Assembly (NCBI GenBank): GCA_021325275.1
Contig: JAJPHL010000043.1
Coordinates: 1 to 59,450, forward strand
DNA length: 59,450 bases
Source of the DNA: Terriglobia bacterium
Lineage (GTDB): Bacteria > Acidobacteriota > Terriglobia > JAJPHL01
Direction: 5' to 3'
Shown: positions 1-59,450 of the stretch, one piece after another
How positions within the stretch are numbered: the first letter of the stretch is position 1
Layout: each line of letters starts with the position of its first letter
Translations under genes and position numbers: made by a program
Notes under the pieces: model-generated
Told to the model about the DNA's origin: nothing
The model's input: only the letters and a program-made list of their open reading frames with translations
Database searches by the model: none

Positions 1-228
1 CCTCAACCCGCAACCGTGTCCCAATCACCACTCTCCGCCTTTGTTTCCATCAACCGCTACCGCGGGAGTCCCCTGTTTTGGACAGCAGTGACATTGCGCC
101 GCCTGCTACCGCAGGCTCGGAGTCGCGTTGGTCACACAGCCTCGGAAGGGTGCGCTATGCCAGCTCCCTCTTCGCCCTGGGCCTGTCATAGTTCGCCCCT
201 CTTCGGAGTTGCGTTGTCCCACAGACTC
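1..228. other. Intergenic stretch with hairpin and degenerate direct repeat
   Basis: No convincing gene is seen in this 228-bp edge. It contains a perfect hairpin at 101-116 (GCCTGC, loop TACC, GCAGGC). It also holds an imperfect direct repeat of about 30 bp: the copy starting near 117 (CGGAGTCGCGTTGG...) resembles the copy starting near 205 (CGGAGTTGCGTTGT...). Short open frames here have no recognisable family signature and look like shadows. Confidence 0.4.
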
Positions 229-777
229 CTAAGGCTCGAGCAGACGATCGCGTAACAAATCCATGTCCGTGGGATTCAGCGACGCCAGCAAATCGCGCGT
301 GATGTTCCGGGTTTCGGAGAGGCGGTCGGCCAGCCATTGAAGCTGTCCGCCGGCTACTTGAACCGGAACGAGCGTCTTCGAGTACAACCAGTAGTAGCGC
401 AGGTTGAACTCCACCATCCGCATCATCAGTTTCACGCCGAAGCTCGATTCCCGAGCCGTCGGCAGCGCCGAAAGCATCACGCCCACCGCGAGTAGCGCGC
501 GAAACTCCTGGCGCAAGTCTTTCAACACCATGCGCAGGATCACGCGCCGTTCCTTCTTCATTCGCTTCAGCAGACGCCCGGCGTTCGGCAGAGCCCTCAG
601 GAAATCGAAATCATCGCGAGCGGTGATGCGCGGGAGATGCGCAAAGCGCGACGAGCGGTCGAGAAACCACTCGTATTGATCCAAACTGGCGGGCGAGCCC
701 AAGTGCGCGCGGTCCCACAAGAGCACCGCGGCGCCCATCAACACGCAAACTACCAAGAAGAAGCTGAGAACGATCAT
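229..777 (-). CDS. Hypothetical single-pass membrane protein
   Basis: This 182-residue protein has no family I recognise. Residues 2-20 are strongly hydrophobic and look like a signal anchor, leaving a mostly basic, helical domain with many Arg and Leu residues. The ATG start is preceded by an AGGA motif about 5 nt upstream. No partner genes are in the same operon: the next minus-strand gene upstream begins at 1762. The product is probably an inner-membrane-anchored cytoplasmic protein. The function is unknown. Confidence 0.6.
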   Translation of the reverse strand: MIVLSFFLVVCVLMGAAVLLWDRAHLGSPASLDQYEWFLDRSSRFAHLPRITARDDFDFLRALPNAGRLLKRMKKERRVILRMVLKDLRQEFRALLAVGVMLSALPTARESSFGVKLMMRMVEFNLRYYWLYSKTLVPVQVAGGQLQWLADRLSETRNITRDLLASLNPTDMDLLRDRLLEP

Positions 778-955
778 ACTTCCTGAAGTACTTTACCCCA
801 ACGCGAACCTACCTGCTCGCGCAGTCCTGAACGTCAACGTTCGTGGGACTACGATAACAGGGATGATTTCAACTCACAAGTTTTTTTCCTAAATTGTTGG
901 ATAAAAATGCACCAGTACAAAAGAGTTACATAGGGAAAACCCTAGGTCGCCGTTC

Positions 956-1762
956 CTATTTCGGTTCCGGCGATCCAGTCATCCGCAACAGCGCCAGGTT
1001 GATCACCTGCATGCGCCGCTCGACTTCTTCGGGACTCAGGACCGGCGTCAACAATGGAGTCCTTTCCGCGGCTTCGTCCCGCACCGTAAGGACGGCGTAG
1101 CACCAGACTGAGTTGGCGAAGAGGCCCACCATCCCGCGAAGGTAGACGATCTCCGAGCTCATGGCGTAGACGTAAACCCAACTGTCGAGCACGACATAAG
1201 ACAGCGCAATTACGAACATTCCCAAGGCAAAATTGCGCAGGGTGCGGCTCGTTTCCACACGCCACAGCGCCAGAATTCCGAAGAATAACCACAGGAGACC
1301 GGCCAAGACAAACATCGCGGAACGCTGAACCAAGAAAAAGTATGCCTGCAACCAATTCGGGACTGCAAAAGAGGTCGGGATGGTGCCGGGGCCCGACACC
1401 GATGAGGTGGTGAAGAAAAGCACGATCAGCTCGAACGCCAATGTCGCGAGCATCGTCACCACACAAAGGCGGTGGAGGCCGCGATAGCGGATGAACGCCG
1501 TGCGCCAGTAGTAATACACGGCCACGAAACTTGAGATAAGAATAATCCCTTGACCCGACCAATAAACGAGAGTATAGGCCGAGGGCCGGAGGCGATTCGA
1601 TAACACCCAAACAACTACGCCCAGGCCGGAATTGAAACAGATATAGAGAAATTGGAACCAAAAACGGCGGATCAGTCCCCTTCGAATCATGACGGCAATC
1701 GTAAATAGGCTTACGCCAAGCGACGTGAGCCAGATTCCCAGTTGGGCGGGCGTAGACTTCAT
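956..1762 (-). CDS. Seven-helix integral membrane protein, unknown function
   Basis: The 268-residue product is predicted to cross the membrane seven times. Hydrophobic segments lie at roughly residues 8-26, 34-55, 65-86, 99-118, 137-167, 174-199 and 206-227. The C-terminal 40 residues are charged and cytoplasmic-looking. No catalytic motif is visible. The arrangement resembles the uncharacterised 7TM proteins that are common in Acidobacteriota genomes, but I cannot place it in a named family. No strong ribosome binding site precedes the ATG. It stands alone between unrelated genes. Confidence 0.65.
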   Translation of the reverse strand: MKSTPAQLGIWLTSLGVSLFTIAVMIRRGLIRRFWFQFLYICFNSGLGVVVWVLSNRLRPSAYTLVYWSGQGIILISSFVAVYYYWRTAFIRYRGLHRLCVVTMLATLAFELIVLFFTTSSVSGPGTIPTSFAVPNWLQAYFFLVQRSAMFVLAGLLWLFFGILALWRVETSRTLRNFALGMFVIALSYVVLDSWVYVYAMSSEIVYLRGMVGLFANSVWCYAVLTVRDEAAERTPLLTPVLSPEEVERRMQVINLALLRMTGSPEPK

Positions 1763-1903
1763 CGGTAAAGATGATACTACAGCGCGCTGTTGGGCTGTGT
1801 ACGCCTTTGGTGCATCTACTAATCAGCAAACGACCGGCAAGCCGGCGGAAGGTACCGGTGCCACATCCTCCCGCGGCTTGACGGCGTCATGCCTGGCACA
1901 AAT

Positions 1904-2041
1904 CTAGCGAGGCGCCAGGGATGCGTCGGTGCACGGAAAGCAAGGCGGATTCGGCCAACCGCGTCGCGTCGGGTTGCTTCCGGTCGAGGCGAAGAGTACA
2001 ATCGTGGCCAGCAGATAGAACAAGGCTAAGGACTTACGCAT
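1904..2041 (-). CDS. Small secreted peptide, hypothetical
   Basis: This is a 45-residue peptide starting at the ATG at 2041, which is preceded by GGAG about 8 nt upstream. Residues 1-20 (MRKSLALFYLLATIVLFAST) form a typical signal peptide or anchor. The short remainder is Pro-, Arg- and Cys-containing. A longer in-frame start at 2086 exists but lacks the Shine-Dalgarno match. No function can be assigned. The peptide may be exported or anchored in the membrane. Confidence 0.4.
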   Translation of the reverse strand: MRKSLALFYLLATIVLFASTGSNPTRRGWPNPPCFPCTDASLAPR

Positions 2042-2144
2042 GGTGGGGTCTCCTTCGAATTTGAATCGGGCGTTTTGTTCGCCCAATTTAGGAGACGATT
2101 TTTTGGGAAAGGTCCCTTTTTAAGCACTAAAGTGATTCCCGATT

Positions 2145-2161
2145 AGGAGGAGAAAGCTTTG
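2145..2161 (+). promoter_or_regulatory. Shine-Dalgarno selecting a TTG start
   Basis: AGGAGG lies about 8 nt before the TTG at 2159. It is the reason a TTG start is accepted for the following gene. Confidence 0.6.
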
Positions 2162-2590
2162 AGGACGAAGAATCCTGAGATTATTCAGCAAGTAATGAAT
2201 GAACTGCAGGAACATACGTTGTCGGCAATCCCTTCCCACTTTGGACGGTTTGTCTATTTAGCGAGTCTGCGGGACGAGAACAGTGCGGAATACAGACACT
2301 TCGGAATGGAGAAGCTCTACCCCAGGGATCAGTGCGATCTAGCCTTATTGCAAACCCACCGGAACGTCTTTTACGACTGGCTACGGCTTACGCTGGCCGA
2401 ACAACGCGAGGATCTCCTGCTGTATTTGCGAGATATCGGCGAGGACCCGGCAACGGTTTTGCAAACGTGGAGAAAACTTGAAAGCTTCCGCGTCTATCCG
2501 CCGGCCGAAACGGCCCACGGCGACCTGGAGTTGTACCTTAGCGATCTGCGGATTCTTCTGGAGTTGTTGCTGGACGAGGAAACGGCGTGA
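2159..2590 (+). CDS. Hypothetical protein, 143 aa
   Basis: The protein starts at TTG 2159 behind a strong AGGAGG. It is acidic, soluble and helical, with no signal peptide or membrane segment, and rich in Leu, Glu and Arg. I do not recognise a family. Its last 53 nt overlap the 3' end of the convergent XRE-regulator gene (2538-3266), so transcription from both sides collides here. The compact, acidic helical character would suit a small protein-binding partner, but that is only inference. Confidence 0.6.
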   Translation: MRTKNPEIIQQVMNELQEHTLSAIPSHFGRFVYLASLRDENSAEYRHFGMEKLYPRDQCDLALLQTHRNVFYDWLRLTLAEQREDLLLYLRDIGEDPATVLQTWRKLESFRVYPPAETAHGDLELYLSDLRILLELLLDEETA

Positions 2591-3266
2591 CCGCGGTCGG
2601 CCGCGCCACTCCCGTCACCAGGCCGGTGACTTCAGCCTGCTGCGGATAACGATACACGCGCGGAGAACACGGCGACAGCGGATGCGGCTGCAGCACCAGC
2701 GTCCGATGATGCACGCTGCACCAGCAGCATGTGATGCCGTCCTTGTGTTCGATCAGGTAAACCGGCCGCTCGAATTCGTTGCGCCACGCCCACTCGCGGA
2801 CTTGGCGCCGCCGCGCGTCCACTTGAACCAGCGCGCCGGGGGGAATCAATGGATCCATGATGCGATCCTCCGAGCCGATCCGCGCGTACCGCACCAGCGA
2901 GCCGGCCTGCGGTGTCACCCAAGCAACCATCGAGGCAGGAACATCTTCAGGCGCCAATAGTTCGGTGCGCAATGCAACCGTCGCCGGTCCGATTTGGGCG
3001 GGAACACCGGGTAATTCACTCAGGTCGATTCCGTACCACCGCAATATTTCGAGAAAACTCAGCCGGTAAATGGAACAGAGCGTAAACACACGATAGATTG
3101 TGGGAAGTGCCCCGTGATTCTCAATCTCCGAAAGGCGGCTGATCGGTACGAAGTACTCGGGATTGTGCCTGGCCGCAGCGATCGCTTCCGAGGCGTTCTC
3201 GACGTCCCGGTAAGTGAGTCCGTTCTTGATTCTGGCCTGTTTGAGCCCAAAGCCGGGGCCGTTCAT
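2538..3266 (-). CDS. XRE-family HTH transcriptional regulator
   Basis: The 242-residue protein begins at the ATG at 3266, 8 nt behind AGGAG and about 20 nt after a TATAAT -10 box. A longer in-frame start at 3356 would include that promoter and is rejected. Residues 3-75 read as a helix-turn-helix of the Cro/C1 type (GLKQARIKNGLTYRDVE, then ISRLSEIENHGALPTIYRVFTLC). The C-terminal part (residues about 85-200) resembles a beta-rich ligand or S24-like fold, but I see no clear Ser-Lys protease dyad. The end is Pro/Thr-rich. It is probably an autoregulated repressor with an unknown target. Confidence 0.75.
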   Translation of the reverse strand: MNGPGFGLKQARIKNGLTYRDVENASEAIAAARHNPEYFVPISRLSEIENHGALPTIYRVFTLCSIYRLSFLEILRWYGIDLSELPGVPAQIGPATVALRTELLAPEDVPASMVAWVTPQAGSLVRYARIGSEDRIMDPLIPPGALVQVDARRRQVREWAWRNEFERPVYLIEHKDGITCCWCSVHHRTLVLQPHPLSPCSPRVYRYPQQAEVTGLVTGVARPTAVTPFPRPATTPEESADR

Positions 3267-3293
3267 ACTCCGTACTCCTAACCCTAACGGGGG

Positions 3294-3323
3294 ATTATAT
3301 TCATACCCCTTTCCGCGTCGCAA
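3294..3323 (-). promoter_or_regulatory. Promoter of the XRE regulator
   Basis: A perfect TATAAT lies at 3299-3294 on the minus strand. An 18-nt spacer separates it from TTGCGA at 3323-3318 (4 of 6 matches to the -35 consensus). The start codon is about 28 nt downstream. Confidence 0.55.
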
Positions 3324-3372
3324 GGGAATTCCTATCGCCTCCCGTTTCAGGAACAAGTCACCCTGAAAAAGG

Positions 3373-3402
3373 AAAATGCCCCGATTTGACTCGGGGCATT
3401 TT
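3373..3402 (-). terminator. Rho-independent terminator after the FecR-domain gene
   Basis: A perfect 12-bp inverted repeat (AAAATGCCCCGA / TCGGGGCATTTT) with a 6-nt loop lies 35 nt past the stop codon of the minus-strand gene at 3437. On the minus strand the stem ends in TTTT and is followed by CC TTTTTC. Confidence 0.8.
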
Positions 3403-3436
3403 GCCGCTTACCAAGGAGCAAGGAAGAACCTACGAC

Positions 3437-4588
3437 TTAGTGTCGCGTGGGAGCTGCGCCGCCCGATCCACCCGACGACACGCTGCCGGCGCGCGGAGCC
3501 GATCCGGCAAACCCGCCGCTGCTGCCGCTCGACGCCATGCTTCCACCGCTGCCGCCCGATGAGAACGACGGCCGACCCATCATCGAGCCAGCGTTATTGC
3601 CCGAGAACGCCACGCCCGAGCGCGGCGACGTTCCAGCGAATCCGCTCGATCCGTTGCCGCCGGTGGTGCCGTACACAGGGAAGCGAGATTGCGCCGGCGT
3701 GGTGCCGATCGCTTGCTTGGCCGGCGTGGTGGCATAGCCGCCCGCGTATCCGTAATAGTTGTAGCCGCCGTATCCGAAGAGTCCACCGTACATGTAGCCG
3801 TACGACGGGAACGGATAATAGCCCACTTGCGACGGGCTGTAGTAGTAATAACCCCACGGGCTGGTCACCATTCCATAAGGCAGATACGTGAAGTATCCGA
3901 GCATCGGGTTAAACGCCCAGGTGCCCATAAATCCCGGACCCATCATGCCGGGATAGCCTTGGTAGTAGGAAGAACCAACGGCGCTGGCGGTGCGATACGA
4001 CGACACTGACTGCAACTGGTCGCGGTTGGCGGCCCAGATATCGAAATCATCCTTCAGTTTGCGATCGAACTTGGCGAGTGATCCCACGCGGCCCGAGGCC
4101 AGCACGATTTCCTCGCCGTCCTTGACCGTCGTGTTTCCAATGCGCAGTTGTCCGGTCTGCACCATCACCTTCGTCGAGGTTCCGTCCTGCGCCACTTCAA
4201 AGCGGTACAGTCCGCGGTGCGTCACCGCGATGTCATGATAGTCGCCCCAGCTCAGGCTCATCGAGCTTTCTTTGGGAAGCTCGTTGATCTCGATGGAAAT
4301 CAATCCGCTGAGCAGCTCCAATTCCGGATGACTGATGGAAGTGGAGAGCATGCGCACTTCGGCGCTGCGCTCCAAGCGCACATAGGCGCCGGGCATCATC
4401 AGCAGTTCAGACCGATTGGGGGTGGAAAAGATCTCGCCCTCTTGAAGTTGGCGTGGCGACGAAGCTTGAACTCCTTCTTCGTAATTCACCAAGCCGGCCT
4501 TGGCAGAAATGAACGTTTGACCAGCGAGCCCACCAGACAACGACAAGCTGATCAGGACCAACGAAAGCAGCGCGAGCCGACCTTTCAT
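3437..4588 (-). CDS. Secreted FecR-domain protein with Gly/Tyr-rich tail
   Basis: The 383-residue product starts with a clear signal peptide (about residues 1-23, ending AGQT). Residues about 25-170 look like a FecR-type domain: alternating beta-strand segments with LLMMPGAYVRLERSAEVRM and a following degradation-resistant beta core. Residues about 205-290 are extremely Tyr-, Gly- and Pro-rich (GYYYYSPSQVGYYPF). The last 90 residues are Ser/Gly repeats. Such tails are typical of surface or cell-wall-associated proteins. The ATG follows AAGGAGG at 7 nt. No sigma-factor or TonB partner is adjacent, so iron signalling is not supported. Confidence 0.75.
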   Translation of the reverse strand: MKGRLALLSLVLISLSLSGGLAGQTFISAKAGLVNYEEGVQASSPRQLQEGEIFSTPNRSELLMMPGAYVRLERSAEVRMLSTSISHPELELLSGLISIEINELPKESSMSLSWGDYHDIAVTHRGLYRFEVAQDGTSTKVMVQTGQLRIGNTTVKDGEEIVLASGRVGSLAKFDRKLKDDFDIWAANRDQLQSVSSYRTASAVGSSYYQGYPGMMGPGFMGTWAFNPMLGYFTYLPYGMVTSPWGYYYYSPSQVGYYPFPSYGYMYGGLFGYGGYNYYGYAGGYATTPAKQAIGTTPAQSRFPVYGTTGGNGSSGFAGTSPRSGVAFSGNNAGSMMGRPSFSSGGSGGSMASSGSSGGFAGSAPRAGSVSSGGSGGAAPTRH

Positions 4589-4671
4589 GTTCTTGCCTCC
4601 TTGGAGACCACTCTTGCACCACCAACGGGAGAAGTCAAGCCAAAAGATTGGTCCTACGGACTATCTTTTGG
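4589..4671 (-). promoter_or_regulatory. FecR-gene promoter with upstream inverted repeat
   Basis: A perfect 9-bp inverted repeat (CCAAAAGAT at 4640-4648, ATCTTTTGG at 4663-4671) sits just upstream of a candidate minus-strand -35 (TTGACT). AAGAGT follows 17 nt later as a -10 candidate. AAGGAGG precedes the ATG by 7 nt. The repeat is well placed to be an operator. The bound factor is unknown. Confidence 0.45.
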
Positions 4672-4809
4672 TCATCGTGGCTAACATTACACCACGCCCT
4701 GGTTCTCTCTCGTCTGGAGTATAAACCCGTTGTCAAGTGGAGAGCAAGCGGATCTCCGCACAGTCATTTCTGACTTTAGTCACCGTCAATCATTCCACGC
4801 CTGGACGAG
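4672..4809. other. Intergenic gap between leuB and the FecR gene
   Basis: This is the rest of the 221-nt gap between two minus-strand genes, that is, the region after the leuB stop and ahead of the FecR-gene promoter. I see no gene, tRNA or convincing terminator stem here. Confidence 0.4.
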
Positions 4810-5865
4810 CTATTCGCGGGAACCGCGAGCCAGTTCGCGAATCACCGCGTCGCCGACTTCGCTGGTGGTCGCCGTACCGCGCAAATCCGGCGTGCGCACG
4901 CCGGAGGTGATCGCTTTCTCGAGCGCGCGCTCGATCGCGTCGGCTTCGCGCGACAACGAAAAGCTGAATCGCAACATCATCGCCGCCGATCCGATCGCAC
5001 CGGCGGGATTGGCCTTGCCTTGCCCGGCGATATCGGGCGCGGATCCATGAACCGGCTCGTACAGCGCGGGACCTTCGCCCAGCGAGGCCGACGGCAGCAT
5101 GCCGATCGATCCCGCGAGCACCGAGGCTTCGTCGCTGAGGATGTCGCCGAACATATTTTCGGTGAGGAGCACGTCGAACCGCTGGGGATCGGTGACTAAC
5201 TGCATCGCGCACGAGTCAACCAGTGCATGTTCCAGCTTGACGTCGGGAAACTCGCGCGCCACGTCGGTGACCACTTCGCGCCACAAGCCGGAACATTCCA
5301 GAACATTCGCTTTGTCGACGGAGGTGACTTTCTTCCGGCGTCCCTGCGCCGCTTTGAACGCCAGTCGCGCGATGCGTTCCACTTCGTGGCGCGTGTAGCG
5401 CATGGTGTTCAGCGCACTGTCGACGGCTTTCTCGCGTGGCTGGCCGTAATACAGTCCTCCGGCGAGCTCGCGGAACACGATCAGATCGACGCCGGCGATC
5501 CGCTCGGGACGCAACGGCGAGAATTCCTCGAGTCCTGGAAGAATGCGCGCGGGCCGAAGATTCGCCCACAGTCCCAGGGCCTTGCGCAAACCGAGCAGGC
5601 CCGCTTCCGGACGCCGCGCGGGTGGCTGCGCGTCGAATTCAGGAAGTCCTACGGCGCCGAAAAGAACAGCGTTGCTTTCCAGCGCGAGTTGGCGCGTGAC
5701 ATCAGGCAGCGCCTGGCCGGTCGCGTGAATCGCAGCGCCGCCGATGAGTCCTTCGGTGAAATGGAGTTCATGCGAGGTACATGCGGCTCGCAGAACTTTG
5801 ATCGCGACGGCGGTGACCTCTGGGCCAACGCCGTCGCCGGGAAGAACAGCTATTTTGAGTGTCAT
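4810..5865 (-). CDS. leuB: 3-isopropylmalate dehydrogenase
   Basis: This 351-residue cytoplasmic enzyme oxidises and decarboxylates 3-isopropylmalate to 2-oxoisocaproate with NAD+ in leucine synthesis. The N-terminus (IAVLPGDGVGPEV), the substrate-binding region LRKALGLWANLRPAR, the catalytic Tyr segment MRYTRHEVERIAR, the Lys-Asp segment TSVDKANVL, and the metal-binding DILSDEASVLAGSIGMLPS are all present. The NAD-binding EPVHGSAPDIAGQGKANP is also intact. The length matches the family. It lies 39 nt downstream of leuA in the same direction. leuC and leuD are not in the window. Confidence 0.96.
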   Translation of the reverse strand: MTLKIAVLPGDGVGPEVTAVAIKVLRAACTSHELHFTEGLIGGAAIHATGQALPDVTRQLALESNAVLFGAVGLPEFDAQPPARRPEAGLLGLRKALGLWANLRPARILPGLEEFSPLRPERIAGVDLIVFRELAGGLYYGQPREKAVDSALNTMRYTRHEVERIARLAFKAAQGRRKKVTSVDKANVLECSGLWREVVTDVAREFPDVKLEHALVDSCAMQLVTDPQRFDVLLTENMFGDILSDEASVLAGSIGMLPSASLGEGPALYEPVHGSAPDIAGQGKANPAGAIGSAAMMLRFSFSLSREADAIERALEKAITSGVRTPDLRGTATTSEVGDAVIRELARGSRE

Positions 5866-5904
5866 TTCGTTTTGAAGTGTGGCGATTTGTCGCCGCGCTC
5901 CAAA

Positions 5905-7437
5905 CTAATCTCCAGCCACCGGTAGCGCACGCGCGGTTTGATAACAATGACGCCGGTAGTGATTCACCGCCTTGAGATACGCTTCCGCCGACGCGTTTAC
6001 CAGATCGCTGTCCTCCGCGCGACCCGAGCCCGAGCGATCGCCGAAGCGCGCGATCAACTCCGCGGTGACGCGTCCCGATCCGCCTTCCGCCGTCACGCGA
6101 TAGGACTCGAGCCGCCCCTCGGTGTCGGACGCCGCGTCGATTGCTTTCGCGATCGCCGTGACGACATCGCTCGCCGACGCCGAGCCTATCAGCACCTCGC
6201 TGTTTCGCGTGAGCGTTACAGTCGCGCTGGCGCCGTCCGAGGTGGCCTTTGCCTCCACCGAATCGAGCTGCAGACCACTCCAATCGCCGGCGGAGGTGTG
6301 CAGAAGGTCGAGCAGATCGTCGTCGGTGATGTTTTTCTTGCGATCCGCAAGCGCGGTGAATTGTTGATACAGCGCGTTCAACTCGTCCTTCGAGAGTTTC
6401 ACGCCCAACTGCGTGTAACGCTGGCTCAGCGCCGCGCGGCCGGAGTGCTTGCCCAACACCATCAGCGTTTCGGGAAAGCCCACCGATTGCGGACGCATGA
6501 TTTCGTACGTGGTGCGGTCTTTGATCACGCCATCCTGATGGATTCCCGCTTCGTGCGCGAACGCGTTGCGCCCGACGATCGCTTTGTTCGGCTGCACCGC
6601 AACGCCGATGCACTCGGTGAGCAACTGGCTCGCCGGATACAGCAGCTCCGCGCGGATTCCGTGCGAGTACGCAACCGCGTCCTGGCGCACATTCAGAATC
6701 GCCACGATCTCCTCGAGTGCCGCATTCCCTGCCCGCTCGCCGATTCCGTTGATGGTGCATTCGATCTGCCGCGCACCCGCGTCGAGCGAGGCAATGGTGT
6801 TGGCAACCGCAAGTCCCAAATCGTTGTGACAATGCACGCTGACGATGGCGCGTCCGCGCAAGCGATCGACAATCGAGCGAATGAAGCGTTCGTATTCGGC
6901 CGGCACGGTGAATCCCACCGTGTCAGGCACGTTGATGGTCGACGCGCCCGCCGAAACGGCGGCCTCGATCACGGCGGCCAAGTATTCAGGATCGCTGCGT
7001 GTGGCGTCTTCGGCGGAAAACTCCACGTCGTCGACGTAGCGGCGCGCTTGTTCCACCGCGCGGCGTGTTTCTTCAAGCACTTGCTCGCGCGTCTTGCGCA
7101 ATTTCACGGCGAGATGCAGGTCGGAGGTCGCGATAAATGTGTGGATGCGCGGACGTCGCGCCGGTTCCAGTGCCGCCGCGGCGCGTTCGATGTCGGCGGG
7201 CGTGGTCCGCGCGAGCGCCGCTACCTGCACCCAGGAAAACTCTTTGGCGATGGCGCGCACAGCGTCGTAATCGCCGTCGGACGCGATCGGAAATCCCGCT
7301 TCCAAAATGTCTACACCCAACTCCACCAGCATGCGCGCCATGCGCAACTTCTCGGGCGTGTTCATGCTGCATCCCGGCGATTGCTCGCCGTCGCGCAGCG
7401 TCGTATCGAAGATATAGACGCGGTTATCGTTACCCAA
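5905..7437 (-). CDS. leuA: 2-isopropylmalate synthase
   Basis: The enzyme condenses 2-oxoisovalerate with acetyl-CoA, the committed step of leucine synthesis. The metal- and substrate-binding core is intact: FDTTLRDGEQSPG near the N-terminus, the HxH motif in VSVHCHNDLGLA, and NGIGERAGNAALEE. The last 130 residues form the leucine-feedback regulatory domain. I choose the TTG at 7437 (510 residues) because AGGAGG lies 8 nt before it. A TTG further upstream at 7461 would place that AGGAGG inside the gene. The final residues (HYRRHCYQTARAL) suggest a slightly extended C-terminus. Confidence 0.95.
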   Translation of the reverse strand: MGNDNRVYIFDTTLRDGEQSPGCSMNTPEKLRMARMLVELGVDILEAGFPIASDGDYDAVRAIAKEFSWVQVAALARTTPADIERAAAALEPARRPRIHTFIATSDLHLAVKLRKTREQVLEETRRAVEQARRYVDDVEFSAEDATRSDPEYLAAVIEAAVSAGASTINVPDTVGFTVPAEYERFIRSIVDRLRGRAIVSVHCHNDLGLAVANTIASLDAGARQIECTINGIGERAGNAALEEIVAILNVRQDAVAYSHGIRAELLYPASQLLTECIGVAVQPNKAIVGRNAFAHEAGIHQDGVIKDRTTYEIMRPQSVGFPETLMVLGKHSGRAALSQRYTQLGVKLSKDELNALYQQFTALADRKKNITDDDLLDLLHTSAGDWSGLQLDSVEAKATSDGASATVTLTRNSEVLIGSASASDVVTAIAKAIDAASDTEGRLESYRVTAEGGSGRVTAELIARFGDRSGSGRAEDSDLVNASAEAYLKAVNHYRRHCYQTARALPVAGD

Positions 7438-7592
7438 GGGCCAACCCTCCTTCAACGACAATACTGAGGATCGCGCACGTAACGGGATAAGTCAAATTTA
7501 TAATTCTTTTGTGTTCATAACGTTCTGTTATACTTGCCCCAACTGGGGTTTGGAGGGACTGCGTTCGCACTCGGGCCTCGGGCCTTGTTTCT
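7438..7592. promoter_or_regulatory. Divergent leuA/lysR control region with LysR-type operator
   Basis: An inverted repeat ATAAC-N5-GTTAT (7517-7531) matches the T-N11-A rule of LysR-family operators. It overlaps TATACT (7529-7534), a -10 candidate for the plus-strand lysR gene. An AT-rich stretch (7496-7511) precedes it on the leuA side. A heptamer repeat ACTCGGG-CCTCGGG lies at 7569-7582. The layout suggests autoregulation and control of leuA by the LysR protein. Confidence 0.5.
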
Positions 7593-8471
7593 ATGGAACT
7601 ATCTCAGCTCACCATTTTTCTCACGGTGGCCGAGGAGCGCAGCTTCTCGCGCGCGGCGCAAAAACTCATGCGCACGCAGCCGGCCGTGAGCTTAGCGGTG
7701 AAGCGCTTGGAAGTCGAGTTGGGAGAAACCCTCGTCGATCGATCGCTCAAAGACGGCACGCTCACCGAAGCCGGCAAGGTGGTCGCCGAATTTGCGCGCA
7801 AGTTCGAGAACGTCCGCCGGGGATTGAACAACGCGCTCACCGAACTTCATGACGTCCATACTGGCCGGCTGACGATCGGCGCGAACGAGAGCGGCGCGCT
7901 GTATCTGCTGTCGCACATCGTGCGATTCCGCCAACTCTATCCCGGCGTAAAGGTAGAAGTGCGGCGCAGCTTGTCGAGCCGCATTCCCGGCGACGTCCTG
8001 GACGCGTCGATTGAATTGGGCGTGGTTTCCTACGAACCCGCCGATCGCAGTCTGCGGTCGCAAGTGATCTACACCGATTCTTTGTGCTTCGTCGTGTTCC
8101 CGGGCCACACGCTCGCCGGAAAGAAGGAAGCGCACATCAAGGAACTGGGCAGCGAGACGTTTATCGCGCACAACGTGCTGTCGCCGTATCGCGCCACGGT
8201 GATCCGCGCGTTTCAAAAGCACCAAGTTCCGCTGAACATGAATGTGGAAATGCCCACGCTTGAAACGATCAAGCAAGCAGTAGCGCATCGCATGGGCGTG
8301 GCGTTCCTCCCGCGCATGACCGTGCAAGCGGAGTTGCAAGCGGGCGTGCTGGTGGAAGTGCCGGTGAAGGAATTGCGCGTGGAGCGCAAGATTCATCTGG
8401 TGCATCCCAGCCGCCGCCAACTTTCGCACGCGGCCAAGGCGTTTTTGGAAGTGGTCAAGCGCGGGGCGTAG
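7593..8471 (+). CDS. LysR-family transcriptional regulator
   Basis: The 292-residue protein has an N-terminal winged helix-turn-helix (residues about 1-60, SFSRAAQKLMRTQPAVSLAVKRLE) and a C-terminal two-lobed inducer-binding domain from about residue 90. It is divergent from leuA, so control of leucine synthesis by a pathway intermediate is plausible. The true effector is unknown. Length and motif order fit the family well. It shares a 155-bp intergenic region with leuA containing a T-N11-A operator. Confidence 0.92.
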   Translation: MELSQLTIFLTVAEERSFSRAAQKLMRTQPAVSLAVKRLEVELGETLVDRSLKDGTLTEAGKVVAEFARKFENVRRGLNNALTELHDVHTGRLTIGANESGALYLLSHIVRFRQLYPGVKVEVRRSLSSRIPGDVLDASIELGVVSYEPADRSLRSQVIYTDSLCFVVFPGHTLAGKKEAHIKELGSETFIAHNVLSPYRATVIRAFQKHQVPLNMNVEMPTLETIKQAVAHRMGVAFLPRMTVQAELQAGVLVEVPVKELRVERKIHLVHPSRRQLSHAAKAFLEVVKRGA

Positions 8472-8474
8472 GGA

Positions 8475-9656
8475 TTACCGCAAATGCAAGACCATGTGGT
8501 GCGCGCTCAGCGATCCCGTCTCAAAAGAATTGGCGGCCGCCCAAAGATAGAGCCGGAAACGGCGGTACAAAAACTCTCCCCAGCGCGACACCACGGTCTC
8601 GCGCACTGCTTCTAAATTCTCGGCCCATTTCTGGCACGTGAGGAAATAATTGTGGCGGTCGTTTTCCAACTGGATCACTTCAAAGCGGGTCTTCGCCAGC
8701 TCCGCGAAGTATTTTTCCAGGCACAACGGCGACGTATTGCCCTCGTAGATCCACTTGGTGATGAACGACGGCATCCCAAAGCGCTCGCCGGAATAGGCGT
8801 CAAGATAGATTCGGCCGCCGGGCTTGAGCACACGCTGATAATTCTGGACCGTGCGGCGGTAGTCCGGCAAATGTTCGGTAACGCCGAGATTGACGATCGC
8901 GTCGTACGGCTCGGCCGGGCGATGATCGAGAAAATGCTGGCGGACAACCTGGCACTTCAGGCCGCGGCGCGCGATCACGTCGTTCATGTATTTCTCCGAC
9001 GCCGCCGAAATCGTGATCGACGTGACGTGTACGCCTCGGGATCCCGCAAATTCCAGAAACGATCCCCAACCGCCGCCGATATCGAGCACGCGCATGCCCG
9101 GCACGATTCCCGCCGCCTTCATCGCGTAGCGGAATTTGCGCTCCATTCCGGTTTCCAGCGACTCCTGGTCCGATTCGAAGAAGCCGTGCGAGTATCCGCG
9201 GATCTTTTGGTCGAGCCACAATGTGAAGAACTGCGGATCCACGTCGTAGTGCGCCTTGATCCAGCGCTTGTCGCATGGCACTTGGCCGATCGTGAACGCC
9301 TGCGCATACGTATCGATGAAATAACGGATCGGCCGGCGGTCCGTGAACATGGGCCGATATTTCAAGCTGTCTAGCAACGAGCCTTCGATATCGAGGTGGC
9401 CCTTCATGTACGCCTCGGCCATCGACAACTCGTCGAACGACCCCAGCGCGCGCAAACCCGCCGCGTCCGCCACGCGCACCGTGAACGCCGGACGGCCCGC
9501 GCCGATCGTGTAGGTGCTGTGATCGGGAAGCGTCACCGCAAAGGGACGCACTGGCTGCCCGCTGCGTGACATGCGCTCATACCGCGATTGAATCTTGTAA
9601 ATGACTCCGCTGGGATCACCGGTCAAGACCACACTTACGCCGCGCGCTACGCTCAT
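8475..9656 (-). CDS. Cyclopropane-fatty-acid synthase-like methyltransferase
   Basis: The 393-residue protein matches the CFA synthase/mycolic acid methyltransferase family, which methylenates or methylates unsaturated acyl chains in membrane phospholipids using SAM. The SAM-binding motif MRVLDIGGGWGSFLEFA, the adjacent ITISAASEKYMND, and GVTEHLPDYR are visible. The N-terminal lipid-binding domain (about 90 residues) is present. The segment equivalent to E. coli YSCAYW reads YSHGFF here, so the bicarbonate-binding Cys is replaced by His. The reaction may therefore differ from cyclopropanation. It is the first downstream partner of the hydrolase at 9669. Confidence 0.82.
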   Translation of the reverse strand: MSVARGVSVVLTGDPSGVIYKIQSRYERMSRSGQPVRPFAVTLPDHSTYTIGAGRPAFTVRVADAAGLRALGSFDELSMAEAYMKGHLDIEGSLLDSLKYRPMFTDRRPIRYFIDTYAQAFTIGQVPCDKRWIKAHYDVDPQFFTLWLDQKIRGYSHGFFESDQESLETGMERKFRYAMKAAGIVPGMRVLDIGGGWGSFLEFAGSRGVHVTSITISAASEKYMNDVIARRGLKCQVVRQHFLDHRPAEPYDAIVNLGVTEHLPDYRRTVQNYQRVLKPGGRIYLDAYSGERFGMPSFITKWIYEGNTSPLCLEKYFAELAKTRFEVIQLENDRHNYFLTCQKWAENLEAVRETVVSRWGEFLYRRFRLYLWAAANSFETGSLSAHHMVLHLR

Positions 9657-9668
9657 CCGATCCTTTCG

Positions 9669-10598
9669 CTAACTTTGATTTGACAGCCAAGTGACTACTT
9701 GTGATGCCAATCCCAAACGCCCGCCCTGTCCAAGGTCGAGGTCGGAGGGAAAATACAGATGCCCGCCCGCCGGCGTGTGAATCGTGGTCAGCGCCCGAGA
9801 CGCGCGGCCGCACGCATCGCGCACCGTTTTCGGCGACACGATGGGATCGTTTTCCGAAACGATCAGCAATCCCGGAATATCGAGGCGATGAATATCGCTA
9901 GCCACCGCGATCTTTTCGTAATACGCGTCGACGCTCGGAAACCCGAAGCGTGGAATCACCGCAACCTCGTCGCGTTCCTTGGTGAATAACGCGCACTCCA
10001 CAACTTCCGGTGGATTCGCCATCGGCCGGCGCGCGGCGGCGGCCTTGTACACGCGATTCAGTTGATGAAACACGTGCCGCCGGTAAAGCGCATTGCTGGG
10101 ATCGTCGAACGCAACCGCGCCCGCTTCCAAGTCGATGGGTGAGCACACCGCCGCGACGCCGCGAATGCGTGGATCGATTTTTTCGATGGCCGCGCGCAGC
10201 GCGATGCATCCACCGACCGAGTATCCGATGATATAGACCTTGCGATATTTCCGAAGTTCAGGACTACGCAACGCCGCGCGTAAATCTTCGGTGAGTCCGC
10301 CGTGATAAATGTCTTCGCCGGAGAGATCGGCGCCGCGCAGATTCAATCGCAGCGCGCTGTACCCTGCTTTGCGCGCGGCGCGCGCCGCAAACGCGCAGTA
10401 GCGGCTGTTGGCGTCGCCGCCAAATCCATGGACGATCAGCGCCGCGGTGTCGGATTCCGGAACTTCATCGAGCCAACCCGTGAGCCGAATACTTCCCAGG
10501 TACGGGTCGTCGACAGTGGTGAAAAACGGCGTGCTTGGTTCAGACGGCGAGCCCAGCAGGTTCGGCAGTACCGTCCACAAGTGACCTGTGACGCTCAT
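9669..10598 (-). CDS. Alpha/beta hydrolase, YheT-like
   Basis: This 309-residue serine hydrolase has the oxyanion region LIVHGFGGDANSRYC and the nucleophile elbow GYSVGG. An acidic residue sits in SENDPIVSP, and the catalytic His is in GGHLYFPSD near the C-terminus. The order and spacing resemble the YheT/EMB8 group of esterases. Substrates are not known, but its neighbours (CFA synthase, acyltransferase, patatin) suggest a lipid ester. The gene ends 12 nt before the cfa-like start, so the two are likely co-transcribed. Confidence 0.85.
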   Translation of the reverse strand: MSVTGHLWTVLPNLLGSPSEPSTPFFTTVDDPYLGSIRLTGWLDEVPESDTAALIVHGFGGDANSRYCAFAARAARKAGYSALRLNLRGADLSGEDIYHGGLTEDLRAALRSPELRKYRKVYIIGYSVGGCIALRAAIEKIDPRIRGVAAVCSPIDLEAGAVAFDDPSNALYRRHVFHQLNRVYKAAAARRPMANPPEVVECALFTKERDEVAVIPRFGFPSVDAYYEKIAVASDIHRLDIPGLLIVSENDPIVSPKTVRDACGRASRALTTIHTPAGGHLYFPSDLDLGQGGRLGLASQVVTWLSNQS

Positions 10599-10658
10599 TC
10601 TTCATAAACATAGTCGACCTTGTCCATCACCGGTATATACCACCCTTCCCATTTTGTT

Positions 10659-11324
10659 CTAGTACCGACGAGTGAGAAGCAACTCCTCCAGTTTCGCGCT
10701 CATCCGTTGCCGGCATTTCTCCAAGCAATCGCCGAAATACGCGCGATCGCCGGGGCGATCCTCAAAGCGCATCGCCGGTAGAATCGCGAGATCGACGCGG
10801 CACGGCCGCGGTATGTGCTGCGAAAGCGTCTTGGGATGCCACGGCTCGGTGAGTATTTTCTCGCTCCCCGCGATCACGATCGGCACCACCAGCGCGTTGG
10901 CCTTCAGCGCCATCTTCAGGAATCCGCCTTTGAACGGCGGAATCGGCAGCGGCGGATGCGGATCGCCTTCCGGGCACAGCGCGAGATAACGGCCTTCCCT
11001 GAGGAGACGCTCGGTTCGCTCCATGGTCGCGCGATTATCGCCGCCCGGTTCCACGGGCATTTGCTCGTTGGCGCTCAAAATCCAAGCGATGACGGGGTTC
11101 GCGAAGTTCCGCTGCATGGTCCAAGTGAAAACTTTGCGGCGAATCGCGGCGACGGTGAGCCACCCGTCGATGGCGCAACTGTGATTCACGATGAAGATGA
11201 CCGGGCCTTGCCGCGGCACGTTCTCGAGTCCTGAAACGCGAAAGTCGAGCACCACGGCAAACAGCGCGCGCATGAACCAAACGCTGATCCAGTAAATCAC
11301 GGCAAATTCATCGCTTTCTTCCAC
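10659..11324 (-). CDS. 1-acyl-glycerol-phosphate acyltransferase (PlsC family)
   Basis: This 221-residue membrane-associated protein has a hydrophobic N-terminus (VIYWISVWFMRALFAVVL). It carries the acyltransferase HxxxxD motif as NHSCAIDGW. A substrate-binding block follows (CPEGDPHPP, in place of the usual EGT-R), together with a downstream PIVIAGSEKIL segment. It probably transfers acyl groups onto lysophosphatidate or a related lysolipid. Its first 28 nt overlap the end of the patatin gene upstream, so translation is likely coupled. The substitution in the EGTR motif makes the substrate less certain. Confidence 0.85.
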   Translation of the reverse strand: MEESDEFAVIYWISVWFMRALFAVVLDFRVSGLENVPRQGPVIFIVNHSCAIDGWLTVAAIRRKVFTWTMQRNFANPVIAWILSANEQMPVEPGGDNRATMERTERLLREGRYLALCPEGDPHPPLPIPPFKGGFLKMALKANALVVPIVIAGSEKILTEPWHPKTLSQHIPRPCRVDLAILPAMRFEDRPGDRAYFGDCLEKCRQRMSAKLEELLLTRRY

Positions 11325-13111
11325 GCTTCAATCTTCGGCAGCGCGTACAGCGCGCCTTGCTCCGCGATGTATTCCATGCGCTTCACGTCGAGAAAGGAAA
11401 ACTCGTCGGTCGGCGGATGCAGATAAAGTCCAATGCCGCCGTGCTCGTACGCCGACGCCGCGCCGATCGACGCCAGCATTGTAGTGCGTTCGAGGATTTG
11501 ATGAATGTTCGGCAATCCCAACGATTTTCTTCGAGGAAGCACGCTGCGCCACAGCACTTGGCTGAACGACAGACTCTCGCCGAACTCCTCGCGGCTCGCC
11601 AGTTGCCGCTGGGGATTGCAATTCACCGCGATCACCGACGATTTGTCGCAATAGCGGCACATTTCGTCGGCCGGAAGATTGTTGAGCAATCCCCCGTCGA
11701 CAAGTAACGCGCCGCGATCCCACACCGGCGGCAGCAGGCCCGGCACCGAACTCGAGGCGCGCAGATATTTCCGTAAGAGCCCGCGCTCGTGGGTCATCAC
11801 CTCGCCGGTGGTGAGATTCGCCGACACGCAAAAATATTTCCGTGGCATGTCTTCGATTTCCACGTTACCGAACATTCCACTGAGCATCTTCACCATGCGT
11901 TTTCCGCGCAACATGGAAACCACCGGCACCGTGTAGTCGCCCATGGGATTCAGGTCGACGAATCCTTGACGCAGGGCGTCGAGCATCGCGGGCCCGTCCC
12001 ACTCCAAAGCGCACTGCGCGGCGATGATCGATCCCATACTGGTGCCGGTGACCGCATCGACAGGAATGCCGGCTTCGCGCAGGGCGCGAATCACGCCGAC
12101 GTGTACGAATCCGCGCGCGCCGCCGCCCGAAAGCGCGAGACCAATCGCGCGGCCCGTAAGGAAGCGGGCCAGCCTGGCGAAACTCGCGGGATCGCTCTGG
12201 CCGGCGTGATGATGCATCGCCACGCTGCGACGCTCCAGCCATTGCGCGGCGCGGCCCGGTAGCGGCTCGCGGCCATCGGCGTGAAGCAGCACTAATTCGC
12301 GTCGCGCGGAGGCGGCTCCCGATGCGGAGTCGAGGTGCTGCTCGATTTCGTTCGGTTGCGGCGACGCCGCCACACCTGCCGCCAGAACGATTCGATCCGC
12401 TTGGCGAAGGCAGCGCTCGGTCCACGGCGTCCAAGCGGAATCGCACTCGAAGACGATGTAGCGGTAGCGCGATTCCAACAGATCGCCGTCAATTCCATCG
12501 GGCGCGGATTGCGTCGCGCTGTTCAAATGCAGTGCCGAGCCGTATCCCTCGAGTGCCGCGGCCAGATGCCTCGCGAAATCGGTGGCTGGACCACCGCCTG
12601 TTCCCGCCGGAACCACCGCAATCGTCGCCACCGACGCACGCGGACTCGCGCCACGATTCGCGCGCTTCAGTCGCGTGACCATCAACGCGGCAATCTGCAT
12701 CAGGGCGCGCGGATGTTTCTCCACCAAGTGGTCGAAGCGAGCCTTGGTCAAGCGTGCGAGTTCCGAGTCGCGCAACGCGACAACCGAGGCGCTGCGGCCC
12801 TCGCCGGTAAGCACCGCCATCTCGCCGACAGTTTCGCCGGGACTAATCTCGGCCACGGTACGCGCCTGGCTTCCCGGCTGTGAAACCACCGCCGCCAAGC
12901 GTCCGCTCACCAGGATGTACAGGCTGTCGCCGGGATCGCCTTCTCGAAAAAGCGTTTCCCCGCCCGGCAGTTTGATCCATTCGAACTCGGCTTCGAGATC
13001 TTTCTCCAACTCGCCGGCCGTGGACCCTCGCGGCGAGTCCGGCAGGAGCGCGGCCATCGCCAAATGCACGCGCGCGCGCAAAATGTCCGAAAGCTTGCTA
13101 TCCGATGACAC
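11297..13111 (-). CDS. NTE-type patatin phospholipase with cNMP-binding domain
   Basis: The 604-residue protein starts at GTG 13111. A longer frame to 13264 would overlap the divergent PadR gene and its operator. Residues about 40-170 form a cyclic-nucleotide-binding domain (GDSLYILVSGRLAAVV, then GETVGEMAVLTGEGRSASV). Residues about 330-500 are a patatin lipase: the oxyanion motif SGGGARGFVHVG, the nucleophile GTSMGS, and the catalytic Asp in VDGGLLNN. A P-loop-less linker lies between. It probably hydrolyses phospholipid or lysophospholipid esters under nucleotide control. It heads the minus-strand lipid cluster. Confidence 0.88.
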   Translation of the reverse strand: MSSDSKLSDILRARVHLAMAALLPDSPRGSTAGELEKDLEAEFEWIKLPGGETLFREGDPGDSLYILVSGRLAAVVSQPGSQARTVAEISPGETVGEMAVLTGEGRSASVVALRDSELARLTKARFDHLVEKHPRALMQIAALMVTRLKRANRGASPRASVATIAVVPAGTGGGPATDFARHLAAALEGYGSALHLNSATQSAPDGIDGDLLESRYRYIVFECDSAWTPWTERCLRQADRIVLAAGVAASPQPNEIEQHLDSASGAASARRELVLLHADGREPLPGRAAQWLERRSVAMHHHAGQSDPASFARLARFLTGRAIGLALSGGGARGFVHVGVIRALREAGIPVDAVTGTSMGSIIAAQCALEWDGPAMLDALRQGFVDLNPMGDYTVPVVSMLRGKRMVKMLSGMFGNVEIEDMPRKYFCVSANLTTGEVMTHERGLLRKYLRASSSVPGLLPPVWDRGALLVDGGLLNNLPADEMCRYCDKSSVIAVNCNPQRQLASREEFGESLSFSQVLWRSVLPRRKSLGLPNIHQILERTTMLASIGAASAYEHGGIGLYLHPPTDEFSFLDVKRMEYIAEQGALYALPKIEAWKKAMNLP

Positions 13112-13178
13112 GATGCCCAGTCTAACAGACGAGCACTCCACTTGACATCCAAGTGAACACATGGGATGCTCCACTAGA
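13112..13178 (+). promoter_or_regulatory. PadR-type palindromic operator over a -35 box
   Basis: CACTTG-acatc-CAAGTG (13139-13155) is a perfect 6-bp inverted repeat. It overlaps TTGACA (13142-13147), a consensus -35 for the padR/permease operon. The position between the divergent patatin and padR genes suggests it is the site where PadR represses its own promoter. Confidence 0.5.
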
Positions 13179-13523
13179 ATGCCAACTAAAGCCAGACTCC
13201 GAACGAACCTGAAAGTCCTCCAAGGCACCCTCGACCTGATCGTCCTGCGCACGCTCGACGCCATGGGACCGCAGCACGCCTACGGCATCGCCACGCGTTT
13301 GCAGCAAGTTTCCGCCGATTCGCTGCAATTGAATCAGGGAACGCTCTTCCCGGCTCTTGTGCGCCTGGAGCAGCAGGGATGGATTCGCGGCAAGTGGAAA
13401 CGTACGGAAAGCAACCGAGACGCCAAGTTCTATTCGCTCACCGCCTCCGGCCGCAAGGCGTTGGGACAAGAAACCGAGCGCTGGAAAGCGCTCACCGGAT
13501 TGATGGAGAAACTTTTATGTTAA
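13179..13523 (+). CDS. PadR-family transcriptional repressor
   Basis: The 114-residue winged-helix protein shows the PadR signature (LKVLQGTLDLIVLRTLDAMGP...HAYGIATRLQQVS, then LYPALVRLEQQGWI-type wing as LFPALVRLEQQGWIRGKW). The ATG at 13179 gives the standard family N-terminus. An in-frame ATG at 13161 is possible but lies nearer the operator. Its last 7 nt overlap the permease start, so the two are translationally coupled. In Acidobacteriota such regulator-permease pairs are numerous. The effector is unknown. Confidence 0.9.
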   Translation: MPTKARLRTNLKVLQGTLDLIVLRTLDAMGPQHAYGIATRLQQVSADSLQLNQGTLFPALVRLEQQGWIRGKWKRTESNRDAKFYSLTASGRKALGQETERWKALTGLMEKLLC

Positions 13524-16141
13524 GGCGCTTCTTCGCACGACTTCGCGCGTTCCTCCGCCCGGGCCGCGCCGAACAGGAAATGAACCGCGAGATGGAATCG
13601 TTCCGCGCGATGGCGGCCGATTCGCGCTTCGCCGCGTCGCAGACTACCGAACAAGCCAAGGAAGCGCATCGCGACGCGCGATCGTTCGTCGCGCTCGAGC
13701 AGCTTTGGCAGGACATCCGCCACGCCGCGCGTGGATTGTGGAAGAGTCCGCGATTTTCCGCAGTGGCGGTGATCTCGCTGGCCTTGGGCATCGGCGCGAA
13801 CACCGCCATCTTTACTCTGGTCAACGGGATTTTGCTGAAGAAAGTGCCGGTGGGCGATCCCGATCGGATCGTGCAACTGAAAGCGCATCTCCAAAGCTTT
13901 GAAAGCTCCGGATTCGCGTATCCGGCAGCGCGCGAAATCATGCGGCAGCACGAAATCTTCACCGATTTCGCGGCGTTCAGCGCGCGCCGCGGCGTCCTCG
14001 ACGTGAACGGCGAGCCGCACAAGGTCGATTTTTCGTTGGTGAACGGCAATTACTTCTCGTTCTTCGGCGCGCGTCCGGTGATCGGCCGCTTGATCGACGA
14101 TGAAGACGATCGTGTGGAGCGCGCGCATCCCGTTTGTGTGGTCGCGTATCAACTTTGGAAAAATGAATTTGGCGGCGACGACCGAATCGTGGGACGCTCC
14201 GTGCGCGTGGAAGGCGTCGAGTTGCAAGTGGTCGGCGTGGCGCCGCCGGACTTCGTGGGTCCCGAGTTGCAGCGCCGCCTCGACATCTGGATTCCCACGG
14301 CGATGGTCGCCGATATCAACTACAATCCGCGCGAGACTCCCAACTCGGTGTGGCTCCGCTTGGTCGGCCGCTTGCGCCCCGGCTTGCCTTTCGACGAAGC
14401 GCGCGCGCGACTGGCCGCCGCGAGCGTGGGCATCGAGGCGTCGCTCCCCAAGAATCGCGCCAACGCCGACGCCGTTTACACCATGTACGACGCCGGCCGC
14501 GGCTTCGACGATTGGCGCACGCAACTCAGCGAACCGTTGCACGTGCTGATGGGCGCGGTGATTCTGGTCCTGTTCGCGGCGTGCGCGAACCTCGCGAATC
14601 TTTTGCTCGCGCGCTCTAGCGAACGGCAGCGCGAGTTCGCCATCAAAGTGTCGCTGGGCATTCCCCGCTGGCGATTGCTGCGCCAAACGATGATCGAAAG
14701 TTTGGGAATCGCGCTCGTCAGCGCGGCCGCGGGAATCTTCATGGCCGTGGCGCTCACGCGCGTGCTGCTCGACACGTTCAATGCCGGCAGCCAGTGGAAT
14801 CAGTTGAACGTGTCTCAAGACCGCACCGTCTTGTGGTTCACGTTCACCGCGAGCGTCGTCACGGCGTTGATCGCAGGATTATATCCGGCGTGGTTGGCCT
14901 CGCGAACGGACGCGGCGACGGGTCTAAAAGGCGCGGGGCTGCACGGATTGGGTTCTGCTTGGTTCAAACCAGGCCTCGTGCGCCGCGCGTTGATCGTCGC
15001 GCAAGTCACGCTGGCGGTTGTGCTGTTGTTCGGCGCGAGCCTCTTCACGCATAGCTTGCAGAAACTGAAAACCATCAGCCTGGGATACGACATTCAACAT
15101 GTAATCACGATTGACATCAACGACGATGGACCGCGCAACAAACTGAAGCCCGTGGTCGCGCCTCCCGCGCTGGCCGAAGTGGTCGCGCGCGTCCGCCGGC
15201 TCCCCGGTGTGGAATCCGCCGCGTGGTCCGCGCCCGGCGTGCTTTCCTCGAGCTCGATGACCACGACCGAAACGATCACCGATCGCCACGGCGATCAGCG
15301 AACGGAAGGTAACGTCTATGTGATGTTCGCGGGCGTCGATTACTTGCGGACGATGGGAATTCCCGTGCTGCGGGGCCGCGACCTCGCGGCCACCGACCGT
15401 CCCGGCGCGCCCCTGGTGGCTCTAGTCAACCAACGCATGGCCGAACGCTTTTGGCCGGGACAAGATCCCATCGGCATGACGTTCGCCGGTTGGAATCACC
15501 AGCCGTTCACCGTGATCGGTGTGGTGGGCAACACCGTTTACACCAACGTCCGCGAGAAACCCCATTTGGTTTTCTACCAGGCGTTCGATCAATCGGCGGT
15601 GAGGGGAGGTGCATTGGAAATCCGCACACGCTCCACATTCTCGCAAGTGGATCGCGACGTCCGGCAGATTGTCAAAGACTCGGCGACGGGCTATCGTGTG
15701 TCGAACGTGACGGCAATGGCCGTGCTGCGCGACAATCTCATTTCGCAAGATCGTCTGCTGACAATTCTCTCTACGCTGTTCGGCGGACTGGGCACGCTGC
15801 TGGCTCTCGTGGGGATTTACGGCTTGATTTCCTATTCGGTAAGCTGCCGCAGGCGTGAAATCGGCATCCGCATGAGTCTCGGCGCGCGAATGCAAGTGGT
15901 GTTATGGCTTTTCTTGCGCGAAGGCACGGCGTTGCTCGCCGCGGGAATCTTGATCGGCCTGCCGATCGCGCTGGCCTCCGCGCGCGTACTTGAAAAACTT
16001 TTGTACGAAGTAAAACCGAGCGACGCCGCAAGCGTCTGGGCGTCGGTGGCGTTGTTGATTCTCGCGGGGCTCGCCGCGTCGTTCATTCCCGCGAGTCGCG
16101 CGGCGCGGGTGAATCCGGTGGAAGCGCTGCGCTGCGATTAG
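13517..16141 (+). CDS. ADOP-type FtsX/MacB-like ABC permease
   Basis: The 874-residue protein starts at ATG 13517, overlapping padR. An upstream in-frame extension to 13379 runs across padR in another frame and is rejected. An N-terminal cytoplasmic segment is followed by a membrane helix (FSAVAVISLALGIGANTAIFTLV). A MacB-like periplasmic domain, three helices with the FtsX segment (ANLANLLLARSSERQREFAIKVSLG), a second periplasmic domain and a second FtsX block (RRREIGIRMSLGARMQVVLWLF) come next. This doubled layout is the orphan permease type expanded in Solibacter. No ATPase is nearby. The substrate is unknown. Confidence 0.9.
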   Translation: MLRRFFARLRAFLRPGRAEQEMNREMESFRAMAADSRFAASQTTEQAKEAHRDARSFVALEQLWQDIRHAARGLWKSPRFSAVAVISLALGIGANTAIFTLVNGILLKKVPVGDPDRIVQLKAHLQSFESSGFAYPAAREIMRQHEIFTDFAAFSARRGVLDVNGEPHKVDFSLVNGNYFSFFGARPVIGRLIDDEDDRVERAHPVCVVAYQLWKNEFGGDDRIVGRSVRVEGVELQVVGVAPPDFVGPELQRRLDIWIPTAMVADINYNPRETPNSVWLRLVGRLRPGLPFDEARARLAAASVGIEASLPKNRANADAVYTMYDAGRGFDDWRTQLSEPLHVLMGAVILVLFAACANLANLLLARSSERQREFAIKVSLGIPRWRLLRQTMIESLGIALVSAAAGIFMAVALTRVLLDTFNAGSQWNQLNVSQDRTVLWFTFTASVVTALIAGLYPAWLASRTDAATGLKGAGLHGLGSAWFKPGLVRRALIVAQVTLAVVLLFGASLFTHSLQKLKTISLGYDIQHVITIDINDDGPRNKLKPVVAPPALAEVVARVRRLPGVESAAWSAPGVLSSSSMTTTETITDRHGDQRTEGNVYVMFAGVDYLRTMGIPVLRGRDLAATDRPGAPLVALVNQRMAERFWPGQDPIGMTFAGWNHQPFTVIGVVGNTVYTNVREKPHLVFYQAFDQSAVRGGALEIRTRSTFSQVDRDVRQIVKDSATGYRVSNVTAMAVLRDNLISQDRLLTILSTLFGGLGTLLALVGIYGLISYSVSCRRREIGIRMSLGARMQVVLWLFLREGTALLAAGILIGLPIALASARVLEKLLYEVKPSDAASVWASVALLILAGLAASFIPASRAARVNPVEALRCD

Positions 16142-16158
16142 GCGTATAATTCTGGGCC

Positions 16159-16971
16159 ATGAAAACGCTCTTTGCTCTGCTCGCTCTGACCGCCGTTGTC
16201 GCGGCGCAATCCAGCGACAAGAAAGAGTTCGAAGTCGCCACCGTCAAAGCGTCGCCGGCGCCCGACGGCCGCGGGTTCATGGTCGGGTGCCGTGGCGGCG
16301 CGGGAACAGCGGATCCCACCACGTACAGGTGCACGAACATGAGTTTGACCAACATGGTCACGATGGCGTACGAAATGGATTACTACCGCGTGACCGCGCC
16401 CGATTGGGCCGAGACCACGAGGTTTGAGTTGAATGCCCGCGTGCCAGAGGGCGCTACAAAGAAAGACCAGGCTGAAATGTTGCGCCACTTGCTCGAAGAC
16501 CGCTTCAAACTCGTGGTCCATCACGAATCGAAAGAGATCGTCCAATACGATTTGGTTGTCGGCAAAGGCGGCTCAAAACTCAAACCCGCCGTGGAACCGT
16601 CGACCGACAATTCGCCGCGGGGACCGATAAAACTCGGTGAAGACGGATATCCGGCGCTTCCCAAAGGCCAGCCGGGGATGGCCATCATGCGCGGCCGCGC
16701 CCGGTCTTATCAGCCGGCCTCGACCATCGAGCCGCTCGCGCGCCTGCTCACCAACCAATTGCATGCGCCCGTGCACGACGCGACCGGTCTGACGGGAAAA
16801 TATGAAATCGACTTGTATTGGTTCGCCGGCGATCCGGGACCGGACGAGGAACCCGGACCCACGCTCATTCAGGCCGTCGCGCAGCAGTTGGGACTGCGGT
16901 TGGAGCAGAAAAAAGGCCCGGTCGACATTGTGGTCGTCGATCATGTCGAGAAAACGCCACTGGAGAATTAA
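16159..16971 (+). CDS. TIGR03435-family secreted protein
   Basis: The 270-residue product begins with a signal peptide (residues 1-17, ending VVAAQS). It then carries the family hallmarks: EFEVATVKAS, the segment TNMSLTNMVTMAYEM, RFELNARVPEGATKKDQAEMLRHLLEDRFKLVVHHE, and LTGKYEIDLYW near the C-terminus. The family is a large paralogous set in Solibacter-like genomes, with no established function. It lies 17 nt after the permease and may be part of that operon. Its stop codon touches the relic hisA stop on the other strand. Confidence 0.9.
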   Translation: MKTLFALLALTAVVAAQSSDKKEFEVATVKASPAPDGRGFMVGCRGGAGTADPTTYRCTNMSLTNMVTMAYEMDYYRVTAPDWAETTRFELNARVPEGATKKDQAEMLRHLLEDRFKLVVHHESKEIVQYDLVVGKGGSKLKPAVEPSTDNSPRGPIKLGEDGYPALPKGQPGMAIMRGRARSYQPASTIEPLARLLTNQLHAPVHDATGLTGKYEIDLYWFAGDPGPDEEPGPTLIQAVAQQLGLRLEQKKGPVDIVVVDHVEKTPLEN

Positions 16972-17038
16972 GCTCGGCGCAATTCGTCGAGGCTCAGCGT
17001 GCCCGTGTAGACCGCCATCCCGACGGCCGAGTTGATCC
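16968..17038 (-). pseudogene. Relic of the 3' end of a second hisA
   Basis: On the minus strand this 71-nt stretch translates as INSAVGMAVYTGTLSLDELRRA and a TAA stop. The intact hisA at 22001-22738 encodes INSAVGMAVYTGVLSLDDLR in the same place. The DNA match covers about 62 nt (16977-17038 against 22040-22101) with about nine differences. No further hisA homology continues upstream, so it is a fragment, not a gene. It marks one edge of the signalling operon at 17058-21920. Confidence 0.8.
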
Positions 17039-17057
17039 TACCGGCCTCACTCGCCTT

Positions 17058-18251
17058 CTATTTAAGCGATGGCTCGCTGTCTGCCCGCTTTAGGGAAACG
17101 GTTACTCGCATTCCGGGAGCCGGTGAGGTGATGTTCGCAACTTCGACCGAACCGCCGAAGAGGGAAATGATGCGGTGTGCCACCGGCGGACCAAGACCCA
17201 GATCGCCGCCCGGCGTGATCGCTTCACCAATGGAGAATAGGTCAAAGAATTTGGGAAGCGCGGAGGCTGGAACGATTCGTCCATGCGCTTCCATCGTCAG
17301 AGAAACGGTGTCCACCCTCGTGGCCGCGGACAATCGTACACACTCACCGGAAATACTGAACTTCACGGCCGTTTCCAGCAGCGCTTGCAGCGCTTTCTTC
17401 AATAGAAACTCGTCGCCCAGGATCGACCCGGCGTCGGACACCCGTTGGAACGCGACCTCCCGAGAGCGCGCGAAATCTGAAGCCAGCTCAATCGCATCCG
17501 TCAGGAGGCGCGTCAGCGACAAGACGTCCTGCGGCAGCGCTTTGGAGTCAACGTCGATTTCAGTGAGCAGCGCCGCGTCGTCAAGGATGGTCAGGATTCT
17601 TCGCCGCGACTCTTCAAACATTCCGCGAAGCTCCTGGTCTTCCGGCCTGGTGCAGAATTCGTCGAGCAACATGTCCCCAACGCCAAGCAGACCGTTCAAC
17701 GGCGTGCGGAACTCGTGGGAGATCAGCTTCAGGAAGTCGCCTTTCGCGTGATCCAAAGTTCGCAACTGTCCGTTGGCGGCGGCCAACTCTTGCGTGCGTG
17801 CGGCGACCACTTCTTCGAGATGCTCATTGTGTTCTCGCAACGCCCGTTGCGTTTGCACCAACCGCAAGTGTGTTTGGATGCGCGCTTGGACTTCTTCGAA
17901 CTGGAAGGGCTTAGTGACGTAATCCACGGCGCCGGCGCGAAAGCCGCGAACTTTGTCCTCGGTTTCATTCAGTGCGCTGAGAAAAAGAATGGGAATGCGC
18001 GCCAGGTTGGGATCCGACTTTAGCCGGTCGCAGACCTCATACCCGGTCATTTCCGGCATGTTGATGTCCAGCAGAATCAAGTCGGGCGGATTTTGGCTGG
18101 CGGCAGTCAAGGCCATTCGTCCTCTGGGAAAGGAACGCACCGAATAGCCTTGCTGTCCGAGCATATCTTCCAGGAGGCGTAGATTGTTGGGATGATCATC
18201 CAAAACCATGATCTTCCCGGAATTCTGCGAATCTTGTGAAGTCACTGGCAA
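17058..18251 (-). CDS. Response regulator fused to a degenerate histidine kinase
   Basis: The 397-residue soluble protein has a receiver domain (residues about 13-130, phospho-acceptor Asp62, Lys114). A coiled coil (about 132-165) and a dimerisation/phosphoacceptor segment with His179 in [11 protein letters not shown] follow, then an ATPase-like domain. The ATPase looks impaired. The N-box reads [10 protein letters not shown] without its Asn, the first G-box Asp is Glu in a changed context (MEAHGR), and only GGDLGLG remains of the second. It overlaps the upstream hybrid kinase by 10 nt. It probably receives phosphate from that kinase. No DNA-binding output domain is present. Confidence 0.85.
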
Positions 18252-20338
18252 ACCTCCTCCAACATCTGGGTGAGAGACTCATATTCATACTGGTCGGCAA
18301 GCTCTTGAAGAGCGCCCGCCAGCGACGCATCCCGAGAACGGAGTTGTCGAAGGATCTCGTCGATTCGGTTTTTTTCGCCCTCTAGAACGGCCTGACGTAA
18401 ATCTCCGGCGAATTCAGCGGGCACGGTCGCCAAAGACGGCGCTGAAATAGGCGCCGGTGTTTCGGGATCATCGGCGTATGCGTATTGCACGCCAAGGTAT
18501 CGCTGGATTGTCTCCAACAGAACGCTCTGCGGACATGGCTTGGAAAGATAGTCGTTGACGTTGCTTTCCATGCCCGCCCGGCGGTCTTCCTCCATCGCGC
18601 TGGCCGTAAGAGCGATGATCGGCGTTTGGCTGCCTCCAGGAAGATTGCGGATTCGGCGCGCGGCTTCCAAACCATTCATCACCGGCATGCGAACGTCCAT
18701 CAAAATCAGTTGGGGATTCCATTCCTCAAAAACCCTGATGGCCGCGGCGCCATCTTCAGCCTCGCGAATCGAAAAGCCAAGCGCAGTGAGCAATTGATTG
18801 AGCCATCCGCGATTATCCGGCTCGTCGTCGACGATGAGCACGCGCGGCGGATCTTGTCCGGCGCACAGCGCGCGCACTTGGCGCGCGGAGGAACGTCCCA
18901 CGGCGTCATCGGGCGAACCGGCTTCAATCGGCACGTCAAAATAAAAGGTCGTTCCGCGACCCAACTGGCTGGTCATGGTGATATCGCCGCCGAGCAGTCG
19001 CGCGAATTCGCGGCTGATCGCCAATCCCAGGCCCGTTCCCGACCGCAAGCGCGACCCGTGCTCGGCCTGTGCGAACGGCCGGAACAACTTGCCTTGTTCT
19101 TCAGCCGCGATTCCGACGCCACTGTCTTCAACGGACGCCGAGAACCACAGCTTCTTGTCTTCTCGCATCTCGGTCGAGACGTTCAGCCGGATCACGCCAC
19201 GATCCGTGAACTTGACGGCGTTAGCGACAAGATTGATTAGCACTTGGCGAATCTTGCCCTCGTCGGCGAGAACGTAGGGCGCACAGTTTGGATCCACGCG
19301 GATTTCGAATGCCACAGGCTTGCCGGAGAGCCGCGGCCGGAACATAGCGCCCAGGTCATCGATAGCGTTGGCCAGTTTGAAAGACGACGGATTGACGCTC
19401 AGGCGGCCGGCTTCGATCTTCGACATATCGAGAATGTCGTTAATTAGCGCCAGAAGATGCTCGCCGCTACGGGCAATGATCTTCAGGTGAGCCTGTGCCT
19501 GAGCTCCCAGCGTGGCGTCCCGAAGCATCAATTGCGTGTAGCCGAGAATGCCATTCATCGGCGTGCGGATTTCGTGCGACATGTTGGCGAGGAAAACGCT
19601 CTTGGCGCGATTCGCTGCTTCGGCCGCTTCTTTCGCCAAGCCGATTTCGCGGTCGCGCCGCAGATCGTCGAGCATTTTGCGAAAACGCCCGGCCAGCTTG
19701 CCGATTTCGTCGCGATCGTGGGCGTTAATCGGGGCGTCCCAGTCGCCGTGGCCCACGCGCGACGCCGCGTCGGCAAGGCGCTCCAGCGGATAAACGATCG
19801 ACTGCGCCAAGTAGATCGTAATAATCAACGACACTACCAACAGAGCGATCGTCGCCCCTATGGCCGTCATCCAGATTCGTATTTCTTGCTGCCGTAAGCG
19901 CTGTTTTGATACGCCCAGTTCGAAGCACCCCCACGTTGTGCCGCCATCGACAATGGGTGTGCGGACATGCAGGAAGTTTTTGTCTTCCGTAACACGAGTG
20001 CCCATCCCGGTTGAACAGCCCGTGGTGCGCACTGTGCCCAACGTCGCCAGAAACAATCCTTCTTTGCTGGAAACCTCGGCGTACGCAAAATCCGGATCGG
20101 CTCGCAACAACTCCAACGCTTTCCTCAACTCGTCGCGGCTGTCGAAGGCCACGAGCGGAGCGGCCACGAAGGCTGTTTGAGCTGAAGTCGCGATCGCATC
20201 GGAGCGCAGTTGGTCCGCAAATTGGCGATCAGCCGTGTGAGCCAGAAAACCGAGGGCGGCCGCCTCAATCACCAAGGCTACGAAGCGGAACATCAACACC
20301 TTGGTACGGATGGAACGAAATGGAGTCCGCAGCGTCAC
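18242..20338 (-). CDS. Hybrid sensor histidine kinase
   Basis: The 698-residue membrane sensor starts at GTG 20338, 2 nt past the stop of the binding-protein gene. Transmembrane helices at about 14-33 and 155-178 flank a 120-residue periplasmic sensor. HAMP (about 180-230) is followed by the phospho-acceptor His255 ([10 protein letters not shown]) and an intact ATPase with N-box Asn373 and DSGVGI and GTGLGLA boxes. A receiver domain with Asp548 comes next. The last 60 residues are a helical tail. It likely autophosphorylates, with its sensor domain reading the adjacent periplasmic binding protein. The 789-residue upstream frame is not used. Confidence 0.93.
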
Positions 20339-20340
20339 GG

Positions 20341-20781
20341 TTATGGATCCACCCGCATGACTTTCACGGTTGCGTCGAGATCCGCCGCCGGAATATAGCC
20401 CACCGCGCCGGGATGACTCGCGACAAAAGCCTTTACCGCCGCCGCACTGGAAAGCCGGACGGGCGGACTCACCCCGCGCGTGGCGCGCTGGTCGATCCAG
20501 TACTCGGCTAAACGCTCCTCCGTGGTTTTGAGTACAACTCTGGTGAACTCCCGAGCCGCCGGCGAGGCGGAATCCAGGTCGATAGGTTGCGCCTCCGCTC
20601 CCCACGGCCATCGGGAAATCTTGCGCTGGAACAAGAACTCTAGTCTTGAGCGGCTCAGGACATCGTAGTGATTCGACGGATGAACGATCACGACGAAGGC
20701 GGCGTCCTTCTGCTCACTGGCGTTTCCCGCAGCCGCTAGCAAGCAGCAGAGGATAGCCGCGAACCATCTTTGAAGTCTCAT
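20341..20781 (-). CDS. Small periplasmic phosphate-type binding protein
   Basis: This 146-residue exported protein has a signal peptide (about residues 1-22, AAAGNASE) followed by a half-size PBP-like domain. The motifs [27 protein letters not shown] and the C-terminal [22 protein letters not shown] match the short PstS-like group. That group lacks the second lobe of full substrate-binding proteins. Its ATG overlaps the stop of the barrel gene by 4 nt (ATGA). Placement between an outer-membrane barrel and a sensor kinase suggests it presents an anion to the kinase, not to an ABC transporter. No permease is nearby. Confidence 0.8.
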
Positions 20782-21920
20782 GGCCGATGGAAGAAAAAGA
20801 CGATCGCCACTTTGGCGCCGTAGTAAGCAGGCAGGAGGCCGCGGTCGGGTTGGTAGCGATCGAGATCCGCCTTCAGTGAGATATCCGGCGTGGGCCGAAA
20901 CGTCAGCCCGAGGGACTCTCGGGACTCGCTTTCGTCGCTAAAGCGGCTGTCGCGGTTCAACCAATCGTAGCGCGCCACGGCGAAGAGCCGGCGTGTGATG
21001 CGGTAGGACGGTTGAATATAGTATCCCTGCCGAAAATATTCCCGCGCGCCGGTGGGACTGCCCTCATTGGCGTGAGCAAACTCCGCGAGCAAGGCCGCCC
21101 GCCCCTTCTCCATGTTGAGCTCCCAACCGTAGAGGTGATCGTGCCCGCCATCGGAACCGCGCAGCGCCAGAACGTGAAAGCCGATATCAAGAGTGTCGAG
21201 AGTGTGCCGGCTTGGCACATGGAACACAACCTTCCCGCCGGTGGCGCGGCTTCTTTCGATATACAGATTTTGTTGGTCGTGGTCGAATTCCTCTTCTTGG
21301 CTTGAGCCTGCATAAGCCTCATAGCTGATTCCACCGGCCTCAAAGTATTTGTCGCCATGAACTTCCACGCCGGCCAGAGAAGTCGGGAATACATTCTGAT
21401 CCACCAGCGGCTCGTCGACCGTCAACGTGGTCGATTGATAGCGGTGCGTGCGCCAGTAGGTAGGCACGAATTCCCACCCGCCTCGAAACTGCAGCCAGTC
21501 GCGCAGATTATAGTTCGCGGTGGCGGCGTCCAGTTTTACGGAGAGACTGGGACGCGGCGGAAACAGGTGGATCCCTTCACTGTCGTATTCCGGAGCGGTG
21601 GTGAAATTCACCTCGGAATGGAGCACCCATCTTCCCAGCGCTCTGCTGACGAAAATGCTACCCGAGTATTCCCGGTAAGAATTGTGGGTATCGAGGTCGT
21701 CGGCCTGTAGCGTCCGAACCGCGAGAAAGCCGGAGATGTCGAAGGGAAGCTTAATCTTCGGAGCGCTGGTATCGGGCGCAGGCTCGATCTTCTGCGGCGG
21801 GTCGTCCACGGATTGCGCGGGCAACAATGCCGCCAACAGGATGACGGGCCACAAGAACCGCAGCAAGGCGCGGCCAAAGGCGGTCCAAACCGTTGAAGCA
21901 GGGTTTACGGGAGGCTCCAC
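20778..21920 (-). CDS. Outer-membrane beta-barrel (porin-like) protein
   Basis: The 380-residue protein starts at GTG 21920. The start is uncertain, as no strong Shine-Dalgarno is present. A signal segment (LLRFLWPVILLAALLPAQS) precedes a short Pro-rich linker. The rest is dominated by alternating strands rich in aromatic residues (YREYSGSIFVSRALGRWVLHSEVNF, LQFRGGWEFVPTYWRTHRY, VFHVPSRHTLDTLDIGFHVLAL). It ends in a hydrophobic C-terminal strand ([10 protein letters not shown]). That pattern is typical of barrels. It is the first gene of a four-gene operon and probably admits the ligand seen by the binding protein. Confidence 0.7.
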   Translation of the reverse strand: MEPPVNPASTVWTAFGRALLRFLWPVILLAALLPAQSVDDPPQKIEPAPDTSAPKIKLPFDISGFLAVRTLQADDLDTHNSYREYSGSIFVSRALGRWVLHSEVNFTTAPEYDSEGIHLFPPRPSLSVKLDAATANYNLRDWLQFRGGWEFVPTYWRTHRYQSTTLTVDEPLVDQNVFPTSLAGVEVHGDKYFEAGGISYEAYAGSSQEEEFDHDQQNLYIERSRATGGKVVFHVPSRHTLDTLDIGFHVLALRGSDGGHDHLYGWELNMEKGRAALLAEFAHANEGSPTGAREYFRQGYYIQPSYRITRRLFAVARYDWLNRDSRFSDESESRESLGLTFRPTPDISLKADLDRYQPDRGLLPAYYGAKVAIVFFFHRP

Positions 21921-22000
21921 ATAGGATTTATCGGCTAGCTCACTGTTTTCTTGAACGCAGGTTTCCAGAGGGAGATGGTGGCGTTGGACGAGAAGCGGTC

Positions 22001-22738
22001 CTACCTCAAGCCTTGGACCTCGGGCCCCGAACTTTCGTTGCGCAGATCATCGAGACTCAGCACGCCTGTGTACACCGCCATCCCGACGGCCGAGTTAATC
22101 CGCAATTCCTTCAGCGCACGAATCTCCCCAATCGTGTGGATCCCGCCTGCCGCCGTAATCCCGAGCGGTGTCGCGGCGCGCAGTCGCGCGTACCAGTCGA
22201 GATCGGTTCCGGTCATGGTGCCTTCGCGATCGACAAACGTGCACAGGACTTCGGAGCAGTACTTTTCGAGTTGTTGAATTGCTTCTTCGGCCGTGAGTTG
22301 AAGCGTCTCACGCCAACCTTTCACGACAATCCGGCCTTCACGCGAGTCCAGCGCGACCATCAGGTGATCGCGGCCGATGTCGGTTGACAGTTCGCCAAGG
22401 AAGCCGCGGTTGAGACCGTAAGGAGTGAACGCGGCCGTTCCCACAATCACCTTCTCTGCGCCGGCGTCGGCCAGATCGCTCGCCCGCTTGACCGAACGCA
22501 CTCCGCCGCCAACGCGAAGCCCGATCCCGGCGCTTCGTCCGCGCGCGCACAGCGCCGCGACGACCGCGTCATTCGATCCTTCGCCCTTGGCGGCATCGAG
22601 ATCGATCACTTGGATGTGCGCGAAGCCGGCAAATTCGGAAAGCATCGCGAGCGGATCTTCACGCTCCAGTGCCTTCTCTTCGCCGCGAACGAGCTGCACC
22701 ACGCGGCCGCCCATCAGGTCGATGCAGGGGATGACCAC
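22001..22738 (-). CDS. hisA: HisA isomerase of histidine synthesis
   Basis: This 245-residue TIM barrel isomerises ProFAR to PRFAR. The catalytic Asp7 (PCIDLMGGRVV) and the second Asp in MVALDSREG are present. The phosphate-binding GLRVGGGVRS and AAGGIHTIGE are intact too. The C-terminus reads LSLDDLRNESSGPEVQGLR, longer and different after LR than the relic copy at 16968 (LRRA stop). Thus the 3' tail appears to have been rewritten by the insertion next to it. It lies 6 nt downstream of the histone-like gene's stop. Confidence 0.94.
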   Translation of the reverse strand: MVIPCIDLMGGRVVQLVRGEEKALEREDPLAMLSEFAGFAHIQVIDLDAAKGEGSNDAVVAALCARGRSAGIGLRVGGGVRSVKRASDLADAGAEKVIVGTAAFTPYGLNRGFLGELSTDIGRDHLMVALDSREGRIVVKGWRETLQLTAEEAIQQLEKYCSEVLCTFVDREGTMTGTDLDWYARLRAATPLGITAAGGIHTIGEIRALKELRINSAVGMAVYTGVLSLDDLRNESSGPEVQGLR

Positions 22739-22744
22739 GGCGTG

Positions 22745-23095
22745 CTACTTCTTCTTCTTCGCCTTGGCCTTCACCTTGGCCGCGACTTTCTTGACGGCCT
22801 TCTTGGCGACCTTTTTCACAGCGGCTTTTTTCGCGGCGACCTTCTTGACAACCTTTTTCTTCTTGCGCGACAGCAAGTTCGTGACGGCCTTCTTCGCGCC
22901 GGCCATGGCGCTCTTCGCGCCCGCGACGGCTTCGTCGGCCGTCGGCAGCGACGGCATGTGGATATTCTTCGCCGTCTCGGTGATGTTGTCGGTGATTTCC
23001 CCGGCCTTCGCGCTCAAGTTTCCCAGCGCCGTGCCGATGGATCGCGCGGCGTCGTGGAGGACGCCTTCCTCTTCGTGGCTCTTGTGTGTGGGCAT
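22745..23095 (-). CDS. Lys/Ala-rich histone-H1-like protein
   Basis: The 116-residue product has an acidic-neutral first half (residues 1-70) and a strongly basic tail. The tail (about 78-116) is made of Lys-Ala-Val repeats such as KKKKVVKKVAAKKAAVKKVAKK. Such tails bind DNA non-specifically, as in bacterial H1-like proteins. The N-terminal part (GVLHDAARSIGTALGNLSAKAGEITDNITETAKNI) looks like an amphipathic helical bundle. It could compact the nucleoid or protect DNA. It is divergent from the thuA gene, separated by about 40 nt. Confidence 0.65.
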   Translation of the reverse strand: MPTHKSHEEEGVLHDAARSIGTALGNLSAKAGEITDNITETAKNIHMPSLPTADEAVAGAKSAMAGAKKAVTNLLSRKKKKVVKKVAAKKAAVKKVAKKAVKKVAAKVKAKAKKKK

Positions 23096-23129
23096 GATGA
23101 AAGCAGTCTACTACGAATGCGTGTAAGCT

Positions 23130-24017
23130 GTGGAGATGCGAAAGATACTCCTCGGGTTGCAATTGTGCGCACTATTTTGCGCACCGCTGGCGTCGGCCGC
23201 GACCATGAAAGCCCTCATCATTGACGGCCAGAACAATCACGACTGGAAGACGACCACGCCGCTCCTCAAGAAATATCTCGAAGAAACCGGCTTGTTCGAA
23301 GTAACCGTCGCGACCACGCCGCCCAAGAATTCGCCCGACGATATGTGGTCGGGATTCGCGCCGGACTTCAAGTCGTATTCCGTGGTCGTGCTGAACTACA
23401 ACGGCGAAGACTGGCCGGCGGGCGTCAGCAGCGCGTTTGAAGCGTACGTGCGCGGGGGCGGAGGGCTGGTGAGTTATCACGCCGCCGACAATGCCTTTCC
23501 GAAGTGGCCGGAGTTCAATTCAATGATCGGCTTGGGCGGATGGGGCGGCCGCGACGAGATGAGCGGACCGACGATGCCGTACAGCAACGGAAAATGGCAG
23601 CCGGATCACGATCGCAAAGGAGCCGGCGGGCATCACGGCAAGCGCCATCCCTTTGTGGTGGCGAACCGGAATCCGCGCCATCCGGTGATGCAAGGCTTGC
23701 CGGAGCGCTGGATGCACGGCGAAGACGAGTTGTACGACAGTCTGCGCGGTCCCGCGGCGCACATGACGTTGCTTGCGACGGCGTATTCCGCTCCCGAATT
23801 CGACGGCACCGGGCTGGACGAACCGATGCTCTTCACCATCGCCTACGAGAAGGGCCGCGTCTTTCACACAACGCTCGGACACGGCGGCGACGCCGTGCAT
23901 TCGGTGGATTTCATCGTGACGCTGCAACGCGGGGCGGAGTGGGCGGCCACGGGAAAGGTCACGCAAAAGGTCCCGGCGGATTTCCCGACGGCGGAAAAAG
24001 TGTCGCTGCGGCCGTAA
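23130..24017 (+). CDS. Secreted ThuA-domain protein
   Basis: The 295-residue protein has a signal peptide (residues about 3-24, ASAATM) and then a ThuA fold of the glutamine-amidotransferase type. Visible motifs are MKALIIDGQNNHDWKTTTPLLKKYLEE, VVVLNYNGEDWPAG, GGGLVSYHAADNAFPKWPEFNSMIGLGGW and the His-rich GHHGKRHPF. The region GRVFHTTLGHGGDAV ends the domain. In this family it is linked to sugar metabolism, but the activity is not well defined. Either GTG 23130 or ATG 23136 may be the start, and no clear Shine-Dalgarno decides between them. Confidence 0.85.
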   Translation: MEMRKILLGLQLCALFCAPLASAATMKALIIDGQNNHDWKTTTPLLKKYLEETGLFEVTVATTPPKNSPDDMWSGFAPDFKSYSVVVLNYNGEDWPAGVSSAFEAYVRGGGGLVSYHAADNAFPKWPEFNSMIGLGGWGGRDEMSGPTMPYSNGKWQPDHDRKGAGGHHGKRHPFVVANRNPRHPVMQGLPERWMHGEDELYDSLRGPAAHMTLLATAYSAPEFDGTGLDEPMLFTIAYEKGRVFHTTLGHGGDAVHSVDFIVTLQRGAEWAATGKVTQKVPADFPTAEKVSLRP

Positions 24018-24129
24018 CAAGAAAAAACTTACCGCCGATAAACGCCGATGAACGCGGATAAGAACAACAGCTTAGACCTCGTCCGTTTTTATCTGCGTTT
24101 ATCGGCGTTCATCGGCGGTAAGGTTCTTG
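24018..24129. repeat. Inverted repeat with decamer units
   Basis: Two 33-nt arms (24029-24061 and 24089-24121) are inverted copies with about three mismatches. Each is built from the approximate units CGCCGATAAA and CGCCGATGAA. A 27-nt loop separates them. Partial complementarity extends into the flanks (CAAGAA near 24018, TTCTTG near 24124). It can fold into a long hairpin between thuA and deoB and may act as a terminator or attenuator. Such elements recur in many bacterial genomes. Confidence 0.85.
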
Positions 24130-24152
24130 TGTTGGAGTGTTAAGCTCAATTG

Positions 24153-25319
24153 ATGGCTTTTGATCGCATCATCTTGATCGTTCTCGATAGCGTCGGCATC
24201 GGCGCGATGCCCGATTCCGAAGCGTTCGGCGATCCAGCGGGATCCGATACGCTGGGCAATCTCGACCGCCTGCGTCCGCTGCACGTTCCCAACTTGCAGC
24301 GCATGGGACTCGCGAACATCAAGCCGTTTCCGCACCTCGCGGCTGAGGCGCAACCCACCGCGGCGTTTGGAAAAATCGCGCTGGCGAGTCCCGGCAAAGA
24401 TACGACGACAGGTCACTGGGAAATGGCCGGGATCATTCTGGACAAACCGTTTCCGATTTATCCGCACGGATTCCCCCGCGACGTCATCGAGCGCTTTGAA
24501 GCGGCGATCGGGCGTAAAACCCTTGGCAACATCCCGGCATCCGGCACCGAAATCATCAAGGACCTGGGCGCGGAGCACATGCGCACCGGATTCCCCATCG
24601 TCTACACGTCAGCCGACAGCGTTTTTCAAATCGCCGCGCACGAGGAAGTGATCCCGGTGCCCGAGTTGTATCGCATGTGCGAGATCGCGCGCCGCCAACT
24701 CGATGGACCGCATCGCGTGGGCCGCGTGATTGCGCGGCCGTTCATCGGCCAGCCGGGTAATTTCACGCGCACCACAAATCGCCACGACTACGCGATCCCG
24801 CCGCCCCAGGGCATGCTGCTCGATCAGTTGCAAGAACACGGCGTGTTCACCTACGGAGTCGGAAAAATTTACGACATCTATTGCGAGCGCGGCCTTACGG
24901 GTCACGTGAAGATGAAAGGCAACGCCGACGGCGTGAACAAGACGCTCGAAGCGATGGGCGCGCACAAGTCCGGTTTCATTTTCACGAATCTCGTCGACTT
25001 CGACATGCTATACGGCCATCGCAACGACGTGGAAGGCTACGCGTCGGCGCTCGAGCAATTCGACGCGTCGCTGCCCTCAATCGTCGGCCAAATGTCCGAG
25101 CGCGACTTGCTGCTGATGACCGCCGATCACGGCTGCGATCCCACCACGCCGTCGACGGATCACTCGCGCGAGTACGTGCCACTGCTCGCCTACCGGAAAT
25201 CCGCGCACGGCGGCGCGCTGGGCACACGAAAATCACTGGCGGATATTGGTCAAACGGTGGCGGAAAACTTTGGCTGCCGAATTTCAAAAGGAGAGAGCTT
25301 CCTTCGCGAGCTCCCATAA
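24153..25319 (+). CDS. deoB: Phosphopentomutase
   Basis: The 388-residue enzyme interconverts ribose/deoxyribose 1- and 5-phosphate in nucleoside salvage. The N-terminus IILIVLDSVGIGAMPDSEAFGDPAGSDTLGN carries the metal-binding Asp residues. KDTTTGHWEMAG holds the catalytic Thr region, and MTADHGCDPTTPSTDHSREYVPLLAY supplies the second metal cluster. I use the ATG at 24153, since a TTG just before it (24150) would add one residue. The stop lies 2 nt before the tpiA start. The pairing is unusual but consistent with a carbon-metabolism operon. Confidence 0.95.
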   Translation: MAFDRIILIVLDSVGIGAMPDSEAFGDPAGSDTLGNLDRLRPLHVPNLQRMGLANIKPFPHLAAEAQPTAAFGKIALASPGKDTTTGHWEMAGIILDKPFPIYPHGFPRDVIERFEAAIGRKTLGNIPASGTEIIKDLGAEHMRTGFPIVYTSADSVFQIAAHEEVIPVPELYRMCEIARRQLDGPHRVGRVIARPFIGQPGNFTRTTNRHDYAIPPPQGMLLDQLQEHGVFTYGVGKIYDIYCERGLTGHVKMKGNADGVNKTLEAMGAHKSGFIFTNLVDFDMLYGHRNDVEGYASALEQFDASLPSIVGQMSERDLLLMTADHGCDPTTPSTDHSREYVPLLAYRKSAHGGALGTRKSLADIGQTVAENFGCRISKGESFLRELP

Positions 25320-25321
25320 CA

Positions 25322-26071
<750 letters not shown>

Positions 26072-26086
26072 TAGGAAGGCTTTTGA

Positions 26087-26437
26087 ATGTTAGCGATTCT
26101 TCTGACAATTGTGCATGTGGCGGTTTGCTTGGTGCTGATCGTCGTGGTGCTGCTGCAAAGCGGCAAGGCGGCGGACTTGGCGGGCGCGTTCGGCGGCATG
26201 GGCAGCCAGACGGCGTTTGGTCCGCGCGGCGCGGCGACGCTGCTTTCGAAAGCCACGACGGCCTGCGCGGTGATCTTCATGATCACGTCGCTGGGCCTCT
26301 CGATGGTCGGGCTGAAGCGTGGTCGCACGCCGAATTCGGTGCTCGGCAACACGACTACGCAGAGCACTCCAGCGAAACCTGCTCCGGCACCGGCGCAGAC
26401 TCCGGCACAAGCGCCGCCGACGACGCCGAAGCCATAG
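26087..26437 (+). CDS. secG: Preprotein translocase subunit SecG
   Basis: This 116-residue subunit of SecYEG has the standard two membrane helices (residues about 2-22 and 58-75) joined by the conserved loop QSGKAADLAGAFGGMGSQTAFGPRGAATLLSKAT. A Pro/Ala-rich tail of about 30 residues follows. It assists protein export through SecY, whose gene is at 48094. It follows tpiA by 15 nt and precedes tRNA-Leu by 16 nt. Confidence 0.93.
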   Translation: MLAILLTIVHVAVCLVLIVVVLLQSGKAADLAGAFGGMGSQTAFGPRGAATLLSKATTACAVIFMITSLGLSMVGLKRGRTPNSVLGNTTTQSTPAKPAPAPAQTPAQAPPTTPKP

Positions 26438-26453
26438 GTTTTCGTTCGATTCT

Positions 26454-26540
26454 GCGGGGGTGGCGGAACTGGCAGACGCACCAGCTTGAGGGGCTGGCGC
26501 CTTCAAAAGCGTAGGGGTTCAAATCCCCTCCCCCGCACCA
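26454..26540 (+). tRNA. tRNA-Leu (anticodon GAG)
   Basis: The 87-nt gene folds with acceptor stem GCGGGGG/CCCCCGC and anticodon stem CCAGC/GCTGG around the loop TTGAGGG, giving anticodon GAG. A long variable arm (CGCCTTCAAAAGCG) is typical of class II tRNAs. The T arm GGGGTTCAAATCCCC and an encoded CCA end (26538-26540) complete it. It reads CUC and CUU leucine codons. A copy of its 3' half lies 420 nt downstream. Confidence 0.96.
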
Positions 26541-26583
26541 AGATTTAGGCCGAGTAGCCTCGAACGGGAGTATCATCCGGAAT

Positions 26584-26931
26584 ATGGACAGCCAACCAGC
26601 GACTCAAGCCGACCTGAAAGCCCTGGAGCAGCGTCTCGAAGGCAAGATCGACGCCGCAGAACAGCGCCTTGAAGGCAAGATCGACGCCGCAGAACAGCGC
26701 CTTGAAGGCAAGATCGACACCGCAGAACAGCGGATGCTCGACAAGGTTGGCGAAATGATTCACGCATCTGAGACGCGAATCCTCACGGCATTCTACGGCT
26801 ATACCGAGTCCACAAATAGGCGCATCCGCACAGTCGAGATGGCGGGCACGACGTTCTTCAGCCGCATAGGCGTGGTCGAAGATCGCGTCACTGACATCGA
26901 GAAACGCCTCAATCTCCCGCCGGCATCCTAA
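26584..26931 (+). CDS. Hendecad-repeat coiled-coil protein
   Basis: The 115-residue protein is nearly all coiled coil. Residues about 13-45 are three tandem copies of an 11-residue unit (LEGKIDAAEQR), matched by 33-bp repeats in the DNA at about 26627-26728. The unit length of 11 is the hendecad pattern of a right-handed or straight coil. A central segment (ILTAFYGYTESTNRRIRTVE) and a C-terminal heptad run (IGVVEDRVTDIEKRL) follow. The function is unknown. It sits between the tRNA-Leu gene and a copy of the tRNA 3' end, so it may be cargo of an old insertion. Confidence 0.6.
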   Translation: MDSQPATQADLKALEQRLEGKIDAAEQRLEGKIDAAEQRLEGKIDTAEQRMLDKVGEMIHASETRILTAFYGYTESTNRRIRTVEMAGTTFFSRIGVVEDRVTDIEKRLNLPPAS

Positions 26932-26961
26932 GCGCTACTGCACCTCCACCTCGATCCTGCA

Positions 26962-27013
26962 GGCTTGGCGCCTTCGAACGCGTAGGGGTTCAAATCCCCC
27001 CGCACCAAGATTT
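26962..27013 (+). repeat. Duplicated 3' half of tRNA-Leu
   Basis: These 52 nt copy the tRNA-Leu gene from the anticodon-stem 3' side through the variable arm, T arm and CCA. They then continue into the downstream AAGATTT that also follows the true gene. Differences are one insertion, a few substitutions and a 4-nt loss in the acceptor stem, so it cannot make a tRNA. It resembles an att-site copy left by an element that integrated in the tRNA gene. Confidence 0.8.
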
Positions 27014-27041
27014 CTATTCTCCATTGTGCTAGTATCGCCAT

Positions 27042-27314
27042 ATGACGGTCACGCTCGAAATCCCGGCCGAACAAGAAGCGATCCTTCGCGAACGGGCCAA
27101 GGTTTACGGGCTCACGGTGGAGGATTGGCTGTTATGGATCGCTGGTGTCAGTGCTCCAAAGCCAACGGCTGAAGAATCGGAGCCGGAAATGTTTTGGCAG
27201 AAGATTCTCAGGGATTTCGAGAAGGTACCGGACGAAGTATTCGAGAAACTTCCGCGCGACGGGGCGAGTGAACACGACCATTACATCTACGGCACGCCGA
27301 AGAAGAATTGGTGA
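27042..27314 (+). CDS. Putative antitoxin of a PIN-toxin pair
   Basis: This 90-residue protein precedes a PIN-domain toxin and overlaps it by 4 nt. Its N-terminal TVTLEIPAEQEAILRERAKVYGLTVEDWL is a ribbon-helix-helix-like segment. The C-terminal part ends HDHYIYGTPKKNW, a motif often found in antitoxins that pair with PIN ribonucleases. It would bind and neutralise the toxin and repress the promoter. No matching operator was found by eye. The family assignment is by resemblance only. Confidence 0.7.
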   Translation: MTVTLEIPAEQEAILRERAKVYGLTVEDWLLWIAGVSAPKPTAEESEPEMFWQKILRDFEKVPDEVFEKLPRDGASEHDHYIYGTPKKNW

Positions 27315-27730
27315 GACGTTTCTTCGCAGATGCGTTTTACTGGATTGCCCTATTCAATCGAAGAGACCAGTTTCATGACCGAGTCCTTGAGGTGTCGCGG
27401 AGCTTCCGTCCCGGCTCTGTTGTAACCACAGACGAAGTGCTTTCTGAAGTGTTGACCTATTTTGCGTTAGATGTCCAACTCCGAATCACTGCTGGGTACG
27501 ACGCGAAGGGTCTTCTTGTCGATCCCGCAATCCGCGTTATTTCGCAAAGTAGAAAGTCGTTCGAGGAAGGACTGCGTCTCTATTGCGCCCGGCCCGACAA
27601 AGGCTACAGTCTCACCGACTGCATTTCCATGATGACGATGCGTCGGGAAGGATTGACCGATGTGTTAACGAACGATCGCCATTTCGAGCAGGAAGGTTTT
27701 CGCGCCGTCTTTCGCGACCGTTCAAACTAG
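27311..27730 (+). CDS. PIN-domain ribonuclease toxin (VapC-like)
   Basis: The 139-residue protein starts at GTG 27311. A TTG one codon earlier is possible. The acidic catalytic set is visible: Asp in FFADAFYWIALFN, the Glu in TTDEVLSEVLTYF, Asp in GYSLTDCISM, and Asp in VLTNDRHFEQEGF. This is the typical PIN order. It likely cleaves RNA and is held in check by the antitoxin just upstream. Its stop abuts the stop of the convergent gene at 27731. Confidence 0.82.
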   Translation: MRRFFADAFYWIALFNRRDQFHDRVLEVSRSFRPGSVVTTDEVLSEVLTYFALDVQLRITAGYDAKGLLVDPAIRVISQSRKSFEEGLRLYCARPDKGYSLTDCISMMTMRREGLTDVLTNDRHFEQEGFRAVFRDRSN

Positions 27731-29311
27731 CTACTGCACCTTCACCTCGACCTTGTAATTCCCGCCCGCCTCGACCTTCACACGCGCCGACCCCGGTAGA
27801 AAACGCTTCAGCGTCTCCTCGTCTTTCCAATCGATCTCCCAATCGAGCGTCGCAAACACGCGATAGTTCCCCGGCACGACGTTGGCCAGCGTAAACGTTC
27901 CGTCGCTGTCGCTTTGATCCCGGGAGTAACGCATTTCCTCGCGACCCTCGGGCACCAGCACCACCAACGCGCCGCCGCGCGGATGGCCGTCGGCGAGCGC
28001 CACGCCGTCCACTCGACCGATGCCGCGCGCGGCGGTGAGTTTTAAGACCACCGGGTCCGCGGCAATTTCAACCATGCTGGACGAGGCTCGCGCGCCCGAC
28101 GCTTCCATCGATTTTAGATACAAGGTGTCGCTGCCTTGAAAGTCCACTTCATACTTGCCCGGCATTAGTTCTTCGCCAAATTCGAATTTTCCCTCCTGGA
28201 CCGGCGCGATCGCCCACGTTGCCGATTCCCTCAGGTGCAGACGAACAAACGTTCCTTCCTTCACTGGATCGCCGTCGGACTGAAGCGTGCCCGAAAGCGT
28301 AGCGAGATGCCGGCCGCCCTGCGACGCGTCGAGATCCGCGTTGCCGTCTGCGTCGATTTCCCATCGCGACACGTTGGGTCTGTCCCCTCGCCCCTGCGAC
28401 CGCACGTTCACCTGGTAGTGCCCCGGCGCGAGTCCGCTGACTTCCATTACGCCATCGCGCATCGTCGTGAAACCTACGCCCATCTCCTGTCCGAAGACGC
28501 GACGCCGCAGGTTCACGCTGCCGGGATCGAGCGGTCCGTCGGCGATTACTTCGCGTAGCGCACCCGGCTTCTCGGGAGTCACAGGAGGCATGTGCACTTT
28601 CAGATGCAAGCTGCGCATCGCCGTGAGCACGACATTCGCCGTCACCGATTGTCCCCACCCGAGCGGGATTCGCGTGGCGGCCTCGGGCGTCGATGCGCCC
28701 CCGTAAAACGTCAACGGATAGACCATATCGAGCGGCGATGCGTCGCCTTCGCGCGGCACCGAGTAGTCCGCGTACCACGGCGTCGCGGTCACGGCGATCA
28801 CGTACTGGCCCGGCTGCAGATGCGAAAAGCGATACGTCCCGCGCTCGTCGGTGATCATCACTGCGTTGACTTCGCCGGCCGGCATGTGGAACAAGTGCAA
28901 TTGCGCAGCCTGCACCGGATCGCCCTGTTCGTCGGTGACTTGACCCGCGATTGACGAATCGGGATGCAAGCGAAACACGATGGCGTCCGATTTCAGATCG
29001 GGACCCACGGCCACCGCTGTGCTGAATCCGCGATGCTCGTCGAGAGACTGCTGCGGATATCCGCGCTTCTGCGCCAAAAGCGAGTACTTGCCCGGCTTCA
29101 GACCGTCGAAATGGAAACTCCCGTCCTCCGCGCTGGTTGCCATGAACAGCGATGGACCAAGGACGATCGTCAGCGTGACGCCCGCGGCCGACTTGCCATC
29201 GCGATCGTAAACCACGGTACCGGAAATCGCATACGGCGCGACACTATTCGCCGGCGTCGTCGCTTGCGCGCCCGCCAGCACCGCCAACGCATATGCGAAA
29301 ACGGCGATCAT
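27731..29311 (-). CDS. Secreted carboxypeptidase-regulatory-domain protein
   Basis: The 526-residue product has a short signal peptide (residues about 1-17). Several CarboxypepD_reg-type beta-sandwich repeats follow: YAISGTVVYDRDGKSAAGVTLTIV..., SIAGQVTDEQGDPVQAAQLHLF, and later TLSGTLQSDGDPVKEGTFVRLHL, GRVDGVALADGHPRGGALVVLV. The repeated GxVxD-G-P-A pattern and YRFSHLQPGQYVIAV strands are typical. It is probably a surface adhesin or matrix protein. It overlaps the stop of the upstream paralog by 4 nt (ATGA), so both are co-translated. Confidence 0.8.
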   Translation of the reverse strand: MIAVFAYALAVLAGAQATTPANSVAPYAISGTVVYDRDGKSAAGVTLTIVLGPSLFMATSAEDGSFHFDGLKPGKYSLLAQKRGYPQQSLDEHRGFSTAVAVGPDLKSDAIVFRLHPDSSIAGQVTDEQGDPVQAAQLHLFHMPAGEVNAVMITDERGTYRFSHLQPGQYVIAVTATPWYADYSVPREGDASPLDMVYPLTFYGGASTPEAATRIPLGWGQSVTANVVLTAMRSLHLKVHMPPVTPEKPGALREVIADGPLDPGSVNLRRRVFGQEMGVGFTTMRDGVMEVSGLAPGHYQVNVRSQGRGDRPNVSRWEIDADGNADLDASQGGRHLATLSGTLQSDGDPVKEGTFVRLHLRESATWAIAPVQEGKFEFGEELMPGKYEVDFQGSDTLYLKSMEASGARASSSMVEIAADPVVLKLTAARGIGRVDGVALADGHPRGGALVVLVPEGREEMRYSRDQSDSDGTFTLANVVPGNYRVFATLDWEIDWKDEETLKRFLPGSARVKVEAGGNYKVEVKVQ

Positions 29312-30993
29312 TTCTTCTCCCGCCGGATTACTTTCACGCTGACGTCGGTCGACCCCGCGCGATCCACATGTACGTGCACGGCGTCGGCAGAATACGGCAG
29401 CAGCGTGTCGGGTTTCGCGTACTCCAAGTCACTCAAGTCGTCGAAGGCGTAGATCGTATAGTCGCCGGGCGCGAGATTGGTCAGTTGTCTTTGATCGTTC
29501 GACGCGCTGTTCGCGGCGTTGTTCGCTTCAGGGACGTCGGCGCGCGGCGGATCGGTGTCGCGCATCTCCGCCGGGTCCACGAGAAGCGGCGGTTCAAGGA
29601 TCAACATTCCTTGGCGACTCACTTCCAGCGTGAAAGGTGTTTGCGTTGGGGCCGAGTCGTGCGCAATCAGCAACGTCGCGCCGCCGTCGGGGAGACCGCC
29701 GTCGAATCTGAATTTCAATGTCGCGGTTCCGTCCCGCAGCGTGACTTTGATGGGCGGCGTTTCCGCGCCTTCGGCAATTGTCAAAGGATCGCGCAACAAA
29801 TCGGTGTCGCCGCAAACGGCCGACGCCACGTAAAGACCTTCCATCGGATCGAACTGAATGTTGTGGCGTCCCTGTGGTGGACCGAAGATCGACAACATTT
29901 CCTTCCCTTCCGCGTCTGTCTCCTTTGAGGTGGCACCGAAACGCGACGGCCCGCTCGTTAGGAAACGAACGTCGACCGGGAATGGCGGTTCGCCTGTTTC
30001 TACCTCAACCGAGGGCCGAGCCTCGGCGCGCTCCACGTTGGCGTACAAACGGAGCAGCGTTGAGCTGAGCTTCAACACCAGGTGATCGGTGTCCGCCGAC
30101 AAGTGAATCGACTGCCGCGCCGTTGAGGAATGCCTTTTTCCATCGTTCGACTGCGCGATCACTTCGTAGTCGCCGGCGGGCACCGGCGGAAATTCAAATT
30201 GTCCGTCTCGCAATCGCCCACCGATCCGGGGTTGCTGACCGTCGGGCAATGCAAGCTGAATCGAAACGCGCGACGCGTCGATGGCGCCGGCGATCGTGCC
30301 TGCGATGCGGAACGCGCGCTCCTTGCGCAGGGAAAAATCCGCCTGAAACTCGCGCCCTCCCGCCAGATCCATCACCGACGCCGCGTCACGCTCGCCGACG
30401 CCTGGAAAATATGTTTGCAGCGGAAACGCCTGTGCTTGGATTTTCCGATCAGCGGGAATGGCCACGGGCGCCTGGGCCGTCGCCGCGACCACGTAATGAT
30501 CCGGCTGTAGGCCGGTGATGCGATAGTTCCCCTCCTCGTCGGTTTGCGCGCCGTTGAACGGCTGCCACTGGCTGCGGCCCTCGACGATGCGCCGGCGGAA
30601 CACCCGCACCATGACGTGTTCCAGGGGCTCGTCGCCGGGTCCGGTCACGCGTCCCGCAAAGCTTGCTGAAGGGACCAACGTCAGAACCAGCGCGGGAGTA
30701 TCCGCCGTCACTTGGACTCTGGCGGTCGCCATCATCGGAAGATCGACGCTGCGTCGCACACTGCCGAAGAATCCGGGCTTGCGCACGGTCACGCGCGCTT
30801 CGCCGGCTTTGAGATGCGTGAGTTCAAAACGTCCGTCGGAATCGGTGAACACCGCGGCGCTACCGGACTGTACGAGGGCGCGCCGAATCGCCGTACCGGT
30901 CGCGGAGTTGGTGACGGTCCCGTGGATGGAATACGTGGTTTGGGCGGTCAACCCAACCGTCAGGCACGCGACGAGCGCCGAACACCACCGCAT
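29308..30993 (-). CDS. Secreted carboxypeptidase-regulatory-domain protein, paralog
   Basis: The 561-residue protein has a signal peptide (about 1-18) and CarboxypepD_reg repeats similar to its downstream neighbour: YSIHGTVTNSATGTAIRRALVQSG, ASFAGRVTGPGDEPLEHVMVRVF, FRIAGTIAGAIDASRVSIQLALPDG. Glycine-rich turns and PAGDYEVIAQS strands recur. The two genes are a tandem pair with a 4-nt overlap. They are typical of Acidobacteriota secreted repertoires. No TonB-dependent receptor is seen beside them, although such domains often occur in one. The ligand is unknown. Confidence 0.8.
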   Translation of the reverse strand: MRWCSALVACLTVGLTAQTTYSIHGTVTNSATGTAIRRALVQSGSAAVFTDSDGRFELTHLKAGEARVTVRKPGFFGSVRRSVDLPMMATARVQVTADTPALVLTLVPSASFAGRVTGPGDEPLEHVMVRVFRRRIVEGRSQWQPFNGAQTDEEGNYRITGLQPDHYVVAATAQAPVAIPADRKIQAQAFPLQTYFPGVGERDAASVMDLAGGREFQADFSLRKERAFRIAGTIAGAIDASRVSIQLALPDGQQPRIGGRLRDGQFEFPPVPAGDYEVIAQSNDGKRHSSTARQSIHLSADTDHLVLKLSSTLLRLYANVERAEARPSVEVETGEPPFPVDVRFLTSGPSRFGATSKETDAEGKEMLSIFGPPQGRHNIQFDPMEGLYVASAVCGDTDLLRDPLTIAEGAETPPIKVTLRDGTATLKFRFDGGLPDGGATLLIAHDSAPTQTPFTLEVSRQGMLILEPPLLVDPAEMRDTDPPRADVPEANNAANSASNDQRQLTNLAPGDYTIYAFDDLSDLEYAKPDTLLPYSADAVHVHVDRAGSTDVSVKVIRREKK

Positions 30994-31016
30994 TTTTCGA
31001 GACTAGCACGAGCCGG

Positions 31017-31556
31017 CTATTCAGACCACGGTGGAACGACGCCATTCACACGCGCGTACGCCACCGATTGCCCCATATGCTCGTTGACATGGACCACAAG
31101 TCGCAACATAACACCTTCTACCGTTGTGTCTTTGCCCAAGAACTTCACCTTTTTCTTTAGGTCCAGATTGGGATAGCTGGAGCGGACCAAATCCTGCGAG
31201 GCTTTCAGGTACTTCACCACATCAGCCTTCGCGGTCATGTCCTTCTCGGTGGTTGGCGTGAGCTTCTTCATCGCCTCGGCGGCCTCCGGTACGCCCACAG
31301 AACTCAGGAAGAAGTAATTCGCGATGGCGATGTGCATGTACACTTCGCTGACCGAGCGCACGCCCGGCGCGGGGCGCCATGCGTATTTGTCGGCGGGCAC
31401 TTTTTCCGCCAGTGCCTCCACTTGTCCGGCGGCGTGCTTGTACTCGCCCATCCAATCTTCGGCGATGCCCGGCGGAATATTTTGGGGCTGCGCCGCGGCA
31501 GCGCCGGCCAGAGTGCACAGAGCGACTAACAGAAGCGTGAGAGAGATGGGTTTCAT
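31017..31556 (-). CDS. Secreted DinB-family metal-binding protein
   Basis: The 179-residue protein has a signal peptide (about residues 1-22). The four-helix DinB fold is shown by KYAWRPAPGVRSVSEVYMHIAIANYFFL, with the metal His in MHIA, and HVNEHMGQSVAYAR with two more candidate His ligands. These form the usual three-His metal site. Exported DinB proteins are common in Acidobacteriota, and the function is unclear (possibly thiol-dependent transferase). It is a lone gene, divergent from the SRPBCC gene at 31623. Confidence 0.85.
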   Translation of the reverse strand: MKPISLTLLLVALCTLAGAAAAQPQNIPPGIAEDWMGEYKHAAGQVEALAEKVPADKYAWRPAPGVRSVSEVYMHIAIANYFFLSSVGVPEAAEAMKKLTPTTEKDMTAKADVVKYLKASQDLVRSSYPNLDLKKKVKFLGKDTTVEGVMLRLVVHVNEHMGQSVAYARVNGVVPPWSE

Positions 31557-31622
31557 ACGCCCATTAGCTCACGGGAAGCGTGCTGACGAAGTAAAAACAT
31601 GTGCCTATGACATAATCGCTTG

Positions 31623-32051
31623 ATGCCGGATATTCATCACTCCTTACAGATCGCCGCGCCGCCGGCGAAGATTGCGGAATTAGCCGGAACCGCCGCGGGA
31701 TTTCAGCAATGGTGGGCGGCCGATGTCGAGACGCTGGAGAATGGCGCGGTCAGCCTAGGGTTTTTCAATCGCACTACGATCTATCAGCTTCATTTGCTCG
31801 AGAAGAGCGCGGAGCGCATTGCGTGGCGCTGCGAAAGCGGCCACGAGTGGCAAGGCACCGACCTCGTGTTCGTGCTGACGCCGCAAGAAAAAACCGTGCT
31901 GCTGGATTTCCGGCACGCCAACTGGCACGCCGAGACGCCCTACTTCGTCTCGTGCAATACCACGTGGGGCGGCTTGATGTTTCGCTTGAAAAATGCCGCC
32001 GAGGGACGCGGCTCCGAGCCGCTCTTCCAAAAGTCGGCAATGGCGTATTGA
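31623..32051 (+). CDS. SRPBCC (AHSA1-like) domain protein
   Basis: This 142-residue protein shows the START/SRPBCC pattern: ISHSLQIAAPPAKIAELAGTAAGFQQWWAADVETLEN-type beginning (here DIHHSLQIAAPP...FQQWW), then strands YQLHLLEKSAERIAWRCESGHEWQGTDLVFVL, and the closing helix TTWGGLMFRLKNAAEG. The fold makes a deep hydrophobic pocket for lipids or other ligands. The ligand is unknown. It starts at ATG 31623. A leading CTG is not needed. Confidence 0.8.
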   Translation: MPDIHHSLQIAAPPAKIAELAGTAAGFQQWWAADVETLENGAVSLGFFNRTTIYQLHLLEKSAERIAWRCESGHEWQGTDLVFVLTPQEKTVLLDFRHANWHAETPYFVSCNTTWGGLMFRLKNAAEGRGSEPLFQKSAMAY

Positions 32052-32070
32052 TTGAAGCAGGCGCGGGCCG

Positions 32071-32232
32071 CGTTGTCAGAACCATTCGCGGTAGCGAATG
32101 GTTTCGCTGGCCTCGGCCACCGGCGACCACTTCCGTCGAACGCCGAATGGTCCGAATTGGGTTGACTAGAACCGGCGGTGCTTGCCGGAAGGCCAGCGAG
32201 CCCATTCGCTACCGCGAATGGTTCTGACAACG
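32071..32232. repeat. 162-bp inverted-repeat (MITE- or REP-doublet-like) element
   Basis: The first 31 nt (32071-32101) and the last 31 nt (32202-32232) are perfect inverted copies. Complementarity continues about 10 nt further inward after a 2-nt mismatch. Each arm contains a smaller hairpin, CCATTCGC-GGTA-GCGAATGG. No ORF, transposase or target-site duplication is evident. It lies just upstream of the FAH-family gene and supplies sequence that would wrongly extend its N-terminus. Confidence 0.85.
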
Positions 32233-32276
32233 GCAACACCCCAGCGCAGCCCGCCACACTCCAAATCTCGCATAAA

Positions 32277-33104
32277 ATGGTTGACGTGCTTCTCTATCGA
32301 ACGACTGAAGGATGGTTTGTTGACGGCATACCGGTGCCGGAGGACGATCGTTTAACGACGCGCGAAGATTTGTACGAATACCTGCATTCGCTGAAGCCAT
32401 CGGGATATTGGGCCGCGAACGTCGGCTCAGGCCCGCAGCCGCCGCCGATCCAAAACCAGGAAGTGTGGGCCGCGGGCGTGACGTATTTCCGCAGCCGCAC
32501 CGCGCGCATGGAGGAATCGAAGAGCGCGGGCGGCGGAGACTTTTACGATCGCGTGTATAACGCCCCGCGTCCCGAGCTGTTCATGAAGTCGACGCCGCAT
32601 CGCGTCGTGGGGCCCTTCGCGGCCGTGCGGATTCGCCGCGACTCCAAATGGAACGTGCCGGAGCCGGAGCTTACGCTGCTCGTCTCGCCAAGTGGAAAAA
32701 CCCTTGGATACACCATCGGCAACGACATGAGCTCGCGCGACATCGAAGGCGAGAATCCGCTGTATCTCCCGCAAGCGAAGACTTACGATCGCTGTTGCGC
32801 GCTTGGCCCCGCGATTCTTGTGACGCGCGATCTGCTTCCGGCGTCCACCGGAATTTCTATTGCGATTCGCCGTGACAAGGAAGAAGTCTTTCGCGGATCG
32901 ACGACGCTCGCCGAAATGAAACGGAAGCCCGAGGAACTGGTGGAATACTTGTTTCGCGAAGCGTCATTCCCAAACGGATGTTTCTTGATGACCGGGACGG
33001 GCGTCGTGCCGCCCGATTCCTTTACTCTTCAGCCGGGCGATCGCGTGGATATCGCGATTGACGGCATCGGAACGTTAATCAATTTCGTAGAACAACTCTC
33101 ATGA
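32277..33104 (+). CDS. FAH-family 2-keto-3-deoxy sugar acid dehydratase (probable)
   Basis: The 275-residue protein belongs to the fumarylacetoacetate-hydrolase fold. The metal-binding [10 protein letters not shown] and [30 protein letters not shown] blocks, and the closing [28 protein letters not shown], are present. Within the fold this layout fits the dehydratases that convert 2-keto-3-deoxypentonate to 2-oxoglutarate semialdehyde. The next gene, which overlaps by 4 nt, encodes the enzyme for the following step. I start it at ATG 32277. An upstream extension is derived from the repeat element. Confidence 0.8.
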
Positions 33105-34522
33105 CCACCTACAAAGACTCGACTCTGGAAGAAATCGATCGCGCCGCCAACGCCGCCGAAGAAGCCTCCGACGCGTTTCGCGGACTTTCTGGCGCAAAGG
33201 TAGCCGAACTACTGAACGGAATGGCCGACGCCATCATGGACCTGGGCGACGCGCTGCTGGAAACAGCGTCGCGGGAATCGTCGCTGCCGATTCCGCGACT
33301 CACCGGCGAGCGCCTGCGCACCTGCAATCAACTGCGCATGTTCGGCGATATCGCGCGTGCTGGCACCTTCAAGCGATCGTCCATCGACACCGCGATCCCC
33401 GACCGCAAGCCGCTGCCGAAGCCCGACCTGCGGCGCACCGCGCTGCCGATCGGTCCCGTGGCCGTGTGGGCGGCCAGCAATTTTCCGCTGGCGTATTCGG
33501 TGGCCGGCGGCGACACCGCGTCGGCGCTCGCCGCGCAATGTCCCGTGGTGTTGAAGACAAATCCCGCGCATCCGGAAACGTCCGCGATGACCGCAGGCGC
33601 GTTGCGCAAGGCGATCGCCGCGCTGGCATTGCCCGCCGGTATCTTCGGCACGGTTGATGGCAAGAGTCCCGAGGTAAGCGTGGCGCTCGCGCGTCATCCG
33701 GCGATTAAAGCGGGCGCATTTACCGGATCGCTGCGCGGAGGTCGCGCGTTGTTCGATGCGGCATGCTCCCGCCCCGACCCGATTCCGTTTTTCGCCGAGA
33801 TGGGCAGCGTGAATCCGGTGTTCCTTTTGCCCGGCGCGCTTGCGGAGAGAGGTGAAGCAATCGCGGAAGGCCTCACGCAATCGGTGAATCTCGGCGTCGG
33901 TCAGTTCTGCACTTGCCCGGGCCTCGTGATCGCATCGCAAGCCGGCACGTTCGCCGAACAATTGCGCAAGCGATTCTCAGGCGCGTCGGCCGGCACCATG
34001 CTAACCTCGTACATTGCCGCGAACTTTCGCAGCGGCGCGCAGAAGCTCGGCGCGCTACCCGGCGTCACGGCAACCGTGGGGGCTGCCGCCGGCGGTGAGT
34101 CGCAAGTGCAACCGCAGCTCTTTGAAACGCAGTCATCGAACTTTTTCGCGCACGAAGAATTCCTCCATGAAGTTTTTGGACCCGCCACGGTCCTGGTACA
34201 CTGCGGCGCGGCAGCGGAACTCGAGCGCGTGGCACAACACCTTGACGGCAGCCTGACCGCAACCATCCACGGAACGCCCGACGATCTGCGTGCGAATCGC
34301 GGACTGTTGAGGATCCTGGAACGCAAAGTCGGCCGCATCATTTTCAACGGATACCCCACGGGTCTGGAAGTTTGCCCGTCGACCCAACACGGCGGTCCGT
34401 ATCCGGCGACAACGGATCCACGTTTTACGTCAGTAGGTTCGGCGGCGATTGATCGATTCCTGCGCTACATCTGTTATCAGGATTTCCCGGTCGAATTCTT
34501 GCCGCAAGAGCTTCAGAGTTGA
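33101..34522 (+). CDS. 2-oxoglutarate semialdehyde dehydrogenase (probable)
   Basis: The 473-residue aldehyde dehydrogenase has the catalytic Cys in [14 protein letters not shown], the general base Glu in [13 protein letters not shown], and the cofactor segment [37 protein letters not shown]. The FCTxPGL motif and the AEMGS context are characteristic of the KGSADH group, which oxidises 2-oxoglutarate semialdehyde to 2-oxoglutarate. It is translationally coupled (ATGA) to the FAH dehydratase, together converting 2-keto-3-deoxypentonate to 2-oxoglutarate. The sugar transporter and first steps are not in the window. Confidence 0.85.
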
Positions 34523-34551
34523 TATCGAGTGAGGCGGCGAAAGAATCGTTG

Positions 34552-34588
34552 CCGGTTGCCGGGAAAACAGGTTTAAACCGGCAACCGG
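34552..34588. terminator. Stem-loop after the dehydrogenase gene
   Basis: CCGGTTGCCGG (34552-34562) and CCGGCAACCGG (34578-34588) form a perfect 11-bp stem with a 15-nt loop. It lies 30 nt after the stop of the 33101-34522 gene. No run of T follows, so it could be a factor-dependent or weak terminator. Confidence 0.5.
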
Positions 34589-34608
34589 ATTCTCGCCCCC
34601 GCACTCTA

Positions 34609-34691
34609 AACGTGAATCACGTTAATACATATGGTCCTAGTGCCCTGATATGGGGCACTTCATAGCTGTTTGGTATACAATTTTCGACAGC
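34609..34691 (+). promoter_or_regulatory. PilZ-gene promoter region with palindrome and hairpin
   Basis: A 15-nt palindrome AACGTGA-a-TCACGTT (34609-34623) and a hairpin AGTGCCC/GGGCACT with loop TGATATG (34639-34659) precede TATACAAT (34674-34681), a -10 candidate. The ATG at 34692 follows about 10 nt later. The palindrome is a candidate operator. Confidence 0.4.
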
Positions 34692-37600
34692 ATGTCTACT
34701 GCTTCCGATTCCCATGATTCCGGCCGCCGCAAACGCCGCAGTCCGCGCTTGGCCAAGGCCGTAGAAGTGCGCCTCGCCGGACGCGGCGCGTCGGGTGACG
34801 TGATCGTCGAGGACGCGCTTACCGCCGACATCAGCAAGCACGGCGCTTGCATCGGCAGCCGCAATCGCTTCCCGCTGGGATCGCCGATCGCCATTCGCCG
34901 CCCCAATGGAAAACCGATGCGCGCGCGCGTGGTTTCGGTGAAGACCGGCTCGCCCGACGGCACGTTTCTCACGGGCGTGGAATTTGTCGGCGAAGAAGCG
35001 GCGTGGGATTTGGAATTCCCCGTCGAATGGACCGATTATTTCAATCGACCCGAGGAAACGGCCGCGCCCGCTAGCTCAGGACCTTCGCGCCAAGCCGCCG
35101 GCGCGGAAGATCGCGCGCTCGAAGGCATGCTGCGCAAGGCGCAAGCGCTACGCGCGTCCGCCGAAAGCATGTTGGCCGAGTATGCCGCGCAAGTGGACGG
35201 CGCGCGCCGCCAAAACACTTCGGTGCTGGCCGCACAGGTGGAAGAATTTCACGCCTGGAAGAGCATTCTCGAAACGGAGAGCGCCAGCCAATTTGACGCC
35301 GCGAAGAAAGCGCTCGAATCCGAGCGCGAGCGCGCCCGCCAACAGATGGAACTGGACACCGCCGAAGTCACGCGAAAAATCCAGGAGATCGCGAAACAGG
35401 GACAAGCGGCGCTCGCGGCCGGTGAAGAGCTTTTCAATCAACTGCGCGTAAGGGAGTCGCAGAAGAACATCAGCCAAGTGGCGCGCATCACTGCGCAATT
35501 GGAAGCGCAACGCAAGGCCATGCAAGTGCTCGAGGAGCAAGCCGCGGAATGGCGTCAGCAATCGTCGGCGCACGTGGCGGCGTTGGACCGCGAGTTTCAA
35601 GCGTTGCAGCAAAAAGTCGCCGCCGAGATGCAATCGGGGGCCGCTAACGCGGTCACCGAGTTCCGCAAGCGCATTCCGGCGATGAGCGAGGAGTTGGAAC
35701 AACATTTCGGCGCCTTCCTCGAGCAGCAGAAACTCGGCGCCACGGCGTGGCTCGAACAGGCCGGCAAGAACTTCCGCAGCGGATCGTCGGCGCTCGAACA
35801 GGACCACCGCGCGGCGCTCGACGTCGCCACCAAGAAAGCCCTGGACGATTTTTCGGCGCGCTTCTCCGAGCGCATGGAGGAATTCCGCAAGACCAGCGAG
35901 AGCGTCGCCGAACCGTTGGAAGCTCGCCAAGAGCGGATGCGCAAGATGCTGGAGGAGATGGCTGCGCAGACCGAGAGCCTCATCGAGCGGGCCCGGCACG
36001 AGTCCATGGAAGCGGTGGAAAAGGCGGCCGAGCATTTGAAGGAGACATCCGCCGCGCGCGTCACGGCCGTGACCGACGCCGAAGCCGCGGCGCGCAAGCG
36101 CCTCGATCTGGCCGGCGAAGCGCTGATCTCCAGCGCCCACGACACCCATCGCCGCGTCGATCAAATGTCGCTCGATCTGGAAGCGCTCGGCGCCAAGCTG
36201 CATCAGCAGTCGGCCAAGAATCGCGCGGACCTCGAAACGCAATTCGCTACGCTGCTGGCGATGTACGACAATCGCAAGGCCGGACTCGACAAACTCGTGG
36301 AGACGATCGAGACGGGCCGAGCCACTTTGCGCGATGGTCTCGAGTTGCTGCGCGTGAATCGCGAGCAGCATCAGGCGCGCTTGCAGAGCTTCACTGCCGA
36401 TCAAGAAGCATCGCTGCGTTCGCGAACGGCGGAAATGGAACAGCGCTTGGCCGCTGCCCTGCTCCGCATGGAAGGCGAGTTGCGCGCGCAAGCGTCGGCG
36501 TCGCTCGATGCCGCGCATCAAGGATTCGTCGGCCGCCTCGATACGACGGCGGGAGAAAGTCACAAGCGCTTCGCGGAGATCGTCGACCAGCACGTGCAAG
36601 GCGCGGCCACGCGCATTCCTGAGCTGGTCCGCGAACTTGACCGCACGCTCGAGCAGCATTCCGGCACGTTAGCCGCGGACTTGACGGCCCATCAACAAGC
36701 GATGGCGCGGGCACGCGAGAACTTCGAGCAACTGTCGCGCGACACGGCCGACCGCTTGCGCGAACAGCACGAACGCTCCTCGAACGCTGCGCAAACGGCG
36801 CTGACGGCGGCGCTGGCCGCGGTGGAGGATCGTCAAGCATCGGCAGCCACCGCGATCGGCAGCCAATTCAAGGAAATCCAGCAGCAGCGCGAGGAAGCCG
36901 CGCGTCAACACGCCGCGCACGAGCAAATGGTGCAGAAGTGGCGCTTGGGTTTGGAAACCGAATTCAAGACGCTCTCCGCCAAGCTCGATGAAAAGCGTGT
37001 GGCGCTCGACGCGTTCTACGCCCTGGCCGAGCAGAACAAGGCCGCGTGGGTGAAACACATGGGCGCCATCGACCGCCGCATCGAGGACGCGCGCAACACT
37101 ATCGCCGCGCAGGAGAAGCAAGCGCTGGCGTCGATGGGCAAGCACTCCGAAGGCTTAGGCGAACATTTACTCGCGCGCCTGCGGCAGTCGCTGGATACCG
37201 CGCAGACCGAGTTGAGCGCCGTGACCGAAGCGGCCGAGAGCGTTTTCCAGGCGCGCATCAACGATTTCGCGCAGCAATCGCTGAAGTCGACCGAGCGCCA
37301 GTTGGAACAAGGCGCGAACTCGGTGGCGATGAGCTTGGATCGAACGATGCAAAAGGAACGCCGCGAAAACGAGCGGCAGGCCGAAGAGTTGTCGGGTCGC
37401 TTCCACGATCAATTGCGGGAACAACTCGACAACTATCGCGCCAGCGCCGGTCAAGCCGCCGCCGATTTGCGCATCGAGATGCAGAAGATTTGCGTGGGCA
37501 TGCTCGATCAAGTGAAGGAAGCGCGCGAAGAACTGGCGCGCCACACGCCGACGCTCTTGGCCGAGGCGGAGGAAAGCTTCCGCCGAGCTCTCGAGCGCGT

Positions 37601-37721
37601 CCAAGAGCGCACGCTGCAATCCACGAGCGAGGAATTACGCATGCGCGCGTCGCAATGGAAAGCTCGCGCCGAGATGGGCATGTCGACGCCGGAGTTCGAA
37701 GCGGTCGCTGGGAAAGATTAG
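34692..37721 (+). CDS. PilZ-domain protein with giant coiled coil
   Basis: The 1009-residue soluble protein starts at ATG 34692. The in-frame ATG at 34650 lies upstream of the likely -10 box. Residues about 12-125 form a PilZ domain. Both c-di-GMP signatures are present: RRSPR (15-19) and DISKHG (46-51). From about residue 150 to 1000 it is a continuous Ala/Glu/Gln/Arg-rich coiled coil with heptads such as ATRIPELVRELDRTLEQHSGTLAAD. No transmembrane segment is visible. It may build a rod or filament whose assembly responds to c-di-GMP. Confidence 0.85.
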   Translation: MSTASDSHDSGRRKRRSPRLAKAVEVRLAGRGASGDVIVEDALTADISKHGACIGSRNRFPLGSPIAIRRPNGKPMRARVVSVKTGSPDGTFLTGVEFVGEEAAWDLEFPVEWTDYFNRPEETAAPASSGPSRQAAGAEDRALEGMLRKAQALRASAESMLAEYAAQVDGARRQNTSVLAAQVEEFHAWKSILETESASQFDAAKKALESERERARQQMELDTAEVTRKIQEIAKQGQAALAAGEELFNQLRVRESQKNISQVARITAQLEAQRKAMQVLEEQAAEWRQQSSAHVAALDREFQALQQKVAAEMQSGAANAVTEFRKRIPAMSEELEQHFGAFLEQQKLGATAWLEQAGKNFRSGSSALEQDHRAALDVATKKALDDFSARFSERMEEFRKTSESVAEPLEARQERMRKMLEEMAAQTESLIERARHESMEAVEKAAEHLKETSAARVTAVTDAEAAARKRLDLAGEALISSAHDTHRRVDQMSLDLEALGAKLHQQSAKNRADLETQFATLLAMYDNRKAGLDKLVETIETGRATLRDGLELLRVNREQHQARLQSFTADQEASLRSRTAEMEQRLAAALLRMEGELRAQASASLDAAHQGFVGRLDTTAGESHKRFAEIVDQHVQGAATRIPELVRELDRTLEQHSGTLAADLTAHQQAMARARENFEQLSRDTADRLREQHERSSNAAQTALTAALAAVEDRQASAATAIGSQFKEIQQQREEAARQHAAHEQMVQKWRLGLETEFKTLSAKLDEKRVALDAFYALAEQNKAAWVKHMGAIDRRIEDARNTIAAQEKQALASMGKHSEGLGEHLLARLRQSLDTAQTELSAVTEAAESVFQARINDFAQQSLKSTERQLEQGANSVAMSLDRTMQKERRENERQAEELSGRFHDQLREQLDNYRASAGQAAADLRIEMQKICVGMLDQVKEAREELARHTPTLLAEAEESFRRALERVQERTLQSTSEELRMRASQWKARAEMGMSTPEFEAVAGKD

Positions 37722-37739
37722 CCCGTTGCCGGCGGTTTC

Positions 37740-37814
37740 TTTTAACGCAGAGGACGCAGAGACGCAGAGAACGGCATTGGTTTTCTCTGCGTCTCTGCGT
37801 CCTCTGCGTTAAAA
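37740..37814. repeat. Inverted repeat with octamer units, terminator-like
   Basis: Two perfect 32-nt inverted arms (37740-37771 and 37783-37814) flank an 11-nt loop. Each arm carries units like ACGCAGAG repeated three times (CGCAGAGGACGCAGAG...). The far end is followed by A/T-rich sequence on both strands. It lies between the convergent PilZ and ATP-grasp genes and can serve as a bidirectional terminator. The same kind of element is common in many genomes. Confidence 0.85.
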
Positions 37815-37832
37815 AGACCCTCCGGCCATCAG

Positions 37833-39020
37833 CTAACGCAGGACCGGCAGATCCGCCTGAATCCTAAAACCCAATCGCTGGTGCGCCAAACGGACGGCTT
37901 GCTCCGCCTCGGCGGGTGAATTCGCTCTCGCAAAAATGAATCCCAAATAGCTTGATCCTTCCGGCCACGGAACCAGAGCCTCGCCGATCTTCGCGGTGAT
38001 CTCGATTTCCACGTCGCCGGCATCGGCCGCATCGACTCCCGCGAACACGCCGGCGCGCGGCACGGGAATCATCATCACCGCCGAGGCGTTTGATTCACGC
38101 ACAAATCCCGCGACGTTTTCGCCGATGGCGTGGCGCAGGATCAACGACTCCAGAGATTCGCCGCGAAATCTCAGGGCGCGTGAACAGAGTCCACCGATCG
38201 GCCGCGCGGCGATCTCCAGAATCCACGCGCCATGATCGTTCCATCGAACTTCCGCATGAATCGGACCGTGCCACAGACCGAGCGCTTCACAACCGCGCGC
38301 GACCGTGCCCGTGATTTCTTCTTGCGACGCGGCATCGAGGCGCGAGGGCGTCACGTAGATTGTTTCCTCGAAGAAGGGACCGTCAAGTGGATCGGGTTTA
38401 TCGAAAACTGCGAGGACTTGCAGTCGGCCGTGGTCGACAATTCCTTCGAGAGCAAGTTCTCTGCCCGGAATGAATCCTTCGACGAGCACGCTTCGCGCAT
38501 TCATCGAGAGAATTCGCCGATACGCGACGTGAAAGTCCTGGCCGTCGTTGGCGCGAATCACGCCACGGCTGGCCGACATCGATGCGGGCTTGAGCACGCA
38601 TGGGAACGGCAGGCCGGGCGGAAAGTTGTCGCCATCAACTTCCGAGAAGAACGGCACGCGCAGTCCTGCGTCGCGAAGCAGGCGGCGGGCCAGGAGTTTA
38701 TCGCGTGCGGCACGCGCCCCTTGAACCGTGTGAAACGTCAGACCGATGCGATCCGCTGCGACGGCCGCCGTTTCGGCCGGTGCATCGCCGATCGCAGCGA
38801 TGCCGTCAAAAGGAGTCGCGCGATGCTGCGCTTCGATTACCGCCGCATTGTTCTCGGGATTCTCGAAGCGCAAGGCGAGCGCGCCGTCGCGCCAGGGATC
38901 TTCGAGTACATGGCAGCGATCCGTGCCGAGCGCGATTTCGATGTCGAGTTCTCGCGCGGCGCGCAGAAAGGCGTCCGCCTGATAGCCGGTCGTGGTGGAA
39001 AGCAAGAGAACGCGTTTCAT
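37833..39020 (-). CDS. ATP-grasp domain enzyme
   Basis: The 395-residue protein begins with a Rossmann-type N-domain (VLLLSTTTGYQADAFLRAARELD). An ATP-grasp fold follows: CVLKPASMSASRGVIRAND binds nucleotide, VLVEGFIPGRELALEG is the large-loop region, and HAEVRWNDHGAWILEIAARPIGGLCSRAL is the metal/nucleotide end. These enzymes join an acid to an amine or thiol with ATP. It starts 6 nt after the true stop of the radical SAM selenoprotein, so the two share an operon. Its substrate is unknown. Amino-acid ligase or peptide-modifying roles are possible. Confidence 0.85.
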   Translation of the reverse strand: MKRVLLLSTTTGYQADAFLRAARELDIEIALGTDRCHVLEDPWRDGALALRFENPENNAAVIEAQHRATPFDGIAAIGDAPAETAAVAADRIGLTFHTVQGARAARDKLLARRLLRDAGLRVPFFSEVDGDNFPPGLPFPCVLKPASMSASRGVIRANDGQDFHVAYRRILSMNARSVLVEGFIPGRELALEGIVDHGRLQVLAVFDKPDPLDGPFFEETIYVTPSRLDAASQEEITGTVARGCEALGLWHGPIHAEVRWNDHGAWILEIAARPIGGLCSRALRFRGESLESLILRHAIGENVAGFVRESNASAVMMIPVPRAGVFAGVDAADAGDVEIEITAKIGEALVPWPEGSSYLGFIFARANSPAEAEQAVRLAHQRLGFRIQADLPVLR

Positions 39021-39026
39021 TTTGAA

Positions 39027-40403
39027 TTAGACAAGAGCGAACTGCTCTTCGACTGGCTCCGCTCAACAATACCAAGGCTCGTTGAGATACGGAATGTCCG
39101 TACGTTGGAACGCCGGAATATCCGGCAGCCCTGCCGCATGCGCGATGCGCGCGAAAACCTCGCCGCGCGATTGTTTTTCCTTCAGCCCGCCGGACACTAT
39201 GTCTTGAATCTGTGACGCGAGCGCATCCACGCGGGGATCGGCGTGGCGCCAGGGATAAACCAGCGCGGCCTCATCGAATGCGCCTACCGAAATGTCCGGC
39301 AACTCGAGCAATCGCGATCCACCGGGGATCAGCAGACGAATCGCCAACTGCACGGGCGCGACGTGACTCACCAAGTTCCCCGCCGCCAGAATGCGCAACA
39401 ATTCGCGATAGCCTTCGAGCGTGGTCCACGGCGTGAATGGAACAAATGTCGGGTTCAACGTTATCCCGAGTTCGCGGAACATCGCGACAACGCGCAGAAA
39501 ATCCGCGCGCGTGTGACCCTTTTCGAGTCGCGCAAGAATCGCGTCGTCCACCGACTCCACCGCACTTGTTACCATCAGGCATCCTGTGTCGCGAAGCGCC
39601 GGCAAGAGATCCGCGTGCTTGAGCAAGTGCTCGATCTTGATCGTGACGTCATACGAAACACCGGGAAAGGCGCGGTGTAGTTCCTCGACTATCGCGATGG
39701 CGTGTGCCGGTCCGTTGAAAAAATCGGGATCGCCGAAGACGATGTGCTCGGATCCTGCTGCCACTTGGCGCGCGATATCCTCAATGACCACCTCTTTCTG
39801 AACGATCCGAAACGACCCCTGATAGACCGGCACGACAGGACAATGCCGGCATAGATGCTTGCATCCGCGCGACGCTTCGGTGTATCCGGTGACGCGATGT
39901 CCGCCGCCCGGCAGATGCACGAGCGCATAACGCGCGGCGTCCGGCAGTCCGCTGCGATCGGGCGTGAGGAAATGCAGGCGATCAAGGGAAATGATTGGCT
40001 CGGTTTGCTCGGCGCGCACGCCATTTTTCCGACGCGAGTGTTTCAATTGCAAAGCTAGGGTGGCCAACCCCGGCTCGAACTCGCCGCCTAAAATCGTCTC
40101 TCCGCCGATACGGCGTAAAAACGCTTCGTTCATCGGCGCGTACAGACCGTAGAAACAGAGATGCGCTTGGGGATTCAACCGGCGCACGCGCTCAGCCGCG
40201 CGCACGGCGAGTCTGGTGGCCGTGTGCATCGGCAAATGAAATGCCACAAGGTCTGCGCCGCGTACCGAATCGGCGGGAAGTTTATCGCGGGAAAGATCGA
40301 TGGCTTCCACGTCCACGCCCTCGCGGCGCAGCCACGCCGCGGGCGACGCCAGCCCGAACGGTTGACGTCCCATGTCGTACGTGGAAAGAAGCAGAGCCTT
40401 CAT
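39027..40403 (-). CDS. CUAEP-tail radical SAM selenoprotein (B12-binding type)
   Basis: The in-frame TGA at 39065-39063 is read here as selenocysteine. Before it are 446 residues and after it the frame gives AEPVEEQFALV then TAA (39029-39027), making 458 residues. Residues about 1-120 are a B12-binding-like domain. The iron-sulfur motif CKHLCRHC (CxxxCxxC) follows TEASRG, with a TIM-barrel core to residue 400. The tail C-U-A-E-P matches the known CUAEP/CCAEP-tail radical SAM (seleno)protein class. A 17-nt hairpin (AAGAGC/GCUCUU, loop AGUUC) begins 13 nt after the UGA, near the E. coli fdhF SECIS position. The substrate is unknown. Confidence 0.88.
39033..39065 (-). promoter_or_regulatory. Putative bacterial SECIS element
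   Basis: Counting the U of UGA as 1, the hairpin AAGAGC-AGUUC-GCUCUU spans positions 17-33 of the mRNA. It has a 6-bp stem and a loop carrying G and U early in it. In fdhF of E. coli the minimal element is also 17 nt and lies at about 15-31. The match in size, distance and loop content fits SelB recruitment. Confidence 0.75.
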
Positions 40404-40475
40404 CGCGGTTGTAAATCTATGTTATCAGTGCGACGGCCATGAAATCTCGCGTACGTTTTGGTCTAGCATGGCCTC

Positions 40476-41762
40476 ATGAGACTCACCACCCTACGACTGC
40501 TCTTCCCCGTCGCGTGCTTAACGGCGGCCCTCGCGGCACAATCCTCTTCCAACGATTGGCCCGGCTGGCGTGGACCCCATCGCGACGCGATTTCCAACGA
40601 AAAAGGTTTGCTTCAGCAGTGGCCGGAAGGCGGTCCACCGCTGGCGTGGAAGGCGCAGGGCGTCGGCATTGGATTTTCGAGCGTGTCGGTCGTGGGCAAT
40701 CGCATTTTCACGATGGGCGACCGCGGACCAACGCAATTCGTGATCGCCCTGAATCGCGCCGACGGCAAGGAGCTTTGGGCGTCACCCGTGGGGCCGGCGT
40801 GGGACGACGAAATGGGCGGACCGCGCGGCACGCCGACCGTCGACGGCGACCGCGTCTACGCCATCGGCACCGAGGGCGATCTGGTGTGCCTGGACATCGC
40901 GACCGGAAAGTTGCGTTGGAGAAAGTCGCTGGAGAAAGACTTCGGCGGACGCATGATGTCCGACTGGAAGTATTCGGAATCGCCGCTCATCGACGGCGAC
41001 AAAGTGATTTTCACGCCCGGCAGTTTCGGAAACATGATGACGGCGCTGAACAAGAACACCGGCGCGAAGATCTGGAGCGCGGAAGGCGCGCGTCTCGGCG
41101 AGCGTGGCAGCAACGGAGCGGCGTATTCCTCGATCGTCGTGTCGGACGGCGCGGGAGTACATCAGTACGTGCAGTTGATCGGGCGCGGACTCATCGGCGT
41201 GCGCGCCAGCGACGGCAAACTTCTGTGGTCGTACAATCGCGTAGCCAACGATGTCGCGAATATATCGACGCCCGTGGTTCGCGGCGACTACGTCTTCGGC
41301 TCGACGGCGTATCAAACGGGATCGGCGCTGTTGAAGCTGCGAGCGACGCCCGAAGGCGTGGCCGCCGACGAAGTTTATTTTCTGCCACCAACGAAATTTC
41401 AGAATCATCACGGCGGATTCGTTCTAGTCGGCGACTACATTTATGCGGGGCAAGGCCACAGCATGGGGTTGCCGATCTGCATTGACTTTCTCACCGGCAA
41501 CGTAAAGTGGGGCGGCAACGCGCGCAACGCCGGCACGGGATCGGCCGCGGTGGCATACGCGGACGGCCGGCTCTACTTCCGCTATCAAAGCGGCTTGATG
41601 ATGCTGATCGAGGCGACGCCCGATGGTTATCGCGAAAAGGGATCCTTCCAGATTCCCGACGTGCGCGGGCACCCGAGTTGGTCGCATCCGGTGATTTTAG
41701 GAGGGAAGTTGTATTTGCGAGAGCAGAATACGCTGTACTGCTACGACATCCGCGCGAAGTAG
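40476..41762 (+). CDS. Secreted PQQ-like beta-propeller protein
   Basis: The 428-residue product has a signal peptide (about residues 1-20, ending ALAAQS). Tandem PQQ/WD40-type blades follow, each closing with a Trp-containing turn such as DGKELWASPVG, TGKLRWRKSLEK, TGAKIWSAEGA, SDGKLLWSYNR and TGNVKWGGNAR. A propeller of about seven blades results. It resembles BamB-like or quinoprotein-like periplasmic proteins, but no PQQ-binding enzyme residues are confirmed. It is a single gene divergent from the radical SAM gene. Confidence 0.82.
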   Translation: MRLTTLRLLFPVACLTAALAAQSSSNDWPGWRGPHRDAISNEKGLLQQWPEGGPPLAWKAQGVGIGFSSVSVVGNRIFTMGDRGPTQFVIALNRADGKELWASPVGPAWDDEMGGPRGTPTVDGDRVYAIGTEGDLVCLDIATGKLRWRKSLEKDFGGRMMSDWKYSESPLIDGDKVIFTPGSFGNMMTALNKNTGAKIWSAEGARLGERGSNGAAYSSIVVSDGAGVHQYVQLIGRGLIGVRASDGKLLWSYNRVANDVANISTPVVRGDYVFGSTAYQTGSALLKLRATPEGVAADEVYFLPPTKFQNHHGGFVLVGDYIYAGQGHSMGLPICIDFLTGNVKWGGNARNAGTGSAAVAYADGRLYFRYQSGLMMLIEATPDGYREKGSFQIPDVRGHPSWSHPVILGGKLYLREQNTLYCYDIRAK

Positions 41763-42683
41763 TTAGGCCCGCTGAAGCACGAGGTGCGCGGAGAAAAGAT
41801 CTTCCACTGCAAGTCCCAGCGACTTGAACACCGTGATTTCCCGCGGATTCTTACGCTTCGGCAACTGACCGAGCTCCGCTTCAATGTGGCGCGCGGTCCA
41901 GCGTCCTTCGGCGATTCCCATGACGACGTCGCCCGCTTCTTTCAGCGCGGCTTCGCGTGAATCGACAATGAGGCGAGCGCGCGCGACCAGCGCTGGATCG
42001 AGTTCGCGTTGCGTCGGAATGCACGCGCCCGCGGCGATCACATGCGCGCCCTCCGCGACCCATTCGTTTTGCACCACCGGCTCCGGCGACGCCGTCACGG
42101 CGGCGATCACATCGGCTCCACGCACCACGGCTTCGGCGCTGTCCATCGCGCGCACTCCGGTTTCGCCCGCGAATTTTTGCAGGCGTTCTTTCGTGGGACT
42201 CCAGGCGCGAACTTCCTGGAAATTGCGCACAAGTTTCAGCGCCTCCAAATGACTCCGCGCTTGCACGCCCGATCCCAAAATGCCGAGAACTTTGGCGTCC
42301 TCGCGTGCGAGCAATCGCGCCGACACCGCGGAGACCGCCGCGGTGCGCGCTTCGGTGATGTAGCGGCCATCCATGACGGCTTGCACGATGCCGGTGGCGG
42401 GATCGAGCATCACGATGATCGCTTGATGCGTGCCTAATCCTCGCGCGGTGTTGGCGGGAGCGACGGTTACAAGCTTGGCACCCAACGCCGGAAGCGCCGG
42501 CGCGTGCGAGGGCATGAGTCCAAAGAAGGCGCCGGCATCACCGTACGGAAAAATCGTGCGCACCGGTTGCTCGATGCGTCCGGCGGAGAATTCCACGAGT
42601 GCTTTTTCCATGGCGTCGATCAAATCGGCCATGGAGAGTCGCGCGCGAACGGCTTGCTCGTCGAGAAAAATGGGAGTGGACAT
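41763..42683 (-). CDS. Ornithine cyclodeaminase/mu-crystallin-family protein
   Basis: The 306-residue NAD(P)-dependent enzyme has the family N-domain (FLDEQAVRARLSMADLIDAMEKALVEFSAGRIEQP) and the substrate Arg/Lys region GLMPSHAPALPALGAKLVTVAPANTARG. The nucleotide-binding GILGSGVQARSHLEALKLV comes next, then the Asp-containing ACIPTQRELDP. Members act as amino-acid dehydrogenases, imine reductases or cyclodeaminases. The exact substrate cannot be read from sequence. It is not beside any ornithine gene, so a ketimine-reductase role is possible. It runs into the coiled-coil gene region at 42716. Confidence 0.87.
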   Translation of the reverse strand: MSTPIFLDEQAVRARLSMADLIDAMEKALVEFSAGRIEQPVRTIFPYGDAGAFFGLMPSHAPALPALGAKLVTVAPANTARGLGTHQAIIVMLDPATGIVQAVMDGRYITEARTAAVSAVSARLLAREDAKVLGILGSGVQARSHLEALKLVRNFQEVRAWSPTKERLQKFAGETGVRAMDSAEAVVRGADVIAAVTASPEPVVQNEWVAEGAHVIAAGACIPTQRELDPALVARARLIVDSREAALKEAGDVVMGIAEGRWTARHIEAELGQLPKRKNPREITVFKSLGLAVEDLFSAHLVLQRA

Positions 42684-42715
42684 GAGCGCCTGCCCGCCGC
42701 GCGGGTGAATCGCGG

Positions 42716-43045
42716 TCAGTGCGCTTGGCCGGGGCGGTTTTCCAAAACCGCTAGGCGCCCGTCGTGGTTCTTGATCGTATCGAAGAAGAGGCCGAACCGC
42801 TCTTCGTGAATCCTGGAGTTTTCAATGATTGCGCTCAGCATCGATTGTTGCCGCTGTTGCAGTTCTAGCAGATTCCCGATCATCGTCTCCTGCCGGCTGA
42901 GGACGGCGTCATGCTGGGCGACCAGGTCGGCGGTCTTGTCAAGCTTGGCGCCGAGCTGGGCGATTTGCTCGTCGTTACGTACCTGTTGAGCGTCAATGCG
43001 CGCGGCCTGCTCCAAGATGAACTCCATGGTCCGTTCGATATCCAT
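42716..43045 (-). CDS. Small coiled-coil protein, MDIERT family
   Basis: The 109-residue protein starts at ATG 43045. An in-frame ATG at 43066 adds seven unlikely residues and overlaps the terminator stem. It is a soluble coiled coil from about residue 5 to 95, with repeated heptads (DEQIAQLGAKLDKTADLVAQHDAVLSRQ). It resembles a small Acidobacteriota family beginning MDIERTMEFI. The function is unknown. The architecture is similar to the hendecad protein at 26584, but unit length and sequence differ. Confidence 0.55.
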   Translation of the reverse strand: MDIERTMEFILEQAARIDAQQVRNDEQIAQLGAKLDKTADLVAQHDAVLSRQETMIGNLLELQQRQQSMLSAIIENSRIHEERFGLFFDTIKNHDGRLAVLENRPGQAH

Positions 43046-43063
43046 GGGAGGATTGTAGCACGG

Positions 43064-43096
43064 CAAAAAGAAAAGCCCCGACTTGCGTCGGGGCTT
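43064..43096 (-). terminator. Terminator of the S10-spc-alpha operon
   Basis: A perfect 10-bp stem (AAGCCCCGAC/GTCGGGGCTT, 4-nt loop) lies 43 nt after the rplQ stop. On the minus strand it is followed by TTTTCTTTTT. It is a canonical intrinsic terminator. Confidence 0.9.
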
Positions 43097-43138
43097 CGAC
43101 TTGCTAGCAAGCCGTGGCGCGGCTCGATCAAACGAGAT

Positions 43139-43561
43139 TTACTGCGCAGGCGGCTCTTCTTCTTTCTCCGCTTCCGCCTTTTCCTTCTTCACGCGCTTCT
43201 TGAGCACGCTGCCGACCAGTTCCACCATCGCGACCTCTGCGCCGTCGCCTTTGCGCCAGCCCAGACGCGTCATGCGCGTATATCCGCCGGGGCGCGACGC
43301 AAAGCGTGGACCCACGGTGTCGAACAACTTCCTCACGGTCGCGGGATCAACGAGAAAGGCCGCGGCCTGACGGCGGGCATGCAGTCCGCCGGTTTTGCCC
43401 AGCGTGATCATCTTCTCGGCGTGCGGACGCATGAACTTCGCTTTCTCCACCGTGGTCGTCATGCGCTCTTCGCGGATCAGCGACGTCACCAAGTTCCGCA
43501 GCAATGAGCGGCGGTGATTCGTTTCGCGTCCTAGTTTCCAGTCGGCTCTTCCGTGTCTCAT
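43139..43561 (-). CDS. rplQ: Ribosomal protein bL17
   Basis: The 140-residue large-subunit protein has the L17 signature ([55 protein letters not shown]). It ends in a charged Lys/Glu-rich extension ([16 protein letters not shown]) beyond the core. It is the last gene of the operon, 15 nt downstream of rpoA. It forms part of the exit-tunnel region. Confidence 0.95.
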
Positions 43562-43576
43562 CGGTCTTCTCGTCCT

Positions 43577-44581
43577 TTACAGTTCCAAATTACTGCCGGG
43601 AGGCGGCGGCACGGCTTGGCCGCGCTCGTCGATCCGCATGCCCAGACTCAAGCCCATCGAGGCCAAGATTTCCTTGATCTCGTTCAGCGACTTGCGGCCG
43701 AAATTCTTGGTCTTTAGCATTTCCTGCTCGCTCTTCTGCACCAGTTCGCCGATGGTTTGAATGTTGGCGTTCTTCAGGCAGTTGTAGGAGCGCACGGAGA
43801 GTTCAAGTTCTTCCACCGAGCGGTTCAGGTTTTCGTTCAAGCGCTTCGACCCGCGCTCGGAAGCTTCCAGTTCCAGTTCCGGCTGCTCCTCGAAGTTGAT
43901 GAAGATCGCCATGTGATCTTTCAGCAGCTTCGCGGACAATCCGATCGCATCGGCCGGCGAGATCGCACCGTTGGTCCACACTTCGAGATTCAACTTGTCG
44001 TAGTCGGTGATTTGCCCCAGGCGCGCCGCTTCCACTTTGTAGTTCACTTTGCGCACGGGCGAGTGCACCGAATCCACGGGAATGTAGCCGACCGGCAAGT
44101 CTTCGTCGAAATTCTTGTCGGCGCTGACGTATCCGCGGCCGTGCTTCAAACGGATTTCCACACTCAACTTGCCGCCCTCGCCAACGGTGGCGATGTAGAC
44201 GTCTTTGTCGAGCACTTCGATGTCGTTGTCGGTTTGAATCATACCCGACGTCACGGGACCCGGCTTCTCGATGCGCAGCAAGAGCGTCTTGGGACCATCG
44301 CCGCGCAGCTTGAAGGGAACCTGCTTCAGGTTCAGGATGATGTCGGTGGCGTCTTCCACCACGCCGGGGATGGAACTGAATTCGTGAAGCACGCCCTCGA
44401 TCTTGAGGGCCGTGATGGCCACGCCTTCAATCGAGCTGAGCAACACGCGGCGAAGCGCGTTGCCGATGGTCGTGCCGAATCCGCGTTCAAACGGTTGCGC
44501 GAAGAAAAACCCATACTTGTCCGTCAATACGTCCAACTGACTGGCCAGCCGCTTGGGTTTCTGAAAGCCTTTCCAAAGCAT
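43577..44581 (-). CDS. rpoA: RNA polymerase alpha subunit
   Basis: The 334-residue subunit nucleates assembly of RNA polymerase and, through its C-terminal domain, contacts UP elements and activators. The N-terminal assembly domain ([25 protein letters not shown]-type segment, here [21 protein letters not shown]) and the C-terminal domain ([28 protein letters not shown]) are clear. I use ATG 44581 ([12 protein letters not shown]), the usual N-terminus. A longer frame to 44617 is not needed. The end carries a short Pro-rich tail. Confidence 0.97.
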
Positions 44582-44654
44582 GTGTCGAGTCTCCTGAGGC
44601 GCCCACCGGGCGCACAATCGGAATTACTGCCCAAATCAAGCACTCTCGTGCTGA

Positions 44655-45284
44655 TTACTTGGAATAAAGTTCCACGATCAACTGTTCCGAGATCGGCATC
44701 GCAATATCGTCCTTGCGCGGCAAGGCCGTCACTTTGCCCTTGAGAGCCGCCGCGTCCACTTCGATCCACGGTGGAGCCGAACGGTGCGCGCTTTCCTGCA
44801 ACGATTCCTGTACGCCCTTGTGACCCTTGCTGCCCTCGCGAACTTCCACCGTGTCGCCGGGCTTCACGAGAAAGCTCGGCACGTTGACTTTGCGGCCGTT
44901 CACCGCGATGTGTCCGTGCAGGACAACTTGGCGCGCTTGCGAGCGCGAACTGCCCAGACCCATGCGATAAAGCACGTTGTCCAGGCGGCGCTCGAGCAAT
45001 TGCAGCAAGTTCTCGCCGGTGACGCCCTTCATGTCCGCGGCCTTCTCGAAATAGTTGCGGAACTGGCGTTCCAGCACGCCGTAGATGCGGCGCACTTTCT
45101 GCTTCTCACGCAACTGGATTCCGTAGCCGACCATTTTGGCGCGACGCGCCTTGCCGTGCTGTCCGGGGACGAAGTTGCGCCGTTCGATGGGGCACTTCTC
45201 CGTGAAACACTTCGTGCCTTTCAGGAAGAGTTTCATCCCTTCCCGCCGGCACAGCCTGCAAACCGCTCCTGAATGTCTTGCCAA
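44655..45284 (-). CDS. rpsD: Ribosomal protein uS4
   Basis: The 209-residue protein starts at TTG 45284, 5 nt after AGGAGG. It has an N-terminal four-Cys zinc set (CRLC at 9-12, then C26 and C31) and the S4 RNA-binding domain ([41 protein letters not shown]). It assembles early on 16S rRNA and can repress the alpha operon in some bacteria. Confidence 0.96.
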
Positions 45285-45320
45285 GTTTCCTCCTACTGCT
45301 TTCCTGTTCGTGACCCGCTA

Positions 45321-45728
45321 CTAGACGCGCCGCTTTTTGGGCGGCCGGCATCCGTTATGCGGAATCGGAGTCGTATCTCGAATATTAGTGACACCCAAAC
45401 CCGCCGACGACAGCGCGCGAATCGCGCTCTCTCGTCCCGAGCCGGGACCATTCACGCGCACTTCCACCGAGCGCAGACCGTGATCGCGCGCCGCGGTGGC
45501 CGCTTTCATCGCCGCCTGCTGCGCCGCGAACGGCGTGCCTTTGCGCGATCCGCGGAAGCCCAGCGATCCGGCGCTCGACCAGGAGATCACGTTGCCCTGC
45601 TGGTCGGAGATGGTCACAATCGTGTTGTTGAAAGAAGCCTGCACGTGCACCAGACCGGAGTGCACGACTTTCTTCTCTTTCTTCTTGAACGTTTTCTTCT
45701 TCCCGGTTTTGACCGGCGCTTTCGACAT
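45321..45728 (-). CDS. rpsK: Ribosomal protein uS11
   Basis: The 135-residue small-subunit platform protein shows the conserved [47 protein letters not shown] and the closing [18 protein letters not shown]. The N-terminus is Lys-rich. It lies 16 nt after rpsM and 36 nt before rpsD. Confidence 0.97.
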
Positions 45729-45744
45729 AGTGTCCTCTTACCGA

Positions 45745-46131
45745 TTAAGTCTTGGCCGAAGCCTTCTTCTTGTTCGCCACGGCGCCCTTGCGCGGACCTT
45801 TGCGCGTTCTGGCGTTGGTGTGCGTGCGCTGGCCGCGCACCGGCAGATTGCGGCGGTGACGATAACCGCGATACGATCCGATTTCGATGAGCCGCTTGAT
45901 GTTCATCGAAATTTCCTTGCGCAGATCGCCTTCCACCTGGCCTTCTTCTTCCAGGATTTGGCGGACGCGGTTCACTTCCTCTTCACTCAAGTCGCGAACC
46001 CGAGCGTCGGGATTCACGTTGGCGCGGTGCAGAATGGAATTCGAGCGGGCCCGGCCGATGCCGTAGATATAGGTCAGCCCGATCTCGATCCGTTTCTCGC
46101 GCGGTAAGTCTACGCCGGCAATACGAGCCAT
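45745..46131 (-). CDS. rpsM: Ribosomal protein uS13
   Basis: The 128-residue protein starts [29 protein letters not shown] and ends in the basic tail [21 protein letters not shown]. It forms the head of the small subunit and bridges to the large subunit. A Lys/Ala extension follows the usual end. Confidence 0.97.
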
Positions 46132-46144
46132 TCGTTTATCTCCA

Positions 46145-46258
46145 CTATCCTTGACGTTGCTTATGCTTCGGGTTTTCGCAGATCACCCGGACCACCCCGC
46201 GGCGGTGGACGATCTTGCACTTGTCGCAAATCTTTTTGACGGAGGCTTTAACCTTCAT
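46145..46258 (-). CDS. rpmJ: Ribosomal protein bL36
   Basis: This 37-residue protein is too short for most ORF listings. Translation from ATG 46258 gives [20 protein letters not shown] and then [17 protein letters not shown]. The CxxC pair, a later Cys and a His form the zinc site of the C+ type. It sits between infA and rpsM, the usual place. Confidence 0.94.
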
Positions 46259-46270
46259 GATCCCTTTTTC

Positions 46271-46489
46271 CTACTTGTAGCGATACACGATCCGGCCCCG
46301 CGTCAAATCGTACGGGGAAAGTTCCACTGCCACGCGGTCGCCGGGAAGAATGCGAATGAAGTTCTTGCGCATCTTGCCGGAAATATGACAAAGCACCTGT
46401 TGCTTGCCTTCCAACTCCACACGAAACATCGCATTGGGGAGCGGTTCGAGCACGGTAGCCATTACCTCAATCGCGTCTTCTTTACTCAT
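46271..46489 (-). CDS. infA: Translation initiation factor IF-1
   Basis: The 72-residue OB-fold protein begins [25 protein letters not shown] and ends [15 protein letters not shown], matching IF-1. It binds the A site of the 30S subunit during initiation. Its gene lies between map and rpmJ. Confidence 0.97.
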
Positions 46490-46516
46490 TCAACTCCAGA
46501 ATCTGTTGTCAGCCGT

Positions 46517-47266
46517 TTACGGCTGCGTTAAAACCCAAGGACCTTGTTTCGTCAACGCCACGGTATGTTCGAAATGCGCTGAACACCGGCCGTCGACAGC
46601 CACTGCGGTCCACTTATCGGCCAGCACTTTCGTATCGGCCTTGCCCTGATTCACCATCGGCTCGATAGCCAGGACCATTCCTTCCTTCAACCGCGGGTTG
46701 GGCCCCGAGCGATAATTCGGAACGCTCGGATCCTCGTGCAACTGGCGCCCCACGCCGTGCCCCACAAACTCGCGCACCACCGAATATCCGTGACCTTCCA
46801 CGTAATCCTGGATCGTGCCGCAGATATCATGCAGATGACCGCCCACCTGCGCCTGCTTGATGCCTTCCCACAACGACTCGAGCGTCACGTCCATCAGTTT
46901 CTGGACTTCCGGGCTGACTTTCCCGACCGCGATGGTGGTCGCGGAATCGCCGTAATACCCGTCCAGAATCACGCCCGTGTCGATCTTCAAGATGTCCCCT
47001 TCGCGCAACACGCGCTTCGCGGAGGGAATGCCGTGAATGATCTCAAAGTTCACCGACGTACACAGGACCGCCGGAAATCCCCGGTATCCCTTGAACGCCG
47101 GCTTCGCGCCCGCATCGGCGATCATTTTCGCCGCGAAGTTCTCGAGGTCGAGCGTCGTAACGCCCGGTTTCACTCGCGACCGCAACTGATCGAGCAACCG
47201 ATGCACTAGAAGCCCGCTGGAGCGCATTTTTTGCAGCTCTGCGGGCGATTTCAAAATGATCCTCAT
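46517..47266 (-). CDS. map: Methionine aminopeptidase
   Basis: The 249-residue metallopeptidase removes initiator methionine from nascent chains. All metal ligands can be placed: Asp in DTGVILDGYYGD (two residues), His in GHGVGRQLHE, Glu in LAIEPMV, and Glu in HFEHTVAL. It is type I, without an SH3-like N-terminal extension. It is tightly packed between adk and infA. Confidence 0.96.
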   Translation of the reverse strand: MRIILKSPAELQKMRSSGLLVHRLLDQLRSRVKPGVTTLDLENFAAKMIADAGAKPAFKGYRGFPAVLCTSVNFEIIHGIPSAKRVLREGDILKIDTGVILDGYYGDSATTIAVGKVSPEVQKLMDVTLESLWEGIKQAQVGGHLHDICGTIQDYVEGHGYSVVREFVGHGVGRQLHEDPSVPNYRSGPNPRLKEGMVLAIEPMVNQGKADTKVLADKWTAVAVDGRCSAHFEHTVALTKQGPWVLTQP

Positions 47267-47276
47267 GCCACGCTGC

Positions 47277-48047
47277 TCATGCTACCGTCCCGGTCTCTTC
47301 CTCGCCCCCGTGCAGCCGGCTGTCCGCCAAAACGAACAATTCGGCGGTAATCGCGTCAGGAGGCCGGCTTCCATCCAACTTATGAAACAAGCCAACCTGG
47401 CGATAATATTTCGCCACGGGACGGGTTTCCTCGACGAACGCGCGCAACCTTTCCTTGATTACGTCCTCCCGATCATCTTTCCGGGTGATGAGCGGCGTGC
47501 CGTCGACATCGCAAAGACCATCGTGAGCCGGGGGCTGCAGGTAGATGTTGTAAATCCTTCCACACTTTGGGCAGGATCGGCGTCCGGTCAGGCGCTGCAA
47601 CAAAATATTATAATCCATGGCCAAATAAACCACAAGTGGGGGTGGCCAGCCCAGGTGCTTCAGCTTCTCGGTCAGGATTTCCGCCTGCGGCACGGTCCGC
47701 GGAAAACCATCCAACACGAATCCTCTGGCCGCATCCGGCGCCCGGAAACGCCCTTGAATCATACGCATCACGACATCGTCCGGTACCAAGCTGCCGCGCT
47801 GCATGTACTCGACCGCTTGCAGCCCCAAATCGGTTTTCTGCGCGACATGATGCCGGAGCATGTCGCCGGTGGAGATCTGCGGAACGCCGTAGCGTCTTTC
47901 GAGAAGTTTGGCTTGCGTTCCCTTCCCGGCTCCGGGTGCTCCCAGGAGGACGATCGGGCCCACACCTTCCCGTTCTCGATGATGTTCCGCCGCCTCTGAC
48001 ATATCCGTCTCCGAGGTTCCCGGAACGACGCTCGCAGCAATCGCCAT
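47277..48047 (-). CDS. adk: Adenylate kinase
   Basis: The 256-residue enzyme equilibrates ATP, ADP and AMP. It has a P-loop GAPGAGKGTQ, the AMP-binding STGDMLRHH, the substrate segment DGFPRTVPQAE, and a LID with CPKCGRIYN and a following C-V-D pair that resembles the zinc-LID type. The start may be ATG 48047 or ATG 48002. The extra 15 N-terminal residues are not conserved. It is long for the family by about 30 residues. Confidence 0.94.
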   Translation of the reverse strand: MAIAASVVPGTSETDMSEAAEHHREREGVGPIVLLGAPGAGKGTQAKLLERRYGVPQISTGDMLRHHVAQKTDLGLQAVEYMQRGSLVPDDVVMRMIQGRFRAPDAARGFVLDGFPRTVPQAEILTEKLKHLGWPPPLVVYLAMDYNILLQRLTGRRSCPKCGRIYNIYLQPPAHDGLCDVDGTPLITRKDDREDVIKERLRAFVEETRPVAKYYRQVGLFHKLDGSRPPDAITAELFVLADSRLHGGEEETGTVA

Positions 48048-48093
48048 CGGATTCCCCTTTAGCCTCTCGCCCCACCAAACCCACCACCGACCT

Positions 48094-49524
48094 TTAGCCG
48101 CGGCGTCCGCGAATTCGACCGCTCTTCGGCGTGAATCCTTCGTAATGCCGCATGATCAACTGCGCTTCCACTTGATTCACGGTGTCCATCGCCACGCCGA
48201 TCACGATCAGCAGCGACGTGCCGCCAAAGTAAAACTGCACGTTCAAGCCTTCCAGCACGAACGTCGGGAAATGTTCCCCAATCCAAGAGCCCAGCGCGCC
48301 CGGCAAGTGATGGAGATGGATGCCCGCAATCATCCACTCCGGCACGATCGCGATCAGCGCCAGGTACAATCCACCCACGAAGGTGATGTGCGTGAGAATC
48401 TTGTTGATGTAATCCGCGGTGTTCTTGCCCGGACGGATGCCGGGAATGAATCCGCCGTACTTCCGCATGTTGTCGGCCACTTCAGTAGGATTGAAGATGA
48501 TCGACACGTAGAAATACGCGAAGAAAACAATGCCCGCCAGGTAGAGCAGCGTGTACAGCGGTTCTCCCCAACGCAGGTTCTCGAACAATGTTTGAAAACC
48601 TTTGGCGATCTGGCCGGTCAGCGTACTCGTATCGGGCGACTTGCTCAGCAGGACCGCTCCGATGGTCTGCGGGAAAGTCAGGATGGAACTCGCGAAGATC
48701 ACCGGCATCACACCGCCGGAGTTGACGCGCAAAGGCAAGTGCGTGGATTGCCCGCCCATGACTTTGCGGCCGATCACACGCTTGGCATATTGCACGGGGA
48801 TGCGCCGTTCGCCGCGTTCCACGAGCACGACGAACGCCACCACCGCGATCATCACGGCCAGCAGCATCAACAACACCACAAAGTTCCACTCGTTGGTGAC
48901 GAAAACCTTTTGGTAGACTTCCTGGCACGCCCGCGGGAGTCCTTGAACGATGCCCGCGAAGATGATCAGCGACATTCCATTACCGATGCCGCGTTCGGAA
49001 ATCTGCTCGCCCAGCCACATGATAAACGCCGAGCCGGTGGTGAGCGTGATCATGGTCATCACCACGAAACCGATGCCGGGATTCGTAACGAACGTGCGGG
49101 AATTGGCTCCGCCCGGACGCATCAACGCGGTGGCGATACCCAACGATTGAATCGCAGCCAGCGCGACGGTCAGATACCGCGTCCACTGGGTGATCTTGCG
49201 GCGGCCGAGTTCGCCTTCCTTCTGAAGTTTCTCAAGATACGGCCACACCACCGTCAACAATTGCAGGATGATCGACGAAGTGATGTAGGGCATGATGCCC
49301 AGCGCGAAAATCGTCAAGCGGCGGAAGTTGCCGCCCGAGAACATATCGAGGAAGCCGAAGATGGTGCCCTTTTGTTCGTCGAAGAACGCTTGCAACTGGA
49401 CCACGTCGATACCCGGCGTGGGGATGTGCGCGCCGATGCGGTACACGAACAGCAAGGCCAGCGTGAACAACACGCGCCGGCGAAGGTCCGGGATACTGAA
49501 AATGTTGCGAATCGTTTGGAACAT
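48094..49524 (-). CDS. secY: Preprotein translocase subunit SecY
   Basis: The 476-residue channel protein has ten predicted membrane helices. Conserved features include FTLALLFVYRIGAHIPTPGID, the plug segment near GTIFGFLDMFSGGNF, the loop NRPTEVADNM-type segment (here NPTEVADNMRKYGGFIPGIRPG), and a charged cytoplasmic C-terminus. It forms the export channel with SecE and SecG (26087). It lies between adk and rplO, the standard position. Confidence 0.97.
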   Translation of the reverse strand: MFQTIRNIFSIPDLRRRVLFTLALLFVYRIGAHIPTPGIDVVQLQAFFDEQKGTIFGFLDMFSGGNFRRLTIFALGIMPYITSSIILQLLTVVWPYLEKLQKEGELGRRKITQWTRYLTVALAAIQSLGIATALMRPGGANSRTFVTNPGIGFVVMTMITLTTGSAFIMWLGEQISERGIGNGMSLIIFAGIVQGLPRACQEVYQKVFVTNEWNFVVLLMLLAVMIAVVAFVVLVERGERRIPVQYAKRVIGRKVMGGQSTHLPLRVNSGGVMPVIFASSILTFPQTIGAVLLSKSPDTSTLTGQIAKGFQTLFENLRWGEPLYTLLYLAGIVFFAYFYVSIIFNPTEVADNMRKYGGFIPGIRPGKNTADYINKILTHITFVGGLYLALIAIVPEWMIAGIHLHHLPGALGSWIGEHFPTFVLEGLNVQFYFGGTSLLIVIGVAMDTVNQVEAQLIMRHYEGFTPKSGRIRGRRG

Positions 49525-49554
49525 GCTTGCCTCCCTAGCGGAAAAACTTCTCCG

Positions 49555-50199
49555 CTAAGCTTCGGGGCCTTTCTTCTCTTTCTTTTCCTTCGGCTTTTTC
49601 TCTCCCGCCGGCGCCTGCCCTTCCGCCTTCGGTTCCTTCGGGGCCTTCTGCTTCTTCTCGGCCTTGGCCTCCGGAGCCGCTTCTTCCTTCTTCGATTCCT
49701 TCGCGGGAGCGGCCGGTTTCGGTTCGGGCTTCTTCGGCTCGGGCTTCGGCTCCGGCTTGCCGCCGATCCATTCCGCCTTGCCGCCCGCCGCCACAATCTT
49801 CTTCTCCGCCGACTCACTGAAGTGATTCGCGTGAATCACGGCTTTACCCGTGTACTCGCCGCCGCCCAACACGCGGAGTCCCGCGTGCAGCTTGTGGATC
49901 ACGCCTTTTTCGATCAGCAATTGCGCGGTGATTTCCTTCACGTCGCCCAAGGTCGCGAGCGAATCCAGGTTGACGATGGCAAATTCTTTCTTGAAAAGGT
50001 TGTGGAATCCGCGCTTCGGCAAGCGCCGGATCAGCGGATTCTGTCCGCCCTCGAATCCGAGGCGGCGGCTATAACCCGAGCGCGATTTTTGGCCCTTGTC
50101 GCCGCGGCCACCGCGGCGTCCGCCCGATCCCATACCGCGCGCCACGCGCTTGACTTTGTGCGTTTGTCCCACCGGGGGACGCAATTCATTCAGTCGCAT
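49555..50199 (-). CDS. rplO: Ribosomal protein uL15 with long charged tail
   Basis: The first about 145 residues are a typical L15 (LNELRPPVGQTHKVKRVARGMGSGGRRGGRGDKGQKSRSG, then GFEGGQNPLIRRLPKRGF). A 65-70-residue tail rich in Lys, Glu, Pro and Ala follows (KPEPKPEPKKPEPKPAAPA..., then KKEKKGPEA). This tail is not part of the normal fold and is unusual in length. Confidence 0.95.
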   Translation of the reverse strand: MRLNELRPPVGQTHKVKRVARGMGSGGRRGGRGDKGQKSRSGYSRRLGFEGGQNPLIRRLPKRGFHNLFKKEFAIVNLDSLATLGDVKEITAQLLIEKGVIHKLHAGLRVLGGGEYTGKAVIHANHFSESAEKKIVAAGGKAEWIGGKPEPKPEPKKPEPKPAAPAKESKKEEAAPEAKAEKKQKAPKEPKAEGQAPAGEKKPKEKKEKKGPEA

Positions 50200-50238
50200 T
50201 CTTAATCTCCCAAGCCCGGCGCGAGCCGGGCGTTCAAA

Positions 50239-50424
50239 CTAGTCGAGCACCGTCACCAAGTGACGCACTTTATGCACCATGCCGCGAATGTCCTTCGTGT
50301 CGGGACGCTCGATCACTTGCTGCAGCTTGGTAAATCCCAATCCTTTGAGAACGGCTTTCTGTTTCTTGTCGAAGCCGATTCCGCTGCGCACTTGCTTGAT
50401 CTTGATGGTTTTCGTTTCCGCCAT
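50239..50424 (-). CDS. rpmD: Ribosomal protein uL30
   Basis: The 61-residue protein (KTIKIKQVRSGIGFDKKQKAVLKGLGFTKLQQVIERPDTKDIRGMVHKVRHLV) matches L30. It lies 4 nt after rpsE and 39 nt before rplO. Confidence 0.96.
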   Translation of the reverse strand: MAETKTIKIKQVRSGIGFDKKQKAVLKGLGFTKLQQVIERPDTKDIRGMVHKVRHLVTVLD

Positions 50425-50428
50425 AACC

Positions 50429-50938
50429 TTACCTGATTTCCTCGAGCGTCTTACCGCGCGCTTCCGCCACTTCCGACGCGTTGCGCAACTGGCGTAGCGC
50501 TTCCATCGTGGCCTTCACCACGTTGTGCGGATTCGCCGATCCAATCGATTTCGTCAAGACGTTGGGAATACCCACCGCCTGGATCACCGCGCGCACCGGT
50601 CCGCCGGCGATCACGCCGGTGCCATCGGGTGCGGGCTTCAGCAGCACTTTGCCCGAGCCGAAACAACCGAGGGAAATGTGCGGGATGGTGCTCTTCAGCG
50701 TGTAAATTCGGAACAAGTTTTTCTTGGCCGCTTCGATTCCCTTGCGAATCGCCGCGGGAACTTCGCGAGCCTTGCCCGTGCCGAAGCCAACAATGTTCTG
50801 CTCCGGGTCGCCGACCACCACGAGCGCACTGAAGCTCATGTTCTTGCCGCCCTTCACCACCTTGGTGACGCGGTTGATCGCGACGACCTGATCTTTCAAG
50901 GTCAGCGATCCTGGATCGATCTTTTTCGTAGATGGCAA
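50429..50938 (-). CDS. rpsE: Ribosomal protein uS5
   Basis: The 169-residue small-subunit protein has the double-stranded RNA-binding N-domain ([31 protein letters not shown]) and the C-terminal fold [41 protein letters not shown]. It guards decoding accuracy. It is in the standard spc position. Confidence 0.97.
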
Positions 50939-50950
50939 AGTTCGTCTCCT

Positions 50951-51316
50951 CTAGAATTCCAAACCGGCTTCACGCGCGGCGTCGGCCAGGGCCTTGATGC
51001 GGCCGTGATAGATGTAGCCGCCGCGATCAAAAACCACTTTCTTGACGCCGGCTTTGACGGCGCGCTCGGCGACGAGCTTGCCGATCGCCTTGGCCGCAGC
51101 CACATTGCCGCCGACTTTCACGGTTCCGCCCTTTTCGGCGGTGTTGGCGGAGGCAATCGTCTTGCCCTGCGCGTCGTCGATCACCTGCGCGTAGATATGC
51201 TTGAGCGAACGGAACACGTTCAAGCGCGGGCGTTCGGCCGATCCCTTCATTTTGCGGCGGATCCGGCGATGAACCCGCTGGCGAATCTCGTCTTTTGCGA
51301 TACGTGCGACAGCCAT
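50951..51316 (-). CDS. rplR: Ribosomal protein uL18
   Basis: The 121-residue 5S rRNA-binding protein shows [35 protein letters not shown] and the closing [26 protein letters not shown]. It lies in the order rplF-rplR-rpsE as expected. Confidence 0.97.
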
Positions 51317-51338
51317 GATAATTTCGCTCCTAAATCGT

Positions 51339-51893
51339 CTACTTGGCGCCGGTCGATGCAGCCTTGCCGGCCTTTTTCTTCAATCTTTCGCCGACGTAAC
51401 GGATACCCTTTTGCTTGTACGGATCGGGTGGACGCAATGCGCGCATCGTGGCGGCCACTTGTCCCACGCGCTGCTTGTCGGCGCCTTCCACGGTGACGCG
51501 CACGTTCTTTTCGATCGTCGCGAGCTTCACCGAAATTCCTTCCGGCAGCGTAAACTCGATCGGATGCGAATAGCCGAGCGTGAAGACGACCATCGTCTTG
51601 CCCTTAGCTTCGGCCTTGTAGCCGAGACCCACGATGTCGAGGTCTTTGGTAAAACCCGTGGACACGCCGTGCACCGCGTTGGCGACCAGACTGCGCGCCA
51701 GTCCATGCAAAGCGGCCTGCTCGTCGTTCTCGCGAACGGTGACCAGGTGTCCGTCTTTCTTTTCGACCTTGATGCCCGCCGGAAGCTGCGTCAGCAGCGA
51801 CCCCTTGGGTCCCTTGACGCGCACGCCTTCCGGAGTGACATTGATGTCGACTCCTTTGGGCACCGCGATAATCTTGTTTCCAATTCTCGACAT
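51339..51893 (-). CDS. rplF: Ribosomal protein uL6
   Basis: I start this 184-residue protein at ATG 51893 ([16 protein letters not shown]), which follows AGGAGAG at about 5 nt. A longer frame to 51995 has no L6 similarity. The rest includes [40 protein letters not shown] and [25 protein letters not shown]. Confidence 0.96.
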
Positions 51894-51924
51894 AAACTCT
51901 CCTAACCTGCTGTTCCGGGTTTTT

Positions 51925-51952
51925 ACTCGGGCCTCGGAACTCGGGCCTCGGA
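51925..51952. repeat. Heptamer-based tandem repeat between rplF and rpsH
   Basis: A 14-nt unit ACTCGGGCCTCGGA occurs twice without mismatch. Each 14-mer is two heptamers. It lies in the 67-nt gap between rplF and rpsH. Confidence 0.85.
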
Positions 51953-51960
51953 ACTTGCTT

Positions 51961-52359
51961 TTACCAGATCTCGCACAAGATCTCGCCGCCGACATTTTCC
52001 TTGCGCGCGGCGCGCCCGGTCATCAGACCCTTGGGCGTGGTCAAAATGTTGATGCCCATCCCTCCCAGTACGCGCGGCACTTTCGTGCTGCCGACGTAGA
52101 CGCGGCGGCCGGGGCGCGAAACGCGCTGGATGCTCGAAATGATCGGCTCGTTGTTGGTGCCGTACTTCAAACGCACCTCGATGCGCTTACGCGCGCCGTC
52201 CTCGACGAGGCGGAAACCGGCGATGTAGCCTTCGTCGCGCAGGATGGTGGCCATTTGCAGTTTTAATTTCGATGCAGCGATCTCCACGCTCTTGTGGCGC
52301 GCCCGCAGTCCATTGCGGATGGAGGTCAAAAAATCGGCGATCGGATCAGTTACGTTCAT
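51961..52359 (-). CDS. rpsH: Ribosomal protein uS8
   Basis: The 132-residue protein begins at ATG 52359 (MNVTDPIADFLTSIRNGLRARHKSVEI). The conserved end LTTPKGLMTGRAARKENVGGEILCEIW is present. A longer frame to 52419 includes the repeat upstream and is not used. Confidence 0.97.
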   Translation of the reverse strand: MNVTDPIADFLTSIRNGLRARHKSVEIAASKLKLQMATILRDEGYIAGFRLVEDGARKRIEVRLKYGTNNEPIISSIQRVSRPGRRVYVGSTKVPRVLGGMGINILTTPKGLMTGRAARKENVGGEILCEIW

Positions 52360-52380
52360 GCTCCTCCCAACAAAACACCA

Positions 52381-52412
52381 GGCCCGAGCCAAAAGGCTCG
52401 AGGCCCGAGTCC
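52381..52412. repeat. Heptamer-type hairpin between rpsH and rpsN
   Basis: GGCCCGAG occurs twice around a hairpin CGAGCC-AAAA-GGCTCG (52385-52400). On the minus strand the same core ACTCGGGCC is seen as in the neighbouring gap. Confidence 0.7.
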
Positions 52413-52598
52413 TTACCAACTAGATTTCGTTACGCCCGGAATCTCGCCCTGCAACGCCAGTTGCCGGAAACACAAGCGGCAAACTTGAAACTTGCGCAGG
52501 TACCCGCGCGGCCGTCCGCAACGCTTGCAGCGATTGCGATGCTGCACTTTGAACTTGGGCTTGCGGTTATCCTTGGCGATTTTTGCAGTTGTAGCCAT
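52413..52598 (-). CDS. rpsN: Ribosomal protein uS14, zinc type
   Basis: The 61-residue S14 is of the zinc-binding (short) form: [39 protein letters not shown] shows the two CxxC pairs. It is flanked on both sides by heptamer repeats. Confidence 0.97.
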
Positions 52599-52612
52599 TT
52601 ATCTCCTTAAAC

Positions 52613-52691
52613 AAGTTCCGAGTTCCGAGTTCCGAGTCCCGAGCTGCCGAGTCTTTCTTACTCGGAACTCGGAACTCGGTACTCGGAACTT
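52613..52691. repeat. Inverted heptamer-repeat element between rpsN and rplE
   Basis: The left arm (52613-52643) is made of AGTTCCG three times plus AGTCCCG. The right arm (52660-52691) is four ACTCGGA/ACTCGGT units. The arms are inverted copies and the right arm reaches into the rplE stop codon. The element can fold into a long hairpin in the middle of an essential operon. Confidence 0.85.
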
Positions 52692-53232
52692 ACTTCCTAA
52701 ACGGCATCCCCATCTGTTTCAGCAACTCCCGCGCTTCATTGTCGTTCTCGGCGGTGGTGACGATGGTCACGTTCATGCCCTTCGCTTTTTCGATCTTCGA
52801 ATAGTCGATCTCCGGGAACAACAACTGGTCGTGCAGACCCAGCGTGTAATTCCCGCGCCCGTCGAACGATTTCGCCGACACGCCGCGGAAGTCGCGCACG
52901 CGCGGCAGCGCCACGTTCACCAGCCGGTCGAGGAATTCGTACATCCGGTCGCCGCGCAGCGTCACGCACACGCCGATCGATTGCCCGGCGCGCAGCTTGA
53001 ACGACGCGATCGACTTCTTGGCCTTGGTGATCACCGGCTTTTGCCCGGTGATCTGGCCGACCTGTTGTGCCGCGCCGTCGAGCATCTTGGAATTCTGGGT
53101 GGCTTCACCCATTCCCATGTTCACGACGATCTTGGCGATCTTCGGGATGGCCATCGAGCTCGAGTATTTGAACTCTTTCTTGAGCGCGGGCGCTACTTCC
53201 TTGTCGTAATGCGCTTTCAATCGTGCTGCCAT
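52690..53232 (-). CDS. rplE: Ribosomal protein uL5
   Basis: The 180-residue protein starts at ATG 53232 ([17 protein letters not shown]). It contains the 5S RNA-binding core [45 protein letters not shown] and the [25 protein letters not shown] end. A longer frame to 53286 is not L5-like. Its stop codon overlaps the right arm of the repeat downstream. Confidence 0.97.
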
Positions 53233-53248
53233 AGCCGTTTCGGTTCCT

Positions 53249-53569
53249 CTACTTGTCGATGACTGTCGCGCACTTCTTGCACACACGCTGCTTGCGGCCG
53301 TCGCCGGCGATGCGGACGCCCATGCGCTTGGGCGCGTTGCAGGTGGGGCAGACTAACTGCACGTTCGAGATATTGATCGGCGCTTCTTTCTCCGCGATGC
53401 CGCCCTTGATCTGCTTCTGCGGATTGGGACGCGTGTGGCGCTTGATGATGTGCACATGCTCCACCAGAACGCGATTCTTCTTGGGGAACACCTGCAATAC
53501 GCGCCCCTGCTTTCCGGCGTCGGCGCCGCTGATCACTTGTACCCGGTCGTTTTTTCTGACGCTCAACAT
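53249..53569 (-). CDS. rplX: Ribosomal protein uL24 with zinc ribbon
   Basis: The 106-residue L24 has its KOW motif near the start ([39 protein letters not shown]). A C-terminal [27 protein letters not shown] gives two CxxC pairs able to bind zinc. It starts assembly on 23S rRNA. Confidence 0.96.
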
Positions 53570-53596
53570 TGCTTTTCTCCGTCGATTTCGATGGCG

Positions 53597-53965
53597 TTAC
53601 AGAACCTCGGGCGCCAGCGAAACGATCTTCGTAAATTTCTTGTCGCGCAATTCGCGCGCCACGGGACCAAAGACGCGCGTGCCCACCGGCTCGTTGGCAT
53701 CGTTGATCAGCACCGCGGCGTTTTCGTCGAAACGGATGTAGGTGCCATCGCGGCGGCGCTGTTCTTTTCGCATGCGCACCACGACCGCCTTCACGACTTT
53801 GCCCTTTTTGATCTGGCTATCGGGCGCCGCTTCCTTCACCGACGCGGTAATCACATCGCCCAGACCCGCGCGAGCGCCCGTATGTCCGCCGATCGGCAGA
53901 ATGCAGGAGATTTCGCGCGCGCCGGAATTGTCGGCCACTTGCAAACGGGTGCGCATTCCAATCAT
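53597..53965 (-). CDS. rplN: Ribosomal protein uL14
   Basis: The 122-residue protein matches L14 throughout ([24 protein letters not shown]..., [54 protein letters not shown]). It overlaps rpsQ by 4 nt (ATGA). Confidence 0.97.
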
Positions 53966-54348
53966 GACGTCGCCTCATTTGTGGGATTCGCCGCCGCCGG
54001 ATTCGATCCCGGTGCCGGTTTGGACTTCGAAACTCCGGCGAGAATCTCCTCGCCCTCGGTCGGCACCACCGGCGCGCCCGAGGTGCGCGAATGGCGCACC
54101 ACTTCGGCCAGCGTCCAGCGCTTCAGCTTGCTCAGCGGGCGCGATTCCACGATGCGCACCACGTCGCCCAGCTTCGCCGTGCCCTTTTCGTCGTGCGCGT
54201 AGAACTTTTTGCCGCGCGTCACGATGCGGTGATACAGCGGATGGGCGCTACGCCGCGTCACCTCGACAACGATGGTTTTGGCCATCTTGGTCGAGACGAC
54301 CTCTCCGACTTTTTCTTGTTTCCGGTTGCTCGTCTGTGTCTCGGCCAT
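53962..54348 (-). CDS. rpsQ: Ribosomal protein uS17 with long tail
   Basis: The S17 core is clear ([71 protein letters not shown]). It is 128 residues in total against about 85 usual. The additional residues are a Ser/Pro/Ala tail ([21 protein letters not shown]). Confidence 0.96.
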
Positions 54349-54349
54349 G

Positions 54350-54550
54350 TTAGTTGGTCTTCTTCTCCCGCAGGATCGTCGCGACGCGAGCGCGCTCCAG
54401 TTTCAGGGCGTGCAAATTGTTCAGGCCTTCCCCTTGCGTCGTGGCCGACTGGAAACGGATCCGGAAGATCCGCTCTTCCAGGTCGTGCCGGCGGTTTTCC
54501 AGTTCCGCCACCGACAGATCGCGAAATTTATCTGCTTTTTCTGCTTTCAT
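54350..54550 (-). CDS. rpmC: Ribosomal protein uL29
   Basis: The 66-residue protein ([63 protein letters not shown]) is L29. Its start is 17 nt from the rplP stop and its stop is 1 nt from rpsQ. Confidence 0.96.
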
Positions 54551-54567
54551 AATCGTGACTCCCGGCT

Positions 54568-55005
<438 letters not shown>

Positions 55006-55022
55006 ACGATAAGTCCTCTTCG

Positions 55023-55715
55023 TTACTGCTGTTGCGCGGCGGGAACGCCCTGCGAACTGCGCGCGCCCAACGCCGGCTTCTGGCCCTTCGCTTCCAAAAT
55101 TTCACCCTTGTAGATCCAGCACTTCACGCCGATCCGTCCGTAAGTGGTGTGGGCCTCGGCGAATCCATAATCGATATCCGCGCGCAGTGTGTGCAGCGGC
55201 AACTGCCCTTGCAGATACCACTCGCTGCGGGCGATTTCCGCGCCGTTCAAACGTCCGCCGACGCGAACCTTGATTCCCTTGCATCCAAAACGGAGCGCCG
55301 AATCCACCGACTTGCGCATCGCGCGGCGGAAAGCCACGCGCTTTTCCAGCTGCAAGCAGATGTTTTCGCAAACCAGTTGCGCGTCGAGCTCCGGCTTGTG
55401 GACTTCCTGGATGTCGATGTAAACCTCGCGCTTGGTCTTGGCCTGCAGTTCCTGCTTCAGCTTGTCGATCTCGGCGCCCTTGCGTCCGATGATGATGCCG
55501 GGACGCGAGGTGCGGATCGTCACCCGAAGTTTGTTGCCCGGGCGATCGACTTCGACCGAAGAAACGCCAGCGGCCTTCAGGCGCTTGATCAGCATGGCCT
55601 TCAGTTCGAGGTCTTCGTGCAGAAGCTTCGCGTAGTCGTGCTTGGCGAACCAGCGCGAGCGCCAGGTTTTGTTATAGCCGAGCCGGAATCCGTATGGATG
55701 TACCTTCTGTCCCAT
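55023..55715 (-). CDS. rpsC: Ribosomal protein uS3
   Basis: The 230-residue protein has the KH domain ([49 protein letters not shown]) and the C-terminal [31 protein letters not shown] short Gln-rich tail ends it. It guards the mRNA entry of the 30S subunit. Confidence 0.97.
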
Positions 55716-55724
55716 TGTGCTCCT

Positions 55725-56096
55725 TTACTCTTCCGTGGACGCTTCGGTCTCGCCGCCGCGCTCTTCCACATTGATCACGATGTGGCACATGCGCCGCTGA
55801 TAGCGATACGCGCGGCCCATCGGCGCCGGGCGAATGCGCTTCATGCGCGGGCCGTCGCCCACTTGCACCGACGCGACCACCAACTTGTCGACGTCGATGT
55901 CCTCGAAACGATTCGTGGCGTTGGCGATCGCCGACTCGAGAACCTTTTCCACTTCGCGCGCCACCGACTTGCGCGTGAAACGCAGGATGTTGCGCGCTTC
56001 GTCGGCGCTCTTGCCGCGGATCAGGTCCGTGACCAAGCGCGTCTTCTGCGGCGAGTTCCTCAAGTACTTGCTTTTTGCTGTCGCTGTGGCAGCCAT
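55725..56096 (-). CDS. rplV: Ribosomal protein uL22
   Basis: The 123-residue protein (KYLRNSPQKTRLVTDLIRGKSADEARNILRFTRKSVAREVEKVLESAIANATNRFEDIDVDKLVVASVQVGDGPRMKRIRPAPMGRAYRYQRRMCHIVINVEE) matches L22, whose loop lines the exit tunnel. It ends with Glu/Thr residues. Confidence 0.97.
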   Translation of the reverse strand: MAATATAKSKYLRNSPQKTRLVTDLIRGKSADEARNILRFTRKSVAREVEKVLESAIANATNRFEDIDVDKLVVASVQVGDGPRMKRIRPAPMGRAYRYQRRMCHIVINVEERGGETEASTEE

Positions 56097-56137
56097 ATTT
56101 CTCCTAAATCCCGCTCTGGATCAAACGCATTCCAGTG

Positions 56138-56476
56138 CTAAGTCTTCGCGGCGGGCGCGGTCGCCGCCGGCGCCGCTGCGCCCGGCGCTCCCGCCGGAGC
56201 CGCGGCTTTCTCCAAAACCTTCACCGAGTGACCCTTGAACGTGCGCGTCGGCGCAAATTCGCCCAGCTTGTGTCCCACCATGTTTTCGGTCACGTAAACG
56301 GGAATGAATTTCTTCCCTTGATGCACGGCGATGGTGTGTCCCACGAAGTTCGGAAAGATCGTCGAGCGGCGCGACCAGGTGCGAACCACTTTCTTTTCGT
56401 TGGCGCGGTTCATCGCCTCGATCTTCACCTCGAGATGCTTGTCGAGAAACGGTCCCTTTTTTAGCGAGCGGGCCAT
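56138..56476 (-). CDS. rpsS: Ribosomal protein uS19 with tail
   Basis: The S19 core [82 protein letters not shown] is standard. A 20-residue Ala/Pro-rich extension ([19 protein letters not shown]) makes it 112 residues. Confidence 0.96.
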
Positions 56477-56479
56477 GAG

Positions 56480-57304
56480 TTATTTCTTCCTCCGCGTGAC
56501 GATGAACTTGCTGGTGGACTTATTGCGGCGCGTCTTGTAGCCGCGCGTGGGCTGGCCCCACGGCGTCACCGGATGGCGTCCGCCCGAGGATTTTCCTTCA
56601 CCGCCGCCCAACGGGTGATCAACCGGGTTCATGGTCACGCCGCGGTTGTGCGGACGGCGCCCCAACCAGCGGCTGCGTCCCGCCTTGCCGAGCGACACGT
56701 TTTCATGGTCGAGATTGCCGACTTGTCCGATCGTCGCCATGCACTCGACACGCACCTTGCGAATTTCACCGGAGGGCAGCTTCAATAACGCGAAATCGCC
56801 TTCCTTATTGACGAGCTGTACGCTCGAACCCGCCGAGCGCGCCATTTGTCCGCCGCGTCCCTGCTTCAGTTCGACATTATGAACGGTCGTGCCGGCCGGA
56901 ATATTCTTCATCGGCAGCGCGTTGCCGAGCAGGATGTCGGCGTCAGGACCGGAAACCACGGTCATTCCGACGGTGAGTCCCAGGGGTTGCAGGATGTAGC
57001 GCTTCTCGCCGTCGGCGTAATGAAGCAGCGCGATGCGCGCCGAACGGTTGGGATCGTACTCGATGGAAGCAACCTTGGCGGGAACGCCGAACTTGTCGCG
57101 GCGGAAATCCACCACGCGATAATTCCGCTTGTGCCCGCCGCCGCGCCACCAGGAGGTGATTTCCCCGCTGTTGTTGCGGCCGCCGGAGGACTTCAACGTC
57201 TGGGTCAGCGACTTTTCCGGATGCTGGCGCGTGATTTCCTCGCGCGTCAGCGTGGTCTGGAAGCGCCGCGTCGGCGTTGTCGGTCTATATGCTTTGATGC
57301 CCAT
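56480..57304 (-). CDS. rplB: Ribosomal protein uL2
   Basis: The 274-residue protein includes [101 protein letters not shown] and the [27 protein letters not shown] end. It binds domain IV of 23S rRNA and is essential for peptide transfer. Confidence 0.97.
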
Positions 57305-57347
57305 AAATGTTTCTCTCTCTCACTCGCACAGCACTGAACTACGTGCG

Positions 57348-57641
57348 TTAAACGTGCGCGGCGTACTCCACCATCTTTTCGCCTTCCTTCAACTTCACGA
57401 AGGCCTTCTTCCAATCGGGACGATAACCGGCGTAGCGTCCGCGTCGGCGTTCCTTGCCGACGAAGTTCGCGGTGCGCACGGCTTCCACTTTCACTTTGAA
57501 AATTTTCTCCACCGCCAGCTTGATGTCCGTCTTGGTCGCCGACGGCGCGACTTCCAGGCACAGCGTGCGGGCGACTTCCTTGGCGGCCAGACCCTTTTCG
57601 GTGACCAGCGGCCGGCGAATCACATGGTAAACGTTGGTCAT
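57348..57641 (-). CDS. rplW: Ribosomal protein uL23
   Basis: The 97-residue protein (VYHVIRRPLVTEKGLAAKEVARTLCLEVAPSATKTDIKLAVEKIFKVKVEAVRTANFVGKERRRGRYAGYRPDWKKAFVKL) is L23, a docking point for trigger factor and SRP. Its ATG overlaps the rplD stop by 4 nt. Confidence 0.97.
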   Translation of the reverse strand: MTNVYHVIRRPLVTEKGLAAKEVARTLCLEVAPSATKTDIKLAVEKIFKVKVEAVRTANFVGKERRRGRYAGYRPDWKKAFVKLKEGEKMVEYAAHV

Positions 57642-58264
57642 TGTGCCAGCGCCTCCTCGAAGTTTTTCACCGCCGCTTGCGACATCACCACATCGTCGTG
57701 CAACAAGAGGTCGTAGGCGTTCACTTGGCGCGACAAGCGATACTCGACGTTGGCCATATTGCGGCTGGAAAGCGACAAGTTATGGTTGTCCGCGGCGTCG
57801 ACCAGGAGCACGCGCTTGCCGTTCGAAAACGGCTTGAGCGTCTGGTGCAGGTCCTTGCTCTTGTGCGTCGAGATCGCCAGCGACTCGACAACCGTGAGCT
57901 TGTTTTCTTTCACCTTGTCGGAGAGCGCGGCGCGCAGCGCGCCCGCGATCATCTTCTTGTTCAGGCGATAGCTGTAATCGCGCGGTTGCGGTCCGTGCAC
58001 CGTGCCGCCGTGACGCCAGATCGGCGAACGCACGCTGCCCATGCGGGCCCGTCCGGTGCCCTTCTGCTTCCACAGCTTCTTGCCGCTGCCCGCGACGCGA
58101 TCGCGCGTCTTGGTGGAGTGGGTTCCGGCGCGCAGTCCCGCCAAATGATGGCGGACCGCTTCATAGAGCAGCGCCTGATTGATCTCCGCGCCGAAGACTT
58201 CGGCGTTCAGATCAAGCTCGCCCACTTTCTCGTGCTTCAGATTCCAAACATCAACCTTAGGCAT
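57638..58264 (-). CDS. rplD: Ribosomal protein uL4
   Basis: The 208-residue protein starts at ATG 58264 (MPKVDVWNLKHEKVGEL), 6 nt after GGAG. A longer frame to 58276 exists. The conserved loop RAGTHSTKTRDRVAGSGKKLWKQKGTGRARMGSVRSPIWRHGGTVHGPQPRDYSYRLNKK is present. In E. coli L4 also regulates the S10 operon. Confidence 0.96.
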   Translation of the reverse strand: MPKVDVWNLKHEKVGELDLNAEVFGAEINQALLYEAVRHHLAGLRAGTHSTKTRDRVAGSGKKLWKQKGTGRARMGSVRSPIWRHGGTVHGPQPRDYSYRLNKKMIAGALRAALSDKVKENKLTVVESLAISTHKSKDLHQTLKPFSNGKRVLLVDAADNHNLSLSSRNMANVEYRLSRQVNAYDLLLHDDVVMSQAAVKNFEEALAQ

Positions 58265-58283
58265 AACGTTCTCCAACCGTCTC

Positions 58284-58928
58284 CTACTTCTTGGCGATCT
58301 TTTTCGCGCGACGCACTTCCACGTAGCCGTTTTCCGGGCCCGGGATCGAGCCTTTCAGAACCAGCAACTGATCGTCGCCGTCAATTTCCAAAACTTCCAG
58401 ATTGCGAACCGTGATCCGCGCATTGCCCATCTGTCCCGCCATGCGCTGACCCTTGAAAACGCGCGAGGGGAAGGACGACGCGCCGATCGAACCGGGTGCG
58501 CGGTGAAACATCGATCCATGCGATCCTTCGCCGCCGCGGAAGTGATGGCGCTTCACGAATCCCTGCCATCCACGGCCGATGCTCGTGGCGACCACGTCGA
58601 CTTTATCTTTCGGCTTGAAGACTTCTTCCACCGTAAAGCGCTGGCCCACGGCGGCGTCGGTGCCCGCGACGAGTTTGAACTCGCGCAGCTTGCGGCCCGG
58701 CTCGACGCCGGCTTTTTTGTAGTGGCCGGCCATCGGCTGTTTCACGCGCTTCGGCTTGACGAACTCCACCATGCCGAGCTGCACGGCGTCGTAGCCTTCC
58801 TTGGCGGCGGTCTTCTTCTGCACCACCACGCACGGACCCGCTTGGATCACCGTGCACGGCACCATCGCGCCGTCTTCCCGGAAGATCTGCGTCATCCCAA
58901 CTTTTTTTCCAATCAGTCCGCTGACCAT
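58284..58928 (-). CDS. rplC: Ribosomal protein uL3
   Basis: The 214-residue protein contains [38 protein letters not shown] and [66 protein letters not shown]-type motifs. It organises the peptidyl-transferase center. Confidence 0.97.
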
Positions 58929-58962
58929 ATTCCCTCTTTACGCGGCTTCTACTCAAAGAAGC

Positions 58963-59319
<357 letters not shown>

Positions 59320-59342
59320 TGTTTTCCTTACGCCTGCTCTGA

Positions 59343-59450
59343 CTACGCGATGATCTCGGCCACCGTACCCGCGCCGACCGTGCGTCCGCCCTCGCGAATG
59401 GCGAAGCGCATTTCCTTCTCCACGCCCACCGGCGTGATCAGTTCCACTTC
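59343..59450 (-). CDS. tuf: Elongation factor Tu, C-terminal end (partial)
   Basis: Only the last 35 codons are inside the window. Read on the minus strand they give [20 protein letters not shown] and then [15 protein letters not shown] with a TAG stop. This is the conserved C-terminus of EF-Tu, which delivers aminoacyl-tRNA to the ribosome. It is upstream of rpsJ, the classic str-S10 junction. Confidence 0.95.

Follow-up and report, generated by a model that had tools for sequence, protein, structure and literature searches.

The in-frame UGA at codon 447 of a radical SAM gene in this Terriglobia bacterium is decoded as selenocysteine, with a probability of about 0.93 when taken together with the two-gene module that the radical SAM gene forms with a ligase gene. 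The window, by which is meant the whole stretch of 59,450 nucleotides that was analysed, carries both genes on its minus strand (Table 1). In the proposed reading, SelB and tRNA-Sec would decode UGA447 under the guidance of a hairpin 13 nt downstream, and the product would be a radical SAM enzyme whose 458 residues include a Cys-Sec pair in the C-terminal tail. This enzyme would act with the ligase encoded immediately downstream, in a two-gene pathway present in many soil and sediment bacteria. The selenoprotein status of the family is already known and is contained in its NCBIfam name, so that the window gene adds one more member to an established selenoprotein family. The corresponding repair of the annotation is correct, and NCBI's family library already provides for repairs of this kind.

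Table 1. Features of the radical SAM and ligase gene pair, in window coordinates.
Feature	Position	Strand	Basis
Gene for the CUAEP-tail radical SAM selenoprotein (458 residues, Sec447 counted), with TAA	40403-39027	-	NF040546 at 617.3 bits; PF04055; 60-sequence alignment
N-terminal Rossmann-type domain with B12-binding fold (modelled), residues 1-121; cobalamin binding putative	40041-40403	-	model mean pLDDT 94.9; 1y80 match, Z 12.8
Radical SAM [4Fe-4S] motif C181-x3-C185-x2-C188 (RGCKHLCRHCP)	39840-39863	-	invariant in 60 sequences
UGA codon 447, read as selenocysteine	39065-39063	-	TGA/Cys split in relatives; Sec machinery in genome
SECIS hairpin AAGAGCAGUUCGCUCUU	39049-39033	-	geometry, energy, covariation, contrast with Cys forms, bSECIS rules
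TAA, true stop codon	39029-39027	-	sequence and translation
ATP-grasp L-amino-acid-ligase homologue, 395 aa	39020-37833	-	PF13535; PF18603 (LAL_C2); 3vot; co-occurrence; starts 6 nt past TAA

When TGA is translated as U, the minus-strand frame ends in EPWYC-U-AEPVEEQFALV before the TAA, and the hexanucleotide TTCAAA separates this stop from the ATG of the next gene. Under the standard code the open reading frame ends at Cys446. The sequence-only reading had described this arrangement, namely a UGA within C-U-A-E-P in a frame open to TAA, a next gene beginning 6 nt past the TAA and not past the UGA, and a protein truncated at Cys446 by standard gene calling; each of these points is borne out by the sequence, by its translation and by ORF calling, and a relative in Thermomicrobium roseum is likewise annotated only as far as its TGA. 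That reading had also assigned the tail to a class of radical SAM selenoproteins with CUAEP or CCAEP termini, and the NCBIfam profile NF040546 carries exactly such a name ('CUAEP/CCAEP-tail radical SAM (seleno)protein'). The protein passes the curated cut-off of this profile (500 bits) and aligns through residues 4-456 with profile positions 2-467 of 468. Truncation at the UGA lowers the score to 596.5 bits, the tail past the UGA adding 21 bits, and thus the tail belongs to the family profile. The window protein has in common with the family its whole length, the radical SAM motif and the C-U/C-A-E-P tail, with no substantive difference. The second-best NCBIfam match is ArsL (NF040542, 273.7 bits, below its cut-off of 450), a third family follows at 43 bits, and the only Pfam match is the radical SAM domain (residues 178-322). 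TIGR04167 and TrsS (NF045646), which are also listed among radical SAM selenoproteins (PMC13188914), are separate families, and the window protein has no match to either.

Matches over the NF040546 cut-off were found in 61 of 396 genomes of the phylum, and 80 more loci were drawn from named genomes beyond these, with record titles from Acidobacteria, Latescibacterota, NC10/Methylomirabilota, Gemmatimonadota, Chloroflexi, Calditrichia, SAR324 and Proteobacteria. Among 105 relatives the codon is TGA in 77, TGC in 22 and TGT in 6, so that the Cys in place of U for which the sequence-only reading had proposed to look is present at the same column in 28. In the alignment of 60 proteins C446, C/U447, E449 and P450 are invariant and A448 is nearly so; a lack of AEP conservation in close homologs, which that reading had named as telling against itself, is thus not the pattern observed. 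These data bear directly on the alternative that the UGA is an ordinary stop, with the protein ending at Cys446 and the codons for AEPVEEQFALV serving as the untranslated leader of the next gene. Such a stop agrees with the end of the standard-code frame, but it is highly improbable given the conservation of the tail residues in almost all relatives, the substitution of Cys for the UGA, the extension of the family profile over the tail and the position of the next gene relative to the TAA. The cultured Thermomicrobium roseum DSM 5159 carries a Sec form on a large plasmid (L151:7932-9368), in which the sequence past the TGA encodes UAEPLEDPSGPV and contains a hairpin.

The source genome (6.86 Mb, 97.6% complete) contains the machinery for selenocysteine, that is, selA (422 bits), selB (334 bits), selD (365 bits) and a tRNA-Sec (selC) with anticodon TCA (69 bits, also found by ARAGORN). 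All four genes had been put forward as a check on the sequence-only reading, and selB and selC, whose joint absence would have weighed against it, are both there. Across genomes, selB is present in 36 of 38 with the Sec form, the remaining two having selA, while 5 of 10 with the Cys form are without selB and the same five are without selA; one Sec-form locus (L146, genome G245) was excluded from this comparison because the tail pattern missed it. The chance that all five Sec-less genomes among the 48 would fall in the Cys group is about 1.5e-4 under random placement, a figure that ignores kinship. This distribution of the machinery is the pattern expected of a Sec-dependent gene, and we infer that selenium is incorporated at residue 447. 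The selD gene of the source genome (L016, G000:C2:117482-118408) is itself interrupted in frame by a TGA (AAGUASK), past which lies a strong hairpin (-18.7 kcal/mol); its product, selenophosphate synthetase, is thus probably another selenoprotein of this organism.

The hairpin that the sequence-only reading had placed 13 nt past the UGA, with a length of 17 nt, is found there, with a stem of 6 bp, a 5-nt loop (AGUUC) that has G at its second position, and a distance of 19 nt from UGA to loop. The SECIS of E. coli fdhF resembles it in position, in the sizes of stem and loop and in the loop G. With the bacterial SECIS consensus it agrees in position, in stem and loop sizes and in a G within the first two loop positions, while its own sequence differs. 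Published bSECIS rules specify a loop of 3-9 nt with a G among its first two positions, a stem of 4-16 bp, a spacing of 16-37 nt between UGA and loop and an MFE of at most -7.5 kcal/mol (PMC13188914). The window hairpin obeys these rules, with an MFE of -7.5 to -9.1 kcal/mol over 33-48 nt past the UGA, but of -6.7 over 30 nt. Considered alone, however, this hairpin is thin evidence and only mildly unusual: a stem of such length has P of about 0.02 under synonymous codon choice, and the stability of the 57 nt past the UGA is not out of the ordinary (z = 0.48). Because of this weakness the case for a SECIS element rests on the relatives.

Stems average 6.2 bp over the 75 unique Sec-form genes, as against 2.70 +/- 0.14 in a codon-preserving null (maximum 3.21 in 500 draws), which places the average about 25 null standard deviations over the synonymous expectation. 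The 26 unique Cys-form genes have a mean stem of 3.3 bp versus 2.6 in their null, and the Sec and Cys forms differ strongly in stem length (Mann-Whitney p = 6e-10). Covariation was assessed in the 55 unique genes whose loop is 5 nt long, in which 97.0% of pair cells hold standard pairs. More specifically, 64 cells have changes on both sides of a pair, compared with 14.2 +/- 7.0 in shuffled data (0 of 500 shuffles as high), and when the partner is slid by one to three bases the pairing is only 38-60%. The folding check that had been suggested for the region past the UGA is therefore answered both by the bSECIS rules and by covariation across relatives. The loop is 5 nt long in most members, one subgroup keeps the stem with a 4-nt loop, and six Sec-form genes retain the stem only with a mismatch.

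The alternative that these data address is a read-through of the UGA by other means, such as a near-cognate tRNA, a mutation or an assembly error, with the hairpin a by-product of coding. The unremarkable odds of the window hairpin by itself would suit this alternative, but the sharing of TGA by 77 relatives in several phyla, the excess of stem length in the family as a whole, the compensatory changes in the stem, the loss of the hairpin in most Cys forms and the presence of the Sec machinery in the genome leave it scarcely credible. Two Cys forms, L073 (TGC) and L077 (TGT), still form a hairpin of 6 bp where the SECIS would lie and are perhaps recent changes from Sec to Cys.

Selenocysteine decoding agrees as well with the way in which codon and hairpin change over the phylogeny. 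In a FastTree phylogeny of 123 proteins, built with the tail excluded, there are at least 11 changes between Sec and Cys on supported branches and 16 on the best tree. Of 11 independent pairs, about 9 have hairpin and codon changing in the same direction (median p = 0.004 by sign test), where the hairpin call includes a hand-made rule added for the mismatch subgroup. These natural switches, at least 11 in number, are ready material for judging what difference selenium makes to an enzyme of the radical SAM type.

The gene immediately downstream encodes a homologue of ATP-grasp L-amino-acid ligases, for which peptide-bond formation is predicted from sequence. Its product scores over the cut-offs of PF13535 (101 bits) and PF18603 (LAL_C2, 38 bits), and the nearest solved chain is the L-amino acid ligase BL00235 (3vot, 232 bits). 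It is alike over its length to BL00235 and BacD, with the LAL_C2 domain, but passes no NCBIfam cut-off for named ligases. A ligase homologue lies inside the stretch read in 73 of the 105 loci, mostly directly downstream and otherwise on the other strand or upstream. Among the 396 genomes of the phylum, 63 have both genes, 2 the radical SAM gene only, 4 the ligase only and 327 neither (Fisher p of about 1e-65, a value that ignores kinship). The two genomes with only the radical SAM gene are 71% and 74% complete. The ligase-only genomes, in which no radical SAM gene exceeds the cut-off, are G278, G017, G057 and G226; G278 is 96% complete, and its radical SAM gene has therefore been either lost or replaced by another enzyme.

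Within family f2 most genomes have neither gene and the same four (G073, G121, G210 and G265) have both, and joint gain or loss of the two is also seen within f28, f48, f30 and f60. In several genomes, for example G132 and G377, the two genes are on different contigs, and thus their link is not one of local synteny alone. By these patterns of gene content the ATP-grasp gene is a near-obligate partner of the CUAEP radical SAM gene. On plasmids no ligase relative was found at E 1e-30, and the T. roseum partner was not located.

Judged by sequence similarity, the nearest relative with a characterised pathway is ArsL, a kinship that the sequence-only reading had overlooked, as it had the ligase partner. 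Residues 4-400 of the window protein align with the ArsL profile at 274 bits, short of its cut-off. The ArsL tail is RCCLKC, whereas the window protein has WYCUAEP after an extra linker, and only the vicinal CC/CU aligns, with Sec in place of Cys in the window protein. The alignment of these vicinal residues suggests a common role in holding an acceptor beside SAM. In both plasmids inspected, from Alicyclobacillus and Priestia, ArsL also has an ATP-grasp gene nearby (L152:1436-2668 and L153:1741-2964, respectively) together with arsinothricin resistance genes, although these ligases are only 23-26% identical to that of the window. The near-obligate pairing suggests that the two enzymes form a pathway akin to that by which arsinothricin, an arsenic antibiotic, is made. 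The word ATP-grasp is absent from the 2021 arsinothricin paper. Neither the ligase partnership nor the link to ArsL was met in the accessible literature, and within that limit both are apparently unstated before. No open paper on the CUAEP family, NF040546 or the RCCLKC tail was found; the likeliest papers on selenoprotein families were outside reach, so the family may be described there.

From genetic evidence, ArsL is predicted to break the C-gamma bond of SAM and transfer the 3-amino-3-carboxypropyl (ACP) group to As(III), the transfer of this group being a prediction only (PMC8552651). By analogy, the window enzyme may cleave SAM reductively to a 3-amino-3-carboxypropyl radical that would pass to an acceptor bound at the Cys-Sec pair. 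The amino acid so formed, X-CH2-CH2-CH(NH2)-COOH, would then be joined by the ligase to another amino acid. Such a product would resemble methionine, and BL00235 prefers methionine as first residue. This ArsL-like chemistry is a tentative proposal and somewhat unlikely as it stands; speaking against it are the 274 bits obtained where 450 are called for, the lack of a recognisable arsenic gene among the conserved neighbours examined, and the nearest folds (AprD4, MgmA, OxsB and TsrM), which do other chemistry.

An AlphaFold2 model (m36606df55378), built from 60 aligned relatives, has a pTM of 0.92 and a high mean pLDDT (Table 1), with the last 20-30 residues less sure (70-81). In the predicted fold a radical SAM barrel comes after a Rossmann domain of the B12 type, and the best solved matches are AprD4 (Z 27.6), MgmA (25.9), OxsB (25.8) and TsrM (25.0). 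These matches, together with MiaB, the corrinoid-protein fold of the N-terminal domain and the weaker profile scores to HpnR and other B12 radical SAM families, may point to a B12-dependent enzyme of the methylase or methylthiolase type in which the Cys-Sec pair would be a redox pair, a methyl acceptor or a chalcogen carrier in place of ACP transfer. Such an enzyme is plausible at somewhat under even odds. Against it stand the wide margin by which ArsL is the closest characterised family (274 bits versus 43 for the next) and the absence of a Pfam B12-binding match in a protein whose first domain resembles 1y80. The modelled fold does not itself decide the reaction, because its top match, AprD4, is titled a diol dehydratase. 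This alternative concerns the inferred chemistry and not the decoding of selenocysteine, and reactions beyond both chemistries take the remaining probability.

If ACP transfer does take place, arsenic is one conceivable acceptor. The kinship with ArsL, the common vicinal Cys/Sec at the C-terminus and the ATP-grasp genes close to ArsL on the two plasmids would agree with a gene pair whose product is an arsenical amino acid like arsinothricin, or a peptide of it. This is nevertheless quite improbable, given that the conserved neighbours of the 105 loci include no recognisable arsenic gene, that the ligases of the two systems are so divergent and that the ArsL cut-off is missed. A broader form of the ArsL-like proposal, speculative and on balance doubtful, is that of a widespread and unrecognised pathway in which the Cys-Sec pair would hold a metalloid, metal or chalcogen, an aminocarboxypropyl group would be attached to it, and the resulting amino acid would be ligated into a small peptide. 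If true, organo-element natural products or cofactors of a new class, not based on arsenic, would be made by a route similar to that of ArsL. With a near-obligate ligase partner and a characterised relative in ArsL, the selenoprotein family gains a pathway that is testable with two purified proteins.

Other conserved neighbours of the radical SAM gene encode NfuA-like, YggX-like, aconitase-like and DUF169 proteins, each in 8-18 of the 105 loci; as partners these were set aside, their occurrence having the look of local synteny. A DUF169 (COG2043) gene is found near the radical SAM gene at L069, L071 and six other loci, mostly just downstream, and at L069 and L071, where the stretch read holds no ligase, it is a possible alternative partner. 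Within the window, a plus-strand ORF of 1023 aa (34650-37721), for which no confident Pfam family was found, is convergent with the ligase gene and has the look of a long coiled coil.
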